NCBI RefSeq assembly: GCF_027158005.1
Contig: NZ_JAPVLQ010000001.1
Span: forward strand, 186,001-250,000
Length of the DNA stretch: 64,000 bases
Source: Rhodococcus sp. H36-A4
GTDB lineage: Bacteria > Actinomycetota > Actinomycetes > Mycobacteriales > Mycobacteriaceae
Direction: 5' to 3'
The first letter of the stretch is position 1, and each line of letters starts with the position of its first letter. The notes under the pieces are model-generated. The model searched no databases and was not told where the DNA came from. It saw only the letters and a program-made list of their open reading frames with translations. Positions 1 to 64,000 of this stretch are shown piece by piece. The translations under genes and the position numbers were made by a program.

Positions 1-1075
1 CACCGGGGGCAAGGGCGAGGGTGTTGTTCCCGTCGTCCCACTGCTCGCGTTCGGCGGTGACGTGGTCGAGTCCGGTATCGATGACTCGGAGCTTGCCGAT
101 TCCCATCGCTGCAGCTGCAGCCTCCAGAAACGGATCAGCACCGCGGATGGAAACGCCGGCGTCTTCTCGACGAATCGTGTACGCCGACAGCGTGTCCTGA
201 ATGGCCGGATACATCACGACGGCATCGACGTCGACCATCGTGCACACAGTGTCCAGATGCATGGACGCACGCTCTTGCGCGATAGGAACAACCAACACCG
301 TGTGCGCCAAGTCATCCTCGATCAGGCTGCGAGCCAATGCTTCTGCACCGGCAGGCGTGGTGCGCTCCCCTACCCCGACGGCCACCACACCCGGGGCGAG
401 CAACAGCACATCGCCTCCTTCGACCGGAGCCGTCCGCGACTCGTAGGCGCGCCGAATACCGAGGAACCTCGGATGGAACGCATAGATCAGATCGGTCAAG
501 GTCGTCTCGCGCAGCCGAGCTGGCAACGCCAGGGACGTGATCGCGACGCGATTACCGATCCAGAACGACGAGTCACGCGTGAACAGCAGATTCGGCAGCG
601 GGTCGATGATGAAATCCGCTCCGTGGTGCATCCGACGAACCAATGACGCACCACTGAGTTCGGGGTCACCACTCTCCGCTTCCAGAAGCTCGTCGAACGT
701 CATGCCTGCCATGAGGATCTGCGCCAGCTCCGCGGCAGGGACCCCTCGCAGATGTGCGGAAAGATCATGCGCCAACGCGCGGCCGAGACGCCGCTCGTTC
801 ACCGCCGCCGAAATACCCTGCATCCGCGCTGCTCCGCTCACCGTCATCGCCTCGGTGAGCAACGTCGACAACAGCAGCACTTCGACGTCGCGTCCTCGCA
901 GCAGTTCCGCGAACGCGTCGTGCTCCTCCTGCGCTCGATCGACCCACGGAATACCGTCGAACAGCAGCTGATCGCTGTTGCGGGGTGTGAGACGTCGCAG
1001 TTCGTCGCCCGGGCGGTGAAGCATCACCGTACGTAATGGTCCGACCTCGGAATCAGCGCCGAGTTCTGCAGTCAT
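1..1075 (-). CDS. arcA: Arginine deiminase, C-terminus outside the window
   Basis: The minus strand is open from the ATG at 1075 to the window edge (358 codons). Arginine deiminases hydrolyse arginine to citrulline and ammonia in the cytosol, the first step of the ADI pathway. The start reads [20 protein letters not shown], with the family N-terminal stretch around [13 protein letters not shown] followed by [18 protein letters not shown]. The later [10 protein letters not shown] segment contains a catalytic-type His-x-Asp. The family is about 400-410 residues, so some 45-50 residues, including the catalytic Cys near the C-terminus, lie off the window. No arcB or arcC is visible on this side. 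Identification is firm; completeness cannot be judged. Confidence 0.93.
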
Positions 1076-1129
1076 CACTCAACCGTAATGCGCTGTGCGC
1101 AACCTTGGGCCATTCACCGAACCGACGAA

Positions 1130-1975
1130 CTACTTCCGAAGCAGCTTGCTGAACTGATCGTTGGCCTTCTGCAGCACGAACTCGTACGGTGGTGCGAACT
1201 TGCGTGCCCACCAGTAGGCGAACCGAATGTCGTTGGACGAGTAAACCAGATAGCGATTCTTCACAATGCCTGTCAGGATCGCGTCGGCGACCTTCTCCGG
1301 TTCGACGGCACGCGCCTCGAACCGATGTTGCAGCTTCTGCACCCGCGGATCGTCACGGTCGACCCCCGCGATGTCCACGGTGTCGACCAGGCCTGTCTTG
1401 ACTCCACCTGGCACGACGAGACTCACCCCGATGCCGTGCCGCTTCAGGTCGTATCGCAGCACTTCGGATGCGCCGCGCAGACCGTATTTGCTCGCACTGT
1501 AAGCGGCATGCCACGGCAAGGGGATCAGCCCGGCGGCCGAAGAGACGTTCACCAGGTGTCCACCCCGGCCGGCTTTCACCATCGGCGGCAGGAAGTTCTC
1601 GATGACATGGATCGGCCCCATCAGATTTACATCGATCATGGACTTCCAGTGCCGATGCTCGAGATGCTCCACCGTTCCCCACGCAGCAATTCCAGCGACG
1701 TTCATGACGATGTCGAGGCTGCCACCTTCTGCGTGGACTTCGTCTGCGAATGTCGTCACATCTTCGTACACCGAAATATCGAATGCTTCTGAGCGAGAAA
1801 CCTTTCCACCTGCGGACCGGACGGCGTCGACGGTGCCCTTCAGACCTACGCCGTTGATGTCTGTGAGTACGAGTTCGGCACCTGCAGCACCGGCCGCGAG
1901 TGCTGTCGCACGGCCGATCCCGCTCCCTGCCCCGGTGATGAACGTCTTCTTACCGCGTAAATCGGTGATGCCCAT
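1130..1975 (-). CDS. Short-chain dehydrogenase/reductase (SDR)
   Basis: A complete classical SDR of 281 residues. The cofactor glycine motif TGAGSGIG is at about residues 15-22, the NNAG-type motif appears as NVAG at 92-95, the catalytic Ser lies near 145 and the YSASK catalytic pair is Y159/K163. The C-terminal extension with ARKFAPPYEFVLQKAND resembles mycobacterial SDRs of lipid or xenobiotic metabolism, but the substrate cannot be read from the sequence. An Asp after the second strand (LVLTDING) favours NAD(H) over NADP(H). It ends 54 bases before arcA begins on the same strand; its upstream side faces the divergent molybdopterin gene across about 150 bases. Confidence 0.9.
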   Translation of the reverse strand: MGITDLRGKKTFITGAGSGIGRATALAAGAAGAELVLTDINGVGLKGTVDAVRSAGGKVSRSEAFDISVYEDVTTFADEVHAEGGSLDIVMNVAGIAAWGTVEHLEHRHWKSMIDVNLMGPIHVIENFLPPMVKAGRGGHLVNVSSAAGLIPLPWHAAYSASKYGLRGASEVLRYDLKRHGIGVSLVVPGGVKTGLVDTVDIAGVDRDDPRVQKLQHRFEARAVEPEKVADAILTGIVKNRYLVYSSNDIRFAYWWARKFAPPYEFVLQKANDQFSKLLRK

Positions 1976-2129
1976 GTCGGTGTCTCTTCTCCCACACTCT
2001 CGGCGGCGTCCTGCTGTGCGTTCCTGACCGCACCCTACGCGTCGACCGAGTGGTCACGGGGAACACCGAGTTGTCACAGGAAACAAAAGCGGAGGACACT
2101 GCCAGAGCAGACAAGACGAGGAGATGACC

Positions 2130-2729
2130 ATGGCACTGGTGTCCCGAGGATTCCACGGAAAGCGTCGCGGCAACGACGGCCGCACCCCACCAGGTCAGTA
2201 TCTGGTCGATGATTTCCCCGTCTTGTCCGTCGGTCCGACGCCCAGGGTGGACACGGACCGGTGGCAGTTCACCATCTCCACCGAGATGGGCTCGAAGCAT
2301 CAGTGGAGTTGGCAGCAGATGCGTGCGCTGCCGGAAGAGAAGCCGACAGTGGATATCCACTGTGTCACCAAGTGGTCGAAACTCGACACTCGGTGGCGTG
2401 GAGTCTCGCTCGACACGCTTCTCGACGGTATCGAAACGCAGGCCACGCACGTCATGGCGCACAGCCACGACGGTTACACCACCAATCTCCCCCTTTCCGA
2501 TCTACGCGGCGGAAAAGCCTGGCTTGCATACACATTCGACGGTAAGCCGTTGTCTCCCGAACACGGAGGCCCAGCTCGACTCCTGGTGCCGCACCTGTAC
2601 TTCTGGAAGTCCGCGAAATGGATCGAGAAGTTGACGCTACTCATGCGGGACGAACCGGGTTTCTGGGAGCGCAACGGTTATCACGACTACGGCGACCCGT
2701 GGCAGGAACAGCGATATCAGGGAGATTGA
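2130..2729 (+). CDS. Sulfite-oxidase-like molybdopterin oxidoreductase
   Basis: A 199-residue protein of the oxidoreductase molybdopterin-binding (SuoX/MsrP-like) fold without a dimerisation domain. The invariant Mo-ligating Cys sits in DIHCVTKWSKLD at about residue 78, and the later GGPARLLVPHLYFWKSAKW block is the usual cofactor-binding segment. No Tat or Sec signal is visible, so it is probably cytoplasmic. I chose ATG 2130 over the in-frame ATG 2124 because GAGGAG (2118-2123) lies six bases before it and would abut the earlier ATG. The next gene, a flavin reductase starting 7 bases after the stop, is probably its electron partner. The physiological substrate is unknown. Confidence 0.88.
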   Translation: MALVSRGFHGKRRGNDGRTPPGQYLVDDFPVLSVGPTPRVDTDRWQFTISTEMGSKHQWSWQQMRALPEEKPTVDIHCVTKWSKLDTRWRGVSLDTLLDGIETQATHVMAHSHDGYTTNLPLSDLRGGKAWLAYTFDGKPLSPEHGGPARLLVPHLYFWKSAKWIEKLTLLMRDEPGFWERNGYHDYGDPWQEQRYQGD

Positions 2730-2736
2730 GCTCACC

Positions 2737-3447
2737 ATGGAGTGGCTCGTCGCGACACTTGTCGAGAAGATTTTCGAAACGAACACTGCCTGCACACTGA
2801 TCTACGACGTCGAAGGTTGGGCCGGACACCAGCCAGGTCAGCATGTCGACGTTCGGCTCACCGCCGAGGACGGGTACAGCGCGCAACGAAGTTACTCTCT
2901 CGCTCAACCGAGCGACGGTGACCGAATTGCGTTGACGGTTCAGACCGTCGCCGACGGCGAGGTATCGCCCTACCTGACGTCCACGCTGGAGATCGGCGAG
3001 CAGATCGAGCTGCGCGGGCCGATCGGTGGTTGGTTCGTCTGGAACGAAACCCGCCAGTCCCCGGTCCTGCTGATTGCGGGAGGATCTGGCATCGTGCCGC
3101 TCATGGCGATGACGCGGGCCCGCAGTCGCAGCGCGAGGAAGACTCCGTTCCGGTTGATCTATTCGGTCAGGTCTCCGGTGGACTTGATCTACGCCCGAGA
3201 GCTCCGCTCACTGCCGGAGGGCGTCGACGTCGACTATCGCTTCACCCGCGAGGCGCCGCCGGAATACGACGGCCGGGTGGGCCGGCTGACTGCGCAGGAT
3301 CTGGCGTCGGACAAATGGCAGCCGGACTCTTCGCCGGACTGCTTTGTCTGCGGTCCTACCGGTTTCGTGGAGTCGGCTGCCGACATGCTCGTAGAACTAG
3401 GTCATGCGCCGTACCGGATCAGAACGGAACGATTCGGTACGACCTGA
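2737..3447 (+). CDS. Ferredoxin-NADP reductase-type FAD/NAD(P) oxidoreductase
   Basis: A 236-residue flavoprotein of the ferredoxin reductase superfamily with only the FAD and NAD(P) domains; there is no 2Fe-2S domain. The FAD motif RSYS is at residues 51-54, the pyridine nucleotide motif AGGSGIVP at about 114-121, and the CGPTGFVESA block near the C-terminus is the usual NAD(P)-contacting segment. It follows the molybdopterin oxidoreductase by 7 bases on the same strand, so the two are almost certainly co-transcribed. The inferred role is to pass NAD(P)H electrons to or from that enzyme. Confidence 0.88.
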   Translation: MEWLVATLVEKIFETNTACTLIYDVEGWAGHQPGQHVDVRLTAEDGYSAQRSYSLAQPSDGDRIALTVQTVADGEVSPYLTSTLEIGEQIELRGPIGGWFVWNETRQSPVLLIAGGSGIVPLMAMTRARSRSARKTPFRLIYSVRSPVDLIYARELRSLPEGVDVDYRFTREAPPEYDGRVGRLTAQDLASDKWQPDSSPDCFVCGPTGFVESAADMLVELGHAPYRIRTERFGTT

Positions 3448-3456
3448 ACCGGTAGC

Positions 3457-3627
3457 TCACAAGCGTCGCGACATCTCGTCGCGATACTCGTTCACCGTCT
3501 GCTCGATTCGCTCGGCATCTGCTTCCGCTCCGCGCCGACGTGCGTCGTCGGCGCGACTCTGCAAGGTGCCGATTGCTTTTCGGAGCTCGGTGTCGGACAT
3601 TACACGGTAACTCGTTGCGTGGCTCAT
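3457..3627 (-). CDS. Small hypothetical protein, helical and charged
   Basis: A 56-residue ORF beginning MSHATSYRVMSDTEL and ending at 3457, convergent with the flavin reductase (9-base gap). It is rich in Arg, Glu and Ala with repeated RADDARRRGAEADAERIE-type heptads, so a single long helix or short coiled coil is likely. The reading frame extends 12 codons further upstream, but the ATG at 3627 gives a compact product; an ATG at residue 10 is also possible. I recognise no family. Clean position between convergent genes and helical composition support it being real, though weakly. Confidence 0.5.
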   Translation of the reverse strand: MSHATSYRVMSDTELRKAIGTLQSRADDARRRGAEADAERIEQTVNEYRDEMSRRL

Positions 3628-3682
3628 ATCACACAGTGTCCGCTCGGCATCGACCCTTAGCAAGCCTGCTCAGACGTGAGCT

Positions 3683-4348
3683 CTACGCGTTGGAGAATTC
3701 CTCGGACGGCACGAAGCTCGAGAGACTGCGCGCGGCGAACTCGCGGAAGTAGCCGAGCTTGTTCGGCGGAACGAGTGAAGGAAGCACGGTGTTCCACACC
3801 TTCTCCATACGGGACGGTGCGCTCTCCAGCGCGGACTGAGCCTCGGACACCATCAATACACCCGCGAGCATCTCGCATACGAGAAGCGAAGCGTTTCCGG
3901 AGTCGAGGTGATCGGCGACGTCACCGTGTTCGATCGCCCGATCGAAGAGATGCTCGAAAATGTTTCCCCAGGTGCAAAAAACACTGCCCCTTGCGGTTTC
4001 GGACCCGTCGATCTCCATCTGCAGCCGATACATCACGCGGACCAGAGGATCGGAAGCCGCCAACTCCAGCACGGAGTACGAAATGCCGATGACCGACTCC
4101 AGGGCAGGCGATCGACTGTCGACCAAACCGGCGCACGCAGTCGATACACGCTCGTGACCTTCGTCGACAATGGCGCGGGCAAGCTCTTCCTTCGAGGCGA
4201 AGTGGAAGTACAAGGCGCCCTTCGTGACGCCTGACTGTGCGGACACCTGACTCAGTGTCGCGTTCGCGTGCCCGACATCGAGAAAAAGATCCGCTGCTGC
4301 ACGAAGTGCGGCCGCGCGTGTTGCTTCCGCTCTCAGTTGCCTAACCAT
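3683..4348 (-). CDS. TetR-family regulator, gamma-butyrolactone-receptor (ScbR/ArpA) type
   Basis: A 221-residue TetR-family repressor. The helix-turn-helix is at about residues 30-55 (TLSQVSAQSGVTKGALYFHF followed by ASKEELARAIV). The GVTKGALYFHFASKEELA wording is the hallmark of the ScbR/ArpA autoregulator receptors of Streptomyces, and the C-terminal W-x-x-VLPSLV segment also recalls that family. The ligand is unknown, and there is no AfsA-like butyrolactone synthase in the window. It lies downstream of two GyrI-like genes on the same strand, separated by 180 bases that can hold its own promoter. TetR identity is certain; the receptor subtype rests on the N-terminal motif. Confidence 0.88.
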   Translation of the reverse strand: MVRQLRAEATRAAALRAAADLFLDVGHANATLSQVSAQSGVTKGALYFHFASKEELARAIVDEGHERVSTACAGLVDSRSPALESVIGISYSVLELAASDPLVRVMYRLQMEIDGSETARGSVFCTWGNIFEHLFDRAIEHGDVADHLDSGNASLLVCEMLAGVLMVSEAQSALESAPSRMEKVWNTVLPSLVPPNKLGYFREFAARSLSSFVPSEEFSNA

Positions 4349-4527
4349 GATCGTTCACCCCTGCCCATTTGCCTACCATGACACCTACGCTGTTCAGCGT
4401 GGACATCCGAGTCACAGGAATCCGTAGTCTCGAACTCACTGAACCCGTATCTCGCAGGGTAATACTAACCACAACTAAGTCCATAATGTGATTGAAGGCG
4501 ACCCAATGGGGCGAACACCTCACGGAA

Positions 4528-4962
4528 TCAGATAACAACCGAGATAAAGAGTTCCACTTCGCCGGAATGTGTAACGACTTCGACATCTTCTTTATATGCC
4601 CGAAATAACGTTCCGGATTCAGTTGCCTCATCGACCTGGGCCCAGACATCGTCGATAGGGTCGCGAAGATTACCGCTCGGTACGAACCTTGCGAATATTC
4701 CGCTCGGGACTTGCAAGAACACGTCCCCGACAGGCACATCACTCGGTGACTCATACGGTAAACCGATCACCACGTTGTAGTCCCCGAGCTCGTCTGGAAC
4801 GAAGACCGTACTGACTGCAATAGGGTCGGCCGATCTGTCTCGAATGCGTTCTCGCAGAAAGCGAAACAGCTCACTATTACTGGATTCGGAGCTCGGAACG
4901 GAAAGTGGGGCTACCAACCCACCGAACAACTCTGCACTGCGCGCGGTCACGCTGAACGTCAT
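4528..4962 (-). CDS. GyrI-like effector-binding domain protein (second of pair)
   Basis: A 144-residue protein starting MTFSVTARSAELFGGLVAPL. Its ATG overlaps the stop of the preceding gene as ATGA (4959-4962), which fixes the start and implies translational coupling; the open frame continues upstream but inside the neighbour. The pattern of a short N-terminal strand, a central VFVPDELGDYNVVIGLPYES segment, a VPSGIFARFVPSG strand and a terminal VELFISVVI matches the SOUL/GyrI-like AraC effector-binding fold. No DNA-binding domain is attached. It has diverged clearly from its tandem partner, so they are not a recent duplication. Ligand unknown. Confidence 0.75.
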   Translation of the reverse strand: MTFSVTARSAELFGGLVAPLSVPSSESSNSELFRFLRERIRDRSADPIAVSTVFVPDELGDYNVVIGLPYESPSDVPVGDVFLQVPSGIFARFVPSGNLRDPIDDVWAQVDEATESGTLFRAYKEDVEVVTHSGEVELFISVVI

Positions 4963-5414
4963 GCCGACCGCCCTGCGGAATCCAGCGGCAAGTACAAATC
5001 GATTTTGTATGCGTGTGGGTAACACTCGTAGTCGCCGGTGAACAGTCGCTTGATCTCACCCTGCTCTTCGGCGTGATCGATCTGTTTCCACAACCGCGTC
5101 ATGACGTCGGGGAAATGGCCCACCGCCGAGAACTTCGCGTACTTGGTACGCGGCACCCTGGCCACCAGATGCCCCCGGGTAACTTGACTCAAAGAAGTGC
5201 AGCGATAACCGACTATTTGCGTATTGTAAGAACCTATACCGGGTGCGAAGTCTGTATAAATGGACGCGAGCGGACCGGAAATTTCCTGCTTCAGGACCGA
5301 AGACCACGCACGATTGAGCGCCGGATCGTTCAACCTGCCCAACGCCCGCTTGGGGCTACGAACAGGAAGACCGGCGACCCACGTTTCCTCGAGGTCGACA
5401 ATCTCGAAAGTCAT
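4959..5414 (-). CDS. GyrI-like effector-binding domain protein (first of pair)
   Basis: A 151-residue stand-alone effector-binding domain protein. MTFEIVDLEETWVAGLPVRS at the start, GIGSYNTQIVGYRC in the middle, a VPRTKYAKFSAVGHFPD strand and the final YKIDLYLPL are the classic layout of integron-associated or GyrI-like proteins (Bacterial transcription activator, effector binding). These bind hydrophobic small molecules; some inhibit gyrase or hydrolyse toxic cyclic compounds. It is the first gene of a two-gene operon, with the ScbR-like TetR gene downstream. The context suggests a small-molecule sensing or sequestering unit. Confidence 0.8.
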   Translation of the reverse strand: MTFEIVDLEETWVAGLPVRSPKRALGRLNDPALNRAWSSVLKQEISGPLASIYTDFAPGIGSYNTQIVGYRCTSLSQVTRGHLVARVPRTKYAKFSAVGHFPDVMTRLWKQIDHAEEQGEIKRLFTGDYECYPHAYKIDLYLPLDSAGRSA

Positions 5415-5624
5415 TCATTCTCCAGATAGCTCTCAGTGCGCACGTTCGAGATTGCTGGGCCGGGCTGACGTTTCCCGGTTCGTCGCCCACTGACTCTGAT
5501 CTCAACTTGTCAGCAAGACTACCGGTCGGAGACCTCTTTGTTCACACGACGCTCACCTGTCACTCGAGGCGGCACCGCGAGCGCAGACCGAACGCTCCGC
5601 AGTCCGGTGCCCACATTGTGGCCC

Positions 5625-5666
5625 AAAACAAAAAAGGGCCCCACCCGAGAAGCTCGGAATGGGGCC
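5625..5666 (-). terminator. Intrinsic terminator downstream of tRNA-Ala
   Basis: Read on the minus strand, GGCCCCA (5660-5666) pairs with TGGGGCC (5637-5643) around an inner CCGAG/CTCGG stem, and is followed by a T-rich tract TTTTTTGTTTT (complement of 5625-5635). It lies about 20 bases after the tRNA 3' end, so it most likely terminates the tRNA transcript. Confidence 0.9.
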
Positions 5667-5685
5667 TGAACTGCGGTTTCAAGGG

Positions 5686-5758
5686 TGGAGCTGAGGGGAA
5701 TCGAACCCCTGACCTTCTCGATGCGAACGAGACGCGCTACCAACTGCGCCACAGCCCC
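5686..5758 (-). tRNA. tRNA-Ala (anticodon CGC)
   Basis: On the minus strand, the 7-bp acceptor GGGGCTG/CAGCTCC, a D arm GCGC-AGTTGGTA-GCGC, an anticodon arm TCTCG-TTCGCAT-CGAGA and a T arm AGGGG-TTCGATT-CCCCT form a complete cloverleaf. The loop places CGC at 34-36, reading GCG alanine codons. The G3:U70 wobble pair, the alanine identity element, is present, as is A73. CCA is not fully encoded (ACCC). Confidence 0.96.
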
Positions 5759-5817
5759 TGGTGCAGCGTTTCTCACTGCTGCGCAACCCTATCAAAAGGA
5801 TCGGAAGCCGTGGAACG

Positions 5818-6609
5818 TCAGGCCCCGGATGCCCGCCGGACGCCAGGACTCTCGCGCGCCGACTGCTGAAAAGGCTCGTCGTAGTGATCGAGATGCTCGA
5901 ACTCCGGGTCTTCGTCATCGATTTCGAGCACTACGGCACCGGGCCGCCGCAGTCGCTGTGGAACGAGCCGGAGCTCTTCGTCGGTGCGTGATTCCACACC
6001 GAGACGTGAGCGACCCGCTCGGGTCATGCGCCGCCGTCGGATCTCCTGCTCGATATGGACCTGCCGACGCAGGTAGTAGAGGTATCCAGCGAGGGCTGCG
6101 ACCGAAAGGGTGCAAGCCCACCACAACATCGGCGTCATGATTACCGCGAGAGCACCGGTCGCGATGACGGCGAAGATCAACCCGAGTACTGCACGCTGCC
6201 GGAAGGAGTACCGAGCGGCGCTTGCAATCGCATCAGCTTCGGCGTCGAAGCCGCCGCGTCCTCGACGGCTCGGAACGTAAGCACGTTCGGCGTCGTCCGT
6301 GTCTGTTTCTTCGGTCTCTGCAAGAGTGTCCATCGGGTCCTCCGCGTCGGTGCTCGGTGCGTTTCGTCCGAAGACGACGCCGGCGGGTGCCGATGTGCGC
6401 TCGTCGTACTCGGGTCGCCAGTCGGGGTCGCTTGCGTGTCCGGCGGCAGGTCCCCGTTGGGGCCTCGTGGTTCCACCGCGGTACAGAACTCGGGTCGCGA
6501 GGGCGACGTCGGATGTCTGCATGATGCGTGGGCGCTTGCTCATCATCATCGGCAGCAGGACGAACAACCAGATTGCGACAAGACCGATCCAGATGATCGA
6601 GTTGGGCAT
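5818..6609 (-). CDS. glpR: GlpR/SepX-like divisome membrane protein
   Basis: A 263-residue membrane protein. A first transmembrane helix is at about residues 4-20 (IIWIGLVAIWLFVLLPMMM), a long acidic disordered segment runs to about 135, and two adjacent helices follow (about 140-182) before an Arg-rich and then acidic tail. This layout and its place after rimJ and moeA correspond to M. tuberculosis Rv0996. The family contains corynebacterial GlpR, the membrane receptor of the gephyrin-like protein Glp at the septum, and Streptomyces SepX. The Glp candidate lies 0.85 kb upstream in the same direction. Family assignment rests on topology and synteny. Confidence 0.8.
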   Translation of the reverse strand: MPNSIIWIGLVAIWLFVLLPMMMSKRPRIMQTSDVALATRVLYRGGTTRPQRGPAAGHASDPDWRPEYDERTSAPAGVVFGRNAPSTDAEDPMDTLAETEETDTDDAERAYVPSRRGRGGFDAEADAIASAARYSFRQRAVLGLIFAVIATGALAVIMTPMLWWACTLSVAALAGYLYYLRRQVHIEQEIRRRRMTRAGRSRLGVESRTDEELRLVPQRLRRPGAVVLEIDDEDPEFEHLDHYDEPFQQSARESPGVRRASGA

Positions 6610-6759
6610 ATCAGCGTTCTCCTCTCATGCCTGTTGGGTCCGACATCTATGACGTCTTCAGGCTATGCGGAAGTTGCTGCCGAACCTCGACGACGCGCCG
6701 ACCCAGATTACACACACGTAACTCCAGTCACATCTGTCACGAGTGGACACGTCCGAGTT

Positions 6760-7407
6760 CTAGGCCCAGGCCGCCCGTCCAGTGCGCACCAACCGGTCCG
6801 CGACGGTGCCCTGAACCTCGTTGGAAGTCAGCGCCACCAGGAGGTGATCGCGCCAGCGCCCATCGACGTCGAGGTAGTCCCTCAGGAGTCCTTCTTCACG
6901 GAACCCGACGTTGCGTAGTACAGCTTGGCTCGGAAGGTTCTCCGGTCGCACTGTTGCTTCGACGCGGTGGAGTCCGAGCGGACCGAAACAATGATCGAGA
7001 CCTATGGCCAACGCTGCCGTGGCAACGCCGCGACCATTGACGTCCTTGGCCACCCAATACCCGATCCATGCAGATTTAAGCGCACCACGAATGATGTTGC
7101 CGACAGTCATTTGTCCACAGAATTCACCGTCGACCTCGATGGCCATCGGCAGCATGTGGCCCTTACGAGCTTCGGACTTGAGCCCGGAGCACAAGGCGGG
7201 CCATGACGAGATGTGGTGTCGTGCGGCCCACGAGCCCTCGCCTGTCGGTTCCCACGGCTCCAGATGGTCGCGATCACGGAGTCGGAGCCGACTCCAGGCA
7301 CCCGCATCCCGGAGCTTCACTGGGCGGAGGGTGACGTTGCCCCCGGCAACAGTGAGGGGTCCCAGTTTCGCCGGCCAACCTGGGTGGCTCGACCACGTGC
7401 GCGGCAT
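6760..7407 (-). CDS. rimJ: GNAT N-acetyltransferase, RimJ/RimL type
   Basis: A 215-residue acetyltransferase of the RimJ/RimL group, which acetylates N-terminal Ala or Ser of ribosomal and other proteins using acetyl-CoA. The N-terminal VTLRPVKLRDAGAWSRLRLR strand and helix, the central IGYWVAKDVNGRGVATAAL acetyl-CoA loop (an R/Q-x-x-G-x-A type V-N-G-R-G-V-A) and the LHRVEATVRPENLPSQAVLR block are all present. It sits between the GlpR-like and Glp genes as Rv0995 does in M. tuberculosis. Substrate in this organism is not known. Confidence 0.9.
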   Translation of the reverse strand: MPRTWSSHPGWPAKLGPLTVAGGNVTLRPVKLRDAGAWSRLRLRDRDHLEPWEPTGEGSWAARHHISSWPALCSGLKSEARKGHMLPMAIEVDGEFCGQMTVGNIIRGALKSAWIGYWVAKDVNGRGVATAALAIGLDHCFGPLGLHRVEATVRPENLPSQAVLRNVGFREEGLLRDYLDVDGRWRDHLLVALTSNEVQGTVADRLVRTGRAAWA

Positions 7408-7459
7408 CTGTCGACATTAGCGCCTTGGGCGGGGCCGCTGCACCATCGCCGCGGAGTCG

Positions 7460-8719
7460 TTACCCCCGTTGGGCGAGGAAAGCTACGTCGACTTCTTCGC
7501 CCGTTCTGATTTCGGTGACATTCGGCTCGATGACCACGAGACAGTTGGCCTCGGCGAGAGTGGCGAGCAGGTGTGAGGAGGATCCGGGCGCGCCACCGAG
7601 CGCCTGTACGAGGTATTCACCAGAGCCTTCGTCACGCATCAGCTGACCGCGCAGAAAGCCCTTGCGGTCCTCGATGGAGGTGATCGGCGCGACCGTTCGC
7701 GCAGTCACTGTGCGACGCATCGGCTGGCGACGACCGAGTGCGATGCGAATCAACGGCCGCACCATGATTTCGAACACCACGAGTGCACTGACCGGGTTGG
7801 CGGGAAGTAAGAAGGTCGGTACCTCGTCGCGGCCCAGTTGCCCGAAACCCTGCACCGAACCCGGATGCATCGCAACACGTTCGACTTCGAGATCACCGAG
7901 GTCCGACAGTGCCTCCCGGACACTGTCGGAGGCGCCGCCACCGACTGCACCGGCAATGACGACGATCTCGGAGCGAATGAGTTGGCCTTCGACAACTTCA
8001 CGTAACCGTTTGGGGTCACCGCTGACAATTCCGACGCGGTTGACGTCTGCGCCGGCGTCACGTGCCGCGGCCGCAAGCGCATAGGAGTTGACGTCGTAGA
8101 CCTGGCCGGGTCCCGGGGTGCGGTCGGTGTCGACGAGTTCTCCGCCGACAGAAATAACCGACAGGCGTGGTCGCGGATGGACCAGTACCTTGTCACGCCC
8201 CACGGCAGCGAGCAGACCGACCTGGGCTGCGCCGATGATGGTTCCTGCCCGCACAGCAACGTCACCCGGCTGTACGTCGTCCCCGATCTTGCGGACGTAG
8301 TCGCCCGAGCGCACCGGTCGATATACCTTCACTCGCGCCCGTCCCGCATCGGTGCGGTCCAGCGGGAGTACTGCGTCGGCGAGCGTCGGGAGCGGTGCAC
8401 CGGTGTCCACCCGCACAGCCTGCCGCGGTTGCAGCCGAATTGGTTGCCTCGAGCCGGCGGTGACCTCCCCGACCACAGGCAGCGTCAACTCGATGCGCTC
8501 GTCGTCCTCGTTGCGCAAGTCGGTTCCAGCGGAGGCGACATCGACGCTGCGCACTGCGTAACCGTCGATCGCTGCTTGGTCGAAACCCGGCAGGGGTCGC
8601 TCGGTGACCACTTCCTCGGCGCACAACAAGCCCTGCGCTTCCGAGATCGCTACTCGGACAGGCCGTGGAGCGACCGCCGCAGCGGTCACTCTGGTCTGCT
8701 GATCTTCAACCGAGCGCAT
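7460..8719 (-). CDS. glp: Gephyrin/MoeA-like protein, probably the divisome protein Glp
   Basis: A 419-residue protein with the full MoeA/gephyrin E-domain architecture: PGFDQAAIDGYAV near 44-56, TGAPLP at 106-111, the MogA-like domain starting at about 185 and a C-terminal beta domain. Key molybdopterin and catalytic motifs are altered. The SGGVSVG-x-x-D motif reads AGAVGGGASD (256-265), GLPGNPVS reads LLPANPVS (304-311), and the G-T/S-G-D-E-L motif reads ISVGGELV. In Corynebacterium this gene next to galU, rimJ and glpR encodes Glp, which binds FtsZ rather than making molybdenum cofactor. The motif decay and synteny fit Glp; residual MoeA activity cannot be excluded. Confidence 0.85.
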   Translation of the reverse strand: MRSVEDQQTRVTAAAVAPRPVRVAISEAQGLLCAEEVVTERPLPGFDQAAIDGYAVRSVDVASAGTDLRNEDDERIELTLPVVGEVTAGSRQPIRLQPRQAVRVDTGAPLPTLADAVLPLDRTDAGRARVKVYRPVRSGDYVRKIGDDVQPGDVAVRAGTIIGAAQVGLLAAVGRDKVLVHPRPRLSVISVGGELVDTDRTPGPGQVYDVNSYALAAAARDAGADVNRVGIVSGDPKRLREVVEGQLIRSEIVVIAGAVGGGASDSVREALSDLGDLEVERVAMHPGSVQGFGQLGRDEVPTFLLPANPVSALVVFEIMVRPLIRIALGRRQPMRRTVTARTVAPITSIEDRKGFLRGQLMRDEGSGEYLVQALGGAPGSSSHLLATLAEANCLVVIEPNVTEIRTGEEVDVAFLAQRG

Positions 8720-8750
8720 CTGGCCCCTTCTCTATCTCTGTACTCCGGGC

Positions 8751-9713
8751 CTATTCATACGTGGTGAGTTGCGGCGCCCAATCGTCACTCAGACGTTCGG
8801 TCAGCCATTCACGCAAAGACGGACCGTAATCATCGCGTTCGAGTGCAAAGTCAACCGCAGCGCGTAGGTATCCCCCGGGATTTCCGAGGTCGTGTCGGGA
8901 ACCGCGATGTACGACGACGTGGACCGGATGACCCTCGTCGATCAACAGCGCGATGGCGTCGGTGAGCTGAATCTCGCCACCAGCACCCGGCTCGATGCGT
9001 CGCAAGGCGTCGAAAATCGCTCGATCGAGCAGATAGCGGCCTGCCGCAGCGAACAGTGACGGCGCATCTTCACGCTTGGGCTTCTCGACCATGCCGGTCA
9101 CCTTGAGGACATTCGGGTTCACCGCGTCGGGCACGGTTTCGACGGAGAAGACTCCGTAGGAGGAGACATCTTCTTCGGGTACTTCGAAGGCGCACAGCAC
9201 GGTGCCGCCGCGCTTGGCACGCACCCGGGACATCACGTCGAGTACACCTCGGGGAAGAACGAGGTCGTCGGGCAGCAGGACTGCCACGGCGTCTTCGTCG
9301 TCGTCGAGTACTTCTTCGGCACATGCGACGGCGTGCCCGAGCCCCAGAGGCTCGGATTGCACGACAGATTGGACATCGAGGAGCGAGGGAGCGACGCGGA
9401 CCTTCGCGAGCATCTTCAACTTGCCGCTTTTCTCGAGCTTCGTCTCGAGAACGAGATCCTCGACGAAGTGCGCGACGACGCCGTCCTTACCGGGCGAGGT
9501 GACGATAACGAGACGCTCGGCGCCGGAGTCGGCCGCTTCACCTGCAACGAGTTCGATTCCTGGTGTGTCTACGACCGGAAGCAGTTCCTTGGGAACGGTT
9601 TTGGTGGCAGGCAAAAAGCGTGTCCCCATGCCGGCGGCCGGAACGATCGCTGTCCGAAAGTGCCCTTGATGCCCGACATGCGTTATCGGAGCGTCTGCTG
9701 CGGCTTCTGTCAT
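8751..9713 (-). CDS. galU: UTP-glucose-1-phosphate uridylyltransferase
   Basis: A 320-residue GalU that makes UDP-glucose from UTP and glucose-1-phosphate, a precursor for galactan, trehalose and glycolipids. The nucleotide-binding AAGMGTRFLPATKTVPKE signature starts near residue 27, followed by VVDTPGIELVAGEA, and later the VVHRGSRHDLGNPGGYL block. The open frame runs much further upstream, but ATG 9713 (MTEAAADAPI) is preceded by AAGGTGGG and leaves the usual GalU length; ATG 9731 is a weaker alternative. It is divergent from fthC and followed 31 bases later by glp. Confidence 0.95.
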   Translation of the reverse strand: MTEAAADAPITHVGHQGHFRTAIVPAAGMGTRFLPATKTVPKELLPVVDTPGIELVAGEAADSGAERLVIVTSPGKDGVVAHFVEDLVLETKLEKSGKLKMLAKVRVAPSLLDVQSVVQSEPLGLGHAVACAEEVLDDDEDAVAVLLPDDLVLPRGVLDVMSRVRAKRGGTVLCAFEVPEEDVSSYGVFSVETVPDAVNPNVLKVTGMVEKPKREDAPSLFAAAGRYLLDRAIFDALRRIEPGAGGEIQLTDAIALLIDEGHPVHVVVHRGSRHDLGNPGGYLRAAVDFALERDDYGPSLREWLTERLSDDWAPQLTTYE

Positions 9714-9823
9714 GCTGCCCACCTTATCCATGGTCACCGCGGATCTCGCTCCGCGCCTGCCGACTGTTCCCGAGGTGCCTAGGCTCGACCCATGTTGCTG
9801 AAGACGATGCTGCTGGTAATGCT

Positions 9824-10402
9824 GTGAAACCGATCTCCAAGAAGGAGTGGCGCCTACGCGTCCTCGCATCTCGCCGTAACTCGACCGCGATGACCCGTGA
9901 AGACGAGTCGCTGAAACTCTGTCATGCCGCAGCCGAATCGGTGTGTGGCGCGTCCGCTGTTGCGGCCTATGTCCCGGTGGGAAGCGAACCGGGGTCGCTG
10001 GACATGCTCGACGCGCTTCGCCTTCGATCCCCGGTTGTACTGGTCCCTGTGGCCAGGGAACCAGGGCCTTTGCAGTGGGCAGAGTACACAGGGCGCGAAA
10101 ATCTGAAGGCCGCGCAATACGGCCTGTACGAACCGACGGGACCACCGTTGCCTTCCGCGCGAGTCGCGACGTGCGATGTGGTGTTCGTGCCTGCGCTAGC
10201 CGTAGATCGACGCGGAGTCAGGCTGGGTCGGGGTGCCGGCTTCTATGATCGAACACTCGATCTGGTCCCTGCCGGAACCCCGGTCATAGCGGTAGTTCGC
10301 GACTCGGAGTTGGTAGACGAACTCCCCGAGGAACCGCATGATCGTCGCGCCTCCCACGCCCTCACCCCGTCCGGCGGCCTCATTGTCTTGAGTCGGGAAT
10401 AG
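9824..10402 (+). CDS. fthC: 5-formyltetrahydrofolate cyclo-ligase
   Basis: A 192-residue 5-FCL/MTHFS protein that converts 5-formyl-THF to 5,10-methenyl-THF with ATP. The N-terminal ISKKEWRLRVLASRR is typical of the family, and the substrate-binding RLGRGAGFYDRTL motif corresponds to the family G-x-G-x-G-Y-Y-D-R. The frame is open from 9563 upstream, but that part is the antisense of galU; the GTG at 9824 gives the family length. The RBS is weak. Divergence from galU matches Rv0992c/Rv0993. Confidence 0.92.
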   Translation: MKPISKKEWRLRVLASRRNSTAMTREDESLKLCHAAAESVCGASAVAAYVPVGSEPGSLDMLDALRLRSPVVLVPVAREPGPLQWAEYTGRENLKAAQYGLYEPTGPPLPSARVATCDVVFVPALAVDRRGVRLGRGAGFYDRTLDLVPAGTPVIAVVRDSELVDELPEEPHDRRASHALTPSGGLIVLSRE

Positions 10403-10419
10403 CCGCCTGAATGGCAGCG

Positions 10420-10446
10420 TTGGCAGTCATGACTGTAGAGTGCTAA
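10420..10446 (+). promoter_or_regulatory. CIRCE-like (HrcA) operator before the Ruc/FmdB gene
   Basis: TTGGCAGTC, nine bases, then GAGTGCTAA. The CIRCE consensus is TTAGCACTC-N9-GAGTGCTAA, so the right arm is exact, the left arm matches 7 of 9 and the spacer is the canonical 9. It lies about 130 bases upstream of the FmdB-like gene on the same strand. HrcA control is inferred. Confidence 0.75.
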
Positions 10447-10574
10447 TGCTCTCTCCTTCTCGGAGAAGTTCCAGCAGTTTTTTCGGCACACCAGTGGTCT
10501 CGACCGAGCAATGGCGAAATCTCCATGGTGACCAGTCGAGCAGTTGACCAGTGGACCAGCGCGGAGGAACATCG

Positions 10575-10916
10575 ATGCCCACCTATTCATACGCCTGCAC
10601 CGAGTGCGAGAACCGGTTCGACATTGTGCAGTCGTTCAGCGAGGACTCACTGACTGTGTGCCCGCAGTGCAGCGGCAAGTTGCGGAAACTGTTCAATTCG
10701 GTCGGAATCGTGTTCAAGGGAACCGGGTTCTACCGGACCGACAGTCGTAGCGGCGCCAGCACAGCCAGCGAAAGCGCGGGCGAATCGAAGAGCGACAAGA
10801 GCGATTCCGCACCGGCGAAGACCGATGCGAAAGCCAAGGAGTCCAGCTCGAGCAGCGCGCCTTCGACGCCGAGCACCTCCTCTTCGACACCGTCGAAAGC
10901 AGCGGCAACCTCGTAG
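10575..10916 (+). CDS. FmdB-family zinc-ribbon protein, Ruc (Rv0991c)-like chaperone
   Basis: A 113-residue protein starting MPTYSYACTECENRFDIVQS. Two CxxC pairs (Cys8/Cys11 and a second pair in VCPQC near 33-36) form an FmdB zinc ribbon, and the rest is a low-complexity tail of Ser, Ala, Lys, Thr and Pro. This two-part design matches M. tuberculosis Rv0991c (Ruc), a redox-regulated holdase chaperone with a disordered C-terminus. ATG 10575 has a GCGGAGGA Shine-Dalgarno sequence about 7 bases upstream, so it is preferred over the earlier in-frame start at 10551. The upstream CIRCE-like site suggests heat-shock control. Confidence 0.88.
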   Translation: MPTYSYACTECENRFDIVQSFSEDSLTVCPQCSGKLRKLFNSVGIVFKGTGFYRTDSRSGASTASESAGESKSDKSDSAPAKTDAKAKESSSSSAPSTPSTSSSTPSKAAATS

Positions 10917-10997
10917 TTTCTCGTTTGTCCACAGGCCTCGGCGTTATCCACAGCCGGGGCCTGTTTCGACTGCTGATGCAGACAGTCCGTCGTTACG

Positions 10998-11669
10998 GTG
11001 AATCTCATGCCACAGCGACATGCTCGTCTCGATTCCACAATGTTGGATCGACTACTTGTTCGGCCGGGCTGGACTCGCACCGTGCTCGTCCGCCGCTCGA
11101 CGGCTGGGGCCCTTGCCTTTCTGGCGGCTGTGTTGTTCGTCAGGGATGCCGCTGCGACAGATCGCGTACCGATTGTCGTTGCGGCCCGCGATCTGGCTCC
11201 GGGTAGGCCCCTCCAGCCCGAGGACGTCCGGATTGCCGGCTACGAGCCGGGAACTGTTCCCAACGGCGTAATCACCGATATCGACGAAGCGACGACACAT
11301 ACAGTGGCGGGCCCGATCCGTGCCGGTGAACCTCTCACCGATGTCCGTCTCCTCACACCGCGGTTGGCGGGGGCAGCGCTCGGTTCGGCCGATGGCCGAA
11401 TCGTGCCCGTCCGCCTGACCGACGCCGCGGTCACAGATCTCTTACGCGAGGGCGACATCGTCGACGTGCTGACTGTCCAGGCCGACGGGGACGGCGGTGA
11501 ACAGAGTGCGCGAATTTTGACGACCGATTCCGTCGTCGTACTGATTTCGGAGAAAGACGCACGTCAGCGAAGCAGCGACCGAGTTGTACTCGTGGCGATG
11601 TCACCTGAGGATGCGACGGTTGTTGCCGCCGCATCCCTGGTCAGCTCACTGACCGTGACGTTCCACTGA
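10998..11669 (+). CDS. SAF-domain (CpaB/RcpC-like) membrane-anchored protein
   Basis: A 223-residue protein with one N-terminal hydrophobic segment (about 33-52) and a SAF domain typified by VPIVVAARDLAPGRPLQPEDVR and VAGPIRAGEPLTDVRL. SAF domains occur in CpaB pilus-assembly proteins and in antifreeze-like or flagellar P-ring proteins. No tad/flp pilus genes are in the window, so pilus function is not supported here. The start is GTG 10998 or ATG 11007 (MPQRHARLD). It follows the Ruc-like gene by 81 bases and may share its transcript. Its last 29 bases overlap the convergent gene. Confidence 0.8.
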   Translation: MNLMPQRHARLDSTMLDRLLVRPGWTRTVLVRRSTAGALAFLAAVLFVRDAAATDRVPIVVAARDLAPGRPLQPEDVRIAGYEPGTVPNGVITDIDEATTHTVAGPIRAGEPLTDVRLLTPRLAGAALGSADGRIVPVRLTDAAVTDLLREGDIVDVLTVQADGDGGEQSARILTTDSVVVLISEKDARQRSSDRVVLVAMSPEDATVVAAASLVSSLTVTFH

Positions 11670-12195
11670 CAGTGAGCCCGTGCCTGCCATCCGAGGGTGA
11701 ATCTTTCATATCCGACGCCTCGGTGTCGTCGACGTCCACCGAGCGGGCATCGAAGTGACCGGCGTAGGTCGCGAAGGTCGTGAACACCAGCGCACCGATC
11801 CGATCGGTGAAGACGATTTTGACGCCGAAAGAATCCGAGTTGTTGTCGCGACGGTGGCTTTCGAGAAAGACATCGCTGTGCAGGCTGTCGTCCGAGCGCA
11901 GAGGTCGATGCTCGATGGTGCGCTGTTCGGTCAGGCTCAGGACATAGGAATCGAATTCCGCGAAGACTTCTCGGAGCACGTACGACGCTGCGGATGTCGC
12001 CAGGTTTCGCTCCGCGTCGGCCCTGTGCTCCGTGTCCTCCACGTCAGCGGCTTTGGGGAACATCCACAGCAGATCCGATTGGTCTGCGCGTGTGGAGGCC
12101 GGATCGTAGAACTCGGACAGCCGGTGCCGCTTGCCCAGCACGCCTTCGATCCAGTCGCTCGAAGGCGCAAAAGTAGCGGCTCTGTGACGACTCAT
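11641..12195 (-). CDS. Conserved hypothetical protein, acidic
   Basis: A 184-residue soluble protein without signal peptide or membrane segments. It is rich in Asp, Ser and Arg, with a central SFGVKIVFTDRIGALVFTTFATYAG stretch that could form a small beta core and a disordered C-terminal 40 residues. I recognise no family. The ATG at 12195 is the natural start. Its 3' end overlaps the SAF-domain gene by 29 bases tail to tail, and the overlapping end encodes the least structured part of the protein. Confidence 0.65.
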   Translation of the reverse strand: MSRHRAATFAPSSDWIEGVLGKRHRLSEFYDPASTRADQSDLLWMFPKAADVEDTEHRADAERNLATSAASYVLREVFAEFDSYVLSLTEQRTIEHRPLRSDDSLHSDVFLESHRRDNNSDSFGVKIVFTDRIGALVFTTFATYAGHFDARSVDVDDTEASDMKDSPSDGRHGLTVSGTSRSVS

Positions 12196-12271
12196 AGCGG
12201 CATCCTATCCCGCCACAAGTTTGCACATCGAATACTGAGACAGATCACAGGAAGTAGTGGCATTCGATCCT

Positions 12272-12304
12272 GGTGACGACGCATCGATCGGACGCGTCGT
12301 CACC
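12272..12304 (-). terminator. Hairpin after the two-gene MspA-like operon
   Basis: Perfect 11-bp arms GGTGACGACGC (12272-12282) and GCGTCGTCACC (12294-12304) with an 11-base loop, 20 bases past the stop of the porin-like gene. There is no T tract on either side, so its action as a terminator is uncertain; it could stabilise the mRNA 3' end. Confidence 0.55.
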
Positions 12305-12324
12305 TGAGCACATGCATTCGGATT

Positions 12325-13050
12325 TCAGCCAATACTGAAGGGCTGTCCCCAGAGCGTCACAGTGGACGTCACCGCATCGTTTTCGATGGTGACGTCTACG
12401 TACGAACGGGCCTCCGCGAAGCCTGCGCAGCCAGACACACTCAAGGTTTCGTCGGCGAAGGTGAAGCCGCCTCCGTTGCCTTCGAACGGGAAGTCGTTGT
12501 CCGTTTCGGTCGCAACGGTGACGCCATCGATTTTCGCATTTGTCTCGTCGGCGACCAGCTTGACGTCGTTGAGCTGTCCCGGCGCGAGCTCCAGGTCGAG
12601 GCCTGCGCCGATCTCATAGGTGTTGGGCTGGGTACGGTCGATTTTCAACGAACTCAAGTCACCCGGTTCGACCGAAATGGTATTTCCCTGACCGAAGGTG
12701 GCGCCCACTCCGCCGCCGATGCCTGCTGCGAAATCGACCTGGCACCCGACGAGAAAGCCTGGTTCGATCTTTCCGCCACCGGGGTTGGAGGTCTCGACTG
12801 TGTAGTTGCCCGTCACCCACACGTTGCGCTGTGTCGGCGTGGCACCCATGGACGGAGAGATGAGCCCGCTTTGGCCGAAGCCTTTGACCGTCACCACTGT
12901 TCCGTCGATGAGAGTCTTGCTGATCTCGTTGTCCGGCAACGGCACGAACGTATCTGCGCTCGCTGCACCTGCCGACCAGAATCCGATTGCGACGGCACCG
13001 ACCGCCCCGAGTGCTGCGATGCGCGCAGCAACAGTTCTGTTGTTCTTCAC
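12325..13050 (-). CDS. MspA-family porin-like secreted protein (second of pair)
   Basis: A 241-residue exported protein. A Sec signal peptide (basic start, hydrophobic core to about residue 30, cleavage near AGAASA-DTF) precedes the mature domain. The FLVGCQVDFAAGIGGG strand, the long Gly-rich connection and the C-terminal TVTLWGQPFSIG place it in the divergent MspA-like family common in Rhodococcus and Nocardia. MspA proteins form octameric pores in the mycolate outer membrane; pore formation by this subtype is not established. Two Cys (in LVGC and VSGC) recur at the same places in the upstream paralogue. GTG start with AGGGG upstream. It follows the paralogue by 40 bases. Confidence 0.8.
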   Translation of the reverse strand: MKNNRTVAARIAALGAVGAVAIGFWSAGAASADTFVPLPDNEISKTLIDGTVVTVKGFGQSGLISPSMGATPTQRNVWVTGNYTVETSNPGGGKIEPGFLVGCQVDFAAGIGGGVGATFGQGNTISVEPGDLSSLKIDRTQPNTYEIGAGLDLELAPGQLNDVKLVADETNAKIDGVTVATETDNDFPFEGNGGGFTFADETLSVSGCAGFAEARSYVDVTIENDAVTSTVTLWGQPFSIG

Positions 13051-13090
13051 TGTGTCTGTTCCCCTCTAGGTCCTACGAAGTTCGAAAGTC

Positions 13091-13759
13091 TCAGCCGAGG
13101 CTGAACGGCTGGCCGTACAGAGTGCCTTTGTATCGGTAGTTTCCGGTGAGCTCGAGTGTTGTGTAGGACCGAGCCTGCGCGAATCCTCCACAGTTCTGGA
13201 CCGAGATCGCGACGTCCTGGTACTGGATTGCCGTAGTCGGTCCCGACACATCCTTGGATGCTATTTCGATCGCGGCGACTTCGCGGTCCTGCAACGGAAT
13301 GTCGAAGTCGGCACCGCCACCGATCTTGTTCTCGGTCTCACCTTCTCCGCCGATCAAGAAGGGAATGGGGAACAGAGTGATGATGTTGGTGTTGCCACCC
13401 TCGATACCGGCATCGAAATTCAACCCGAATTCGAGATCGGTCATATCGAGTTGGCATCCCACCAAGTAACCGGTCTTCAATGTTCCGGTCGAACCTTCGG
13501 GAACCTCGGACAGTGCCGTGCCGGTGGCCCACGCGTTTCGGTTCAGTCCGTTGAAAGCAATTTGAGGCGCAACCTTTGCGGACTCGTCGAAGTGCGCAAT
13601 CTTGTAGGGGCCGGCTACTTTCTCGCCGTTGGCCAATGGGACAAAAGTTTCTGCGTTGGCGGCACCGGCGGACAGCAGTCCGATACCTACGGACGCCACT
13701 GCCCCGAGTGCGGCCAGCCGGCCGAACCTGCGCAGCGCGAAAAAGCGAGACTCGTTCAT
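13091..13759 (-). CDS. MspA-family porin-like secreted protein (first of pair)
   Basis: A 222-residue exported paralogue of the next gene. The signal peptide runs to about AGAANA-ETF; the mature part shows TGYLVGCQLDMTDLEFG, an acidic GGEGETENKIGGGADF insertion and the terminal TLYGQPFSLG. The start was moved from 13771 to the ATG at 13759, because the first four codons contain the AGGGG Shine-Dalgarno sequence for it. Paired Cys residues match those of the neighbour (LVGC and VQNC). The two genes form an operon; the 240 bases upstream, shared with divergent mscL, carry the promoters. Confidence 0.8.
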   Translation of the reverse strand: MNESRFFALRRFGRLAALGAVASVGIGLLSAGAANAETFVPLANGEKVAGPYKIAHFDESAKVAPQIAFNGLNRNAWATGTALSEVPEGSTGTLKTGYLVGCQLDMTDLEFGLNFDAGIEGGNTNIITLFPIPFLIGGEGETENKIGGGADFDIPLQDREVAAIEIASKDVSGPTTAIQYQDVAISVQNCGGFAQARSYTTLELTGNYRYKGTLYGQPFSLG

Positions 13760-14012
13760 GGTTCCCCTCATGCAGCGTCAACTGAAAAGATTTTGCAATC
13801 CGACGGCCCTCACATGAAGCGAGGCGTTTCCCGGGGAAGGCTACTGGACGTTCGGCCTGCCGTCATGAGCAAACGGAATCAATTTTTACAAGAACGTTAT
13901 AGAGACAACAATCGAAGGACCAGCCGGCTTTCGCCCTGAACGTCGCTCATTCCGTTAACCTTTTCCAATAGCGCTATGCCGTCCATCGGCTCGACAGTAC
14001 TCGAGGAGAATC

Positions 14013-14489
14013 ATGCTCAAGGGATTCAAGGACTTCCTGCTCCGCGGAAATGTCGTCGATCTGGCCGTCGCGGTGGTCGTCGGCGCTGCGTTCACAGCCA
14101 TCGTCACCGCGTTCACGACCAACATCGTAAACCCGCTCATCGCGGCCCTCGGCGGTTCCAACGAATACGGGTGGGGATTCCAAATCACCTCGAGCCCTGA
14201 GACATTCGTCAATGTAGGCGCCGTGATCACGGCGGTCATCAACTTCATCATCCTCGCTGCAGTGGTGTATTTCGTACTCGTCCTGCCGGTGACTACCGCC
14301 AAGAAGCGGTTCGTCAGCGAACCCGACAAGGAACTCAGCGACGTCGACGTCCTCGTTCAGATTCGAGACATGCTGGCCGGTGGAACCGACGTCGGCCGCA
14401 GGCTCTCGACACCCGCGGATGACACCGGCGGCAGCGGCGAGGCAGTAGGCGATGCCGAAAATTCGGGCGGCGGATTGCACAGCAAGTAA
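14013..14489 (+). CDS. mscL: Large-conductance mechanosensitive channel
   Basis: A 158-residue MscL, the inner-membrane homopentameric channel that opens under membrane tension in hypo-osmotic shock. The N-terminal amphipathic segment MLKGFKDFLLRGNVVDLAVA and TM1 VVVGAAFTAIVTAFTTNIVNP are canonical, TM2 is at about 70-95 (VITAVINFIILAAVVYFVLV), and the C-terminal helix bundle is followed by a Gly/Ser tail. GAGGAGAA lies just before the ATG. mscL near pepD/moaB is a conserved actinobacterial arrangement, here with porin and lipoprotein genes inserted between. Confidence 0.96.
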   Translation: MLKGFKDFLLRGNVVDLAVAVVVGAAFTAIVTAFTTNIVNPLIAALGGSNEYGWGFQITSSPETFVNVGAVITAVINFIILAAVVYFVLVLPVTTAKKRFVSEPDKELSDVDVLVQIRDMLAGGTDVGRRLSTPADDTGGSGEAVGDAENSGGGLHSK

Positions 14490-14509
14490 GAAAAAACTTT
14501 TAGGACAAT

Positions 14510-14546
14510 GGCCCGCTTCCCCTGATCCCCTCAGCGGAAACGGGCC
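14510..14546 (+). terminator. Hairpin after mscL
   Basis: GGCCCGCTTCC (14510-14520) pairs with GGAAACGGGCC (14536-14546), one mismatch, 21 bases past the mscL stop. No strong T tract follows. It lies between convergent mscL and the lipoprotein gene and may serve as the mscL terminator. Confidence 0.5.
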
Positions 14547-14658
14547 TTCGGCCTACCTGAACCATCCGAGAGGTTGTACCGCCATCCCTCGGACAGTGAG
14601 ATTTCGAAACTCCTACGCCAAGCAGTTCACAGGGACAATTCCCCGGTTCACTCCAGGA

Positions 14659-15093
14659 TCAGAACTTTTGCAGTGGAAACTCAGCCAAAGTGACCGTCGT
14701 ACCGTCGTTGCCGCACGATGCTGCCACCGCCTCCGAGTTGTCGACGAACGCCTGACCCGAGGCGCTGTCGGCCTCGGTGAGTTCGAGCGAATCCTTCGGC
14801 AGCGCCGAGACAAGCGCTTCGATGTTCGCTTTCACCTCCTCCTCGGCCTGATCGGCGAGCGGGGAGATCTTGGCGAGCGCCGTGTCTTTGTCCGCGGTCC
14901 ACTGGACGGGGTCCCCGCCGACACCGGGGCCGGTTGTGGCGAGTGTCGTCAGTTCGTCGTGCGCAGATTTGAACTGTGCGCAGACATCGGCGTTCGCGCC
15001 CGAGGCCGAGCTGTCCGCCGATTCGCCACTGCCGCAACCGACTAGAGCAACCATGCCGGCAAAGGCAACGACGGGAATGAAAGTGAAGCGCAT
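14659..15093 (-). CDS. Small secreted lipoprotein
   Basis: A 144-residue lipoprotein. The signal peptide MRFTFIPVVAFAGMVALVGC ends in a clear lipobox (LVGC, Cys at residue 20), predicting lipid attachment at the outer face of the plasma membrane. The mature protein starts with a Ser/Gly/Ala linker and is mainly helical; two further Cys (in DVCAQF and ASCGND) may form a disulfide bridging its ends. The family resembles uncharacterised mycobacterial and rhodococcal lipoproteins; function unknown. It is transcribed toward mscL. Confidence 0.82.
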   Translation of the reverse strand: MRFTFIPVVAFAGMVALVGCGSGESADSSASGANADVCAQFKSAHDELTTLATTGPGVGGDPVQWTADKDTALAKISPLADQAEEEVKANIEALVSALPKDSLELTEADSASGQAFVDNSEAVAASCGNDGTTVTLAEFPLQKF

Positions 15094-15170
15094 TAATTAT
15101 CAGCCGTTTCTCGCGCACCGGAGCCCGCCGGGTCCGGTGCACGCATTCAGAGGAAGTTGGGGACGAACAA

Positions 15171-15207
15171 ATCGGGCCCGTCCGGAATAACTCCGGACGG
15201 GCCCGAT
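15171..15207 (-). terminator. Perfect 16-bp hairpin terminator after the MspA porin gene
   Basis: ATCGGGCCCGTCCGGA (15171-15186) and TCCGGACGGGCCCGAT (15192-15207) are exact complements around a 5-base loop. On the minus strand a short TTTG follows, so it likely ends the porin transcript 54 bases after its stop. Confidence 0.8.
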
Positions 15208-15260
15208 CAGGTTCAGCGCATCAGCGCTGGGGTGTGAAGCTTTCGATCAACCGATCGAGA

Positions 15261-15932
15261 TCAGTTGAAGGTCCACGGGACACCGTAGGTGACAGCAACG
15301 TCACCGGTGGAGCTGGTGACCGAGACATACGGGCGAACGCGAACGTTGCCGAGGATGCCGGTCGCGGTGCCGTGAGCGTTGGCGATCTGGATGGTGCCCG
15401 AAGCGCCTTCGGCGTCACCCTCGGTGCCCTGGATGCTGCCTGAAGCGGCGGTGGCGTCGACGATGCCGGGTCCGGGAGCGATATCCGCGGAGAAGCCAGC
15501 CTGCGGGAGAACGTTACCGAGGGACAGCGACGGAGATGCCTCGGAGATGGTTGCACCCAGCGAAGGCGTCTTGTATTCGAACGTCACCTTGCCGCCGAGG
15601 CTTGCCGGGTAGCCGACCTGGTAGCCGATGGCCACGGTGCCGTCGAAGTCTGCGGCGTCAGGTCCGGTAACGGTCCAGCCTGCGGTGCCGTTGGCGAACC
15701 ACTCGCGGGTGAGCGGGTTGCCGTCGAGCGGCGAGACGCTGTTGATGAAGGTGTCGGACAGCGACACGGTGATGGTGTTGCCGTTGGCGTCGACGACCGT
15801 GTTGGTGCTGTCGACTGCGGCGGATGCGGTACCGGTGCCGAGCACCAGGCCGATAACCGAAGCGCCTGCTGCAACTGCAACGCTCATGGACTTGAACCCA
15901 CGGCTACGCCGCGACTTCTGGATCTCCGTCAT
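15261..15932 (-). CDS. MspA-type mycolate outer-membrane porin
   Basis: A 223-residue porin precursor that follows M. smegmatis MspA almost block for block: SLSDTFINSVSPLDGNPLTR with EWFANG, the YQVGYPASLGGKVTFEY strand, GPGI near the middle, IQIANAHGTATGILG, and the ending GDVAVTYGVPWTFN. The signal peptide spans about residues 1-38 (hydrophobic VAAGASVIGLVLGTGTASA). MspA forms an octameric water-filled pore for small hydrophilic solutes. The constriction-loop segment is shorter than in MspA and lacks its adjacent Asp pair (here ATISEASPSLSLG), so selectivity probably differs. It is monocistronic, with a perfect hairpin terminator and a long upstream region. Confidence 0.92.
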   Translation of the reverse strand: MTEIQKSRRSRGFKSMSVAVAAGASVIGLVLGTGTASAAVDSTNTVVDANGNTITVSLSDTFINSVSPLDGNPLTREWFANGTAGWTVTGPDAADFDGTVAIGYQVGYPASLGGKVTFEYKTPSLGATISEASPSLSLGNVLPQAGFSADIAPGPGIVDATAASGSIQGTEGDAEGASGTIQIANAHGTATGILGNVRVRPYVSVTSSTGDVAVTYGVPWTFN

Positions 15933-16485
15933 TTACTTCCTCATCATGTTCAGTCCCAGCACAGTCGCACGGGAAGCTTGTGGCTTTCACCCTCGGTTCA
16001 CGACGGCAGCATTGCCGAGAATCCCCGAGCAGAACTTCGATCCTCGGATCGCGTTCTTTGTCAGTTCCGACCCAAAGACGTCGAACGTGTAAGTCCACGT
16101 CCTTGAAACCGGAAGCTGAGGGGAACATTAGAGGAGTTGCCGGATCGTGACAATCCCTACGATTGCCCGACGAAGGTGTCCCGTTCGTGATGTGTTTCGG
16201 GCAGGTGAACGACGTTGACAACATACTGACGAGTAACGCAGAACACATTTTCGGCGCCCGTGGCCGACCCGTTACAAACCTCACCGAGGAGCACACACGG
16301 CTTGAAGTGGGCAGACACTCAAGTAACACGCCTCACACTGTCGCCGAACGCCCCGAATATGAGGATTGAAATCACCGTGATCGGAAGCGCGACACCCATT
16401 TCGGGCTGACAAACAGTGCTAAAAACACGTAAACAACAAATGAACACACGTTCGATGCCACACGGAAAACGTGTCCTAGATCACA
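15933..16485. promoter_or_regulatory. Long gene-free region upstream of the MspA porin
   Basis: About 550 bases without a convincing gene, visibly richer in A and T than its neighbours. Short overlapping frames here have no family features and atypical codon use. Mycobacterial mspA also has an unusually long regulatory upstream region, so this probably carries the porin promoter. No specific promoter elements can be assigned. The GTG-N8-CAC pattern at about 16471-16484 could be a CRP-like half match, too weak to call. Confidence 0.4.
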
Positions 16486-16662
16486 TCAATAGTGGTGTGG
16501 CGGACGCTCCCGATCGAACCACTGGTCCGATCTCGTGTCCTCTGCGCCCGCCTGTTCATCGCCTGTCGTTTCCGGGAGGACGTCACCGAAGATACGAGCG
16601 AGCCGAGCCCGTTCGATTCGGGCTCGGCTCTCGTCGTGCTTCTCGTTGCTGTGCTCGGCCAT
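16486..16662 (-). CDS. Small acidic protein at the end of the pepD-moaB operon
   Basis: A 58-residue protein beginning MAEHSNEKHDESRARIERAR and ending RERPPHHY. It starts 17 bases after the moaB stop and has a perfect AGGAGG Shine-Dalgarno sequence at a good distance, which is strong support despite its size. The first 28 residues are a charged helix (with RARLARIFGDVLPET), the rest an acidic hydrophilic tail with a single Trp. I recognise no family, but position implies co-expression with MprAB-controlled pepD and moaB. Conservation in related genomes would settle it. Confidence 0.75.
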   Translation of the reverse strand: MAEHSNEKHDESRARIERARLARIFGDVLPETTGDEQAGAEDTRSDQWFDRERPPHHY

Positions 16663-16679
16663 GAAAGGAGGCCTCCTAC

Positions 16680-17267
16680 TCAGGCGTCCAGGCCGGAAAG
16701 GTCGGCGATGACCTGACTCGCCAATGGGGTCAGCGTCGCCATGCCGTCACGGATCGCGGCCCGCGAGGACGCGAGATTCACCACCAGTGTGCTGCCGGAA
16801 ACCCCGACGAGCCCACGAGACAGACCAGCGTCGAGAGTGCCCGCCGCAAGCCCGGACGATCGGAGGGCCTCACTGATGCCCGGAATCTCTCGATCCAAAA
16901 CCTCGGCAGTGACGTCTGGAGTCACATCCCGCGGTGAGACGCCGGTTCCGCCGATCGACACGACCAGATCGACGCCACCGATGACAGCGGTGTTGAGCGC
17001 ATTGCGCACATCGACCTCATCCGATGTCACGGCAACAACGCCGTCGACCAAGAATCCTGCTTCGGTGAGCAACTCTGTGACCAATGGGCCGGTCGAGTCC
17101 TGTTCACTGCTGTGTGCGGTCCGATCGTCCACGATCACGACCAACGCCCGTCCAGCCAGAGGTGCCTCTATTTCCATAGTGCTTACCGTAGTAGTAGCGC
17201 GCTGCCCGGACTCACGCTGTGCGTAAATCGTTGCAACTGTCGTCAGCGAATCGGTATCGGACCACAT
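16680..17267 (-). CDS. moaB2: MoaB2/MogA-like molybdopterin-binding protein
   Basis: A MogA/MoaB-family protein of up to 195 residues. The SIGGTGVSPRDVTPD motif is the cofactor-binding signature, and the later SRGLVGVSGSTLVVNLASS segment aligns with the family's G-x-T-L-I-V-N-L-P-G. The expected Gly-x-Ser/Pro near the end is changed to ASSR, so activity is not assured. The ATG at 17267 overlaps the pepD stop as TGATG, favouring coupled translation; the ATG at 17177 (MEIEAPLAGRALVV) gives a more typical domain start. Synteny matches Rv0984, downstream of pepD. Confidence 0.88.
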   Translation of the reverse strand: MWSDTDSLTTVATIYAQRESGQRATTTVSTMEIEAPLAGRALVVIVDDRTAHSSEQDSTGPLVTELLTEAGFLVDGVVAVTSDEVDVRNALNTAVIGGVDLVVSIGGTGVSPRDVTPDVTAEVLDREIPGISEALRSSGLAAGTLDAGLSRGLVGVSGSTLVVNLASSRAAIRDGMATLTPLASQVIADLSGLDA

Positions 17268-18697
17268 CAGCGACCACCAGGGAATCCGGGGATCTGCAGT
17301 GGTGACTGCGACTCCGATTCGGACGGCGCCTGTACTGCACCGGTCTGCGGCTCGGCGGTTCCGAGGGTCACCTCGACAGTCTTGTCCTTACCGCCTTCGT
17401 TGTAGGTGATCTTCACCGAATCGCCGGGGGCGTGCGAACGCACGGCTGCAATAAGAGCGTCACCACTTGAAATCACCCGATCATCGACCTTGGTGATGAC
17501 AGCACCCTTGGGAATACCAGCTGCGGCCGCTGGACTCCCCTCGGTCACCTCGACCACCGTCGCACCGTTCGCATCGTCCTGTGAGGGGACCTGAACACCG
17601 ATCATGGCCTGTGTCGCCTTACCGGTCTTGCTCAGCTCATCGGCTATGCGCTTGGCCTGATCGACCGGAATCGCGAAGCCAAGTCCGATGGAGCCGCTCT
17701 GAGCGCCCGAGGACTTGCTTCCGCCGAGTGAGGCGATTGCAGTGTTGATGCCGATCAGCTGCCCCTCGGTATCGACCAGTGCGCCACCGGAGTTGCCGGG
17801 GTTGATAGCAGCATCGGTCTGAATGGCATCGATCACCGAGTTCTGGTTGCCCGACTCACCGCTGGTCGACACCGGACGGTTCAGCGCGGACACGATACCT
17901 GTGGTCACGGTCCCGGCAAGCCCGAGCGGTGAACCGATTGCCACAACCTGTTGCCCCACCTCGAGGTTCGACGAAGTGCCGAGTTCGATCGGGGTCAACC
18001 CTGTCTTGCCTTGCACCTTGATGACCGCCATGTCGGAAACAGCATCCGCGCCCACCAAAGTTGCATCTGCAATCGATCCGTCCGAGAAGGCGACGGTCAG
18101 TTTACCGTTGGCGCCTGCGCCGGTAGCGACGTGATTGTTGGTGAGAACAAGTCCGTCCGAGGACAGAATGACGCCGGAGCCTTCTCCCTCGGCCTGGCTT
18201 CCCTTGACCTGAATCTGCACGACACTCGGCAGAACCTTGTTCGCTACAGCCTGAACCGAGCCGTCGGGGAAGTTGGCGGCAGGTTGCGCCGCAGTGACGT
18301 TGGAGTTGAGCGAATTCGTTACTCCGCCAGTGCCGTTGGCGTTGTTGGTAGCTATTGCCCCTACCGCGCCACCGATTCCGCCGCCGACCAGAACCAGCGC
18401 GATAGCTCCGGCGACAAGAGTGGTTCGGCCGGGCCGGGCCTTGAGCGCAGCGGGCGCCTGGGTAGTCGCCTCGTGATGCTGTGGTGCAGCATGCTGGTTG
18501 TAGCCGTAGCTCTGCTGGGGGTACGGATTCTGACCGTATGACGGGCTTCCGTACTGACCGGTGGCCTGCTGCTGGCTATGCGGATGCTGCTGCGGAGGAA
18601 ATTGCTGGGTGGAGTGCTGATCCGACGGATTCTGGGCAGTGGGATCCGCTTTCGGATGCTCGGGGTTATGCCCGGAGTCTGTGCGATCGTCGCTCAT
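17267..18697 (-). CDS. pepD: HtrA-like serine protease PepD
   Basis: A 476-residue membrane-anchored DegP/HtrA protease. A Gln/Pro/His-rich cytoplasmic tail (1-85) leads to a transmembrane helix (about 92-116) and then the trypsin-like domain with catalytic H189 (TNNHVA), D222 (SDMAVIKV) and S303 (GNSGGAL). One PDZ domain occupies about 370-455. In mycobacteria PepD degrades misfolded envelope proteins and feeds back on MprAB and SigE signalling. It sits downstream of mprAB after a 143-base gap that contains a candidate MprA site. All catalytic residues are intact. Confidence 0.95.
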   Translation of the reverse strand: MSDDRTDSGHNPEHPKADPTAQNPSDQHSTQQFPPQQHPHSQQQATGQYGSPSYGQNPYPQQSYGYNQHAAPQHHEATTQAPAALKARPGRTTLVAGAIALVLVGGGIGGAVGAIATNNANGTGGVTNSLNSNVTAAQPAANFPDGSVQAVANKVLPSVVQIQVKGSQAEGEGSGVILSSDGLVLTNNHVATGAGANGKLTVAFSDGSIADATLVGADAVSDMAVIKVQGKTGLTPIELGTSSNLEVGQQVVAIGSPLGLAGTVTTGIVSALNRPVSTSGESGNQNSVIDAIQTDAAINPGNSGGALVDTEGQLIGINTAIASLGGSKSSGAQSGSIGLGFAIPVDQAKRIADELSKTGKATQAMIGVQVPSQDDANGATVVEVTEGSPAAAAGIPKGAVITKVDDRVISSGDALIAAVRSHAPGDSVKITYNEGGKDKTVEVTLGTAEPQTGAVQAPSESESQSPLQIPGFPGGR

Positions 18698-18744
18698 CAG
18701 TTGGTACTTCTTTCATTAGAAACCTCGGTCGAGGTCGCCCGCCT

Positions 18745-18760
18745 TTGTTATCGGTAACAA
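18745..18760. promoter_or_regulatory. Near-palindrome upstream of pepD
   Basis: TTGTTATCGGTAACAA, symmetrical except at one base pair, 48-63 bases before the pepD start and just downstream of the candidate MprA box. It could be part of the promoter or an operator; the cognate factor is unknown. Confidence 0.4.
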
Positions 18761-18772
18761 TGCCGGTTGCTT

Positions 18773-18789
18773 CTGAGAGCGTGCTGAGA
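18773..18789 (-). promoter_or_regulatory. Candidate MprA box upstream of pepD
   Basis: On the minus strand, TCTCAG-N5-TCTCAG, two exact hexamers 11 bp apart and so on one face of the helix. The same arrangement recurs before mprA. It lies 76-92 bases before the pepD start. MprA is known to bind direct-repeat sites before pepD and its own gene in M. tuberculosis; assignment here is inference from that and from the repeat pair. Confidence 0.7.
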
Positions 18790-18840
18790 TGCGCCTATTG
18801 ATTTCCCGAGACTCTCCAAATCCAATCCGGGACGCGAAAG

Positions 18841-20295
18841 TCAGATATCCGAAGCCGTCGGCACGATCTGCGGATCCACCTCCCCCGGCAATACGATTCG
18901 AATCAGTGCACCCCCACGTTCGGACACCTCCACACCGATGGTGCCACCGTGTTTGACAACAACTTGCCGAACTATCGCAAGCCCCAATCCGGACCCGGGC
19001 ATAGACCTCGACGCAGTCGATCTGTAGAAGCGATCGAACACGAGTTCGCGATCCTCTTCGGGAATCCCCGGTCCGCCATCGTCGACGGTGAGTTCCATGA
19101 GTCCATCAGCGATCTTGCGCATCACCACGCGGACCTCACCGCCGGCGGGACTCCACTTGGCAGCGTTGTCGAGAACATTGAGCACCGCTCGCGACAACCC
19201 AGCCTGATCCCCATAGACGAACCACGGCTCGAGGGTCGCGACGAAGTCGATTTCGTTGCGACGCCGTCGTACACGCTCGAGACTGCGGGCGACGGCGTCG
19301 GCAAGATCCACACGCTCGAAAACCGTCTCAGGTGTGTCTTCACGGGCTAGGTCTACGAGATCCCCGACGAGTGTGGACAATTCCTGGATCTGCGCGACTA
19401 CGTCGGTGCGCAACTCAGCCATGTCCTCATCCGGAATCGACGGGGCGCCGGGGCGGCCCGAGGCGATCAGCAATTCCATGTTGGTGCGCAACGACGTCAA
19501 GGGGGTGCGGAGTTCGTGACCAGCATCGGCGACGAGTCGACTCTGACGCCCTCTGGATTCAGCCAAGGCTCGGAGCATCGTGTTGAAACTCTCGGTGAGA
19601 CGAGCCAATTCGTCGTCACCGGTGACAGGAATCGGCGTCAGATCATCGGTGCGGGCGACGCGTTCGGCCGCCGCAGTCAATCTCGCAATCGGACGTAACC
19701 CGGTGCGGCCCACAGCCATTCCAGCACCGGCAGCAAGCGCGACACCGCCACCGCCCACGAACAGCAGAACCCACGCGAGCCGATCGAGCACCTCGCCAGT
19801 GGGAGAGAGCCGTTGTGCAATGACAATTGTGCTGCCGTCCTGTGTGCGCTGACTGAGCACTCGCTGCCCGTCGACCGTTCGCAAAGAAAGATCACTCTTC
19901 CCTTCGGCGACAGCGACTTCCGCGTCTCCGATCGGCACCTTGGAACCTGGCGGCACATACTTGGTGAGATCGGGATAGATCAGCGCCACCGAGACGTCGG
20001 TGCTGTACAACGTCGCACCAGCAACGTACCGGGGGTCGAATGTGACCAGATTGCTGTTGACCAACGCGTCTGCCCGGCTTCGAAGCTGGTTGTCGACGTC
20101 CCCGTACAACGCCCGCGATACGACGGCGTAGGCCGCAATCGCCATCACCGCCACGGCGATAGCCACCACCGACGCGGCCAACAACGTCACTCGCCAACGC
20201 AACGACACCGTCCGCGTCAACGGCATGGGAGGACGCATCGCCGACGGGTCCGACACTGCCTGCGCGGGCGGCCGACGCCCGAAGGGAGCAACCAT
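18841..20295 (-). CDS. mprB: Envelope-stress sensor histidine kinase MprB
   Basis: A 484-residue sensor kinase. Two membrane helices (about 35-58 and 173-195) enclose an extracytoplasmic domain of about 115 residues. A HAMP domain (RTGLRPIARLTAAAERVA) follows, then the dimerisation helix with phospho-acceptor H260 (DAGHELRTPLTSL) and an HATPase_c domain with N box NVLDNAAKWS, G1 DDGGPGIP and G2 GSGLGLAI. MprB senses envelope stress and phosphorylates MprA. The start overlaps the mprA stop (TAATG), indicating translational coupling. Confidence 0.94.
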   Translation of the reverse strand: MVAPFGRRPPAQAVSDPSAMRPPMPLTRTVSLRWRVTLLAASVVAIAVAVMAIAAYAVVSRALYGDVDNQLRSRADALVNSNLVTFDPRYVAGATLYSTDVSVALIYPDLTKYVPPGSKVPIGDAEVAVAEGKSDLSLRTVDGQRVLSQRTQDGSTIVIAQRLSPTGEVLDRLAWVLLFVGGGGVALAAGAGMAVGRTGLRPIARLTAAAERVARTDDLTPIPVTGDDELARLTESFNTMLRALAESRGRQSRLVADAGHELRTPLTSLRTNMELLIASGRPGAPSIPDEDMAELRTDVVAQIQELSTLVGDLVDLAREDTPETVFERVDLADAVARSLERVRRRRNEIDFVATLEPWFVYGDQAGLSRAVLNVLDNAAKWSPAGGEVRVVMRKIADGLMELTVDDGGPGIPEEDRELVFDRFYRSTASRSMPGSGLGLAIVRQVVVKHGGTIGVEVSERGGALIRIVLPGEVDPQIVPTASDI

Positions 20296-20981
20296 TACGG
20301 AGGCGTCTCGCGGAGCACGTAGCCGACTCCCCGGACCGTATGAATCAACCGAGATTCGCCCTCTGCTTCGGTCTTACGTCGCAGATAGCCCACATACACC
20401 TCGAGAGCGTTCCCCGACGTCGGGAAGTCGTATCCCCACACCTCTTCGAGGATTCGACTGCGTGTCAGTACTCGACGCGGGTTCATGATCAACATTTCCA
20501 TGAGCGAGAACTCGGTTCGCGTCAGGCTGATCGACCGTTCACCGCGGGTCACCTCGCGGGTGACCGGATCCAATGAGAGATCGGCGAACTCCATTGCTTC
20601 CGATTCTCCGTCGGCATCCATCGCGGTCCGACGAAGCAGCGCGCGCAATCGAGCCAACAATTCCTCGAGCGCGAACGGCTTGGGCAGATAGTCGTCGGCA
20701 CCGGCGTCGAGACCGGCCACGCGCTCGGACACCGAGTCACGGGCAGTGAGTACCAGAATCGGCAGGTCGTCACCGACACTACGTAGGCGTCGGCACACTT
20801 CGAGCCCGTCGAGACGGGGCATCATCACGTCGAGGACGAGCGCATCCGGGCGTTCCGCGGCAATTTTCTCCAGTGCATCCAAACCGTCGACAGCAATGTC
20901 GACGGTGTAACCGTTGAAGGTGAGGGATCTCCTGAGCGAGTCACGGACCGCTCGATCGTCGTCGACAACCAGAATGCGCAT
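20295..20981 (-). CDS. mprA: Response regulator MprA
   Basis: A 228-residue OmpR/PhoB-type regulator. The receiver has the acidic pocket DDD (7-9), phospho-acceptor D51 in [11 protein letters not shown], a conserved Thr (LTARDS) and Lys (LPKPFAL). The winged-helix domain runs from about 128 with [20 protein letters not shown] and the terminal [13 protein letters not shown]-type recognition region. In mycobacteria MprA controls pepD, its own operon and sigma factors. It is the first gene of mprAB; a TCTCAG direct repeat lies 23-39 bases upstream of the start, consistent with autoregulation. Confidence 0.95.
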
Positions 20982-21003
20982 TCGTCTAGTTTGTCCTTAA
21001 GGA

Positions 21004-21020
21004 CTGAGATATGTCTGAGA
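21004..21020 (-). promoter_or_regulatory. Candidate MprA box upstream of mprA
   Basis: On the minus strand, TCTCAG-N5-TCTCAG, identical in both hexamers and spacing to the site upstream of pepD, with an unrelated 5-base spacer. It is 23-39 bases before the mprA start, suiting autoregulation. Confidence 0.7.
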
Positions 21021-21036
21021 AGGGTCCCGATGTGTC

Positions 21037-21696
21037 CTACTCCTCGGCAGGGAGGCGTCGGGCAATCGGTAGATTCCACCGTCGCCACAGGGCCAGAACA
21101 CGCAGCCCCGTCGCGGCAACGGTGCCGATGACCAGGCCGAGATTCTCGGACCATCCGATTGCTTCGGTCACCGCAACCGCCGCCGAACCCAACAATGCCG
21201 GGACCGCATACAGATCGCGCCTAAGCAGCAACGGAACCTCGTTGACCAGGACGTCTCGAATGACGCCGCCCGCCACAGCTGTCGTCACACCGATGAGACA
21301 GGCCGCGAGTGAACTACCCCCGCTCTCCAACGCGATCGTCGCACCCGTCGCCGCGAACAACCCCATTCCGAACGCGTCGAAGAGCAGCACACCTTTCCAG
21401 ACACGATCGATGACCGGATGCGCAACGAACACCAACAGCGATGTGATGAGCGCGACCGTAAGGTTGGGCCACCGATCCAGCGACGTCGGCGGGTGGATCC
21501 CGAGCAGGAGATCGCGGATGATGCCGCCACCGACTCCCGTCGTGATTCCGACGACGCACACACCGAAGAGATCGAGGCGTTTACGAACACCGATCAGAGC
21601 GCCCGACGCTGCGAACGCCGCGATTCCCACATAACCCAACACATCCACGAGCACCCGGTAAGCGTGCCATGGGCGCATCCACCACCGCTGTGGCAC
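21037..21696 (-). CDS. TRIC/UPF0126-family membrane channel protein
   Basis: A 219-residue inner-membrane protein with about seven transmembrane helices in two homologous halves. The repeated signatures are GVGGGIIRDLLLG (first half) and AVAGGVIRDVLVNEVP (second half), typical of prokaryotic trimeric intracellular cation (TRIC) channels, formerly UPF0126. Members conduct monovalent cations; substrate here is not known. It lies directly upstream of mprA on the same strand, 55 bases before it, with the MprA box in between, so co-transcription is possible. Confidence 0.88.
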   Translation of the reverse strand: MPQRWWMRPWHAYRVLVDVLGYVGIAAFAASGALIGVRKRLDLFGVCVVGITTGVGGGIIRDLLLGIHPPTSLDRWPNLTVALITSLLVFVAHPVIDRVWKGVLLFDAFGMGLFAATGATIALESGGSSLAACLIGVTTAVAGGVIRDVLVNEVPLLLRRDLYAVPALLGSAAVAVTEAIGWSENLGLVIGTVAATGLRVLALWRRWNLPIARRLPAEE

Positions 21697-21740
21697 GCTG
21701 AGTTCATTCGAGGAGCGCCACAGGAAAGGTTGGGTTCACG

Positions 21741-22757
21741 TTGCCGATCGTCGACAACGCCGTGTACGTCGACGGCAAAAGGACAGCCAACCCAGGCAGT
21801 CTCGACATCACCTACGATGTGATGCGAGAACGCAAAGGGATGGCCTGGATCGGCATGTACCGCCCGGGAGTCGACGAAATCGACTCCGTCGCAGACGAAT
21901 TCAGCCTCCACCGCCTGGCAGTCGAGGATGCCATCGCCGCACACCAGCGTCCGAAACTCGAACGGTACGACGACCAACTATTCGTCGTACTTCGACCTGC
22001 TCGGTACATCGACGAGACCGAGAAGGTCGAATTCGGCGAACTCCACATCTTCCTGGGCCCAGACTTCATCATCACCATCAGGCACGCTGAATCACCGGAC
22101 CTCAAAGTGGTGCGCGAACGACTCGAGAAGACACCCTCACTGCTCCGCCAAGGTACCGAGGCTGTGCTCTACGCCATCCTCGACCAAGTCGTCGACGAGT
22201 ACGAACCCGTAGTCGAAGGACTCCAGATCGACATCGACCAAATCGAGGACCAACTGTTCTCGAGAGACGAATCGGTGTCCCGACGCATCTATACCCTCTC
22301 CCGTGAGGTCACCGAGTTCCAACGCGCAACCGGGCCGCTGGTGACGATGATCGAGCACCTCGCAAAAGGTTCGGACAAGTATCACGTCGACATCGAACTC
22401 CAACGCAACCTGCGTGACGTGCTCGACCACTGCGTTCGGATCGCAGAACGCGTCGAAACATTCCGATCGAACCTGCAGAACGCACTCTCGGTCAATTCGA
22501 CGATGGTCGCCCAACAGCAGAACGATGAAATCCGCGCCATGACGCAAGTCAGCCTGGAACAAAACGAGCAAGTGAAGAAGATCTCGTCATGGGGCGCCAT
22601 TCTATTCGCGCCATCACTTATCGCCGCGATCTACGGAATGAACTTCGAGGTCATGCCGGAACTGAGTGTGCACATCGGATACCCGCTTGCACTGCTGGCG
22701 ATGGTCCTCTGCTCGAGCGCACTGTATGTGACCTTCAAGCGACAGAAGTGGCTATAG
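21741..22757 (+). CDS. corA: CorA-type magnesium transporter
   Basis: A 338-residue CorA. The cytoplasmic alpha/beta domain is followed by the long stalk helix and two C-terminal membrane helices; the pore signature GMNF is at 299-302, with MPEL (305-308) in the periplasmic loop, and the protein ends with the basic KRQKWL. The pentamer imports Mg2+ (and can pass Co2+ or Ni2+). The start is TTG 21741, preceded by AGGAAAGG. It is convergent with a small secreted-protein gene 7 bases away. Confidence 0.95.
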   Translation: MPIVDNAVYVDGKRTANPGSLDITYDVMRERKGMAWIGMYRPGVDEIDSVADEFSLHRLAVEDAIAAHQRPKLERYDDQLFVVLRPARYIDETEKVEFGELHIFLGPDFIITIRHAESPDLKVVRERLEKTPSLLRQGTEAVLYAILDQVVDEYEPVVEGLQIDIDQIEDQLFSRDESVSRRIYTLSREVTEFQRATGPLVTMIEHLAKGSDKYHVDIELQRNLRDVLDHCVRIAERVETFRSNLQNALSVNSTMVAQQQNDEIRAMTQVSLEQNEQVKKISSWGAILFAPSLIAAIYGMNFEVMPELSVHIGYPLALLAMVLCSSALYVTFKRQKWL

Positions 22758-22764
22758 CTATCTT

Positions 22765-23013
22765 TCAGAAGCTGAAGCCCCAGTTGTACGGACTGAGAAC
22801 CACCCGAAACCAGACACCGGCATCGGCGTCGAACGTGCAGGGGACGAAGACGATCGACTGCGACGCCTGCTCCAGCACCTGCGCTTTCGAACAGAAATAT
22901 TGACCACCCTCACCGGACATCTCTGCTCTGTAGACCGGACCCACATGCCAGGGCGCTGCCTCCGCCGTCGCCGATCCAAGGGCCATCGGCACGGCCGCCA
23001 ATGCCACCAACAC
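22765..23013 (-). CDS. Small secreted protein
   Basis: An 82-residue frame starting at GTG 23013 with a short hydrophobic signal peptide (LVALAAVPMALGSATAEA, probable cleavage after AEA). The mature domain of about 63 residues has two Cys (in FCSKAQV and VPCTFD), which could form a disulfide, and aromatic residues. I recognise no family; similar tiny Cys-pair exported proteins occur in mycolata. No good Shine-Dalgarno sequence precedes the GTG, and an in-frame stop lies immediately upstream, so the start is confined to this place. The signal peptide is the main support. Confidence 0.55.
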   Translation of the reverse strand: MLVALAAVPMALGSATAEAAPWHVGPVYRAEMSGEGGQYFCSKAQVLEQASQSIVFVPCTFDADAGVWFRVVLSPYNWGFSF

Positions 23014-23331
23014 ATTTCAGATGGTCGAGGACTTCGACGACAATTATTGGTCGGTCTTTCGCGCCGAGGAACGCCGAGTGCGGGATGCGTTACAAGATGG
23101 CAAGAGGCATATCTTCGAATCCGAGATGAAAGAGCGGCGACGCACCCACGGCCGCCCTGGCCATAGTTCGCGCCCTGACCTCTGAAGGCCGACTCGAATG
23201 GGGGCGGACCGCCAAGAGCCGATGGTGGGTACACGATTGATACCCCTGCTATCTGGGTAGCTTCACCGAATGAGCAATTCTTATCTGAGCACGTCCTGGA
23301 TTACCCGTCGACCTGCAGAAGCCCCGACGGC
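23014..23331. other. Intergenic region between divergent small genes
   Basis: About 320 bases between the small secreted protein and the DUF1622 gene. Only short, unconvincing frames are present. An inverted repeat GGGTA-N9-TACCC at 23227-23245 is the one clear structure; promoters for both sides presumably lie here. Confidence 0.4.
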
Positions 23332-23748
23332 ATGAGCACAAGTACTTTCGCCCTGGAAATCCTTCCCGAAGAATTGCTCCGCTCGGCAGTGGACTTGATG
23401 GTGCGGCTAGTCGAAGCCGCGGGCGCAGTGGTCATCTTCACCGGGGCGATGATTGCAGTCTTCGGATTTGTTCGGGCACTGCCACAACGCAATACCGACG
23501 CTTTCGTGCCAGTAAGGCTGCGGCTTGGGCGATTCCTCGCCCTGGGTTTGGAACTGCAACTTGCAAGTGACATTTTACGTACCGCGATCTCGCCAAGTTT
23601 CGACGAGATCGGCAAGCTGGCGGCGATCGCTGCGATACGTACCGCGTTGAACTATTTCCTCGCCCGCGAGGTAGCAGCTGAACAACGCATTATCGATCGC
23701 CATCGCGAAGCCAGCAACGACTCCGACGCATCCGATGACCGACCATGA
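23332..23748 (+). CDS. DUF1622 family membrane protein
   Basis: A 138-residue protein with three hydrophobic segments (about 20-50, 75-95 and the re-entrant region near 100-118). The LGRFLALGLELQLASDILRTAISPSFDEIGKLAAIAAIRTALNYFL block is the signature part of DUF1622, described in part of its length by the LQLASDILRTA motif. Function is unknown; members are often found with stress genes. The last codons overlap the start of the next gene (ATGA at 23745-23748), so the two are a coupled pair. Confidence 0.82.
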   Translation: MSTSTFALEILPEELLRSAVDLMVRLVEAAGAVVIFTGAMIAVFGFVRALPQRNTDAFVPVRLRLGRFLALGLELQLASDILRTAISPSFDEIGKLAAIAAIRTALNYFLAREVAAEQRIIDRHREASNDSDASDDRP

Positions 23749-24014
23749 GTACATTGCTGACCGACCTGACACCGCTCATCGCAGGCATCGGCGTCGTCAT
23801 CGCGAGTGCCGTACTCGTCAGAACCCATAGACTGTCCGTAGCGCTTCCCGTATTACTCGATTTTCTACTTGCCGCTGGCCTGCTGCGGCTCACTGCCGCA
23901 GCGCCGTGGCGGGCGATCATTACTGTCGCGGTGATAGTGCTTCTGCGAAAAGTCGTCACCTGGTCACTTGGACGAACTGCGCCCACCCCAGGATCACAGC
24001 TCGCCGTCCGGTGA
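23745..24014 (+). CDS. Small membrane protein coupled to the DUF1622 gene
   Basis: An 89-residue protein with three predicted transmembrane helices (about 10-25, 32-50 and 55-72) and a short hydrophilic tail. The start overlaps the upstream stop by 4 bases, a strong sign of co-translation and partnership. I recognise no characterised family. Both partners are small helical membrane proteins, so they may form a complex. Confidence 0.7.
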   Translation: MSTLLTDLTPLIAGIGVVIASAVLVRTHRLSVALPVLLDFLLAAGLLRLTAAAPWRAIITVAVIVLLRKVVTWSLGRTAPTPGSQLAVR

Positions 24015-24141
24015 ACTCAGCCGTCTTTGGCCGACTGCATGCAAGTCGGCTACAGCGTCTTCAGAGGCATGCTCAGAGCGCGCTGGATCAGCGAAGTGAA
24101 GCGCAAGGTTTCCGCCCGGCTTCCTCCGGGCACATCGAAGT

Positions 24142-25635
24142 ATGACTCAGACCTCGATGTGGTTCGACCGGCCGAAACGCCAACCCTACGATTCGGTCGA
24201 TTTCGGGCAGCGATACGACACTGTTATCGTCGGCGCCGGCCTCACAGGCCTGATCACCGCGCTCCTATATGCGCGTGGCGGTGACAGCGTCGCAGTGATC
24301 GAAGCCCGCACACTCGGAGCCGTCACCACCGGCAACACCACCGCCAAAATCAGCATTTTGCAGGGGGCCAAGCTGTCTTCGATCGCGTCGAAACATACCC
24401 AACAGCAGGTGCGCCGCTATGTGGATGGCAACATAGCCGGCCAGACCTGGCTGCTCGACTATTGCGCGTCCCGAGATATTGCCGTCCAACGCGAGACCGC
24501 GTACACCTACGCCACCAGTGCAGCGGGCCTGAAATCGGTGCAAGAAGAAATGCGGCTTGCACTCGCGGCGGGAATCGACGCAAGTTACACCACCACGACC
24601 GAATTGCCCTTCGACGTCGTCGGTGCAGTATCGGTTCCGAACCAAGCCCAATTCGACCCCATGGATGCCATCGAAGCCCTCGCTGAGGACGCCGTCACCG
24701 AAGGTGCCCACATCACCGAAGGAATTCGGGTACGCGGGGTGCACCGCCGGCTACGGCACGTCGACGTCACGACCGATCGCGGTACGGTCCGCGCCGGCCG
24801 AGTCGTATTAGCAACCGGGACACCGACGCTCGACCGCGGCGGATTCTTCGCGCGGTTGGAACCACTGCGTTCGTATGCAGCCGCGTACGAGATCGAAGGG
24901 CCGGTCCCGCGGGGCATGTACATCTCCGCGGACTCACCGAGTCGTTCCCTCCGATATGCCCCCACTCCTACAGGTGATCTGCTACTCGTCGGGGGCAACG
25001 GACACGTCGTCGGCCGTGAATCATCTCCGCAAAGCCAAGTGGAGGATCTGGACAAGTGGACCGCCGAAAACTTCCCCGGTGCCAGCCGGCGGTATCGCTG
25101 GTCTGCGCAGGACTACGAATCCATCGATGTCCTGCCCTACGCAGGTCCGCTGCTCCCCGGGGACGACCGCATCTGCGTCGCGACCGGTTACGACAAGTGG
25201 GGAATGACCAACGCTGCCGCCGCCGCAATGGTGTTGGCGCAGAGGGCTTTCGGCGGCGATCTTCCCTGGGCCGGTGCATACGACAGTTGGAATGTGCGTC
25301 AGCTCACCGGTGCGGTCGAGGCCGTTCGACTGAACACCAATGTCGCCGTGAACCTGACCAAAGGATGGATCGCCCCCTTATCCACAAGCCCGCAGTCACC
25401 GCCACCGGCGGAGGGACAGGGCAGGATCGAACGCGGGGTAACACCCAAGGCTGTCTGCACGGTGAATGGTGTCACCCACACGGTCTCGGCGGTCTGCCCA
25501 CACCTGGGAGGCATCGTTGCATGGAACGACGCCGAAATGTCCTGGGACTGCCCATTACACGGCTCCCGCTTCGCCGCCGATGGGACCGTCCTCGAAGGCC
25601 CGGTCACGTCGAACCTTTCGCCACGAGATAACTGA
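24142..25635 (+). CDS. FAD-dependent oxidoreductase with C-terminal Rieske domain
   Basis: A 497-residue fusion. The N-terminal DAO-type FAD domain has the dinucleotide motif VGAGLTGL (about 31-38) and a second FAD-contacting segment near 330 (ICVATGYDKWGMTNA). The C-terminal 80 residues hold a Rieske 2Fe-2S site with CPHLG and CPLHGSRF (C-x-H and C-x-x-H). Such proteins resemble YhfW/glycine oxidase-like Rieske oxidoreductases; electrons probably pass between flavin and cluster. Substrate unknown. It stands in a stress-flavoured region after the DUF1622 pair. Confidence 0.88.
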   Translation: MTQTSMWFDRPKRQPYDSVDFGQRYDTVIVGAGLTGLITALLYARGGDSVAVIEARTLGAVTTGNTTAKISILQGAKLSSIASKHTQQQVRRYVDGNIAGQTWLLDYCASRDIAVQRETAYTYATSAAGLKSVQEEMRLALAAGIDASYTTTTELPFDVVGAVSVPNQAQFDPMDAIEALAEDAVTEGAHITEGIRVRGVHRRLRHVDVTTDRGTVRAGRVVLATGTPTLDRGGFFARLEPLRSYAAAYEIEGPVPRGMYISADSPSRSLRYAPTPTGDLLLVGGNGHVVGRESSPQSQVEDLDKWTAENFPGASRRYRWSAQDYESIDVLPYAGPLLPGDDRICVATGYDKWGMTNAAAAAMVLAQRAFGGDLPWAGAYDSWNVRQLTGAVEAVRLNTNVAVNLTKGWIAPLSTSPQSPPPAEGQGRIERGVTPKAVCTVNGVTHTVSAVCPHLGGIVAWNDAEMSWDCPLHGSRFAADGTVLEGPVTSNLSPRDN

Positions 25636-25681
25636 AGGCAACCATGGGCCAGTCCCGCAGTCTAATTTTCGCCTGAACCGC

Positions 25682-26104
25682 TTACGCCCCTTCGGTGTTC
25701 GTAGACGGCATGGCTGTCGGTGCATCCTCGATGCGGCGCCAAGACAGTGCTGCGGCAGAACCGACTACGCCCAAAAGTGTGCCGATGAAAAATCCACCGA
25801 AGTTGGCGGCAGGCAGAGCCACAAGAGCCAACAACATCGCCACCACACCTGCTGGAACACGCGCCCCCGGCTGTAGCAGTACCGTGCCCGCGCACACGAG
25901 CATCAACGATCCGAGCAGAAGCGTCGACACCCCGGAAATCGTACTGATCGAGATGAGCAGATCACCGACCCGAATTGTCGCAAAGGCCGGCAGCAACAAA
26001 CAGAGCCCCGAAACCACGAGTAGGGCACCACCCCAGAACGGACGGGACGCACGCCACGATCGAAAGCGTGCACTGCGGGACTGTGGCAACGGGTTGTTCA
26101 GCAC
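25682..26104 (-). CDS. DUF6114 membrane protein
   Basis: A 140-residue integral membrane protein with four hydrophobic helices (about 25-43, 46-60, 65-80 and 85-115) and a short hydrophilic tail. Arrangement and the start RFRSWRASRPFWGGALLVVSG match DUF6114 proteins, which in actinobacteria usually follow a DUF6230 gene, as here. Function unknown. Its start lies 7 bases inside the end of the DUF6230 gene, indicating tight coupling. Confidence 0.78.
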   Translation of the reverse strand: MLNNPLPQSRSARFRSWRASRPFWGGALLVVSGLCLLLPAFATIRVGDLLISISTISGVSTLLLGSLMLVCAGTVLLQPGARVPAGVVAMLLALVALPAANFGGFFIGTLLGVVGSAAALSWRRIEDAPTAMPSTNTEGA

Positions 26105-26739
26105 GACGCTTCGCGTCCCTCGACGCTCACGGCGAGGCCTTGCAAGGACGCCCCTGTCGCGGCGAGCGCAATGACATCGACGGTGGTCACCGCTGCCGAA
26201 GACTCACCGACGGTGATCGCGGATGTCTGCGAACCGGTCACCTCACCAAGCGCACTTGCATCGAGACCTAGTCGCACATCAGCGACGGTCAATGCCCCAC
26301 CGACAGACGCGGCGTCCAATACAAGACTCTCGGCTGTGGTGTTGTCACCGGGAACGCGCGCAAAGAGTGTTACATCTCCGATGAAGGGCAGCCCTCGCGC
26401 CACTGTGGACAGGCAGACGTCCGTCAGTTGTACCTGGTCGATTTTAACGGCAATGCTGGGCTGTTCACCTGCAGCAGTGCTCACTGCTCGTGGGTATACA
26501 GTAATTCCCTGTGCGCCGAGGGCAGATATCGTTGCAGTGAACGGTTGACCGGACAGCGCCAGGTTCATCGGCAGTTGACCGGTGGCAATGCCACCACCGA
26601 TGATCGTCACTCCCAGCATGCCAACACCGGCGATAGCGAAGAAACGTCCACGCCGGATTGCGCCCTTAATGATCGAACCCGAGCGGTGTGAGGTGGGCAA
26701 GGCGCATCGCGACCATCCCTCTGAGCTGCGGGTAAGCAA
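26098..26739 (-). CDS. DUF6230 membrane-anchored surface protein
   Basis: A 213-residue protein with a basic N-terminus, one hydrophobic anchor (about 34-54, FFAIAGVGMLGVTIIGGG) and an exported beta-rich domain that ends with a Cys. The RGRFFAIAGVGML start and the LSGQPFTATISALGAQGITVYP segment fit DUF6230, the regular partner of DUF6114. The start could be internal; the first 27 residues look non-domain-like. The pair is common in Streptomyces and other actinobacteria and has no known role. Confidence 0.75.
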   Translation of the reverse strand: MLTRSSEGWSRCALPTSHRSGSIIKGAIRRGRFFAIAGVGMLGVTIIGGGIATGQLPMNLALSGQPFTATISALGAQGITVYPRAVSTAAGEQPSIAVKIDQVQLTDVCLSTVARGLPFIGDVTLFARVPGDNTTAESLVLDAASVGGALTVADVRLGLDASALGEVTGSQTSAITVGESSAAVTTVDVIALAATGASLQGLAVSVEGREASC

Positions 26740-26825
26740 TTGTCACGGTATGCCGATCGTGTAGTAGTAAATTTGATTACAACGTTAAGGACGGTGAGAG
26801 GCAAATTGCGGGCGCAATGGCCCCT

Positions 26826-27785
26826 TTACGCACGCAGTTCGCCTCTCGGCTCGCCGATCTCGGGCGTTGTCGGTCGGGACTGCCACTGCGTCGAATTGTC
26901 GTACCGCCTGGGAACGGTCCAGAAACGGCCAAATTCTTCGTCGAACGATTCTGGGGAGAACGGACTGTGGCCCCCGGCTGGGTAGCTGGTGAGTTCCCCG
27001 ACTACGATGCGACTGCCCACGACATAGAGGTCGACTCGCACGAAGTCCGTTGACCGCGCGAGACGTTCGGCGACGTCGATCATCTCGCCCAAAAGCTCGG
27101 GCTGCGGGTAAGGCGGATCGGCGTGGGGAGGGCCCCCACTCAGGGGCAAATGCGTCCATGGTTTGCGATAAAAATCCTGGGTGCGTCGCCCGAAACGGCC
27201 GGTGTCAACTTGAATGAACTCGCATCGGCCGTGGAAGACGAACAGCTTGTAGTCATCGGCGACTCCGCCGCCGGGCCCAGTCAGCAACTCCTCGACAATG
27301 ATTCTGCGGGGAATGCGGCCGTAAGCCCATTCCCGGTTGGGGCCTTGCCCATACAGCTGGTCGAGCCAGTAACTGGCGATCTCGACCAGCTGGCCACGGT
27401 CGACGCGGCCGGGACGTACATGGGTATAGGACCAGCACGCCTCCACCGGAGGCAGCGACGCTACTGGGTCGGCCTTGTCCGAGACGACGACAACCGCACC
27501 ACTGCCGTGCGTGGGTTTGGAAACGTATTCGGTGGGCAGGTCGATCTCAGCCAACTGACCGGGGTCATCGAGCAGCGCATAGGCAGCGGGTAAGTACCCC
27601 TCTCCCAACACCGATGTGACGTAGCCTCGCATCGCCGCTTTGTCTGCGAACTCCACCAGCAAGTCTCGGTGATCTCTTAACATCTTGTATTTCACTTTGT
27701 CGGTGAAGGTGACCGGACGCCTGGTGCGCAACAACCGCCAGCCCCGCACCAACGTGCTGCGTTCGCGCCACCTGGCGTACCTCAT
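26826..27785 (-). CDS. TupA-like ATP-grasp protein
   Basis: A 319-residue protein of the TupA-like ATP-grasp family (teichuronopeptide biosynthesis TupA homologues). FTDKVKYKMLRDHRDLL and FADKAAMRGYV at the start, YVSKPTHGSGAVVVVSD as the ATP-binding loop region, IIVEELL near the centre and FVRVDLYVVGSRIVVGELTSYPAGG as the metal-binding end are typical. TupA relatives ligate acidic residues to surface polymers or occur in polysaccharide loci. It lies 49 bases after a GT4 glycosyltransferase gene on the same strand, suggesting a joint role in a cell-surface glycan or glycopeptide. Confidence 0.82.
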   Translation of the reverse strand: MRYARWRERSTLVRGWRLLRTRRPVTFTDKVKYKMLRDHRDLLVEFADKAAMRGYVTSVLGEGYLPAAYALLDDPGQLAEIDLPTEYVSKPTHGSGAVVVVSDKADPVASLPPVEACWSYTHVRPGRVDRGQLVEIASYWLDQLYGQGPNREWAYGRIPRRIIVEELLTGPGGGVADDYKLFVFHGRCEFIQVDTGRFGRRTQDFYRKPWTHLPLSGGPPHADPPYPQPELLGEMIDVAERLARSTDFVRVDLYVVGSRIVVGELTSYPAGGHSPFSPESFDEEFGRFWTVPRRYDNSTQWQSRPTTPEIGEPRGELRA

Positions 27786-27834
27786 CGACGCTCCTGAAGT
27801 GTGCGTGCCGAGTGAGACGGCAGTCGACGGTGGT

Positions 27835-28968
27835 TCACGCGTGCAGATACGACGACGTAGATACCTGATGGGGCCAGCGTGAGCGCAGAGGAATCACCGG
27901 GTGCGCAATCATCTGCCGGTACAGCTGCAGGTACGCCTCCAGCATGGTCTCCGCCGAGCAGCGGCGCACAGCGTGCGCGCGTACTTCGGTGCGGGAAAGC
28001 GAGACGGTCCGCGGTATCGCTGCGGCCAAAGCGTCGACGTCGTCGATGGGAACCAACGTTCCGCTCTCGTTGGTGACGATCTCTGGTATCCCGCCGCGGG
28101 CGAATGCCGCCACCGGAGTGCCGCAGGCCAGCGCCTCAGCCACTACCAATCCGTAAGGTTCATCCCAGGTCGGGGTGACGAGGGCTGCTGCTGCCCCGCC
28201 CACCAACGCCGCCAATTCTTTCTGTTCGAGATGGCCGACGTACGTACACTGCGGACCCAGGCGTGGACCGATTTCACGAGAGAAATAGTCCGGGTCGGAG
28301 ACGGGACCGGCCATTTTGAGTGGATAACCAGCGATCTCTGCGGCTCGGATCGCTAGATGCGGGCCCTTTTCCGGGGTGAATCTGCCCGACCACACCAAAT
28401 ACGGGCCCCCCGCGCCCTGATGCCAGCTGCCCACGTCGACGCCATTGGGGACGATATCGACGTCGTCGACAATGCCGTTCCACATCGACGCGGTGTGATA
28501 ACTGACGGCGGCGAACCGTGGGCCCATTCCTTTGAACGTGGCGATGGCCGACTCGATCCACGGGGTGGGCGGAGTGTGCAGAGTGGTCAAGAACGGCGTG
28601 GACAAGCTCGGTGCCATTGCGATGGGGAGATAGTGAAGGCTGTGATTGTGGATGACGTCGAAGCGCCGGTCCGACGCCAAATCCAGCATCAGCTGCTGGT
28701 ACGCATGATGGTCGGACATGAACGCGTCGGCAGGCATCGACACATCCGCCTTGGCGCGCTCGCTCAGGCTGAGGTAATCGACGCTCAAGCAGGAGCTGTT
28801 GAGTCCCGGATCAGAACCTGGACCCGCAAATAGTGTGACCTGATGACCGGCATCGGCGAGCGCGTGGGCAAGATGCCAGGTGTGCGCTTCCAAGCCGCCG
28901 GCAAAAGGCTGTTTGATCGGAAAGCGGTTCGAAGCGATAAGTGCAATGCGCAAACTCTCAGCACTCAT
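27835..28968 (-). CDS. Glycosyltransferase family 4
   Basis: A 377-residue GT-B glycosyltransferase. The N-terminal ALIASNRFPIKQPFAGGLEA with HTWHLAHALADAGHQV is the acceptor-side domain; VWSGRFTPEKGPHLAI and the E-x7-E motif in EPYGLVVAEALACGTPV form the nucleotide-sugar site. The donor is not predictable. The frame is open for 48 codons further upstream, but MSAESLRIALIASNRF at 28968 is where homology-like sequence begins. It is upstream of the TupA-like gene and divergent from the haem-oxygenase-fold gene. Confidence 0.9.
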   Translation of the reverse strand: MSAESLRIALIASNRFPIKQPFAGGLEAHTWHLAHALADAGHQVTLFAGPGSDPGLNSSCLSVDYLSLSERAKADVSMPADAFMSDHHAYQQLMLDLASDRRFDVIHNHSLHYLPIAMAPSLSTPFLTTLHTPPTPWIESAIATFKGMGPRFAAVSYHTASMWNGIVDDVDIVPNGVDVGSWHQGAGGPYLVWSGRFTPEKGPHLAIRAAEIAGYPLKMAGPVSDPDYFSREIGPRLGPQCTYVGHLEQKELAALVGGAAAALVTPTWDEPYGLVVAEALACGTPVAAFARGGIPEIVTNESGTLVPIDDVDALAAAIPRTVSLSRTEVRAHAVRRCSAETMLEAYLQLYRQMIAHPVIPLRSRWPHQVSTSSYLHA

Positions 28969-29178
28969 GAACGTCGACAGTCTTGTGCTGAACTCGACTG
29001 ACCCATGTCCGACCGCCCACGTCCATCCCTTCGTCATTTTTGGCCGCAGCACCTGCGCGGCAAGATCGGTTAATACCCATCTGAGAGGGCCACAAACTCT
29101 GCCGACATTCATGGGCGTTCCGCGTCACTATTGTCGCGCTCAGGATTGTCACGGACGCCGGCAGGGTAGAACAGAGTA

Positions 29179-30174
29179 ATGACGATTACTTTGCGGCACA
29201 CCGCGCCGGCTTTGCCTGCGCCTTGTGGAGAGTTGTCCAACGCCGTAGTGCGAGTTCTGAGCGGCAAGATCGATACGAGTACGACGGACTTGCCACTGTC
29301 GGTTCCCGAGGCGGCGGCATCCTCCCGCGATCTGCACCTGGCCTTGACGGTCTGCTACGAGCTCCACTACCGAGGATTCCAGGGCGTCGACGACGCCTGG
29401 GAGTGGAATCCGGACATTCTGCGTTTTCGAGGCATGCTCGAGAGCACGTTCTTGGCTTACCTTCGAGACAATGTCGAGCCTGGCACCGACGCGGTAGCCG
29501 AAATGGAAGCCCTGTCGATCGAGCCCAAGACAGGAAACGGTCCGTCCTGGTTTCTGCAAAGTGAGGGTTCGTGGGTGCAGATGCGCGAGTATTTCGCGCA
29601 CCGATCGATTTACCATCTCAAAGAGGCCGACCCACATGCGTGGGCAATCCCGCGACTACAAGGCCAGGTCAAAGCGTCGTTCGTGGCCGTGGAGTTCGAT
29701 GAATACGGCGGCGGCCGCAGCGATCGCGCCCACCAGCAACTGTGGGCCAATCTGATGGATGCAGCAGAAATGAACAGCACCTACCTGGGGTTCATCGACA
29801 AGGTTCCCGCCGAAACCCTGGCGTGGGTGAATTTGATGTCACTATTCGGACTTCACCGCGGCTTGCGCGGTGCCACCGTCGGCCACTTCGCCGCCACCGA
29901 AATCACCTCTTCGCCGGGTTCGGCACGATTCGTCGCCGGACTCGAACGTCTCGGTGCACCCAAGCCGTGCATTGCCTTCTACGCCGAACATGTCGAGGCC
30001 GATGCGGTGCACGAACAGATTCTCCGGCACGACGTGGTCGGAGAGCTGATCCGCACCGAGCCTCATCTGGAAAAAGACATCGTATTCGGGATGCGTGCAA
30101 TGGCTTTCGTGGAGGACGCGCTTGCCGACAAGATCATGTCAGCCTGGGGTAAAGGCGCGAGTTCGCTACTGTAA
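29179..30174 (+). CDS. Iron-containing redox enzyme of the haem-oxygenase fold
   Basis: A 331-residue helical protein of the haem-oxygenase-like diiron (HDO) family annotated as iron-containing redox enzyme. Candidate metal ligands are the Glu and His in EYFAHRSIYHLKEADPHAW, the Glu in VAVEFDEYGGGRSDRAH, the Glu in FAATEITSS and the His/Glu group in YAEHVEADAVHEQ. The fold uses O2 at a dinuclear iron site, but reactions differ widely, so the substrate is unknown. It is divergently oriented to the GT4-TupA pair. Confidence 0.85.
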   Translation: MTITLRHTAPALPAPCGELSNAVVRVLSGKIDTSTTDLPLSVPEAAASSRDLHLALTVCYELHYRGFQGVDDAWEWNPDILRFRGMLESTFLAYLRDNVEPGTDAVAEMEALSIEPKTGNGPSWFLQSEGSWVQMREYFAHRSIYHLKEADPHAWAIPRLQGQVKASFVAVEFDEYGGGRSDRAHQQLWANLMDAAEMNSTYLGFIDKVPAETLAWVNLMSLFGLHRGLRGATVGHFAATEITSSPGSARFVAGLERLGAPKPCIAFYAEHVEADAVHEQILRHDVVGELIRTEPHLEKDIVFGMRAMAFVEDALADKIMSAWGKGASSLL

Positions 30175-30578
30175 ACCGAATGATGGCTTGCGCCGCAGAA
30201 CAGTTCAATTTTGCTGCGGCGACTGCGTTGTCGTGTGGGGTGCGGCAGCTCCATCGTTCAATCAATAAACTATTGACTGCGACGAGTCATCCTCTGCCAC
30301 CGAGAGCCCTCCACGGCCGATTACGGTGCTGCTTTCTCGTAGATCGGTGTTTTTTCAGATCCTGGCGCCACTGAACTGACCTCGACGCCCGGGTAGTTTC
30401 GGACCTTCTGCTGGAGTACACGGTGAGCCCGCGCAGTGCCCATTTGGAGGCAACGTACATGTTCTCGCGCTGCGAGGCTCTGCCACGGGCATTGAGCGGC
30501 TCAGTGTTTGGTTCGTCGTCGACAGGGGATGCACATCGGTGTGAATCAACCGGTCCCAACATCGCGTCCAGGCCCGTC
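30175..30578. other. Intergenic region before the ankyrin gene
   Basis: About 400 bases with no convincing gene. A GTTT-N15-GGGGAT arrangement at about 30507-30531 resembles SigF/SigB-type stress promoters of actinobacteria (GTTT-N15-17-GGGTAT) and lies some 50 bases before the ankyrin start. I see nothing else of note. Confidence 0.35.
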
Positions 30579-30968
30579 ATGACAACAAGTGAGAATGTGC
30601 TGGAGGTATATCGCTACGCGTTCGACTGTGCCCGAAGCGGGGACGGGACGTGGCTTGCAGCGTTCATCGAGGCAGGTGGGTCTGCCGATCTGACGAACGA
30701 CAAAGGCGACACACTGTTGATCCTCGCGGCGTATCACGCTCGCGTCGAGGCCGTGTCCATACTTCTCGCTGCCGGCGCCGATGTCGAGCGGGTCAACGAC
30801 AACGGGCAGACGGCGTTGGCTGCTGCGGTGTTTCGACGTTCACGCGAGCTGGTCGAACTTTTCCTGACGGCAGATGCCAACCCGGACACCGGTACTCGGT
30901 CAGCCACCACGATCGCCACGTTCTTCGGTCTCGACGACATGGCTGAGCTGCTGACCGAGCACCGGTGA
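30579..30968 (+). CDS. Ankyrin-repeat protein (AnkB-like) beside catalase
   Basis: A 129-residue protein of about three ankyrin repeats. The clearest are NDKGDTLLILAAYHARVEAV, the following NDNGQTALAAAVFRRSRELV and TRSATTIATFFGLDDMAELL. The frame opens upstream at 30423, but MTTSENVLEVYRYAFDCARS at 30579 begins the fold. It is convergent with the large catalase, 27 bases away. In Pseudomonas the ankyrin protein AnkB next to katB is needed for full catalase activity, so a similar helper role is likely though the orientation differs. Confidence 0.85.
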   Translation: MTTSENVLEVYRYAFDCARSGDGTWLAAFIEAGGSADLTNDKGDTLLILAAYHARVEAVSILLAAGADVERVNDNGQTALAAAVFRRSRELVELFLTADANPDTGTRSATTIATFFGLDDMAELLTEHR

Positions 30969-30995
30969 GCCTCACGTTTACCTTTCGGTTGTGAC

Positions 30996-33104
30996 CTACT
31001 GCTTCGGTGCTGGAGACGAAGGCGGAACTGCTGAAGCCATCACCGCCGGGGCTCTGTCCCACGCCCGATGCAGACCGACAGCGTCGAGTAACGCGTCGTT
31101 GAACGCTTTGACCGCCGTCTCTCCGACCACGACTCCAGCGTCGGCTGTCCCAATCCCTGCCTGTTCGAGCACGGCTGTGCCATCACCCCAGGCACCGATT
31201 GCCTTGCAGTGACGAAAAGCTTCCTGCAGCAGGACGACCAGCTTGATATCGGTGGACGGCGTAGTACCGCCCGCGACAACGAACGCATCGAATTCGATAG
31301 ATCGAACCGTCAAGAAGGTCCGCTCGATTATCTGCGTGTGAGCAGCCTTGCCGAGCACTCCGCCGACAGCGGCGATGACGTGCACCGTCGCCCCACGTCC
31401 CTGCGCTGCCGTCCTCAGCTTGTCGATACCGGACAGGTCTGAACCACTGTCGGCGATGACGCCGATCTTCCGGCCCGCGATCGGACCCGGGGTATCGATG
31501 ATCTGGGACAGCGCGGGGGAAACCACGACATTCTCCGCAGGTGATCCGTCCGGAGCGGGCAGTCCCAGCCCCGCAGCGACACGAGCGCAAAGATCGGCAT
31601 CGACGTTGGCCAACACCCCGAGTTCGCGTTCCTTGATCGACTGCTCGAATACCTTGCCCAGTTCGAACGTGAACGCCTCGACGGTGTGATCCTGCTCCAC
31701 CGAGGTGAGGCTGCGGTAAAACATGGTCGCTTGGGTGAAATGGTCATCGAAGGACACTGGATTGGCGCGTACCGCTCGGCCCTCGATGAGACGCTCGGTC
31801 TGGACGTATCCGTGATCTTCCTTGCCTGCCGATGTCGGTGCCCCGCCGTCGATGGAGTTGTCCTTGTAGGGCGCAAGACCGGTATGAACCGCGCTTTGAT
31901 GTAGACCGTCGCGGAGCATGTCGTTCACGGGCGCGTGGGGCCGGTTGATCGGCAATTGCGCAAAGTTGGGTCCGCCGAGCCTGCTGATCTGTGTATCGAG
32001 GTAAGAGAACAGACGGGCCTGTAGCAGCGGGTCGTTGGTGACCTCGATACCCGGCACGAGGTGGCCTGGGTGGTACGCGACCTGTTCCGTTTCGGCGAAA
32101 TAATTGGTGGGGTTCGCATCGAGGGTGAGCTTGCCGATGGGTTGCACCGGGACGAGTTCCTCGGGAACGAGTTTGGTGGGATCGAGCAGGTCGATGCCCT
32201 CGAAAGTGTCGGTGCCGTCGTCGGGCATGACCTGGATGCCGAATTCCCATTCCAGAGGTGCGCCGGCTTTGATGCCGTCGGCCATGTCCCTACGGTGAAA
32301 ATCGGGATCGACTCCTGCCGCGATCTGAGCTTCCTCCCACACGAGCGAATGCACTCCGGCAACGGGCTTCCAATGAAACTTCACCAATCGAGTCTCGTCA
32401 TCGGCGTTGGTCAACCGGAACGTGTGGACTCCGAAGCCTTCCATCGTGCGGTAGGAACGTGGGATGCCGCGATCGCTCATGTTCCACATGACATGGTGGG
32501 TCGCCTCGGTGTGCAGGGAGACGAAGTCCCAGAACGAATCGTGCGCAGACTGGGCCTGCGGAAGTTCGATGTCGGGTTGGGGCTTGCCGGCGTGAACGAT
32601 GTCGGGGAATTTGATGCCGTCTTGGACGAAAAAGACCGGCATGTTGTTTCCGACGAGGTCGAAGGTGCCTTCGTTGGTGTAGAACTTGACGGCAAAACCG
32701 CGAGTGTCGCGGACGGTGTCGGCGGACCCACGAGAACCCAAGACATTCGAGAAACGTACGAATACGTCGGTTTTGGCGCCCTTCTCCGCGAGGAACCCTG
32801 CTTTGGTGACGGTCTTCGCGGAGCCGTAGGACTCGAAGGTCCCATGCGCGGCAGCGCCGCGTGCATGTACTGCTCGCTCCGGGATGCGCTCGTGATCGAA
32901 ATGCATGATCTTCTCGCGGAGATGGAAGTCCTCGAGGAGCGTCGGTCCGCGGTCACCGACTTTGAGTGAATGGTCGGTATCCGGGAGGCGTAACCCCTGC
33001 GCAGTGGTCAGGAATTCGCCACTTTGTGCGGTGCCACCGTCAGGGGCGCCCGCTGGACCGACGGGTGCGGGTCCACGCTGATCGGGTCGGGGTGTCGGGG
33101 GCAT
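30996..33104 (-). CDS. katE: Large-subunit catalase (HPII/KatE type)
   Basis: A 702-residue clade-2 catalase that dismutates H2O2. The catalytic His lies in [15 protein letters not shown], the distal Asn in [13 protein letters not shown], and the proximal Tyr region with the haem-ligand in [18 protein letters not shown]. The C-terminal 170 residues form the extra class-I glutamine-amidotransferase-like (DJ-1/PfpI-like) domain of large catalases ([11 protein letters not shown] and [11 protein letters not shown]). ATG 33104 has GGAAGAAGG before it; the frame extends 26 codons upstream without support. The ankyrin protein is convergent. Confidence 0.95.
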
Positions 33105-33212
33105 CGGAGCCTTCTTCCGTTGAAGTCGTGGGTGCCTGTCGGCGGTGAGCCGTCCGCAGGCGGACGGCGAGGATCTCGTCACGGGCTGGCTGCTGAACCG
33201 CGTGCGTCGGTC

Positions 33213-33228
33213 TTACCCCGAAAGGTAA
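33213..33228. promoter_or_regulatory. Inverted repeat upstream of katE
   Basis: TTACC-N6-GGTAA, about 110 bases before the katE start, in the katE/SRPBCC intergenic region. It may be an operator or promoter element; no factor can be named. Confidence 0.3.
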
Positions 33229-33255
33229 TTTAGTACGCATCACACGAGCAATTAA

Positions 33256-33696
33256 TCAACCGGTTGCTTGTTCCGCCAGTAATGCCAGTCGGTGTAGGGC
33301 TTCGGAGTTTCGTGGGTGAACGGCGGCATGCTGCAGTGAGTCCGGAAGCATGCTGAAGGGCTTGCTCACAGCGTGTTCGATCATCTGAATTCGGCAGCCA
33401 TACGCTTGCGGATGCAACCGAAGAGTGATGTGTCCGGTCCCGAATGGCAGAGCACGGGCCCGCAGTTGCAGTTCCCGTCCCGGCTGGGAGTCGAGCACGG
33501 TCGTGGTGTCATCGAGCACAACGGGCCATACGCCGACCGAGTGATGGATCGCCGAGCCAGGTGCCGGCCATTCGCTGTCGACAGCGCGGATACGGGACGC
33601 ACCCACCACCCACATTGCGTACTTCCATCCATCGGCAAGCACCGACCACACAGCATCGGCACTCGCATCGGTGATTCGTTCAGTTCCAGACGACAT
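33256..33696 (-). CDS. SRPBCC-fold (START/polyketide cyclase-like) protein
   Basis: A 146-residue protein with the helix-grip pattern: ITDASADAVWSVLADGWKYAMWV at the start, VDSEWPAPGSAIHHSVGVWP, and the beta strands LQLRARALPFGTGHITLRL and CRIQMIEHA followed by the C-terminal helix. Members bind hydrophobic ligands; ligand unknown. Located upstream of katE on the same strand, with 150 bases between. Confidence 0.82.
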   Translation of the reverse strand: MSSGTERITDASADAVWSVLADGWKYAMWVVGASRIRAVDSEWPAPGSAIHHSVGVWPVVLDDTTTVLDSQPGRELQLRARALPFGTGHITLRLHPQAYGCRIQMIEHAVSKPFSMLPDSLQHAAVHPRNSEALHRLALLAEQATG

Positions 33697-33810
33697 ACCT
33701 ATGATGATGACTCAACTCGTCGATACAGACGATAGTTTTATGGCGTTCCTTCGACAGGTTCGCCCGCCTGCAACGCGGGAGAAACTTAACCATCGCCAAG
33801 GAGGTGCCAG

Positions 33811-34488
33811 GTGACCGCTACACAAGAACGCTCGTTTCCATCCATCAGCGTCCACGACGGTGTTTATGCGCCCCAAGAGGACTCGTACCTTCTGTGCGCG
33901 GAAATCGCTGCGCATAGCGCAATAGCCCGCGCTCGGGTTCTCGACCTGTGTACGGGCAGTGGCATCGCCGCCATCCAAGCCGCACGGTGCGGCGCCCGCG
34001 AAGTGATGGCGTACGACATTTCCGAACGGGCCGTCGCCTGCGCGCTGGCAAACGCCGACACCAACAATGTCGATGTCGACGCCCGCGTAGGAACCCTTTC
34101 CGACGCATCGCATCATGCGCCGTTCGATGTCATCGTCTCCAACCCCCCGTACGTACCGTCGCCGCAACCTCCTGCCGGGATGGGCCTACACCGAGCCTGG
34201 GATGCCGGAGACCGCGGGCGCGTCGTACTGGACCTACTGTGCACCAACGCATTCGACCTCCTCACTCCAGGTGGCGCGATACTTTTAGTACAGTCCGAAT
34301 TCTGTGGAATCGAAGAGTCCCTCGACAAACTAAGGGAAACGGGCCTCGACGCCGAGGTACTGCGCCGTCGAACAATCGACTTCGGCCCCGTTCTCCGCGA
34401 GCGCGCAGAATGGATGGAATCGACCGGACTGATCGAGGTCGGATGTCGCCGCGAGGAACTGATCGTCATCGAAGGTCGCAGGCCATGA
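33811..34488 (+). CDS. HemK2/MTQ2-family methyltransferase
   Basis: A 225-residue SAM-dependent methyltransferase. Motif I VLDLCTGSGIAAIQAARCGA, the acidic end of strand 2 (MAYDISERAV) and the NPPY catalytic motif (SNPPYVPSP) are all present; NPPY enzymes of the HemK/PrmC group methylate Gln in release factors or, in some relatives, other amides. The GTG start is well supported by AAGGAGG seven bases upstream. A true PrmC is normally encoded with prfA elsewhere, so the target here is uncertain. Confidence 0.87.
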   Translation: MTATQERSFPSISVHDGVYAPQEDSYLLCAEIAAHSAIARARVLDLCTGSGIAAIQAARCGAREVMAYDISERAVACALANADTNNVDVDARVGTLSDASHHAPFDVIVSNPPYVPSPQPPAGMGLHRAWDAGDRGRVVLDLLCTNAFDLLTPGGAILLVQSEFCGIEESLDKLRETGLDAEVLRRRTIDFGPVLRERAEWMESTGLIEVGCRREELIVIEGRRP

Positions 34489-34489
34489 G

Positions 34490-34776
34490 TTGAGGGAACG
34501 TCGTCAGCCATATCTCCGCTGCGGCCGTGCACGGGCTGGACCTGTGGAACAACAAGTTTGAGGTAGTCCACCTGACGTGTTGGGCCCAACCGGTGGGGGC
34601 CGCGCCTCTACTCGACACATACACGCGCGCACAGGTATCGAGTCAATTCCGCTGGACGAAACTCCGACGATGCCCCTCGCGCGGACGGTCCTCGACTGCG
34701 CACGATCTGTGGACTTCCGTCATGCTGTAGTGATCGGCGCCTCAGCATTGCGTGCCAACAGGCTCACCGAGTTCCT
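34490..34776 (+). pseudogene. Remnant of an AbiEi/DUF559-family gene
   Basis: Two frames together give a recognisable piece. VSHISAAAVHGLDLW with FEVVHLT (from 34502) continues after a frame change near 34585 as HIHARTGIESIPLDE, TMPLARTVLDCARSVDFRHA and VVIGASALR. These align with the middle of the intact DUF559 protein at 62284-63231 (LSHVSAAVLHGMPVW, VPARTVIDLTRTEGVEQAV). About 70 N-terminal residues and the C-terminal nuclease-like domain are missing, and there is no start codon. Confidence 0.75.
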
Positions 34777-35214
34777 CTACGACACCTCGGTCAGTCGGAC
34801 GTTCCCGTTGTCGTCGATGCTCCACCCGGGGTTGTGGCAGATTTCCCAGATCAATCCGTTGGGGTCTGCGAAGTGCCCGTGGTATCCGCCGAAGTCGGCG
34901 CGACGAGGCGACTTGATCAGCGTTGCACCGGCTTCCACGGCTGCTGCAACAACTGCGTCGACCGCATCGGGGCTGTCGACATTGTGGGAGAGCGTCAGCC
35001 CGCTGACCGACGCCGGGCCACCGCTTCGTCCCATGTCTTCTACGAACTTCTGGGCGTCGAACAGCCCCAGCACCAACCCTGGCGCGGTCTGGAAGAAGAG
35101 GATGTCGCCCGGCACATCCAGCAGGGGCGTCCACCCGAGTCCGTCGCGGTAGAATGTGCGCGCAGCGTCGAGGTCAGGAGTTGCGAGGGTCAGGAAGTGA
35201 ATTCGCTGGTCCAT
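34777..35214 (-). CDS. VOC-family (glyoxalase/bleomycin-resistance fold) protein
   Basis: A 145-residue vicinal-oxygen-chelate protein built from two beta-alpha-beta-beta-beta modules: IHFLTLATPDLDAARTFYRD with LGWTPLL in the first and VDSPDAVDAVVAAAVEAGATLIK with FADPNGLIWEICHNPGW in the second. Metal-ligand positions are only partly conserved, so it may be a lyase-like enzyme or a binding protein. The gene adjoins the broken AbiEi remnant, whose C-terminal part it has replaced. Confidence 0.88.
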   Translation of the reverse strand: MDQRIHFLTLATPDLDAARTFYRDGLGWTPLLDVPGDILFFQTAPGLVLGLFDAQKFVEDMGRSGGPASVSGLTLSHNVDSPDAVDAVVAAAVEAGATLIKSPRRADFGGYHGHFADPNGLIWEICHNPGWSIDDNGNVRLTEVS

Positions 35215-35240
35215 ACCCTCAGTGTCACACCATTGGGCAC

Positions 35241-36386
35241 CTAACGAAAGAGCCCTGCGACGAACGGGATCGAGTCTGCCTGCGAAGCGAGCATCGCGCC
35301 GCTGTGGTCGGTGGGATAAGTGTGCAGCGTTACCGGCTGACCGTTGGCGATCATCTGGGCAACCAACGAAAGCGCTGACGGCGCAGGCACATCCGTGTCG
35401 TAGAGACCTTGAGCGATGAACACCGGTCGGTCGTAGCCGGTGAAGGGAACACCCATGTAGTCGTTGATCAGTCCGTAGAAGTTCGGTATCTCGTTGAGCG
35501 GGCGGGAGAACAAGTCGCCGCTGACAATGCCGTCGAACTCTTCTTCAGCTTCGAGGACGCAGAGTGTCTGAGCTCGATCGACGGTCTCGCGTCCGAGAGG
35601 CGTCAGGTAGGAGTCGAGGTCGATCTCCGGGTGAGCCGAACGCAACCCCGCAAGGATGTAGAGCAGGTACGTCGTCACGCCTTTACCGACGGCGATGGGA
35701 AGAAATCCGGGGCCTGCGGGAAGTAGCGCAAGTTCGATGTTGGCAGGCACCCCGGTCCCGACGCCTCCCCGGTAGTCGAGGTCGGGGCCGCCGAATTCGG
35801 AAGCGTAGCGCGCGGTGGTGATTGCGGCACCACCACCCTGTGACTGCCCGACGACGACCCACTTGTCGGACAGTGACTTCTCGACGGTTCTCGATGCCTT
35901 CACCGAATCGACGACGTTGTGCGCCTCCAGTTTGCCGTCGAGGTACGACATTATGCCGGGGGTTCCGAGCCCGACGTAGTCCGTCGCAGCGACCGCGTAT
36001 CCCTGCTCGAGCCAGGTCCCGAGGTACTGCCGATCGCGCGCTGGATCGGGCGGGCCGACGAGGGACGGTGTGCACTTGTCGTCGAGACCCGATGTGCCGT
36101 GGGCCCAGGCGATGACGGGCCAGCCGCCTTCGGGGGCATTCCCCTCGGGGACGAAGAACGCTCCGGTGCTCAGCGCGGCCGCACCGTCGGATCCGAGAGT
36201 CCAATAGGTGATTCTTTTGGCATCGCCTGCGCCCGGCAACCACAGTTCCGAGGCAAGATCTTCTACCGCGACAACGGTGCCGGGTGAGGTGTTCACCTCG
36301 TCTGCACTGGCGTACGCGGCCGACCCTGCTACGAGCAGGACGGCAACTGTTGTGACAGCGGCGAAGTGGCGTACAGCGGTGAGCAT
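35241..36386 (-). CDS. Secreted lipase (LIP family)
   Basis: A 381-residue exported alpha/beta hydrolase of the secretory lipase (LIP) family. Signal peptide to about residue 29 (VTTVAVLLVAGSAAYASA), nucleophile elbow GQSQGGG, the catalytic Asp probably in AQGLYDTDVPAPSA and the His in YPTDHSG. The oxyanion region WAHGTSGLDDKCTPS is typical of the family. MLTAVRHFAAVT at 36386 is chosen over upstream codons because the signal peptide begins there. Substrate is likely a short- or medium-chain ester. Confidence 0.88.
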   Translation of the reverse strand: MLTAVRHFAAVTTVAVLLVAGSAAYASADEVNTSPGTVVAVEDLASELWLPGAGDAKRITYWTLGSDGAAALSTGAFFVPEGNAPEGGWPVIAWAHGTSGLDDKCTPSLVGPPDPARDRQYLGTWLEQGYAVAATDYVGLGTPGIMSYLDGKLEAHNVVDSVKASRTVEKSLSDKWVVVGQSQGGGAAITTARYASEFGGPDLDYRGGVGTGVPANIELALLPAGPGFLPIAVGKGVTTYLLYILAGLRSAHPEIDLDSYLTPLGRETVDRAQTLCVLEAEEEFDGIVSGDLFSRPLNEIPNFYGLINDYMGVPFTGYDRPVFIAQGLYDTDVPAPSALSLVAQMIANGQPVTLHTYPTDHSGAMLASQADSIPFVAGLFR

Positions 36387-36426
36387 GGCAGGAACTCTAG
36401 CGCCAGAAGTATCGATTCCGACCGAA

Positions 36427-37491
36427 TCAGACGCCCCCGCCGAACAAAGTTCCGAGCAGGTAGGTCGCGCCGGCAGCTCCGTAACCGATGGCCAATTGAC
36501 GCAGCGCTCGCTTGACGGGTGGCCCGCCACTGAGAAGGCCCACGATGAGCCCAGTACAGATCAACGCAATTCCAACCAGTACCGACGCAACCACAAGTGC
36601 TGCAACGCCTTCCATGCCCACGAGGTACGGCAACACTGGGATGACCGCGCCCGATGCGAAGAAGCAGAAGCTCGCGATTGCAGCCCCAAAACCCGTGCCG
36701 ACGGATTCGTGGGCGTCGGCCGCTGGACCCATGTCGTCGTCTCCCGTCAGCCTCTGCAGTACCTTCGATGCTTTCGACTCGGCCTCGTCCGAGCTCATTC
36801 CACGTGCCCGATAGACCAGTGCCAATTCGTTGGCGTCGACGTCGAGGTTGTGCAATGCATCGCGCGCTCCCAGGTCGGGTGACGAGGCTTCGAGCAGTTC
36901 CCGCTGCGAGCGCACCGAGACGTACTCCCCTGCCCCCATCGACAACGCCCCTGCCAGCAGGCCAGCGAGTCCCGTCAGCAGCACAATGTGGTTGGAGACC
37001 CCGCTGCCGCTGATGCCCAGCACCAAAGCGAGGTTGCTCACCAACCCGTCGTTCGCGCCGAACACTGCTGCACGGAACGTCCCCGACAACCTGTTGCGCC
37101 CACGTGCGGCCAGAGCCCTGACCACTTCGGCATGGATCTGCTCGTCCGCGATCATCGCTTCGGTCGCGTCGCCATCGAGTGCATACGGTGACCTGGACTC
37201 TGCCCGCTGCGCCAACGCCAGCACGAACACCGAACCGAACCGCCGCGCCAGCACTCCCAGCAGTCTCGTCCGGAGATCGCCCCTCAGAGGCGTCCCGACG
37301 CGATCGCCCAGCAGTGTGCGCCAATGTCGCTCGTGCCGACCCTCGGCTTCGGCCAGGGCGAGAAGGATTTCTCGCTCCTCACCGCTGCGACGCTCAGCGA
37401 GATCGCGGTAGACAGCGGCCTCTGCCAACTCATCGGCGAGGTAGCGTCGCCACCGTTTGACGTCTTTGGCTGACGGGGCAGGTTGGACCAT
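36427..37491 (-). CDS. Ferritin-like/VIT1 fusion iron-manganese transporter (MbfA-like)
   Basis: A 354-residue protein that joins an N-terminal rubrerythrin/ferritin-like domain (E and E-x-x-H ligands in YRDLAERRSGEEREILLAL followed by AEGRHERHW) to a C-terminal VIT1/CCC1 transporter of five membrane helices starting near 130 (FGANDGLVSNLALVLG). Proteins of this design, such as MbfA, export iron or manganese and protect against H2O2. It lies 19 bases after rpmF on the same strand, so it may be co-transcribed with the zinc-starvation ribosomal operon. Confidence 0.9.
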   Translation of the reverse strand: MVQPAPSAKDVKRWRRYLADELAEAAVYRDLAERRSGEEREILLALAEAEGRHERHWRTLLGDRVGTPLRGDLRTRLLGVLARRFGSVFVLALAQRAESRSPYALDGDATEAMIADEQIHAEVVRALAARGRNRLSGTFRAAVFGANDGLVSNLALVLGISGSGVSNHIVLLTGLAGLLAGALSMGAGEYVSVRSQRELLEASSPDLGARDALHNLDVDANELALVYRARGMSSDEAESKASKVLQRLTGDDDMGPAADAHESVGTGFGAAIASFCFFASGAVIPVLPYLVGMEGVAALVVASVLVGIALICTGLIVGLLSGGPPVKRALRQLAIGYGAAGATYLLGTLFGGGV

Positions 37492-37510
37492 GGAGTCAAC
37501 CTACCGGCGT

Positions 37511-37678
37511 CTACCTCGGATCGTAGACACCCATTGACACTGCCTTGACCAACCTGCGTGGCACCCGAAAACTATTGCCGTCTACCCGCACGGTCACAAG
37601 GTCCGGTACCACTGCCTTCCACTGCGCCCGCCGATTGCGAGTGTTGGAGCGCGACATCTTTCGTTTCGGCACGGCCAT
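37511..37678 (-). CDS. rpmF: Ribosomal protein L32, zinc-free form
   Basis: A 55-residue bL32: [20 protein letters not shown], then a basic tail ending SMGVYDPR. The MAVPKRK-x-S-R-x-N-T-R start is diagnostic. It has no Cys at all, so it lacks the CxxC zinc ribbon of some L32s. It starts 3 bases after the rpmE2 stop, so it belongs to the mrf-rpmE2-rpmF operon. Too short for length-limited ORF lists. Confidence 0.94.
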
Positions 37679-37681
37679 GTT

Positions 37682-37942
37682 TCAGGCACCTTTCCTGGTT
37701 CGACGTCCATAACGCTTTTCGAACTTCTCGACGCGCCCCTGGGTGTCCATGATTCTCGTGGCACCGGTCCAGAACGGGTGAGATTCGCTGGTGACGTCGA
37801 CAACCACGAGCGGATAGACGACGCCGTCCTCCCACTCGACATCGCGGGCGGAGGTGATGGTGGAGCGGGTGAGGAACTGCGTTCCCGTACCCGCGTCCCG
37901 AAACACCACCGGGTGGTAGTCAGGGTGGATACTCTTTTTCAT
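37682..37942 (-). CDS. rpmE2: Ribosomal protein L31 type B (zinc-independent)
   Basis: An 86-residue bL31-[17 protein letters not shown], then [16 protein letters not shown] and the basic C-terminus [10 protein letters not shown]. The absence of CxxC distinguishes it from zinc-binding type A; type B replaces it on ribosomes during zinc limitation. Its ATG overlaps the mrf stop (ATGA, 37939-37942), so the two are translationally coupled. Confidence 0.96.
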
Positions 37943-39201
37943 TCTGTTGCCTCTCTGTTGACGTCCGAATAAGGGGATTGGATTCTGTCGCAGGGATCTT
38001 CGTGACTGTTTCCGAATGGGTCCGCCCACGTGATCCACTTTTCGCGGTTCAGCATTTCCTCGTCGGACACCAGCGCCCACCGCAGTGTTCGATCGATCTC
38101 CGACGGATCGGCAGTGTGGACCAGCACCACGAGCGAGGTGTCACGATCGCCGAACTCCTCATCCCACCGCAGTGCTGCCATCGCCCGCCTTGTGAAGTCG
38201 GCACGGTTCAGTTCACTGGAGTTCATCGCCGCCAGCCACTTCCCCGCGCTTGCGACGTGCAAGCCCCCACCTGCTGATTCGACCCACAGAGCCTCGTTCG
38301 GTTGCGTCGCCACCCAGGCTCGCCCACGGACACTGACGACGCCGGCGAGCAGTACGTCGACGGCCTCGTGGAGCCGCTCTGGGTGGAACGGACGTGATGC
38401 GGTGAACTCGACGAGCGAAACGCCACAGTCCTCGGTGAGTGGCGGCTGCCCTCGCAGCAGCGGTGAGTGCGCATCGGACACCGCACCGCGTCGCGCGTCG
38501 AAAGGCACTGCGCTGAGCAGCATTTCACCGTCGACGATGGAATCGACATCGATCCACGCAACGGGGGTGCCTGGCGCGAGCCGCGCCAGGACTGCGGCGA
38601 GCGGTCCCCGATCCCAGCTTTCGACGTCGAAGCCTGCCGTGACGACGAGCGCGTCGGCGTACTCGACCTGCCCGACGACCAACTGGGCAAGCGTCCGCTC
38701 ATCGTCGTGACTGGCTGGCGCACCCCGGTCGGCGAGGGAATCGTCGCCGGTCGCGTCGTCGAGCCACGTGGCCGCGTCGAGACAATTGATGACGGCTTCG
38801 ATGCGGACGTCACGCGAGGCCGGTCCGTCGACCCGACCGATGATGCCTTCGACGACGACGTGACGGATCGCCCAGCACAACATCGCAGGTTCGAGAGTCG
38901 GGTCCATGGCGAGAACGATGCGGTGGGTGGAACTGCGGTTCGAGAGCGTGCGGAGCAACGGCAGCAGGTCTTGGCGCAGAGTGCAGGAAACGCATCCGTG
39001 CGCGAGTTCGAGGATCGTCTCGCGCGGCTGCTCTCCCGTCGTATAGATGGTTCTGCGCACGACACCCTCGCGTACGCGGTCGAGGTCGTGGCGCACGGTG
39101 ACGGTTCCCTCGGTGAGAAGTGAGGTCACCACCGCATCCATGGCTCCGGTCCAGCCGGACACGAGTACCACCGGTATGCGGCGGTCCGTGGGGAGATTCA
39201 C
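37939..39201 (-). CDS. mrf: Mrf-like COG0523/CobW-family protein of the zinc-starvation cluster
   Basis: A protein of 420 residues (430 from ATG 39231). It has the COG0523 architecture: [10 protein letters not shown] at the P-loop position, the metal-binding HGCVSCTLR (a CxxC form of the family CxCC) and the C-terminal CobW-C domain with the [15 protein letters not shown] end. The Walker A GxxGxGK(S/T) is lost (GWTGAMDAV), which makes normal nucleotide hydrolysis doubtful. Its place with alternative L31/L28/S18 genes identifies it as the homologue of mycobacterial Mrf, which recruits the hibernation factor Mpy to zinc-free ribosomes. GTG 39201 with AAAGGG upstream is preferred, because a Zur-like palindrome overlaps ATG 39231. 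Confidence 0.88.
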
Positions 39202-39215
39202 TGAAGCCCTTTCTT

Positions 39216-39230
39216 CGACAATGATTGTCA
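39216..39230. promoter_or_regulatory. Zur-like operator for mrf
   Basis: GACAATGATTGTC is a perfect 13-bp palindrome with a central base, of the AT-rich Fur/Zur operator type. It overlaps ATG 39231 and lies directly upstream of the Shine-Dalgarno for GTG 39201, the usual operator place. Zur binding is inferred from form and neighbouring genes. Confidence 0.6.
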
Positions 39231-39267
39231 TTGCGTCCTAAGGCACGCTACATTCGTCGTGTCCCGT

Positions 39268-39288
39268 TGTCGAATACGATTTTCATTA
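39268..39288. promoter_or_regulatory. Zur-like operator for rpmB2-rpsR2
   Basis: On the minus strand it begins TAATGAAAATCGTATTCGA, very close to the mycobacterial Zur box (TGAAAATCGTTTTCA core). It is 20-40 bases before the rpmB2 start, in the short gap between the divergent zinc-free ribosomal operons. Confidence 0.7.
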
Positions 39289-39307
39289 CCGATAGAGAGG
39301 GGCGCGT

Positions 39308-39544
39308 ATGTCCGCGCATTGCCAAGTGACGGGGCGAAAGCCGGGATTCGGCAAGTCGGTTTCGCACTCACACGCCCGAACCAGCAGAAGGTGGGACCCC
39401 AATATCCAACGGAAGACGTACTACGCCCCCAGCCTCGGCCGGCGCGTCACGCTGACCCTGTCCACCAAGGGCATCAAGACCATCGACCGCGACGGCATCG
39501 ACGCCGTCATCACCCGGATCCGCACCCGAGGGCACAAGATCTGA
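39308..39544 (+). CDS. rpmB2: Ribosomal protein L28, zinc-independent paralogue
   Basis: A 78-residue bL28: [20 protein letters not shown], with SRRWDPNIQ and the [16 protein letters not shown] end. Zinc-binding L28 begins with a CxxC (as in C-D-I-C); here only one Cys remains (HCQVTG), marking the zinc-free paralogue. GAGAGG lies before the ATG and a Zur-like box just upstream. The stop overlaps the next ATG (TGATG). Confidence 0.95.
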
Positions 39545-39768
39545 TGGCCATCATCACCAAGCCCCCCAAGCATGATTCCGGGAGCACGGAGACCCGAGTG
39601 GCACTGCCACGTTTGCCGCATGTTTCGAGTCCGGTACGATTGCGCAATCGCGACGCTGCGGATGGACCTCCGCGCGGTTACCTGCGGAAGTGTGGACTCT
39701 CACGCATCGACATGTGCGAGCCCGCGCGCCGCGAGGAGCTGCATGGCGTCCATAAGTCGAGCTGGTAA
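39544..39768 (+). pseudogene. rpsN2: Degenerate ribosomal protein S14 (rpsN2 remnant)
   Basis: A 74-codon frame coupled to rpmB2 by TGATG. The C-terminal 50 residues are uS14: SSPVRLRNRDAADGPPRGYL and RKCGLSR, ending GVHKSSW. The first 25 ([19 protein letters not shown]) do not resemble S14, and about 27 residues are missing against the usual 101. Normally fixed positions are changed: RKFGLSR to RKCGLSR and the basic R-V-R-V-R stretch to IDMCE. The frame is open, so a shortened product is possible, but loss of the rRNA-binding N-terminus makes function unlikely. Confidence 0.8.
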
Positions 39769-39782
39769 GGGAAAAGGTAGAG

Positions 39783-40037
39783 ATGGCAGTCAAGAGAGCA
39801 CCGTCGAAGAAGGTCCGCGCAGAGGTTGGCCGTCGACCCAAGAAGAATCCGTTGAACGCCGCCAAGGTCACCACGGTGGACTACAAGGACATCAACCTTC
39901 TTCGTCAGTTCATTTCCGACCGCGGCAAGATTCGTAGCCGTCGCGTCACCGGCCTCACGCCGCAGCAGCAGCGTCAGGTCGCCGTCGCAGTGAAGAACGC
40001 TCGTGAGATGGCATTGCTGCCGTTCACCAGCCGCTGA
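39783..40037 (+). CDS. rpsR2: Ribosomal protein S18, zinc-independent paralogue
   Basis: An 84-residue bS18: [20 protein letters not shown], then the core [19 protein letters not shown] with [20 protein letters not shown] and the end MALLPFTSR. It has no Cys, unlike the CxxC zinc-binding S18 of actinobacteria, so it is the zinc-starvation form. AAAGGTAGAG lies before the ATG. It follows the degenerate rpsN2 by 14 bases and ends the operon at an intrinsic terminator. Confidence 0.95.
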
Positions 40038-40050
40038 TCACAGTCTTTTC

Positions 40051-40087
40051 AGAAAGGCCACGCATCCTTCGGGTGCGTGGCCTTTCT
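40051..40087 (+). terminator. Intrinsic terminator after rpsR2
   Basis: 17-bp arms (40051-40067 and 40071-40087; AGAAAGGCC...GGCCTTTCT) around the loop TTC with one G-T pair. The T-rich right arm doubles as the T tract. It ends the rpmB2-rpsR2 operon. Confidence 0.88.
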
Positions 40088-40148
40088 CGTGAGCCACTAA
40101 AGTTGGAGGCGCCCTACTACCGATCCGAATCGAGACCCTGAAACCTTC

Positions 40149-41072
40149 ATGTCCGGAGTTCTCGAAGGCTTCACGGTCATCTTCGTCGTCATCGCGCTGG
40201 GATACATGCTGGCGCGACTCGGGGTTCTCGGTGACCACGGCCAATTCGTCCTGAGCCGACTCGTATTCTTCGTCGCGACCCCGGCTCTGCTGTTCGTCAC
40301 GATGGCGACGTCGGATCTCGCGGTTATTCTCTCGCCGACCCTCGCAGTCGCCGGGGTTTCCGCGCTGGTGGTCGGATCCATCTATCTTCTCATCGCCAAG
40401 CTGGTGTCGAAACGACCTACCCCGGAAGCGACGATCGGCGCCCTCGCCTCGTCGTATGTCAACGCCGCGAACCTCGGAATCCCGATCGCCGTCTACGTGC
40501 TCGGCGACGCAACTTTCGTTGCCCCACTCCTACTCTTTCAGATCATGATCTACTCGCCGCTTGCGCTCACGATTCTCGACATCTCGACGATGGGCAAGAA
40601 GGCGTCACTGCGCAACATCCTCATCGCGCCGTTCAGAAATCCGATCGTGCTTGCCGGCGGACTCGGCCTCGCTCTGTCCATCACCGGACTCGAACTGCCC
40701 GAAGCCCTGATGCAACCCTTCGAACTCGTCGCGGGAACCGCCGTCCCCGGTGCATTGCTGGCCTTCGGTCTGTCGCTGTACGGGACCCGGGTACTCCAGA
40801 AGGGCGTCAGTCCGCGGCGAGACGTAGCACTCGCCACCGGCTTGAAGATGATTCTGCAACCCGTCCTCGGCTACCTGTTGGCTCGGCTCCTCGGCGCGGA
40901 GGGACACGAGCTTTTCGCCATCACCGTCATCTCCGCTCTCCCCACCGCGCAGAACGTGTTCGTCTTCGCCAGCCGATACAACCGCGGCGTCGTCATGGCC
41001 AGGGACACAGCCTTCGTGACAACACTTCTCTCGATCCCTGCCATCGCACTCGTCACGGCATTGTTGGCCTGA
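40149..41072 (+). CDS. AEC-family permease
   Basis: A 307-residue inner-membrane transporter with about ten helices in two inverted halves. The N-terminal GFTVIFVVIALGYMLARLGVL, a central ASSYVNAANLGIPIAVYVLG (the N-x-x-N-x-G motif of the crossover region) and the end AITVISALPTAQNVFVFASRY are typical of the auxin-efflux-carrier (AEC) family. Bacterial members carry malate, malonate or auxin-like acids; the substrate here is not known. Confidence 0.9.
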   Translation: MSGVLEGFTVIFVVIALGYMLARLGVLGDHGQFVLSRLVFFVATPALLFVTMATSDLAVILSPTLAVAGVSALVVGSIYLLIAKLVSKRPTPEATIGALASSYVNAANLGIPIAVYVLGDATFVAPLLLFQIMIYSPLALTILDISTMGKKASLRNILIAPFRNPIVLAGGLGLALSITGLELPEALMQPFELVAGTAVPGALLAFGLSLYGTRVLQKGVSPRRDVALATGLKMILQPVLGYLLARLLGAEGHELFAITVISALPTAQNVFVFASRYNRGVVMARDTAFVTTLLSIPAIALVTALLA

Positions 41073-41129
41073 GGACAACTCTTGCGCAACCCAAAGGTTC
41101 TACTCAGCTCACGGCGCTACCTTGGAAGC

Positions 41130-41597
41130 ATGAGGTTTCTGGCTGCGGGAGTACTGATGTGCATCCTGCTCGTCGGCTGCGCAAGCGAGGCGACGACGGC
41201 AGGCAGAGTCGACGTCGAAACCACGAGCAGTCCGGCCGCCACCGACCCGATGCGCTCCCCTAGTTCCCCACCTGTTCCCGTCGAGGTCCCTGTCGGAGAG
41301 GTCGGGACGATGTTCGAATCGACACCCGAACTGATTCGCGCAGCGCCGACACCGTTCGAATCGTGGAGTCAGATTTCTCCCAACACCATCGCCATCCACT
41401 TCGTCACCGGGACGCCTGAGTGCTACGGCGCGGACGCGAAGGTCACCGAAACCGATACCGAAGTGGTGATCGCACTCCGGACAGGCACACGTCAGGAAGC
41501 GGCAGACAAAGCCTGCATCATGGTGGCCGTATACGGCACGATGCAGATGACATTGCACAGCCCGCTCGGAGATCGCACCGTCGTCAACGCGGCATGA
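41130..41597 (+). CDS. Small lipoprotein
   Basis: A 155-residue lipoprotein. MRFLAAGVLMCILLVGC contains the lipobox LVGC with the modified Cys at residue 17; a Thr/Ser/Pro linker follows and then a compact domain (FESWSQISPNTIAIHFVTG, with two Cys in ECYGAD and ACIMVA that could pair). The frame begins earlier at TTG 41082, but the signal peptide begins at ATG 41130. Function unknown. It is convergent with the VWA gene. Confidence 0.8.
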   Translation: MRFLAAGVLMCILLVGCASEATTAGRVDVETTSSPAATDPMRSPSSPPVPVEVPVGEVGTMFESTPELIRAAPTPFESWSQISPNTIAIHFVTGTPECYGADAKVTETDTEVVIALRTGTRQEAADKACIMVAVYGTMQMTLHSPLGDRTVVNAA

Positions 41598-41621
41598 CAG
41601 TCGAGAAAGCCCACCAAAGAC

Positions 41622-43571
41622 TCAGGATTTCCGACGCCGCTTCAGATAGTCGCTGACCACCGCTGCTCCGAGACCATCCAAATCGGGCGCAATGACCCGC
41701 CCACCGACCCGTTCGGCCATCCGATCGACGACACGTGCAAGCCCCGGATCGTCACCAAGACGGAAAATGGTCACCTGCGCACCGAGTTTCGCAATATTGT
41801 CCAGCTCACGGACCGTGAGACCCAGAGTGCGCGGACTCGGCGGATAGTCGAAATACGCATTCCCGTCCGGCTCCAGATGCGCCGTCGGCTCGCCATCCGT
41901 CACGATCAGCACCACCGGCTGAGCGTTGGGGTGTCGTCGCAGATGCCGACCCGCCAACAGCAAGGCGTGGTGCAGGTTCGTGCCCTGATCGTAGGCACCG
42001 TCCAGGCCCGCCAACTCCGACGCCGTCAACTTCTGCGCGTGACGCCCGAACCCGATCAACTGCAGATCGTCGCCCCGAAACCGTGTGCTCACCAGATGCT
42101 CGAGCGCCAACGCCGTGCGCTTCATCGGCACCCACCGGCCGTCCATCACCATCGAGAAAGACGTATCGACGAGCAGCGCGACGGCCGCCTGCGTTCGAGT
42201 TTCGGTCTCACTGATCTCGACGTCCGTAACCCGCAAGGACACCGGAAAACTCGATCCTTGGGCCGCCGTGCGCAACACCGCGTTGTTGACCGTACGCGTG
42301 ACGTCCCACGGCTCGGTATCACCGAACTCCCATGCCCTCGACGCCCCGGTCGGCTCCCCCATCGCGCCTGCCTTGCGGGTGTCTCGCTCGCCACCGCGTC
42401 GGGAAATCTTGCCTGCGACATCGCGGAGAGCCGACTGTCCGAGCTGACGCATCGCCTTCGGAGACAGCCGCCATTGACCGTCGGCCCCCTTGTCCATGAA
42501 ACCTTGCTGCTGCAAAGCTTTTTCGAGTTCCGTCAGCATTCGCGCATCCGCTGCCGCTTCCGGGCCGAGCTGCTTCAAAAGCGATTCCGCATCGATATCG
42601 TCCAGCGCAGCACCGTTGTACTGTTGCGAGAGTTGGTTTCCCAGATTCTCGAGCTCCGCGATGTCCTGTAGCGCACCCGTGCCATCGCCGAGGCCCATAC
42701 CGTTATCACCGCGGAAGTTCTGCGATCCGTCCCAATCTTCACCTGGCCTTGCCTGCTGCAAGTTCTCATCGAGTTGGTCGAGCTGGCTCAGGAGATTCGA
42801 ATCACCGAAAGCCTGTTGCGCCAGCGCATCCAGCTCCGCCCGCTGTTCCGGACTGAGGGAGTTCCTGAGGCGCTGAGCTGCCGCTGCCCGCTGCGCAAGC
42901 GAGTCGAGGAGCTCTTCCACATTCTGCGGGTTCTCCGGGAAGTGCTGCCCATGCTTGTTCATGAACTCGTCGAACTGCGCGTCCGTGTCCTCGCCCTTGT
43001 TGTGCGCGTCGAGCAACTCGTTCAGGTCTTTCAGCATCTCGCTGATCGCCTGCCGGTCCTCATCGGTCGCACCTTCGAGCGCTTTCTTCATGCCGGCGAA
43101 GCGTTGATCGAGCATCTCGCGACCGAGCAGATCTTTGATCTTCTCGTAGTTCTCCCGCGACTCCGGCGAGCGCCAGTCGTAGTCCGCCAGTTCCTGCACT
43201 GCCTGCGCGGTGGACGGTGAGAGATCGCCGATCTGCATCTCCTTGAAGCGCGCATCGTCGTCCAGTGCGCGAGCGAGCGTCTTGCGTTCTTCGAGCACGG
43301 CCTTGTCGAGGAGCGCGCGAACCTCCTGAAGGGTGCCGTCCAAGTTGTTCTTACGCAACATGTCTCGACGACGACGGTTGGCCTGCGCCGCGAGATCGTC
43401 GAGACCACGCATGTTCTGCGTACCGCGTCGCAGCATCTCTTGCAGAGCCCTGCGCGGAGACGCCCCTTCCAGGACATCGTTACCGATCGATTCGAGTGCT
43501 TCCCTCAGATCGACCGGAGGAGCCAGCGGATCGGGTCCTCCGTGATATCGACCGTATCTGCTGGCCGACAT
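41622..43571 (-). CDS. VWA-domain protein, partner of the MoxR-like ATPase
   Basis: A 649-residue protein. A Gln/Arg-rich helical N-terminal region of about 430 residues leads to a von Willebrand A domain with MIDAS DTSFS (LLVDTSFSMVMDG), a Thr in the middle part and TDGEPT. It is the analogue of magnesium-chelatase D subunits and corresponds to M. tuberculosis Rv0959. Its start overlaps the ATPase stop by one base (43571), so they make one unit. The pair probably works as a metal-dependent ATPase-driven insertase or remodelling system; target unknown. Confidence 0.88.
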   Translation of the reverse strand: MSASRYGRYHGGPDPLAPPVDLREALESIGNDVLEGASPRRALQEMLRRGTQNMRGLDDLAAQANRRRRDMLRKNNLDGTLQEVRALLDKAVLEERKTLARALDDDARFKEMQIGDLSPSTAQAVQELADYDWRSPESRENYEKIKDLLGREMLDQRFAGMKKALEGATDEDRQAISEMLKDLNELLDAHNKGEDTDAQFDEFMNKHGQHFPENPQNVEELLDSLAQRAAAAQRLRNSLSPEQRAELDALAQQAFGDSNLLSQLDQLDENLQQARPGEDWDGSQNFRGDNGMGLGDGTGALQDIAELENLGNQLSQQYNGAALDDIDAESLLKQLGPEAAADARMLTELEKALQQQGFMDKGADGQWRLSPKAMRQLGQSALRDVAGKISRRGGERDTRKAGAMGEPTGASRAWEFGDTEPWDVTRTVNNAVLRTAAQGSSFPVSLRVTDVEISETETRTQAAVALLVDTSFSMVMDGRWVPMKRTALALEHLVSTRFRGDDLQLIGFGRHAQKLTASELAGLDGAYDQGTNLHHALLLAGRHLRRHPNAQPVVLIVTDGEPTAHLEPDGNAYFDYPPSPRTLGLTVRELDNIAKLGAQVTIFRLGDDPGLARVVDRMAERVGGRVIAPDLDGLGAAVVSDYLKRRRKS

Positions 43572-44956
43572 CAGCTGTACACCGTCTGACCGTCTTCGTC
43601 TGGATCCTTGGCGATCCGGCGGGCCAGATACAGCCCTTCGAGTGCAAGTTCGGTTGCCGCGGCCCGCTCGCCATCGGAAGAAGCATCGAGCCGATCCGAA
43701 ACTTCGTCGAGCACCTCGAGATCGGGAAGCTCTCCGAGCAGCGCTTTGGCGGTGATCCGGTCACCTGTCACCACTGGCTCGCCCTGCTCGATCGCTGTCA
43801 CCAACGGGGCCAGATTGATTCCGCCGAGTCGCTCACGGACGGTATCGGCCGTTGCACGACGCAGCAGGTGCTCGAGCACCTCGACCTCGCGGCCCTCTTC
43901 CCCCGATTCGAACTCGACCTTGCCGCGCAGAACCTCGATGATCGTGCCCAGATCCACCGGACGCGCTACTGCATCGGCCTCGCCGAGCACGGCAGCGCGA
44001 TGAACGGCCGCAGCCGAGATGGTCTCGGCCGCCGCGATCGCGAAGCGCGCTGACACACCCGAACGCTGATCGATCGACGGCGATTCACGCAGAAGTCGGG
44101 TGAAGCGCGCCAGAACCTCGAGCAGATACGACGGGACCGTCGCTGTCAGCTCGGCCTCCTGCTCGATGACCGAGACCTCGTCGCCCAGCACGATTGGGTA
44201 GTGCGTGCGGATCTCCGCGCCGAAACGGTCCTTCAGCGGCGTGATGATGCGTCCACGATTGGTGTAGTCCTCAGGGTTCGCACTCGCGACGAGCAAGACG
44301 TCGAGGGGCAGCCGGAGGGTGTACCCGCGGACCTGGATGTCGCGCTCTTCCATGACGTTGAGCAGTGAGACCTGGATGCGCTCGGCGAGATCGGGGAGTT
44401 CGTTAATCGCGACAATTCCGCGGTGACTTCGTGGAACCAGCCCGAAGTGAATGGTCTCCGGATCACCGAGGCTGCGGCCTTCGGCGACCTTGACCGGGTC
44501 TACGTCGCCGACGAGGTCTGCAACAGAAGTATCGGGTGTCGCCAACTTCTCTGCATACCGCTCGCTGCGATGGCGCCAACCGATGCCCAGTGCCTCGCCG
44601 AACTCGGCGGCTTTCCTGATACTCGCCGGAGTGATCGGCTCGTACGGATGCTCGCCCAGCTCGGAACCCTCGATGACTGGCGACCACTCGTCGAGCAACA
44701 AGTGCAGAGTACGCAACAGACGCGTCTTGCCTTGGCCTCGCTCCCCGAGAAGAACGACGTCATGGCCGGCAATGATGGCGCGCTCGAGTTGTGGCAGAAC
44801 CGTCCTGTCGAAGCCGACGATTCCCGGCCATGCGGACGTCCCTTCACGAAGGGCGTCGAGCAGATTGTCCCGGAGTTCTTCCTTGACCGAACGCTGTACG
44901 TGTCCGGATGAGCGCAGTTCGCCGACGGTGGTCATGCCAGGTTTGGTAGAGGTCAC
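43571..44956 (-). CDS. MoxR/ChlI-like AAA+ ATPase
   Basis: A 461-residue AAA+ ATPase (Rv0958-like) of the magnesium-chelatase I/MoxR group. Walker A is GERGQGKTRLL at about 73-83, Walker B GIVAINELPDL near 200, and the sensor-1 region LLVASANPEDYTNRGRI follows, then the arginine-finger helix segment and the C-terminal lid. It begins the ATPase-VWA operon. These pairs power chaperone-like metal insertion or complex assembly; specific client unknown. Confidence 0.9.
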   Translation of the reverse strand: MTSTKPGMTTVGELRSSGHVQRSVKEELRDNLLDALREGTSAWPGIVGFDRTVLPQLERAIIAGHDVVLLGERGQGKTRLLRTLHLLLDEWSPVIEGSELGEHPYEPITPASIRKAAEFGEALGIGWRHRSERYAEKLATPDTSVADLVGDVDPVKVAEGRSLGDPETIHFGLVPRSHRGIVAINELPDLAERIQVSLLNVMEERDIQVRGYTLRLPLDVLLVASANPEDYTNRGRIITPLKDRFGAEIRTHYPIVLGDEVSVIEQEAELTATVPSYLLEVLARFTRLLRESPSIDQRSGVSARFAIAAAETISAAAVHRAAVLGEADAVARPVDLGTIIEVLRGKVEFESGEEGREVEVLEHLLRRATADTVRERLGGINLAPLVTAIEQGEPVVTGDRITAKALLGELPDLEVLDEVSDRLDASSDGERAAATELALEGLYLARRIAKDPDEDGQTVYS

Positions 44957-45043
44957 TTCACCACGTTACGAGCGTTCGCACATTTGTGCACCCCCTACCC
45001 GGATTCGGGCGTCCCGACGAGCGGGGATGCACAACTGCGAACT

Positions 45044-46597
45044 CTAATGCGCGAAGTGCCGTGCACCCGTCAGATACAACGTGACGCCGGCATCCTGAGC
45101 GGCAGCGATGACCTCGTTGTCACGTACCGATCCGCCGGGCTGTACAACAGCCCGCACCCCTGCGCTCAGCAACACCTGCAACCCATCGGGGAAAGGGAAG
45201 AAAGCATCCGAGGATGCAACCGAACCTTCGACGCGTTCGCCTGCCCGCTGGACCGCCAGATGAGCCGCATCGACGCGATTGACCTGACCCATTCCGACGC
45301 CCACCGAGGCGCCATCGTGGGCGAGAAGTATCGCGTTGGACTTGACCGCTCTACATGCACGCCAAGCGAATTCGAGGTCCTTCAGCGTCTGTTCGTCGGC
45401 CGGCTCACCGGCTGCGAGAGTCCAGTTGGCCGGGTTGTCACCATCGGCGTCGATCGCGTCGCGCTGCTGCAGGAGCGTGCCGCCGGAAATAGGCTTCAGC
45501 TCGATACCCTGCGGTGCCGGCGGCGTAGCAAGAAGCACACGAATGTTCTTCTTGCGCTGCAGAACTCCCAATGCACCATCCGCGTACGACGGCGCGACGA
45601 TGACCTCGGTGAAGATCTCCGCTACCTGCTCCGCCATCTCGACGGTCACCTCGCGGTTGGCTGCGATGACGCCGCCGTATGCACTGACCGGATCACACGC
45701 GTGCGCTTTGCGATGGGCCTCGGCGATGCTCTCGCCCAACGCGATACCGCAGGGATTGGCATGCTTGACGATCGCGACAGTCGGCGCAGAGTGGTCGAAC
45801 GCAGCCCGCCACGCGGCGTCGGCGTCGGTGAAATTGTTGTACGACATCTCCTTACCGTGCAACTGCTTCGCCTGCGCAATGCCGTCACCCGCTGGGTCGA
45901 TGTACAGCGCAGCAGCCTGATGCGGATTCTCGCCGTATCGAAGCACTGCAGACCGGTGCCACGTGCCCCCGATCCACTCGGGAAATGTCGACTCGGGATC
46001 ACTCACGAGGACACTGCTCATCCACGATGCGACTGCGACGTCGTACGACGCAGTGTGTGCAAACGCCTGCGCCGCAAGGGCAGTACGTTCGGCGAGCGTG
46101 AATCCGCCACCGGACACGGCAGCGAGAACACCTTCGTACCGAGCAGGATCCACAACCACGGCCACCGACGGATGATTCTTCGCCGCAGCGCGAACCATCG
46201 ACGGTCCACCGATATCGATCTGCTCGACACATTCGTCTTCGGACGCGCCACTACGAACGGTCTGAGTGAACGGGTAAAGATTGACGACCACGAGCTCGAA
46301 CGCTTCGATACCGAGCTCTTCGAGCTGCGCGAGATGCTCGGGCCGTCGAGTGTCCGCGAGCACTCCTGCATGAACGCGTGGATGCAGGGTCTTGACCCGG
46401 CCGTCGAGCGTCTCGGGGAAGCCGGTGAGATCCTCGACCTTGGTGACCGGAATCCCCGCGTCGGCGATCTTCGACGCCGTGGAACCGGTGGACACGAGGG
46501 CGACACCTGCGTTGTGCAAACCGGTCGCGAGTTCGATCAGTCCGGTCTTGTCGTAAACACTGACCAACGCACGCCGCACTGCTTTACGTTCACTCAT
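45044..46597 (-). CDS. purH: Bifunctional AICAR formyltransferase/IMP cyclohydrolase
   Basis: A 517-residue PurH, the last two steps of IMP synthesis. The N-terminal IMP cyclohydrolase domain ([25 protein letters not shown] with [25 protein letters not shown]) is followed by the AICAR transformylase domain with [32 protein letters not shown] and the [13 protein letters not shown] end. The ATG overlaps the purN stop as ATGA, so the two are translationally coupled. Confidence 0.97.
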
Positions 46598-47217
46598 CGC
46601 CTAATCTGAGCCTTTCGTCCATCGGAGACAACACCTCGGGTGGCCACGGCCGCGACCACATCGACCAGCAGCCGTCGTTCCACAGTTTTGATTCGCTCGT
46701 GCAGCGACGATTCACTGTCGCCTTCGTGCACCGCCACGGCCTCTTGAGCCAGGATCGGTCCGGTGTCGACACCCGAGTCGACGAGGTGCACTGTCGACCC
46801 CGTCAGCTTGACGCCGTATTCGATCGCGTCCCGAACAGCATGTGCACCGGGAAACGACGGCAGCAGTGCCGGGTGCGTGTTGATGATGCGCCCGGCGAAA
46901 GCATCGATGAAGCTCGGGCCCAGGATCTTCATGAACCCGGCGGTGACGACGAGATCCGGCTGATGCTTCGCGACGGATTCGGTGAGTGCTACATCCCACT
47001 GCGCGCGGTCCGCGTAATCACGAAGTCCGATACGGAAGTGGTCGATGTCAGCCGCACGTGCATGCTCGACGGCGTCGCACTCGCGATCGACACCGACTGC
47101 CGCGATGCGCGCTGGATAAGTGTCCACCGCAGCAGCTGCGATCAGCGACTGCAACAACGAGCCGGTGCCCGAAGCGAGGACAACGACTCGTGCTCGGTGC
47201 TCACGCGAGGCAGTCAG
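46594..47217 (-). CDS. purN: Phosphoribosylglycinamide formyltransferase
   Basis: A 207-residue PurN (10-formyl-THF-dependent GAR transformylase). [15 protein letters not shown] is the N-terminal phosphate loop, [13 protein letters not shown] carries the catalytic Asn-His pair and SGVDTGPIL the Asp. No ATG, GTG or TTG in frame precedes the conserved [10 protein letters not shown] strand. The best candidate is CTG 47217, which has AGGAG (complement of 47225-47229) seven bases upstream; the internal ATG at 47157 would delete the first strand. It is followed by purH. Confidence 0.93.
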
Positions 47218-47272
47218 CGCAGTTCTCCTGAGAATCGTCGTGGTTGCCCGTCGATCCGGGCCAGCACAAAGA

Positions 47273-48832
47273 CTAGTCGCTGCGCTCTGCGGGCTTGACG
47301 GGCAGGTCCTCTGTGGACTTCACCTCGACCGGTTCTTCGACGTCCGACGTCTGTTGTGCAGCCAAGTCCACAACCTCTGCCTCGACGACGTCATCGGCCG
47401 CCGACGCAGCCGCATCGGGTTCTGGCGCAATCGTGGGCACGTCGATGGCCTCGGGCACTTCGATAATCTCGGCGTCCAAAGCACGTTCCTCGAGGACGAC
47501 GGGTTCGACATCGACAGACTGCTGGGTCTCTGCGGGCTGGGTCTCTGCGGGCTGGGTCTCTGCGGGCTGGGCACGAGTCGTCAGGACAGGCTGGTCGCTT
47601 TCGCGCACGGTTTTTTCGGAAACCGATTCATCGTGCTTCGATCCCCCACGCCACGCGGTGAGTGCGGCAGCCAGTGATCCGACCACCGCCAACCACGCGA
47701 ATGTCAACAAACCGAACGACCACACCGTGATTTCCACGGTGCCGAACGTCCCCAGATTTCCGCCTGCCGCGAAGCCGCCCACTGCCGCGAGAAACCCAAG
47801 TGCCGCGGCACCGAGCCAGACCGAGGACATTGCGTAATGCACGTCGACGGTTCGACGTGCGCAATCGCGACCGAGCATGACAGCAGCCGTGATCGGGACC
47901 ACGAGCATCAAGAACCATGTCGTCTGCGCTGAGCCTTCCGGCAGAACCGCAAGAACCGGGAGCGGCGGAAGTGGACCGGCCCCAGTGTGGAAAAGACTGA
48001 CCGAGGCTTCGCCGACATGCGCTGCGGATCCGACCGACACCGCAGACGTTCCGAGCACCACATTGGGTAGATAGAGGATCGAGAGGACGGTGAGCCCGAG
48101 GACGCCGACGAATCCGTTCCCGGCGTCGAGCAGCATCTCCATCGTCGACCACGACGCGACCATCGCCGCGAGAGATATAGCTGCACCACCCGCAATCAGA
48201 ACCATCGCGGCGCGCGTCGTCGGTCGCACGACCTCCCCCACCCAGGCGGGGAACCTCGGGGCCAGCCCGAGCGAATCCCAGCTTCCCATCACCACACCGA
48301 TAGCGGCAGCGGTGGCATGAACTCCGGCGACCCAAGCGAACGCGTGAAACGCATTCGGGCTCGACAGACCGATCGCGGCCGAGGCATCGGTGGCGACAGC
48401 CAACGCGACCGCGGTGACGAGCAGTGGCCCGAGTACGGCGGCAGCGAAGATCGATCCCAGTTCTCGACGCGTCGAGAACTCCATGGAAACCCGGTGAACG
48501 CCGCGTGCGACCACGACGATGAGCACAATCGTCGGAAGCAACGGCAACACTCCGAGAGCCGTTCCGGAAATACTCAACGGCACCTGATGAACGGCGAACC
48601 ACATACCGGCAATCGCGCCGAGCGTCCCGGTGAGCTCACTGTTGGCGGAGACGAGCGTGACCAGAACGAGCGAAGCAAGGATTGCTATCAAGAGGCCGGG
48701 AACCCGGAAGCCGACCCGGACCAACATTCTGGACTGGGCAGGGGTCAGCAGCGGTGGACGCTGCTGTGCCGGGTGCCGCGTACGCCGTCTCTCGTGATTC
48801 AGTAGAGCGCTCATCAGGGATGAGGGTTTCAC
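47273..48832 (-). CDS. DUF6350 multi-spanning membrane protein (Rv0955-like)
   Basis: A 519-residue protein with about ten transmembrane helices over residues 45-395 and a long acidic, disordered C-terminal tail. The tail includes a repeat of QPAET coded by three 15-bp DNA repeats (about 47522-47569). Position between purN and the DUF5336 gene corresponds to Rv0955. No enzymatic motif is visible. GTG 48832 and ATG 48814 (MSALLNHERR) are possible starts; neither has a clear Shine-Dalgarno sequence. Confidence 0.85.
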   Translation of the reverse strand: MKPSSLMSALLNHERRRTRHPAQQRPPLLTPAQSRMLVRVGFRVPGLLIAILASLVLVTLVSANSELTGTLGAIAGMWFAVHQVPLSISGTALGVLPLLPTIVLIVVVARGVHRVSMEFSTRRELGSIFAAAVLGPLLVTAVALAVATDASAAIGLSSPNAFHAFAWVAGVHATAAAIGVVMGSWDSLGLAPRFPAWVGEVVRPTTRAAMVLIAGGAAISLAAMVASWSTMEMLLDAGNGFVGVLGLTVLSILYLPNVVLGTSAVSVGSAAHVGEASVSLFHTGAGPLPPLPVLAVLPEGSAQTTWFLMLVVPITAAVMLGRDCARRTVDVHYAMSSVWLGAAALGFLAAVGGFAAGGNLGTFGTVEITVWSFGLLTFAWLAVVGSLAAALTAWRGGSKHDESVSEKTVRESDQPVLTTRAQPAETQPAETQPAETQQSVDVEPVVLEERALDAEIIEVPEAIDVPTIAPEPDAAASAADDVVEAEVVDLAAQQTSDVEEPVEVKSTEDLPVKPAERSD

Positions 48833-48871
48833 TATCGGGCGAGGCGATGGATCAGGCGCGCCGGAGATGCC

Positions 48872-49996
48872 CTACTTCTCGTCGTCGTTGGCGGGAGTGG
48901 TGCCGAACGCCTGGGTGGGTTCACTGTAGGAAGGCCCACCGGTCGAGCCACCCTCCGTGTGTGTGGACGGCCCTCCTGACTGCTGATCCGTCGGCACTGC
49001 CTGTGTCTCGGGCGGGACTGCATGTTGAGGCGCCCCCGATCCAGCAGAACCCACCGGAGGCTGGCCGTACTGATACTGGCTGTACGGCGAAGCCTGATCG
49101 GCAGAGCCCGTCGGTCCGCTTGCACCTTGCTGCTGAGGGTCGACCGGGTAACCGACGCTGCCGGACGGATTTTGACCGCGCGCAGGCTGATTGGGTACAG
49201 GCTGTCCCGAGTAGGTCGGTGGAACGTATCCACCCTGGCCCTGGCCTCCATAGCTCTGCTGTGGCTGACCGTAACCGTAGTTCGGTGGCTGCTGGCCCTG
49301 CTGGCGATAACCCTGAGTTGGCGAATAACCCTGGAACTGATTTTGCTGGCCGTACGAAACAGCCTTTGGCGCAGGAACTTTCAATACACCCGCACCGAAC
49401 AGAAGCGCGGCGATCGCAGCAAGTGACTGAAAGAACCCGAGTACCAAGACGATGATGGCACCGGTTCCCAGACCGATCGAGCTGCCCATTCCTCCGCCCG
49501 AGTCGATATTGAAGGACTGAAATACCAGCGTCAGCCACCCTGAAATCGCCAACGCTGCCGCGATTCCGATGGTGCTCGACTGCTTGGGTAACAATCCGAC
49601 CGCCGCCACGAGCCCCGAGGCCAACAGCAGCGCGATCGAAGTGGGGTCACCGTTACCGAACTGAAAGAAGTTACTGGACACGTCGAAAGCCGAGTACTGG
49701 CCGGCCAGTCCGACCAGAAAACCGATCCCGCCGAGCGCGGCGACCACCAGCGTCAGAATCCGCGGAAGCGGCGACGGCGTATCCGAAGTGGGCGACGGCG
49801 AGTACTGACCTGGTTGCGAGTACGACTGCTGCCCTGGCGCCTGCTGAGACGGACCCTGCGAAGAAGGCCCCTGCGGCGACGGACCCTGCGGAGACGGACC
49901 CTGCGGGGTCGCGCCGTAGGACGGGCCGTGGCTACCGTATCCGCCGGTTCCGTAACCGGGCGAACCTGAGTTTGGGCCCTCGGGCGGATAGGTCAT
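48872..49996 (-). CDS. DUF5336 membrane protein with low-complexity tails (Rv0954-like)
   Basis: A 374-residue protein. The N-terminal 75 residues are Gly/Pro/Ser/Gln-rich with tandem QGPSP units. Four transmembrane helices (about 80-205) follow, and the rest is a Gln/Gly/Tyr/Pro-rich tail. This layout and position after sucCD match Rv0954 (DUF5336). ATG 49996 (MTYPPEGPNSG) has AGGTG six bases upstream and is preferred over the earlier GTG 50005. A role at the cell envelope or division site is plausible but not shown. Confidence 0.85.
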   Translation of the reverse strand: MTYPPEGPNSGSPGYGTGGYGSHGPSYGATPQGPSPQGPSPQGPSSQGPSQQAPGQQSYSQPGQYSPSPTSDTPSPLPRILTLVVAALGGIGFLVGLAGQYSAFDVSSNFFQFGNGDPTSIALLLASGLVAAVGLLPKQSSTIGIAAALAISGWLTLVFQSFNIDSGGGMGSSIGLGTGAIIVLVLGFFQSLAAIAALLFGAGVLKVPAPKAVSYGQQNQFQGYSPTQGYRQQGQQPPNYGYGQPQQSYGGQGQGGYVPPTYSGQPVPNQPARGQNPSGSVGYPVDPQQQGASGPTGSADQASPYSQYQYGQPPVGSAGSGAPQHAVPPETQAVPTDQQSGGPSTHTEGGSTGGPSYSEPTQAFGTTPANDDEK

Positions 49997-50234
49997 GACA
50001 CTCACCTCATGTTTCTACGTCGAATTCGGGTCCACGGACCACGCTAGTCTACGGACCCGGCGCGACACCCCGGCCCGCATCGACCGGCGCAGGTGACACA
50101 GCACCTGAGTGGGCCAAAGACCGTGCGGCACCAGCAAATCGATCGCTTCGATGTGCCATTCATACGATCAGATAACTAGAGCGGGCCATTGAAGCAGGCG
50201 GGCGGTGGCGAGCGAGCGCGGGCGGGCAGAAGCC

Positions 50235-50261
50235 AAAAGACCCGCCACCACCGGTGACGGG
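50235..50261 (-). terminator. Intrinsic terminator after sucCD
   Basis: On the minus strand CCCGTCACC pairs with GGTGGCGGG (arms at 50253-50261 and 50241-50249, one G-T pair, loop GGT), followed by TCTTTT (complement of 50235-50240). It lies 18 bases past the sucD stop. Confidence 0.85.
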
Positions 50262-50278
50262 CCTTTCGAAGGTGAAAG

Positions 50279-51190
50279 CTACTTGACCGAGAGCGATTCC
50301 AGGATCTCGCGAGCAAGTGCGGCGGTCTCGGACGGCGTCTTGCCGACCTTGACGCCCGCAGCCTCGAGAGCGTCCTTCTTGCCCTGAGCCGTACCCGAGG
50401 AGCCGGAGACGATGGCGCCTGCGTGGCCCATGGTCTTGCCTTCGGGGGCGGTGAAGCCTGCGACGTAGCCGACGACGGGCTTGGTCACGTTGGCCTTGAT
50501 GTAATCGGCAGCGCGCTCTTCGGCGTCGCCACCGATTTCGCCGATCATGACGATGATCTTGGTCTCGGGATCATTCTCGAACGCCTCGATGGCGTCGATG
50601 TGCGTGGTACCGATGACCGGGTCTCCGCCGATGCCGATGGCCGTCGAGAAGCCGAAGTCACGGAGTTCGAACATCATCTGGTAAGTCAGCGTGCCGGACT
50701 TCGAGACGAGGCCGATGGGCCCGGTGCCGGAGATGTTGGCGGGCGTGATGCCGACGAGAGCTTCACCGGGGGTGATGATGCCGGGGCAGTTCGGTCCGAT
50801 GATGCGGGTCTTCTTGCCCTTCTCCACGTTGTAGGCCCACGCGTACGCGGAGTCCTGCACGGGGATTCCCTCGGTGATGACGACGAGCAGCGGGATCTCC
50901 GCGTCGATCGCTTCGACGATGGCGTCCTTGGCGAATGCCGGCGGCACGAAAGCGATGGAGACGTCCGCGCCGGTCTTCTCGATTGCCTCGGCGACCGTGC
51001 CGAAGACGGGAAGTTCGATGTCGTTGCCGTCTTTGTCGACGTGCTTGACCGTGGTTCCGGCCTTACGTGCATTGACGCCGCCGACGACCTGGGTGCCGGC
51101 CTTGAGCATCAGAGCGGTGTGCTTGGTGCCCTCGCCGCCGGTGATGCCCTGGACGATGACCTTGTTGTCCTTGTTCAGAAAGATTGACAT
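50279..51190 (-). CDS. sucD: Succinyl-CoA synthetase alpha subunit
   Basis: A 303-residue SucD, which carries the phospho-histidine step of the TCA enzyme that interconverts succinyl-CoA and succinate plus ATP or GTP. Rossmann CoA-binding segment [34 protein letters not shown] and the active His in [13 protein letters not shown] are conserved. It follows sucC by 8 bases. Confidence 0.97.
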
Positions 51191-51198
51191 GGTTTCCT

Positions 51199-52362
51199 CT
51201 ACTTCGCAGCCAGCTCGGCGGCCTTGTCGGCGCCCTCGTCCATGGTCTCGGCGAGCGTCACCAGCGGGTGCGCGGCGTCGGCGAGAATCTTGCGTCCTTC
51301 TTCGACCTTGTTGCCGTCGAGACGAACCACCAGCGGCTTGTTGGCCTCGTCACCGAGCTTCTTCAGCGCGCCGACGATGCCGTTGGCAACCGCGTCGCAG
51401 GAGGTGATCCCACCGAAGACGTTGACGAACACGCTCTTGACCTGCTCGTCACCGAGGATGACGTCGAGGCCTGCAGCCATGACCTCGGCCGAGGCGCCGC
51501 CACCGATGTCGAGGAAGTTGGCGGGCTTGACGCCACCGTGGGCTTCGCCTGCGTATGCAACGACGTCGAGGGTCGACATGACCAGTCCGGCACCGTTACC
51601 GATGATGCCGACCTGTCCGTCGAGCTTGACGTAGTTGAGGTCGTTTTCCTTGGCCTTCGCCTCGAGGGGATCGGCAGCGTCCTTGTCCTCGAAGTCCGCA
51701 TGGCCGGGCTGACGGAAGCTTGCGTTCTCGTCGAGTGTGACCTTGCCGTCGAGGGCGAGGATCTCATCGTCCGGGGTGCGAACCAGCGGGTTGACCTCGA
51801 CCAGGAGAGCATCTTCGTTGATGAAGACCTCCCACAGCTTCTGGATGGTCACCGCCGCGGAATCGAGCACCTCGGCGGGAAGCTTTCCCTTTTCGGCGAT
51901 TTCACGAGCAAAAGCGAGGTCGACGCCCTTGACGGCATCGACTGCAATCTTGGCGAGTGCGTCGGGGTTCTCTACCGCCGTCACCTCGATCTCCACGCCA
52001 CCCTCGACCGAACACATCGCGAGGTAGGTGCGGTTGGTGCGGTCGAGCAGGAAGGAGATGTAGTACTCCTCGGCGATGTCGGATGCTTCTGCAACAAGAA
52101 GCTTCTTGACGACATGGCCCTTGATGTCGAGACCGAGAATCGCTTCTGCGTTCTCAGTGGCTGCTGCGACGTCCTTGGAGTACTTGACGCCGCCGGCCTT
52201 GCCACGTCCGCCGACCTTGACCTGCGCCTTGACCATTACTGGCTTGCCGATTTCCTTGGCAATTTCTGTTGCTCCGGCGACCGTGTCCGTGACACGACCT
52301 GCGGAGGTTGGTACGCCATGCTTGGCGAACAATTCCTTCGCCTGGTATTCGAAGAGATCCAT
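51199..52362 (-). CDS. sucC: Succinyl-CoA synthetase beta subunit
   Basis: A 387-residue SucC, the ATP-grasp subunit. [20 protein letters not shown] at the start, the [16 protein letters not shown] lysine/glycine loop, VEVNPLVRT in the metal-binding part and NIFGG-type [11 protein letters not shown] near the C-terminus are present. It heads the sucCD operon, with 145 bases to the next gene upstream. Confidence 0.97.
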
Positions 52363-52507
52363 CAGCTCACCGTCTCGTCTACGTTGACGCCCGCTCCAGG
52401 GTGTGAGCGGGTCTGAGCATCGACTTTATCCAGGTAGTCCACGGGCGCATCGGGCGCATGGATGGTATGTGGTCTATCTCACCGGCAGGTGCCATGTGTC
52501 CTACGCC

Positions 52508-54346
52508 TCACCGTAGACGGCTACGAGCCGAAAGTAGCGCGGCCACAGCAAGAGTGAGCGCTCCGAGCGCCCCGACGATCACTCCGGGACCGATCACGGG
52601 CTCGAGAGCGCGTGTCTTGGTCAGCGGCCACCCGAGCAAATAGATGATCATCGCGATCACGCAGCCCACAAGAAGTGCAGTGCCGCGCGCAGGCCTCGAC
52701 CGTGACGCAACGACGGCGGAGACCACGATGGTCACAGCGAGAAATGCCTGTCCCCAGACGTCCCATCCCCAGGGAAAAGTACCGAACCACGCTGCAGTGA
52801 CGTCCGTGCCACGGTAGAGCGGCAGCGCCAGGCCTGCCACCGACAGCAGCGCTCCGAGCCATGCCGCTGATCCGAGCCTGACGTCGACGCGCATGTCCGA
52901 GGTGTCGACGTCCTCGCGCTCAGCGCTGCCGGCGAGAAGCACACATCCGCCACACAACACTGCGCCGACAGTGCCCAGTGCCGTCGCGATGCCGCCGACG
53001 CCGAGGGCAATGCCGTCGATATCGGCGGCCAGGACAACCGACTGCAAAACGCCGGATGCACCCATCACGGCGGCAGCCGTCAGGACACCGAGCGCGGGAC
53101 GGACTGTTGCCGCCAATACCGAAAAGAACATCGGGATGGACGCCAGGACCACTATGAACCCCGCTACCGCGGCGACCCTCGTGGCCAGGATCGTCGGAGC
53201 CGGAAGCCCATCCGGAACGGTGAGGGTCGGCAAGAGGGCGCCGGTGACGATGAGGACACCTGTCGCGACACCCACAACTCCGGCAACGACATGCCAACGG
53301 TTTGTTGCCGACGTCGAGTCCACGGGCGTGGCGCGTCGAACTTCGGCAGAGACGCCACGTCGCTCCCGGAGCTTGGACACCGGGACGAGCACAATTCCTA
53401 CGACCACGAGCACGGCCGACGCAATGACGCCGACCCACGATCCGGGCGCCGCGTCGACCCCCGGCCCACTCGACGCACCAGCCACCACTCGCGAGCCCGT
53501 GACGCCGAGCATGCCGAGTCCTGCGCCTACGGAAGCGCCGGCCGCGACGTTAGGGGAAATCGACGCAAGCACAGCCGCCACCACGATCAGTACGGCCAGG
53601 GCAACGATTCCCGACCCCACCGACGTCGTCATCGGGGAGTCGATCGCAACGGAAACCAGCACGATGGCGTCGGAAGAGTAGTAGGGCGACGCGAACATCG
53701 ATCCCGCCGCAACAGCGGCAGCGGCGACGGCAAGTACGGACAACCACCCGCCGATTCGGATTGCCGAGGCCCGGTTGGTCATGTCCGCGTGAGTGGAGTG
53801 TCCGTATCCGTCGGACATGGAGGCTCGGCTCACCGCAACCAAGCCGAACAACCCGCCCAGCGCCGCTAGGACATGTGCGGCAAGAATCAGATAGGCACCG
53901 GCGCCTGGTTGGAGCGCAGCGGCAGTGATGGGACGAAACAGTTCCAGACGATTCGAATCGATCGGATCGATCAGGAGTCCGACATCGAGGACGGCCAGAC
54001 CGGCCGACACCGCCCCGTAACCGGCCGTCACAGCGCCGGTGAGCGCAGCGCGGCGCGCAATCACACCGAGCACTGCCATCAAAGACACCAGGACCACCGG
54101 CGCAAGCGCAATGAGCTCCGCAACAGTGACGCCCGCGCCGATCGCCTCTCCGTTAGCTGCGGTGACCGAATCCTGCGTGACAACTGACTCGAACGACAGC
54201 GCTACGACGCCGCACAGCGCGGCAACCACAGTCGCGGACGCTGCAAGAACTGCTGGCGCGAACGCGCTCTTGTCGTCGTCGCGGTCGGGCTCGATCCGTC
54301 GAGGGAGTACCTGAGCGGACTGGTCGGTCTCGGAGATAGGTGCCAC
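52508..54346 (-). CDS. Large multi-spanning membrane protein, function unknown
   Basis: A 612-residue protein (from GTG 54346) with about 16 hydrophobic helices. It has a short hydrophilic N-terminus (APISETDQSAQVLPRRIEPD) and Asp/Arg-rich loops, the last helices ending near the C-terminus SARSRLR. Ala and Val dominate the helices. The frame is open 54 codons further upstream, but that part overlaps the promoter region of the divergent LytM gene and lacks structure. I recognise no characterised family; the DUF6350/DUF5336 neighbours suggest an envelope role. Confidence 0.7.
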   Translation of the reverse strand: MAPISETDQSAQVLPRRIEPDRDDDKSAFAPAVLAASATVVAALCGVVALSFESVVTQDSVTAANGEAIGAGVTVAELIALAPVVLVSLMAVLGVIARRAALTGAVTAGYGAVSAGLAVLDVGLLIDPIDSNRLELFRPITAAALQPGAGAYLILAAHVLAALGGLFGLVAVSRASMSDGYGHSTHADMTNRASAIRIGGWLSVLAVAAAAVAAGSMFASPYYSSDAIVLVSVAIDSPMTTSVGSGIVALAVLIVVAAVLASISPNVAAGASVGAGLGMLGVTGSRVVAGASSGPGVDAAPGSWVGVIASAVLVVVGIVLVPVSKLRERRGVSAEVRRATPVDSTSATNRWHVVAGVVGVATGVLIVTGALLPTLTVPDGLPAPTILATRVAAVAGFIVVLASIPMFFSVLAATVRPALGVLTAAAVMGASGVLQSVVLAADIDGIALGVGGIATALGTVGAVLCGGCVLLAGSAEREDVDTSDMRVDVRLGSAAWLGALLSVAGLALPLYRGTDVTAAWFGTFPWGWDVWGQAFLAVTIVVSAVVASRSRPARGTALLVGCVIAMIIYLLGWPLTKTRALEPVIGPGVIVGALGALTLAVAALLSARSRLR

Positions 54347-54591
54347 GACAGCGACGTTATCTGCCGGCGCAGATTTACATCGACTCCGCGGGCCGCGTTT
54401 CGATAACGCGCATTCGGGTAGTTGTAACCGAGCGGGGTTGATCGCCGGGGGGACATTTCCCCTGTTCACAATGTGAGGCATGTCACATATCGGCCCAGTC
54501 TGAGCCAAAAACTTGCGCGCCTCGCGATCGTTTCGTTACCGTCTGCGGAGTCTTAAGTAACGAGCAGATCACGAAACGGAGGTCGAAGGTT

Positions 54592-55617
54592 TTGTCGCAG
54601 CACCGCGCGTCCTTCACCACCAGCAAGTTCGTCACCCCGGCCGCTGTGACCGAAAGTGCACCTACCGTGTACTCGACCGATACCAGCTGGGGAACCGAGG
54701 CCGCCGACTTCGAAACGCCGACCTACGACTATTTCGCCAGCAACTACGGCCCCGCCGAGAGCTACCACGATGCCGAGCTGCACAGCTCCGTCGACATCGA
54801 TAGCGCCGCGGGCACCGAATCCGTTACACCGATCTTGGAAGTACCCCGCCGCGGTGGATCGCACCGCATCCCCACGCCGCCCACCGCACTCAAGGGTCGG
54901 GCAGCCGTTCTCGCTGTTGCTGCCGGGGCTATCGTCGCCGCGGGACAGGCCGTTATCGATCACGCGCCTGCCGCCGCCACTTCCGAAGAAGTCGCTCTGG
55001 CTGCAGGTTCTGCGCCCGCCGCACCCGGCATTGCCGCAACGGCAGTTCCGCAGGCAGCCCAGTTCGCCGCCGACACCAAGAGCACAGCAGCCTCTCACGC
55101 GCCTCAGATACTCAACGTCGCCAACCCGGTAGACCTGAGCCAGTTCAGCAATTTGTTGGCAAAAGGCCAGCGTTTCAGCGAAGAGCGCGCCGCACGCGAA
55201 GCCGCTGCCCGACGCCCGCTGTTCGTCCTACCGGCCGTCGGAACCTACACCTCCAACTTCGGGGCCCGCTGGGGCACCCTTCACGCCGGTGTCGATATCG
55301 CCAACGCCATCGGAACGCCGATCGTCTCGGTTGCCGACGGCAAGGTCATCGATGCAGGTCCTGCTTCCGGCTTCGGAATGTGGGTTCGCGTACAGCACGC
55401 AGATGGCACCGTCACCGTGTACGGCCATATCGACACGGCAACCGTGTCGGTCGGACAGCAGGTCATGGCCGGCGATCAAATTGCCACCATGGGCAACCGC
55501 GGTTTCTCCACCGGCCCGCACCTTCACTTCGAGGTCCACTTGCCCGGCGAGAACAAGATCGACCCGCTCCCCTGGTTGGCCTCACGCGGCATCGGCCTCG
55601 GCCCCGAAAGGGACTAG
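54592..55617 (+). CDS. M23/LytM-domain peptidase (Rv0950c-like)
   Basis: A 341-residue protein with a TTG start preceded by GGAGG. The N-terminal 100 residues are disordered, a hydrophobic segment (about 101-125, AAVLAVAAGAIVAAGQAVI) acts as signal anchor, and the C-terminal 130 residues form an M23 peptidase-like domain. The Zn-site motifs are HAGVDIAN (H and D of H-x3-D) and HLHFEVH (H-x-H); all three ligand-type residues are present, so activity is possible. LytM proteins cut or regulate peptidoglycan cross-links. Synteny matches Rv0950c beside uvrD1. Confidence 0.88.
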   Translation: MSQHRASFTTSKFVTPAAVTESAPTVYSTDTSWGTEAADFETPTYDYFASNYGPAESYHDAELHSSVDIDSAAGTESVTPILEVPRRGGSHRIPTPPTALKGRAAVLAVAAGAIVAAGQAVIDHAPAAATSEEVALAAGSAPAAPGIAATAVPQAAQFAADTKSTAASHAPQILNVANPVDLSQFSNLLAKGQRFSEERAAREAAARRPLFVLPAVGTYTSNFGARWGTLHAGVDIANAIGTPIVSVADGKVIDAGPASGFGMWVRVQHADGTVTVYGHIDTATVSVGQQVMAGDQIATMGNRGFSTGPHLHFEVHLPGENKIDPLPWLASRGIGLGPERD

Positions 55618-55651
55618 CGCCACCTTCTCTGCCCGCGCACAGGCATTCCCC

Positions 55652-55687
55652 CCAGCTCACACGCCCTTTCGTGAACGTGTGTAGCTG
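55652..55687. terminator. Hairpin between convergent LytM and uvrD1 genes
   Basis: CCAGCTCACACG (55652-55663) pairs with CGTGTGTAGCTGG (55675-55687) with one bulge. No T tract; it may act for both convergent transcripts. Confidence 0.5.
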
Positions 55688-55701
55688 GCGGTGGACTCCA
55701 A

Positions 55702-58176
55702 TCAGAGCTTGGTCATCGGCACCCCACCGATAAGCATCATCTTCACTCGTCCGGATGTGCCGAAGTCGACGAGAACCATCGCGGAGGTTCCGCTCCCAGT
55801 CGACTCGAGGACGGTTCCGAGGCCGTACTTATCGTGGTTGACGCGGTCGCCTACGGCCAACACCAACGTGTTGTTGCGCGCACGAGCGGAACCGAAACTC
55901 GGTGTACTCGAAGCCCCGCCCCCAAAACTTCCACCCCCAAAACTTCCACCGCCGAATCCCCCGCCGCCGTAACTGCCCTGTCTTGTGCGCCCACCGCCGA
56001 TGGAGCGTCCACCGCCGACACCCGGGTCCTCACGCTTCCATTTGATCAGCTCCTGCGGAATCTCCTGCAGAAAGCGTGATTCCGGGTTGTTGATCGGCTG
56101 CCCCCATGCCGAGCGCATGACCGCGCGGGTTACGTATAGCCGGTGGCGAGCCCGGGTGATTCCCACGTAGGCAAGACGCCGTTCCTCCGACAGCTCGTTC
56201 GGGTCTCCGAGCGCGCGCATATGCGGGAACTGCCCGTCCTCCCAGCCGGTCACGAAGACCACAGGAAACTCCAGCCCCTTGGCCGTGTGCAATGTCATCA
56301 ACGTGACGACACCGGTACCGGAGTCTGGAATCTGATCGGTGTCGGCTACCAACGACACTCGTTCGAGGAATGCCCCGAGCGAACCAGGTTCCGGTAGTCC
56401 CTCCTCCGGATCCGCCTCGCCGTCGGGCACCGTTTCGGTGACGCCCTCGGCGTCGAGTTCGGCCGCGACCGCGGCAAGATTTCGCGCCTCGGAGGTGAAT
56501 TCCCTTGCCACACTGACCAGTTCGTTGAGATTGTCGAGGCGGGCACCATCCTGAGGATCGCTACTCCCCTCGAGTTCCGCCCGATATCCGGTCCTGTCGA
56601 GAACTGCCTCGACGACGTCGCCGATGTCGACGACGTCGTTACCATCACCGTCCGTCGTCGTGAGAACCGCGCGAAGTTCGTCGAGCAGTTCGAGAAACTG
56701 GCCGATGAGTTTCTGAGACCGACTGTTCAGTAATGCGACGCGCCCGTCGGCTGCATCTCGCAGTGCCCGCGAGAAGCTCATGTCCCGTTGCTCGGCATGC
56801 ACTGCGACACATGCCTCGGCCCGGTCACCGATTCCTCTGCGCGGAGTGTTCAGGATACGACGCATGCTCACGGTGTCGTCCTCGTTGGACAGCACGCGTA
56901 AGTACGCCACCATGTCGCGGACTTCTTTGCGCTCGTAGAAGCGCACACCGCCGACGACCTTGTAGGGCAATCCGAGCCGAATGAAGATTTCTTCGAGTGC
57001 TCGCGAGGAATTGTTGGTGCGATAGAAGACCGCCACCTCGTCGTAGCGCACATCGTGGTTGTCCACGAGTCGATCGATCTCCGATGCGACGAACGACGCC
57101 TCGTCGTGCTCGTTGTCGGCTACATAACCGACTATCAGTTCACCCTCACCTGTGTCCGTCCACAGCTTCTTGTCGCGTCGGCCGGTATTGCGGGAGATGA
57201 CCGAGTTGGCGGCCGAGAGAATGTTCTGTGTCGAACGGTAGTTCTGCTCGAGCAGGATCGTGCGCGCGTCGGGGTAGTCGCGCTCGAACTCCACGATGTT
57301 GCGAATAGTGGCCCCTCGGAACGCATAGATCGACTGATCCGCATCACCCACGACACACAGCTCACCCGGCTCGATGGTGCCCTCCAGCGCGCCGTCGGCG
57401 TCCGGAGTGCCGACCAATTCTCGAACCAGCATGTACTGGGCGTGGTTGGTGTCCTGGTACTCGTCGACGAGAACGTGCCTGAATCGCCTCCGGTAGTACT
57501 CCGCGACCTGAGGAAACGCTTGCAGCATCCCGACCGTCTCGCCGATCAAATCGTCGAAGTCCATCGCATTTGCAGCGCGCAGACGCTGCTGATAATGGCC
57601 GTACACCCGAGCGATGAGCTTGGGCAGCTCGACAGACTCCTTCTCCGCATCCGACGCTGCATCGTCCGGGCTGATCAGCTCGTTCTTGAGATTGGAGATC
57701 GACGTGGAGAGCAGACGCGCCGAAAACTTTTTCGTGTCGATCTGCAGATCCTTCGAGATCATCGTCAGCAGGCGACGAGAATCGTCGGCGTCGTAGATCG
57801 AGAAGTTGGAGTTCAACCCCGGCAACAAGGACGCCTGGCTACGTAGTATCCGGACGCAACTCGAGTGGAACGTCGATACCCACATGTTGTTCGCTCGCGG
57901 CCCGACGAGTCCGACGACTCGCTCGCGCATCTCGGCTGCGGCCTTGTTGGTGAACGTGATGGCAAGCACCTGCCCCGGGGTGACACCACGCTCGGCCAGC
58001 AGATATGCGATGCGGCGCGTCAGGACTGCAGTCTTGCCCGAACCCGCGCCCGCAACGATCAGGAGAGGCGACCCGGTGTGCATGACGGCCTCGCGCTGCT
58101 GTGTGTTGAGACCCTCCAGCAGTGCTTCGGACTTGGATCTACCGGGAACGGGTACAGCTACAAGATTCATGTTCAT
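55702..58176 (-). CDS. uvrD1: UvrD1/PcrA superfamily I DNA helicase
   Basis: An 824-residue 3'-5' helicase. Motif I GAGSGKTAVL, Ia ITFTNKAAAEMRER, motif II VDEYQDTNHAQ, III VGDADQSIYAFRGA, IV LEQNYRST, V VTLMTLHTAKGLEFPVVF and VI RRLAYVGITRARHRL are all intact. The C-terminus has a Gly/Ser/Phe repeat linker (about 735-760) and a Tudor-like DHDKYGLGTV-type RNA-polymerase/Ku-contacting domain. UvrD1 works in nucleotide excision repair and clearing of RNA polymerase; in mycobacteria it is stimulated by Ku. Matches Rv0949. Confidence 0.96.
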   Translation of the reverse strand: MNMNLVAVPVPGRSKSEALLEGLNTQQREAVMHTGSPLLIVAGAGSGKTAVLTRRIAYLLAERGVTPGQVLAITFTNKAAAEMRERVVGLVGPRANNMWVSTFHSSCVRILRSQASLLPGLNSNFSIYDADDSRRLLTMISKDLQIDTKKFSARLLSTSISNLKNELISPDDAASDAEKESVELPKLIARVYGHYQQRLRAANAMDFDDLIGETVGMLQAFPQVAEYYRRRFRHVLVDEYQDTNHAQYMLVRELVGTPDADGALEGTIEPGELCVVGDADQSIYAFRGATIRNIVEFERDYPDARTILLEQNYRSTQNILSAANSVISRNTGRRDKKLWTDTGEGELIVGYVADNEHDEASFVASEIDRLVDNHDVRYDEVAVFYRTNNSSRALEEIFIRLGLPYKVVGGVRFYERKEVRDMVAYLRVLSNEDDTVSMRRILNTPRRGIGDRAEACVAVHAEQRDMSFSRALRDAADGRVALLNSRSQKLIGQFLELLDELRAVLTTTDGDGNDVVDIGDVVEAVLDRTGYRAELEGSSDPQDGARLDNLNELVSVAREFTSEARNLAAVAAELDAEGVTETVPDGEADPEEGLPEPGSLGAFLERVSLVADTDQIPDSGTGVVTLMTLHTAKGLEFPVVFVTGWEDGQFPHMRALGDPNELSEERRLAYVGITRARHRLYVTRAVMRSAWGQPINNPESRFLQEIPQELIKWKREDPGVGGGRSIGGGRTRQGSYGGGGFGGGSFGGGSFGGGASSTPSFGSARARNNTLVLAVGDRVNHDKYGLGTVLESTGSGTSAMVLVDFGTSGRVKMMLIGGVPMTKL

Positions 58177-58509
58177 CGCTGTCCCAGGTTACCGGCGCCC
58201 ACCGACAAGCAGAACCGCTGCCATCATTGTCGCGATCAACCGACTTTCCACGAAGCGATCCAAGTGGCAAACTGAATCGGTGATCGAAACAGCCGTGCGT
58301 CGGCGTCCTATCTTTCGTGTCGTGAGAACGACCGAATGCGAGGGCGGCCGGTAAGTGATTGCACCCCGAGGCCCTCGCCACGAGGGCCCCGGGGTTCTTT
58401 CATGTCAGGCACCTACCCCAGCTCGTTCAATTCAGGTATTCACCCGGATTCCGTAGACGTAACGGTGCCGGACGCGGTAACGATCCATGATGTGACACAA
58501 GGAGAAGAA
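58177..58509 (+). promoter_or_regulatory. Leader region of chorismate mutase
   Basis: About 330 bases between uvrD1 and aroQ. It contains a possible 24-codon leader (VIETAVRRRPIFRVVRTTEC, start about 58279, stop 58352-58354) followed directly by an intrinsic terminator at 58364-58400, and then the aroQ translation start with AAGGAGA. The leader has no run of aromatic codons. Confidence 0.45.
58364..58400 (+). terminator. Orphan intrinsic terminator upstream of aroQ
   Basis: CCCCGAGGCCCTCG (58364-58377) pairs with CGAGGGCCCCGGGG (58381-58394), one mismatch, loop CCA, followed by TTCTTT. It faces aroQ, and no annotated gene lies upstream on the same strand, so it is a candidate attenuator or end of a short leader RNA. 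Confidence 0.75.
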
Positions 58510-58800
58510 ATGGCATCCACGACGAAGACCGACTCCGAGAATGCGTTGCCCACCACCGAAGCCGAGATCGATGAGTTGAGGCAGGAAATCGATCGCCTGG
58601 ACGCCGAGATCCTGGCTGCTATTCAGCGCCGGAGCGAGGTATCGCAGTTGATCGGCCGAACACGGATGGCTTCGGGTGGCCCGCGCATGGTCCACAGCCG
58701 CGAAATGAAGGTGCTCGACCGCTTCAGCAGCCTTGGCCAGGAAGGCCACACGCTCGCCATGCTGCTACTCCGCCTCGGTCGCGGACGCCTCGGCCGGTAA
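58510..58800 (+). CDS. aroQ: Chorismate mutase (AroQ-delta, Rv0948c-like)
   Basis: A 96-residue intracellular chorismate mutase. The all-helical AroQ fold is shown by EIDELRQEIDRLDAEILAAI with RRSEVSQLIGRTRM; the active-site Arg and Lys of the mycobacterial enzyme correspond to residues in QRRSEVSQLIG and SREMKVLDRF. The enzyme turns chorismate to prephenate for Phe and Tyr, and alone is weak; in M. tuberculosis it gains activity by binding DAHP synthase. ATG 58510 is preceded by AAGGAGA. The frame is open upstream through the terminator, which argues against the earlier start. Confidence 0.93.
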   Translation: MASTTKTDSENALPTTEAEIDELRQEIDRLDAEILAAIQRRSEVSQLIGRTRMASGGPRMVHSREMKVLDRFSSLGQEGHTLAMLLLRLGRGRLGR

Positions 58801-58812
58801 AGACTCCAGAAT

Positions 58813-58850
58813 CTCGTTGTGCACGGCTTCCCGTGCACAACGAGTCCTTT
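58813..58850 (+). terminator. Intrinsic terminator after aroQ
   Basis: Perfect 14-bp arms CTCGTTGTGCACGG (58813-58826) and CCGTGCACAACGAG (58831-58844), loop CTTC, then TCCTTT. It lies between aroQ and the convergent aldehyde dehydrogenase. Confidence 0.92.
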
Positions 58851-58867
58851 CTCAGGGCAGTGCCTTC

Positions 58868-60319
58868 TCAGGGAAGGGCTATGTACTTGGTTTCCAAGTA
58901 CTCCTCGATCCCCTCACTTCCACCTTCTCGCCCGAACCCGGAGGCCTTGACGCCACCGAACGGCGCAGCCGCGTCCGAGATCACTCCGCGGTTGACTCCG
59001 ACCATTCCGCTCTCGATCGCATCGGCAACTCGAAGCGCCCGATCCAGATCCTCGGTGTAGATGTAGGCGGCGAGGCCGAACTCGGTCGAATTCGCGGCGT
59101 CGATGCCTTGCTGCTCGGTGTCGAAACCCACGATCGGCGCGACCGGTCCGAACACTTCTTCCGCCAGGATTCGAGCCGTCGGCGGCACGTCCGTCAGCAC
59201 GGTCGCCGGGTAGAAGTAGCCCTCACCGCCGGATGCCTCGCCACCGAGCGCCACCGTCGCACCTGCTGCGACCGCATCATCGACCAATTCCACGACCTTG
59301 CTCAGCTGGTCCGCGTTGATGAGTGGGCCGAGAGTCGTCGACGGGTCGATGCCTGGTCCGAGCTTCGTATCCGTCATCCGTGCCACCAGTTTCGAGGTGA
59401 ATTCCTCTCGCACACTGTTGGCCACGTGAAAACGGTTGGCTGCGGTGCAGGCTTCGCCGCCATTGCGTAGTTTCGCGAGCATCGCGCCGTCGACGGCTGC
59501 GTCGATATCCGCGTCGTCGAAGACTACGAACGGTGCGTTTCCGCCCAGCTCCATCGACGTTCGGAGCAAGCCTCCAGCCGATTGCTCGATCAGCTTCTTA
59601 CCTACCTCGGTGGATCCGGTGAACGTCAGTTTGCGCAGTCGTGGATCTTCGAGCAGCGGGGCCGAGACTGCGCTCGACTTCGACGTCGTCACCACCGACA
59701 GAACCCCCTCGGGCAGTCCCACCTCGGCGAACAATTGTGCAAGGAAGAGCATGGTCAGCGGTGTCTCGCTGGCAGGCTTGACGATGATCGTGCATCCTGC
59801 AGCGAGAGCCGGTCCGATCTTGCGCGTGCCCATGGCGAGTGGGAAGTTCCACGGCGTGATCGCAAGGACCGGCCCCACGGGCGCCTTGCTGACCATAATT
59901 CGGCCGTTGCCTGCCGGGGCCTGCGTATACCGGCCGCCGATACGGACGGCTTCCTCGCTGAACCAGCGAAAGAACTCGGCTCCGTACTTGATCTCGGCCT
60001 GCGACTCGGCAAACGCCTTTCCCATTTCGAGAGTCATCAGCGTCGCGACATCATCGGCGCGCTCGGTGAGTTTCTCGAACGCAGCGCGCAGCAACTCACC
60101 ACGCTCCCTCGGCGCCGTAGCTGCCCAGGAACTCTGCGCATTCGCAGCCGCGTCGAGAGCCCTGAGCGCATCGGCGGGACTGGCGTCGGCCACTTTCGTG
60201 AACGGCCTGCCGGTAGCTGGATCATTGACGTCGAAGGTCGCGCCGTTTTCGGCATCGACCGCGTGGCCGCCGATCCACAACTTCGCTGGAATGGATTCGA
60301 TGAGGGTGCTGTGGTCCAT
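58868..60319 (-). CDS. gabD: NAD(P)-dependent succinate-semialdehyde dehydrogenase-type aldehyde dehydrogenase
   Basis: A 483-residue ALDH. The cofactor segment [20 protein letters not shown], the catalytic Glu in [18 protein letters not shown], the catalytic Cys in [12 protein letters not shown] and the SSADH-like end [18 protein letters not shown] with GREGG are all present. This subgroup oxidises succinate semialdehyde in GABA breakdown, but related aldehydes are possible. ATG 60319 ([18 protein letters not shown]) is the natural start; the frame runs 26 codons further. It is divergent from pgi with about 80 bases between. Confidence 0.93.
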
Positions 60320-60399
60320 ACCCCGAGTGTGCCCTCGCGCAGTCGTCGGCAAACGGGATGACGCGCGCATCCCGTCGGAGCACATTAGGGTTGGCAAAT

Positions 60400-62049
60400 A
60401 TGAGCGGCGACATCACGGGCACCGAGGCCTGGAAGAACCTGACGGCACACCACAACTCCATCGGCGACACTCATCTGCGCGATCTGTTCGCCGCCGATCC
60501 TGATCGTGGCCGCGAGTTCACGCTCGACGCCGGTGAACTACACATCGACTACAGCAAGCATCGCGTCGATCGAGAGACCCTCGCACTGCTCGTCGAGCTC
60601 GCACGGGCAGCCGACGTCGAAGGCCATCGCGACGCCATGTTCGCGGGCAAGCACATCAACACCTCGGAAGACCGCGCCGTCCTGCACACCGCGCTGCGGC
60701 TACCCGCCGACGCAACCCTCGAGGTCGACGGCCAAAACATCGTCGCTGACGTGCACGAAGTACTGACACGGATGGGTGAATTCACCGATCGCGTTCGCTC
60801 GGGCGAGTGGACCGGGGCCAGTGGCCAGAAAATCCGAACCGTCGTCAACATCGGTATCGGCGGCAGCGACCTCGGACCCGTCATGGTCTACCGCGCGTTG
60901 CGCCACTACGCCGACGCAGGCATCGAAGCGCGTTTCGTCTCCAACGTCGATCCTGCGGACCTGGTAGCCGCGCTCGCAGACCTCGATCCGGCGACCACCT
61001 TGTTCGTGATCGCATCGAAGACGTTCTCGACACTCGAAACCCTCACCAACGCCACCGGCGCACGCCGCTGGCTGACGGCAACCCTCGGCGAGGGCGCCGT
61101 CGCCAAGCACTTCGTCGCCGTCTCCACCAATGCCGAACGGGTCGCCGAGTTCGGTATCGACACCGCCAACATGTTCGGGTTCTGGGACTGGGTCGGCGGT
61201 CGGTACTCGGTCGACTCGGCAATCGGCCTCGCCGTGATGGCCGCCGTCGGGAAGGAAGCGTTCGGGGAATTCCTCGACGGATTCCACCGCATAGACGAGC
61301 ATTTTCGTACGACCCCGCTCGCGCAGAACGCGCCGGTACTCCTCGGACTGATCGGGCTCTGGTACACCAACTTCTTCGGCTCGGAAACCCGAGCAGTACT
61401 GCCGTATTCGAACGACCTCTCACGATTCCCCGCCTACCTCCAACAGTTGACGATGGAATCGAACGGCAAATCCGTCAAGGCCGACGGCACGCCCGTCACC
61501 ACCTCGACCGGAGAGATCTTCTGGGGCGAGCCCGGTACCAACGGGCAGCACGCGTTCTATCAATTGCTGCACCAGGGAACACGTCTGGTGCCCGCCGACT
61601 TCATCGGATTCGCCGAGCCCACCGACGACCTCCCCACCCGCGACGGCACCGGCAGCATGCACGACCTGCTGATGAGTAACTACTTCGCGCAAACCCAGGT
61701 GCTCGCCTTCGGCAAGACCGCCGAAGAGATCGCCGCCGAAGGCACCGCGGCCGACGTCGTACCGCACAAGGTCATGCCCGGCAATCGGCCGACGACATCG
61801 ATACTCGCACCGAAGCTGACACCGTCCGTAGTGGGTCAGCTCATCGCACTCTACGAGCACCAGGTGTTCGTCGAAGGTGCCGTATGGGGCGTCGACCCCT
61901 TCGACCAGTGGGGCGTCGAACTCGGCAAAACCCAGGCGCTCGAACTGACCCCCGTCCTCACCGACGTCGACGCCCCGGCGCCGCAGAGCGATTCCTCCAC
62001 CGACGCCCTCGTGCGGTGGTACCGCGATCAGCGGGGTCGGGCGCAGTAG
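60400..62049 (+). CDS. pgi: Glucose-6-phosphate isomerase
   Basis: A 549-residue PGI that interconverts glucose-6-P and fructose-6-[20 protein letters not shown], the signature [13 protein letters not shown], the catalytic Glu region [20 protein letters not shown] (with His) and the [14 protein letters not shown] end are all conserved. ATG 60400 ([11 protein letters not shown]) is chosen over the upstream frame. A tandem G-rich repeat array begins right after the stop. Synteny matches Rv0946c. Confidence 0.97.
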
Positions 62050-62053
62050 CGTC

Positions 62054-62170
62054 GGGCTGGGTCCTCGGGGGGCGCTGGGTCCTCGGGGGGCGCTGGGTCC
62101 GGGGGCGCTGGGTCCGGGGCGCTGGGTCCGGGGGGCTGGGTCCGGGGGGCTGGGTGCAGGGGCTGGGTGC
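62054..62170 (+). repeat. G-rich tandem repeat array
   Basis: About eight imperfect copies of a 14-18-base unit built on GCGCTGGGTCC plus a run of 4-6 G, starting 5 bases after the pgi stop. Runs of GGG or longer are spaced closely (for example 62125-62160), matching the G3+N1-7 pattern of a potential quadruplex. Unit length decreases along the array. Confidence 0.9.
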
Positions 62171-62238
62171 AATTTACTCCCCTATTTGGGATTCGAACCT
62201 CCTGCAGGGGGTTCGAATCCCTATACGGGGAGCAAATT
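62171..62238. repeat. Near-palindromic repeat element, copy A
   Basis: A 68-bp inverted repeat centred on CCTGCAGG (62201-62208). Both 30-base arms begin AATTT(A/G)CTCCCC and include GGGATTCGAACC; a few positions mismatch. The same element recurs in the opposite orientation at 63219-63285. The inner part resembles a tRNA T arm (GGTTCGAATCC) facing its mirror image. Confidence 0.9.
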
Positions 62239-62283
62239 GTCCGGAGATGAATCCAAACGGCCTCGATCCACGTCCAACTGGGT

Positions 62284-63231
62284 ATGGACTTCGATCAACC
62301 GGGCATGTTCACCCGTGCCGACGCGCTTGCATCCGGTTACACGGACGACGATCTACGACGCGGTCGAGCCGACCGGACACTGTTGTCGATTCGTCGTGGC
62401 TGCTTCGTGCGATCAGCGGTGTACCGAACCTTTGACTCCTCCGAGCAGCATCTCCTGCTCGCCAAAGCTGCGCTGTTGGACTCTGCAGACGACGCTGTGC
62501 TCAGTCACGTGTCCGCAGCGGTGTTGCACGGTATGCCGGTGTGGGGCATCGCTCTCGACAAAGCTGCTCTGACGATCGGACGAAGCTACGCCAGCAAGCT
62601 CGGCAGACGACGAACCCTGCACGGGACGCGTCTGCCCGATTCCGATCGCATGATCATCGACGGCGTACCGGTGACGGTTCCTGCGCGGACGGTGATCGAC
62701 CTGACGAGAACCGAGGGCGTCGAGCAAGCGGTGTGTGTCGGTGACCAGGCACTGCACAGTGGTCTGACGACCGCGTTCGAGTTGGCCGAAGCCATCGACG
62801 ACGCCGCTGGACGAACGGGGGTGGGCCGTGCACGCCACGCGGTCGGTCTCATGTCCTCCCGCAGCGAAAGCGTCGGCGAATCACGGAGTCGACTGCTCTT
62901 TCACAACCTCGGCTTGCCTACGCCCTTGCTGAACCAGTGGGTCTACGACACCTCGGGGGGATTCCTGGGCAGGGTGGACTTTCTGTTCCCCGATGGCGTG
63001 ATCGGCGAGTTCGACGGTGAGGGTAAATACGAGTCGGATTCTGTGCGAGCCGTCATCGACGAAAAGAACCGCCAAAACCGTCTGCACGACCTCGGGTGGG
63101 TCGTCGTTCGGTGGGACTGGCGGGACCTGTCGAAGCCCGACGTCCTGGTCACGCGTCTGCGCGGCGCTTTTCGCCGGGCAGCAGCAAATGGCGCACCTGT
63201 TGGTACGTACCGGTCGGATCGACTCCCCTAG
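62284..63231 (+). CDS. AbiEi-like/DUF559 endonuclease-fold protein
   Basis: A 315-residue protein. The N-terminal 60 residues form an AbiEi-type winged helix (FTRADALASGYTDDDLRRG and LLSIRRGCFVR). The middle LSHVSAAVLHGMPVW and IDGVPVTVPARTVIDLTRT blocks are typical of the mycobacterial AbiEi/DUF559 group, and the C-terminal DUF559 domain has an Asp/Glu pattern (FLFPDGVIGEFDGEGKY, EKNRQNRLHDLGWVVVRWDW) of the Vsr/PD-(D/E)XK fold. Nuclease activity is not shown for this group. It lies alone between two inverted palindromic repeats, and its stop codon falls inside copy B. Confidence 0.85.
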   Translation: MDFDQPGMFTRADALASGYTDDDLRRGRADRTLLSIRRGCFVRSAVYRTFDSSEQHLLLAKAALLDSADDAVLSHVSAAVLHGMPVWGIALDKAALTIGRSYASKLGRRRTLHGTRLPDSDRMIIDGVPVTVPARTVIDLTRTEGVEQAVCVGDQALHSGLTTAFELAEAIDDAAGRTGVGRARHAVGLMSSRSESVGESRSRLLFHNLGLPTPLLNQWVYDTSGGFLGRVDFLFPDGVIGEFDGEGKYESDSVRAVIDEKNRQNRLHDLGWVVVRWDWRDLSKPDVLVTRLRGAFRRAAANGAPVGTYRSDRLP

Positions 63232-63285
63232 TGGGGATCCGAACCTCCTGCAGGGGGTTCGAATCCCAACTCGGGGAGTAAATTC
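63219..63285. repeat. Near-palindromic repeat element, copy B
   Basis: A second copy of the element at 62171-62238, in reverse orientation, centred on CCTGCAGG (63248-63255). The right half (GGTTCGAATCCC...CGGGGAGTAAATT) keeps the conserved end; the left outer end is more diverged. It includes the last 13 bases of the DUF559 gene. Confidence 0.9.
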
Positions 63286-63287
63286 GG

Positions 63288-63371
63288 CCCAGCAACCAGC
63301 CGACCCGGCCCAGCAACCAGCCGACCCGGCCCAGCAACCAGCCGACCCGGCCCAGCAACCAGCAACCAGCC
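63288..63371. repeat. 21-bp tandem repeat array
   Basis: Three full copies of CCCAGCAACCAGCCGACCCGG followed by a partial unit and an extra CAGCAACCAG, ending at the acyl-CoA dehydrogenase stop. It mirrors the array that follows pgi: on the minus strand it reads as CTGG- and GGG-rich units. Confidence 0.92.
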
Positions 63372-63372
63372 C

Positions 63373-64000
63373 CTACACCCGCGCCAACACCGCCCGAGTA
63401 TCCACTCCGGTGGGCAGTGTTCCGAATGCACCGCCCCAATCCTCACCGAGCCTGCTGGCACAGAATGCGTCGGCGACGGCCGGATCACCGTGGCGGACGA
63501 GCAACGATCCTTGGAAGACGAGTGCCATGAGTTCGACGACGCGTCGAGCGCGGTATTCGATGTCGGAGCTGTCCGAGAGTTCTTTGCCGACGCGTGAGAT
63601 GGCGTCGTCGAGGCGCGAGTCCGATCCTGATGCCAACGACACTTCGGTGAAATACGCTTCGACGCTGTCCGGCTGCTTGACAAGTGCACGAAGCGAATCC
63701 AGTGCTGCGACGTTGCCCGAGCCCTCCCAGATCGACATCAGCGGCGATTCGCGAAAGAGCCGCGGCATCCCGGATTCTTCGACGTAACCGTTGCCGCCGA
63801 GGCATTCGAGAGCTTCGGCGGCATGTGAGGGCGCACGCTTGCAGACCCAATACTTGCTGACGGCCAGTGCGATTCGACGCAACTCGGCTTCACCGGCATC
63901 ACCGTTGGCGCTGCGATCGGTGGCTCCAGCCAGTCGCATCATGGTCACTGTTGCCGCCTCCGATTCGATCACCAAGTCCGACAGGACATTGCGCATCAGT
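63373..64000 (-). CDS. AidB-like acyl-CoA dehydrogenase, N-terminus outside the window
   Basis: The C-terminal 208 codons of an acyl-CoA dehydrogenase; the start lies beyond 64000. The segment YWVCKRAPSHAAEALECLGG followed by NGYVEESGMPRLFRESPLMS and IWEGSGN is characteristic of the AidB/isovaleryl-CoA dehydrogenase group, in which FAD-dependent dehydrogenation or an alkylation-response role has been proposed. The last 40 residues (GDPAVADAFCASRLGEDWGG) also fit AidB-like proteins. The stop is at the edge of the tandem repeat array. Confidence 0.9.
   Translation of the reverse strand, partial: LMRNVLSDLVIESEAATVTMMRLAGATDRSANGDAGEAELRRIALAVSKYWVCKRAPSHAAEALECLGGNGYVEESGMPRLFRESPLMSIWEGSGNVAALDSLRALVKQPDSVEAYFTEVSLASGSDSRLDDAISRVGKELSDSSDIEYRARRVVELMALVFQGSLLVRHGDPAVADAFCASRLGEDWGGAFGTLPTGVDTRAVLARV

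Follow-up and report, generated by a model that had tools for sequence, protein, structure and literature searches.

A partial Zur-type alternative ribosomal protein cluster in one Rhodococcus clade that appears to have lost zinc-free L33 and to be losing S14

Positions 37511–40037 of the window (the whole 64,000-nt stretch of Rhodococcus sp. H36-A4 DNA that was analysed) hold a derivative of the Zur-type alternative ribosomal protein (altRP) cluster. L32, L31 and mrf lie on the minus strand, L28, an S14 remnant and S18 on the plus strand, and two Zur boxes between them. Names of the type rpmB2 and rpsN2 were assigned to the genes in this analysis. The features are as follows:

37511..37678, minus strand: rpmF2, zinc-free L32 (55 aa, no Cys; TIGR01031, 39.2 bits against a cut-off of 22.6)
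37682..37942, minus strand: rpmE2, zinc-free type B L31 (86 aa, no Cys; NF002462, 130.7 bits against a cut-off of 86)
37939..39231, minus strand: mrf, ribosome hibernation factor-recruiting GTPase MRF (NF047431 equivalog, 574.5 bits against a cut-off of 375; match begins at residue 18)
39213..39235, plus strand: predicted Zur box 1 (24.8 bits; aligned in relatives)
39225..39254, plus strand: promoter-like pair TTGTCA-18-TACATT (one found against a shuffle mean of 0.3; first hexamer within Zur box 1)
39268..39290, plus strand: predicted Zur box 2 (32.1 bits; 3' of the promoter-like pair)
39308..39544, plus strand: rpmB2, altRP-type L28 (78 aa, one Cys)
39542..39552, plus strand: deletion scar, where the L28 stop overlaps a start codon; it lacks the L33 gene and S14 codons 3–29 (249 nt net, compared with intact relatives)
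39544..39768, plus strand: rpsN2 remnant (74 open codons, MA plus S14 residues 30–101; two Cys; relaxed selection)
39783..40037, plus strand: rpsR2, zinc-free S18 (84 aa, no Cys)
40051..40087, plus strand: inverted repeat after S18 with 17-nt arms (one G-T) and no T run, spotted by eye

The first-pass annotation had placed cysteine-free or cysteine-poor L31, L32, L28 and S18 genes, with mrf, around two Zur-like palindromes, an arrangement that the proteins and box scores listed above bear out. MRF (mycobacterial protein Y recruitment factor) is identified by a score well over the NCBIfam equivalog cut-off. Because the first ATG of its frame falls within Zur box 1, translation may in fact begin at a later codon. 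The Zur matrix was built from 26 sites in 15 fetched relatives with an intact cluster, and both boxes score far above chance, the next-best site in the window reaching 6.5 bits and the top site in five shuffles 7.8 bits. The predicted boxes sit in the divergent promoter region and, judged by eye, resemble the consensus printed in the part of PMC7174638 consulted. The block CTACATTC at the promoter-like pair is present in 17 of 20 aligned loci.

Excerpts of PMC5912738 and PMC7174638 describe the mycobacterial altRP operon as a Zur-regulated run of L28-2, L33-2, S14-2 and S18-2 (MSMEG_6065–6068), with mrf (MSMEG_6069) and rpmE2 (MSMEG_6070). As excerpted, that operon shares with the Rhodococcus cluster its adjoining gene set, mrf and L31, and Zur boxes, but the Rhodococcus cluster has no L33-2, its S14-2 is a relaxed 74-codon remnant, and L32 lies beside L31 on the mrf side. 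Zinc-free L28, L33, S14 and S18 side by side would define an altRP operon; here L28 and S18 are intact, L33 is gone and S14 survives as the relaxed remnant. The absence of L33 between L28 and S18 had been recorded at first pass, and the zinc-free L33 is indeed missing from between L28 and S14.

Each of the six altRP types has a partner with paired cysteines (Cys+) elsewhere in the same genome. Those of L32 and L28 lie on contig C23 and that of L31 on contig C29, and S18 also has one. L33 is present as a single Cys+ copy with a four-cysteine zinc motif, and S14 as two copies, one Cys+ with the same type of motif and the other the remnant; the proposal that zinc-dependent L33 and S14 are encoded elsewhere thus held. 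An intact zinc-free rpmG/rpsN pair at another site had been named as one of two observations that would count against the first-pass annotation; for the other, a 74-residue S14 assembled into ribosomes as a normal variant across the genus, the sequence data gave no sign. No further zinc-free L33 or S14 matched at E ≤ 0.001 in this genome or in the four other genomes with the deletion, and a second zinc-free copy of either was rejected.

Across the genus, 32 of 37 genomes have two L33 genes and a full-scoring second S14, which is the genus norm. The remaining five have one L33 and a degraded second S14 (54–66 bits against 86 or more), the same five for both genes. Loci were fetched from 20 of the 37 genomes: every one of the five deletion genomes and 15 of the 32 intact ones. 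The five share one net 249-nt loss with the same junction, and a tree of an unlinked locus covering 30 of the 37 genomes groups them in a single clade with a split support of 100. Rhodococcus sp. 1163, 1168 and BP22 belong to this clade. The full complement of the 32 relatives indicates that the cluster is a derived, partial form of the Zur-regulated actinobacterial altRP operon. An assembly or sequencing artefact is a negligible prospect: the genome is a draft of 29 contigs, but the identical junction recurs in five genomes with diverged flanks, one of them a single contig (G029), and assembly error was rejected on this common junction. Both Zur boxes are found in all five deletion genomes by matrix scoring. 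No report of this Rhodococcus loss was found in the open-licence papers searched.

The S14 remnant matches positions 29–101 of the 101-residue S14 model at 63.9 bits, under the cut-off of 77. Relative to intact relatives it consists of MA followed by residues 30–101, residues 3–29 being absent, which agrees with the 27 missing N-terminal residues noted at first pass. The same annotation had reported several fixed positions lost; the 15 intact S14 proteins all agree at 48 positions, of which 15 are altered in at least one deletion genome and five in all five, F77, R85 and P94 among the latter. The remnant's two cysteines, at residues 50 and 58, are unpaired, and the CxxC...CxxC arrangement of type Z (zinc) S14 is absent. 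Gain of a zinc ribbon through these cysteines was ruled out, as no CxxC pair is formed.

Selection tests separate the remnant from its neighbours. Its crown omega is 0.917, and omega = 1 is not rejected (p = 0.8). Omega is 0.169 for L28, 0.106 for L31, 0.306 for L32, 0.206 for mrf and about 0 for S18, each below 1 at p = 0.026 or less (L32, p = 0.026); the S18 protein is identical in the five deletion genomes, with dN of 0 among them. In S14 branch models, which took 18 of the 20 fetched loci (two are absent from the tree), omega is 0.100 on intact branches, 0.684 on the stem and 0.877 in the crown. A crown equal to the intact branches is rejected (p = 2.6e-10), while a crown omega of 1 is not (p = 0.69). 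The remnant evolves like unconstrained sequence, and L28, L31, L32, mrf and S18 are under purifying selection.

The 74-residue product could in principle still function as a zinc-free S14 of reduced length and be incorporated into ribosomes. Its frame is open in all five genomes, zinc-type S14 is shorter still, at about 61 residues, and the last 44 residues of the remnant are still S14-like and slow in the crown (within the clade 9 of 138 sites vary in the 3' part and 29 of 84 in the 5' part, although the adjacent S18 is slow too). Omega in residues 58–101 (0.56) is also lower than in the 5' part, where residues 30–57 give 1.20 in the crown against 0.13 in intact S14. We consider this reading improbable. 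Constraint on residues 58–101 is weaker by a factor of about nine than in intact S14 (0.56 against 0.06, p = 1.6e-4; against 1, not significant, p = 0.28), omega is 0.88–0.92 overall, residues 3–29 are missing, and invariant positions such as F77, R85 and P94 are altered in all five genomes. The remnant lacks the two marks of a long zinc-free S14, a full-length match above cut-off and purifying selection (crown omega about 0.9). Of the marks of a pseudogene it shows the loss of amino-acid constraint but not a disrupted frame, which is open in all five genomes even though 27 residues have been deleted.

This open frame counts against a simple reading of decay. From the local intergenic ratio about 3–4 indels would be expected and none is seen (P about 0.02–0.05), on a reference of 20 indel events per 192 intergenic variable sites that relies on script-called coding regions and in which gaps in the first segment may stem from unequal fetched ends. 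The absence of stops in the five genomes has P of about 0.23 in a simulation assuming 45 neutral changes over five lineages; both estimates are rough, and jointly they give roughly 1% under this crude neutral expectation. An open frame by itself was set aside as weak evidence of function: in DNA this rich in G+C, a second frame across the region is likewise mostly open. Perhaps the frame is retained through translational coupling to S18. In that event the remnant protein would be dead and its frame kept as a translated spacer that passes ribosomes from L28 to S18; ribosomes would translate through the remnant, so selection would remove stops and frameshifts but leave the amino acids free to change. 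We regard this as a possible if tentative refinement of the decay of S14, and not its opposite. It would account for five open frames with zero indels despite omega near 1, and it accords with the overlap of the L28 stop and remnant start (39542–39546), with S18 being the most constrained gene of the cluster, and with a 14-nt gap between remnant and S18 that has no variable site among the five genomes. However, the indel argument leans on 3–4 expected events and a small local reference, and S18 may have its own ribosome-binding site in the purine-rich stretch before its start. Moreover, three genomes (G232, G113 and G082) retain S18 behind an S14 relic that frameshifts or a stop have interrupted; the relic in G158 is open.

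Four genomes from two other genera of the family (L099–L102) carry an intact altRP-like S18 immediately preceded by a degraded zinc-free S14. The order of S14 relic and S18 is that of the Rhodococcus cluster, but the 5-kb stretches fetched contain no match to L28, L33, L31, L32 or mrf. The matrix found no Zur-like site in these stretches at the orphan S18 loci, although, being trained on Rhodococcus, it may miss the sites of other genera. The wider survey table covers 401 genomes. Those outside the genus with a single L33 match (E below about 1e-19) were selected by eye, which gave 51 and may have overlooked others; the Cys+ form of their L33 and the altRP type of S18 are taken from scores, except at eight loci that were read. 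There is a hint in the family survey that genomes without zinc-free L33 retain S18 more often than they retain L28 or S14.

These genera bear on whether the entire zinc-starvation cluster is decaying, its other genes merely being at an earlier stage. L33 is gone and S14 relaxed, and 49 of the 51 genomes whose one L33 scores as Cys+ also possess just a single L28. We nevertheless hold decay of the whole cluster to be very improbable: omega for L28, L31, L32, mrf and S18 is 0–0.31, in every case significantly less than 1, and conservation extends to the Zur boxes. The loss is partial because the remaining zinc-free genes are still under purifying selection. The earlier description of a cluster 'losing parts' therefore stands for L33 and S14 and not for L28, L31, L32, S18 and mrf, where no loss of constraint is seen, and the cluster as a whole does not look to be on its way out.

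The incomplete set is less unusual than the first-pass annotation held, given the published cases and the others found here. According to the excerpts consulted, incomplete altRP sets are already known from M. avium strains and from B. subtilis 168 rpmGC. M. avium strains carry a truncated Zur-regulated altRP operon with two AltRP genes, the excerpt not stating which (PMC5912738), and for M. avium paratuberculosis the part of PMC7174638 consulted tabulates S18, S14 and L33 homologues without an L28. This is likewise a partial altRP operon under Zur, in a lineage different from the Rhodococcus clade. In B. subtilis 168, rpmGC (zinc-free L33) is described as a pseudogene that is still Zur-regulated (PMC5007448, excerpt). 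There, as in the Rhodococcus clade, zinc-free L33 is lost and other alternative ribosomal proteins stay under Zur, but on the same excerpt the B. subtilis lesion is a frameshift, the affected gene is controlled separately, and zinc-free S14 (rpsNB) is kept, whereas in the Rhodococcus clade L33 is deleted and S14 lost too.

Taken together, it is likely that the cluster is an incomplete descendant of a Zur-repressed actinobacterial altRP/mrf locus in which L33 and S14 have decayed in one clade and the rest has been maintained. By analogy with the family (the boxes and genes alone are seen here), Zur would occupy both boxes when zinc is plentiful, and zinc-free L28, S18, L31 and L32 would be made together with MRF when it is low. 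In the ancestor of this small clade, L33 and the 5' part of S14 would have been deleted in frame, either by a single 249-nt event or by two successive ones, the first removing L33 between the similar L33 and S14 starts and the second S14 codons 3–29. The shortened frame would then have drifted under little or no amino-acid selection, a decaying yet open gene.

With zinc-free L33 lost, S14 being lost and the other swap genes maintained, gene content suggests that the clade can probably remodel only part of its ribosome at zinc exhaustion. In starvation it would swap L28, L31, L32 and S18, keep zinc-binding L33 and S14, and forgo the fail-safe for new 30S subunits that zinc-free S14 is described as providing in B. 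subtilis (PMC5007448, excerpt). The compound proposal, a broken gene kept as a translated linker, selected for its frame and not its protein, together with hybrid low-zinc ribosomes of zinc-free L28, L31, L32 and S18 and zinc-binding L33 and S14, seems to us unlikely in full. Lacking zinc-free S14 and still maintaining the other four, the clade offers a natural experiment on the importance of individual zinc-free ribosomal proteins; at low zinc, a comparison with intact sister species could distinguish what the swap contributes by releasing zinc from what it contributes as an assembly fail-safe. Downstream of S18, the terminator scan listed no terminator at 40051..40087; the inverted repeat there is a possible operon end.

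The host genome (4.65 Mb in 29 contigs, with the window at positions 186001-250000 of contig C11) carries a divergently arranged ribosomal-protein cluster at window positions 37511-40037. The genes of the cluster and its flanks are as follows:

Within 37511-40037, minus strand: L32, L31 and mrf
Within 37511-40037, plus strand: L28, a 74-codon S14-like frame (the remnant) and S18
36427-37491: flanking gene, VIT-family protein (PF01988)
40149-41072: flanking gene, membrane transport protein (PF03547)

The mrf product scores 574.5 bits (cut-off 375) as ribosome hibernation factor-recruiting GTPase MRF in NCBIfam; the S14 frame stays below the cut-off of the 101-residue S14 model in that collection, with its alignment restricted to model positions 29-101. 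Scanning of the window with a Zur matrix built from 26 sites in 15 relatives with an intact cluster returned two Zur-like boxes between mrf and L28, at 24.8 and 32.1 bits; the next-best site in the window reaches 6.5 bits, and the top score across five shuffles is 7.8 bits. A promoter-like pair has its first hexamer within box 1 and is followed by box 2, an arrangement that would suit a repressor. Box 1 also contains the first ATG available to mrf (window 39229-39231), and the family model aligns only from residue 18; the true start is probably further in.

Elsewhere in the genome, L28, S18, L31 and L32 each have one paired-cysteine copy besides the cluster copy. The zinc-dependent L33 and S14 whose presence at other loci the first-pass annotation had raised as a possibility are both there, as a single L33 and a short S14, each with CxxC...CxxC. 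The intact zinc-free rpmG/rpsN pair that it had named as its counter-case is absent, since neither a second L33 nor a third S14 was found in this genome.

Two L33 genes and a full-scoring second S14 occur in 32 of the 37 genomes of the genus. In the other five (G000, G020, G021, G029 and G030), the host among them, L33 is single and the second S14 reaches 54-66 bits, against at least 86 bits elsewhere in the genus. These five group as one clade, with split support 100, in a tree that was built from the unlinked L33 locus and took in 30 of the 37 genomes. Compared with the intact neighbours G034, G032, G019 and G036, all five lack the entire L33 gene and S14 codons 3-29, a net 249 nt lost in frame, so that the absence of L33 between L28 and S18 and the shortening of S14 by 27 residues, first noted in the host, hold across the clade. 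The L28 stop overlaps the start codon of the remnant here and that of L33 in the intact neighbours. Because the L33 and S14 starts lie in similar sequence in G034 and G032 (GATGGGCAAGA and GATGGCCAAGA), a two-step path, in which L33 was lost between the similar starts and S14 codons 3-29 followed, appears as possible as a single deletion.

Variable sites at codon positions 1/2/3 number 10/14/13 in the remnant among the five genomes and 23/19/65 in the S14 of 15 intact genomes. Maximum-likelihood estimates from our own script gave an omega of 0.917 for the remnant among the five (omega = 1 not rejected, p = 0.8), versus 0.169 for L28, 0.106 for L31, 0.306 for L32, 0.206 for mrf and about 0 for S18, each significantly below 1 and L32 the weakest (p = 0.026). 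A branch model of S14 in 18 genomes gave 0.100 for intact relatives, 0.684 for the stem leading to the clade and 0.877 for the crown branches within it; equality of crown and intact was rejected (p = 2.6e-10), equality of crown and 1 was not (p = 0.69). Crown and intact omegas were 1.20 versus 0.13 for residues 30-57 and 0.56 versus 0.06 for residues 58-101, equality being rejected for both. Among 48 positions invariant across the 15 intact S14 proteins, 15 are altered in one or more of the five genomes; 5 of them, including F77, R85 and P94, are altered in every one. These omegas and altered positions suggest that the S14 protein is most likely no longer selected, or weakly so in its last 44 residues, and that the rest of the cluster, unlike S14, is still under selection.

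The remnant frame is nevertheless open in all five genomes, which counts against decay, and a simple reading is that it is maintained so that ribosomes can cross from L28 to S18. The intergenic stretches within 20 kb of collinear flank show 20 indels for 192 variable sites; at this ratio about 3-4 indels are expected in the remnant and none is observed (P about 0.02-0.05). The chance of no stop with the start kept is about 0.23, and the joint chance of no indel and no stop is, on rough assumptions, near 1%. Change is slow in the remnant's 3' part, where 9 of 138 sites vary (5' part: 29 of 84), and also in the adjoining S18. However, among four other genomes in which an S14 relic precedes S18, three have lost the relic's frame to frameshifts or a stop and still carry S18; in the fourth, G158, the relic is open.

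The mycobacterial altRP (alternative, zinc-free ribosomal protein) operon comprises S14-2, S18-2, L28-2 and L33-2, and in strains of M. avium the operon is truncated to two AltRP genes (Dow and Prisic 2018, PMC5912738). In M. smegmatis, mrf and rpmE2 belong to the block listed as Zur-controlled (PMC7174638). In B. subtilis 168 rpmGC is a pseudogene, and rpsNB serves as a fail-safe: zinc-starved cells that lack it grow linearly (Shin and Helmann 2016, PMC5007448). The M. avium operon and the rpmGC pseudogene thus make incomplete sets already known; we found no report of this clade-wide L33/S14 loss in the open-licence literature. Gene content, Zur-like boxes, the shared deletion, relaxed S14 and maintained partners are established here. 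We postulate that Zur would control the cluster, that low zinc would induce it and that the four remaining zinc-free proteins (L28, L31, L32 and S18) would enter the ribosome. The prediction is that low zinc yields hybrid ribosomes in which L33 and S14 are of the zinc type, and that the clade would have lost the S14 fail-safe, a natural test of which zinc-free swaps matter.

From 401 family genomes surveyed, 51 were chosen by eye that lie outside the genus and have one L33, scoring as Cys+ (the zinc-motif form). L28 is present once in 49 and twice in two (G053 and G353); S18 is single in 32 and double in 19, 17 of these among the 49 with one L28. Seven have a second S14-like match:

G353: full
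G158, G232, G113, G082: relic directly upstream of intact S18
G065: Cys+ (zinc) type fragment with stops, L098 1943-2158
G369: very weak, no match on follow-up

Among these single-L33 genomes, retention is therefore commoner for S18 than for L28 or a full S14. G353 (L097 1597-2453) shows an independent partial loss: just the first and last residues of the zinc-free L33 remain, and L28, S14, S18, mrf and L31 are all there. G053 (L096 2125-3930) retains L31, mrf and L28, followed by an unrelated long frame, and L33, S14 and S18 are absent from the 2 kb read after L28. Given these two incomplete clusters, partial dismantling of the set has occurred more than once. The Rhodococcus matrix finds a Zur-like site in G053 (19.3 bits) and G353 (13.9 bits).

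The four genomes with an S14 relic, which belong to two other genera, have an intact altRP-like S18 behind a degraded zinc-free S14:

L099 2957-3208: S18 with S14 relic upstream
L100 2578-2826: S18 with S14 relic upstream
L101 2669-2917: S18 with S14 relic upstream
L102 2645-2893: S18 with S14 relic upstream

L28, L33 and mrf were not found in these 5-kb stretches, nor was a Zur-like site by the Rhodococcus matrix, which could miss sites of other genera. S18 seems to outlive the cluster here, and may have left Zur control. In the genus, the cluster S18 (window 39783-40037) is more conserved than neighbouring genes: the five deletion genomes share an identical protein and 17 of 20 loci reach 98.8-100% identity, whereas L28 outside the clade is at 80-90%. 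This S18 may have a role beyond zinc starvation.

Other departures within the genus concern single genomes. The mrf of G031 (L050 2836-4115) aligns as two pieces in different frames and may be frameshifted; the altRP genes there look intact. G005, alone among the 37, has a single L32 match and may be without zinc-free L32. G018 (690 contigs) has no primary S18 match, and on contig C1 of G026 two primary S18 genes with equal scores lie some 49 kb from each other, a duplication or an assembly effect. In the family, the genomes viewed of genera g3, g4, g5, g7 and g19 mostly have a single L33 (none in one g3 and one g4 genome) scoring in the zinc-free range; judged by these scores, the genera may be living with zinc-free L33 only.
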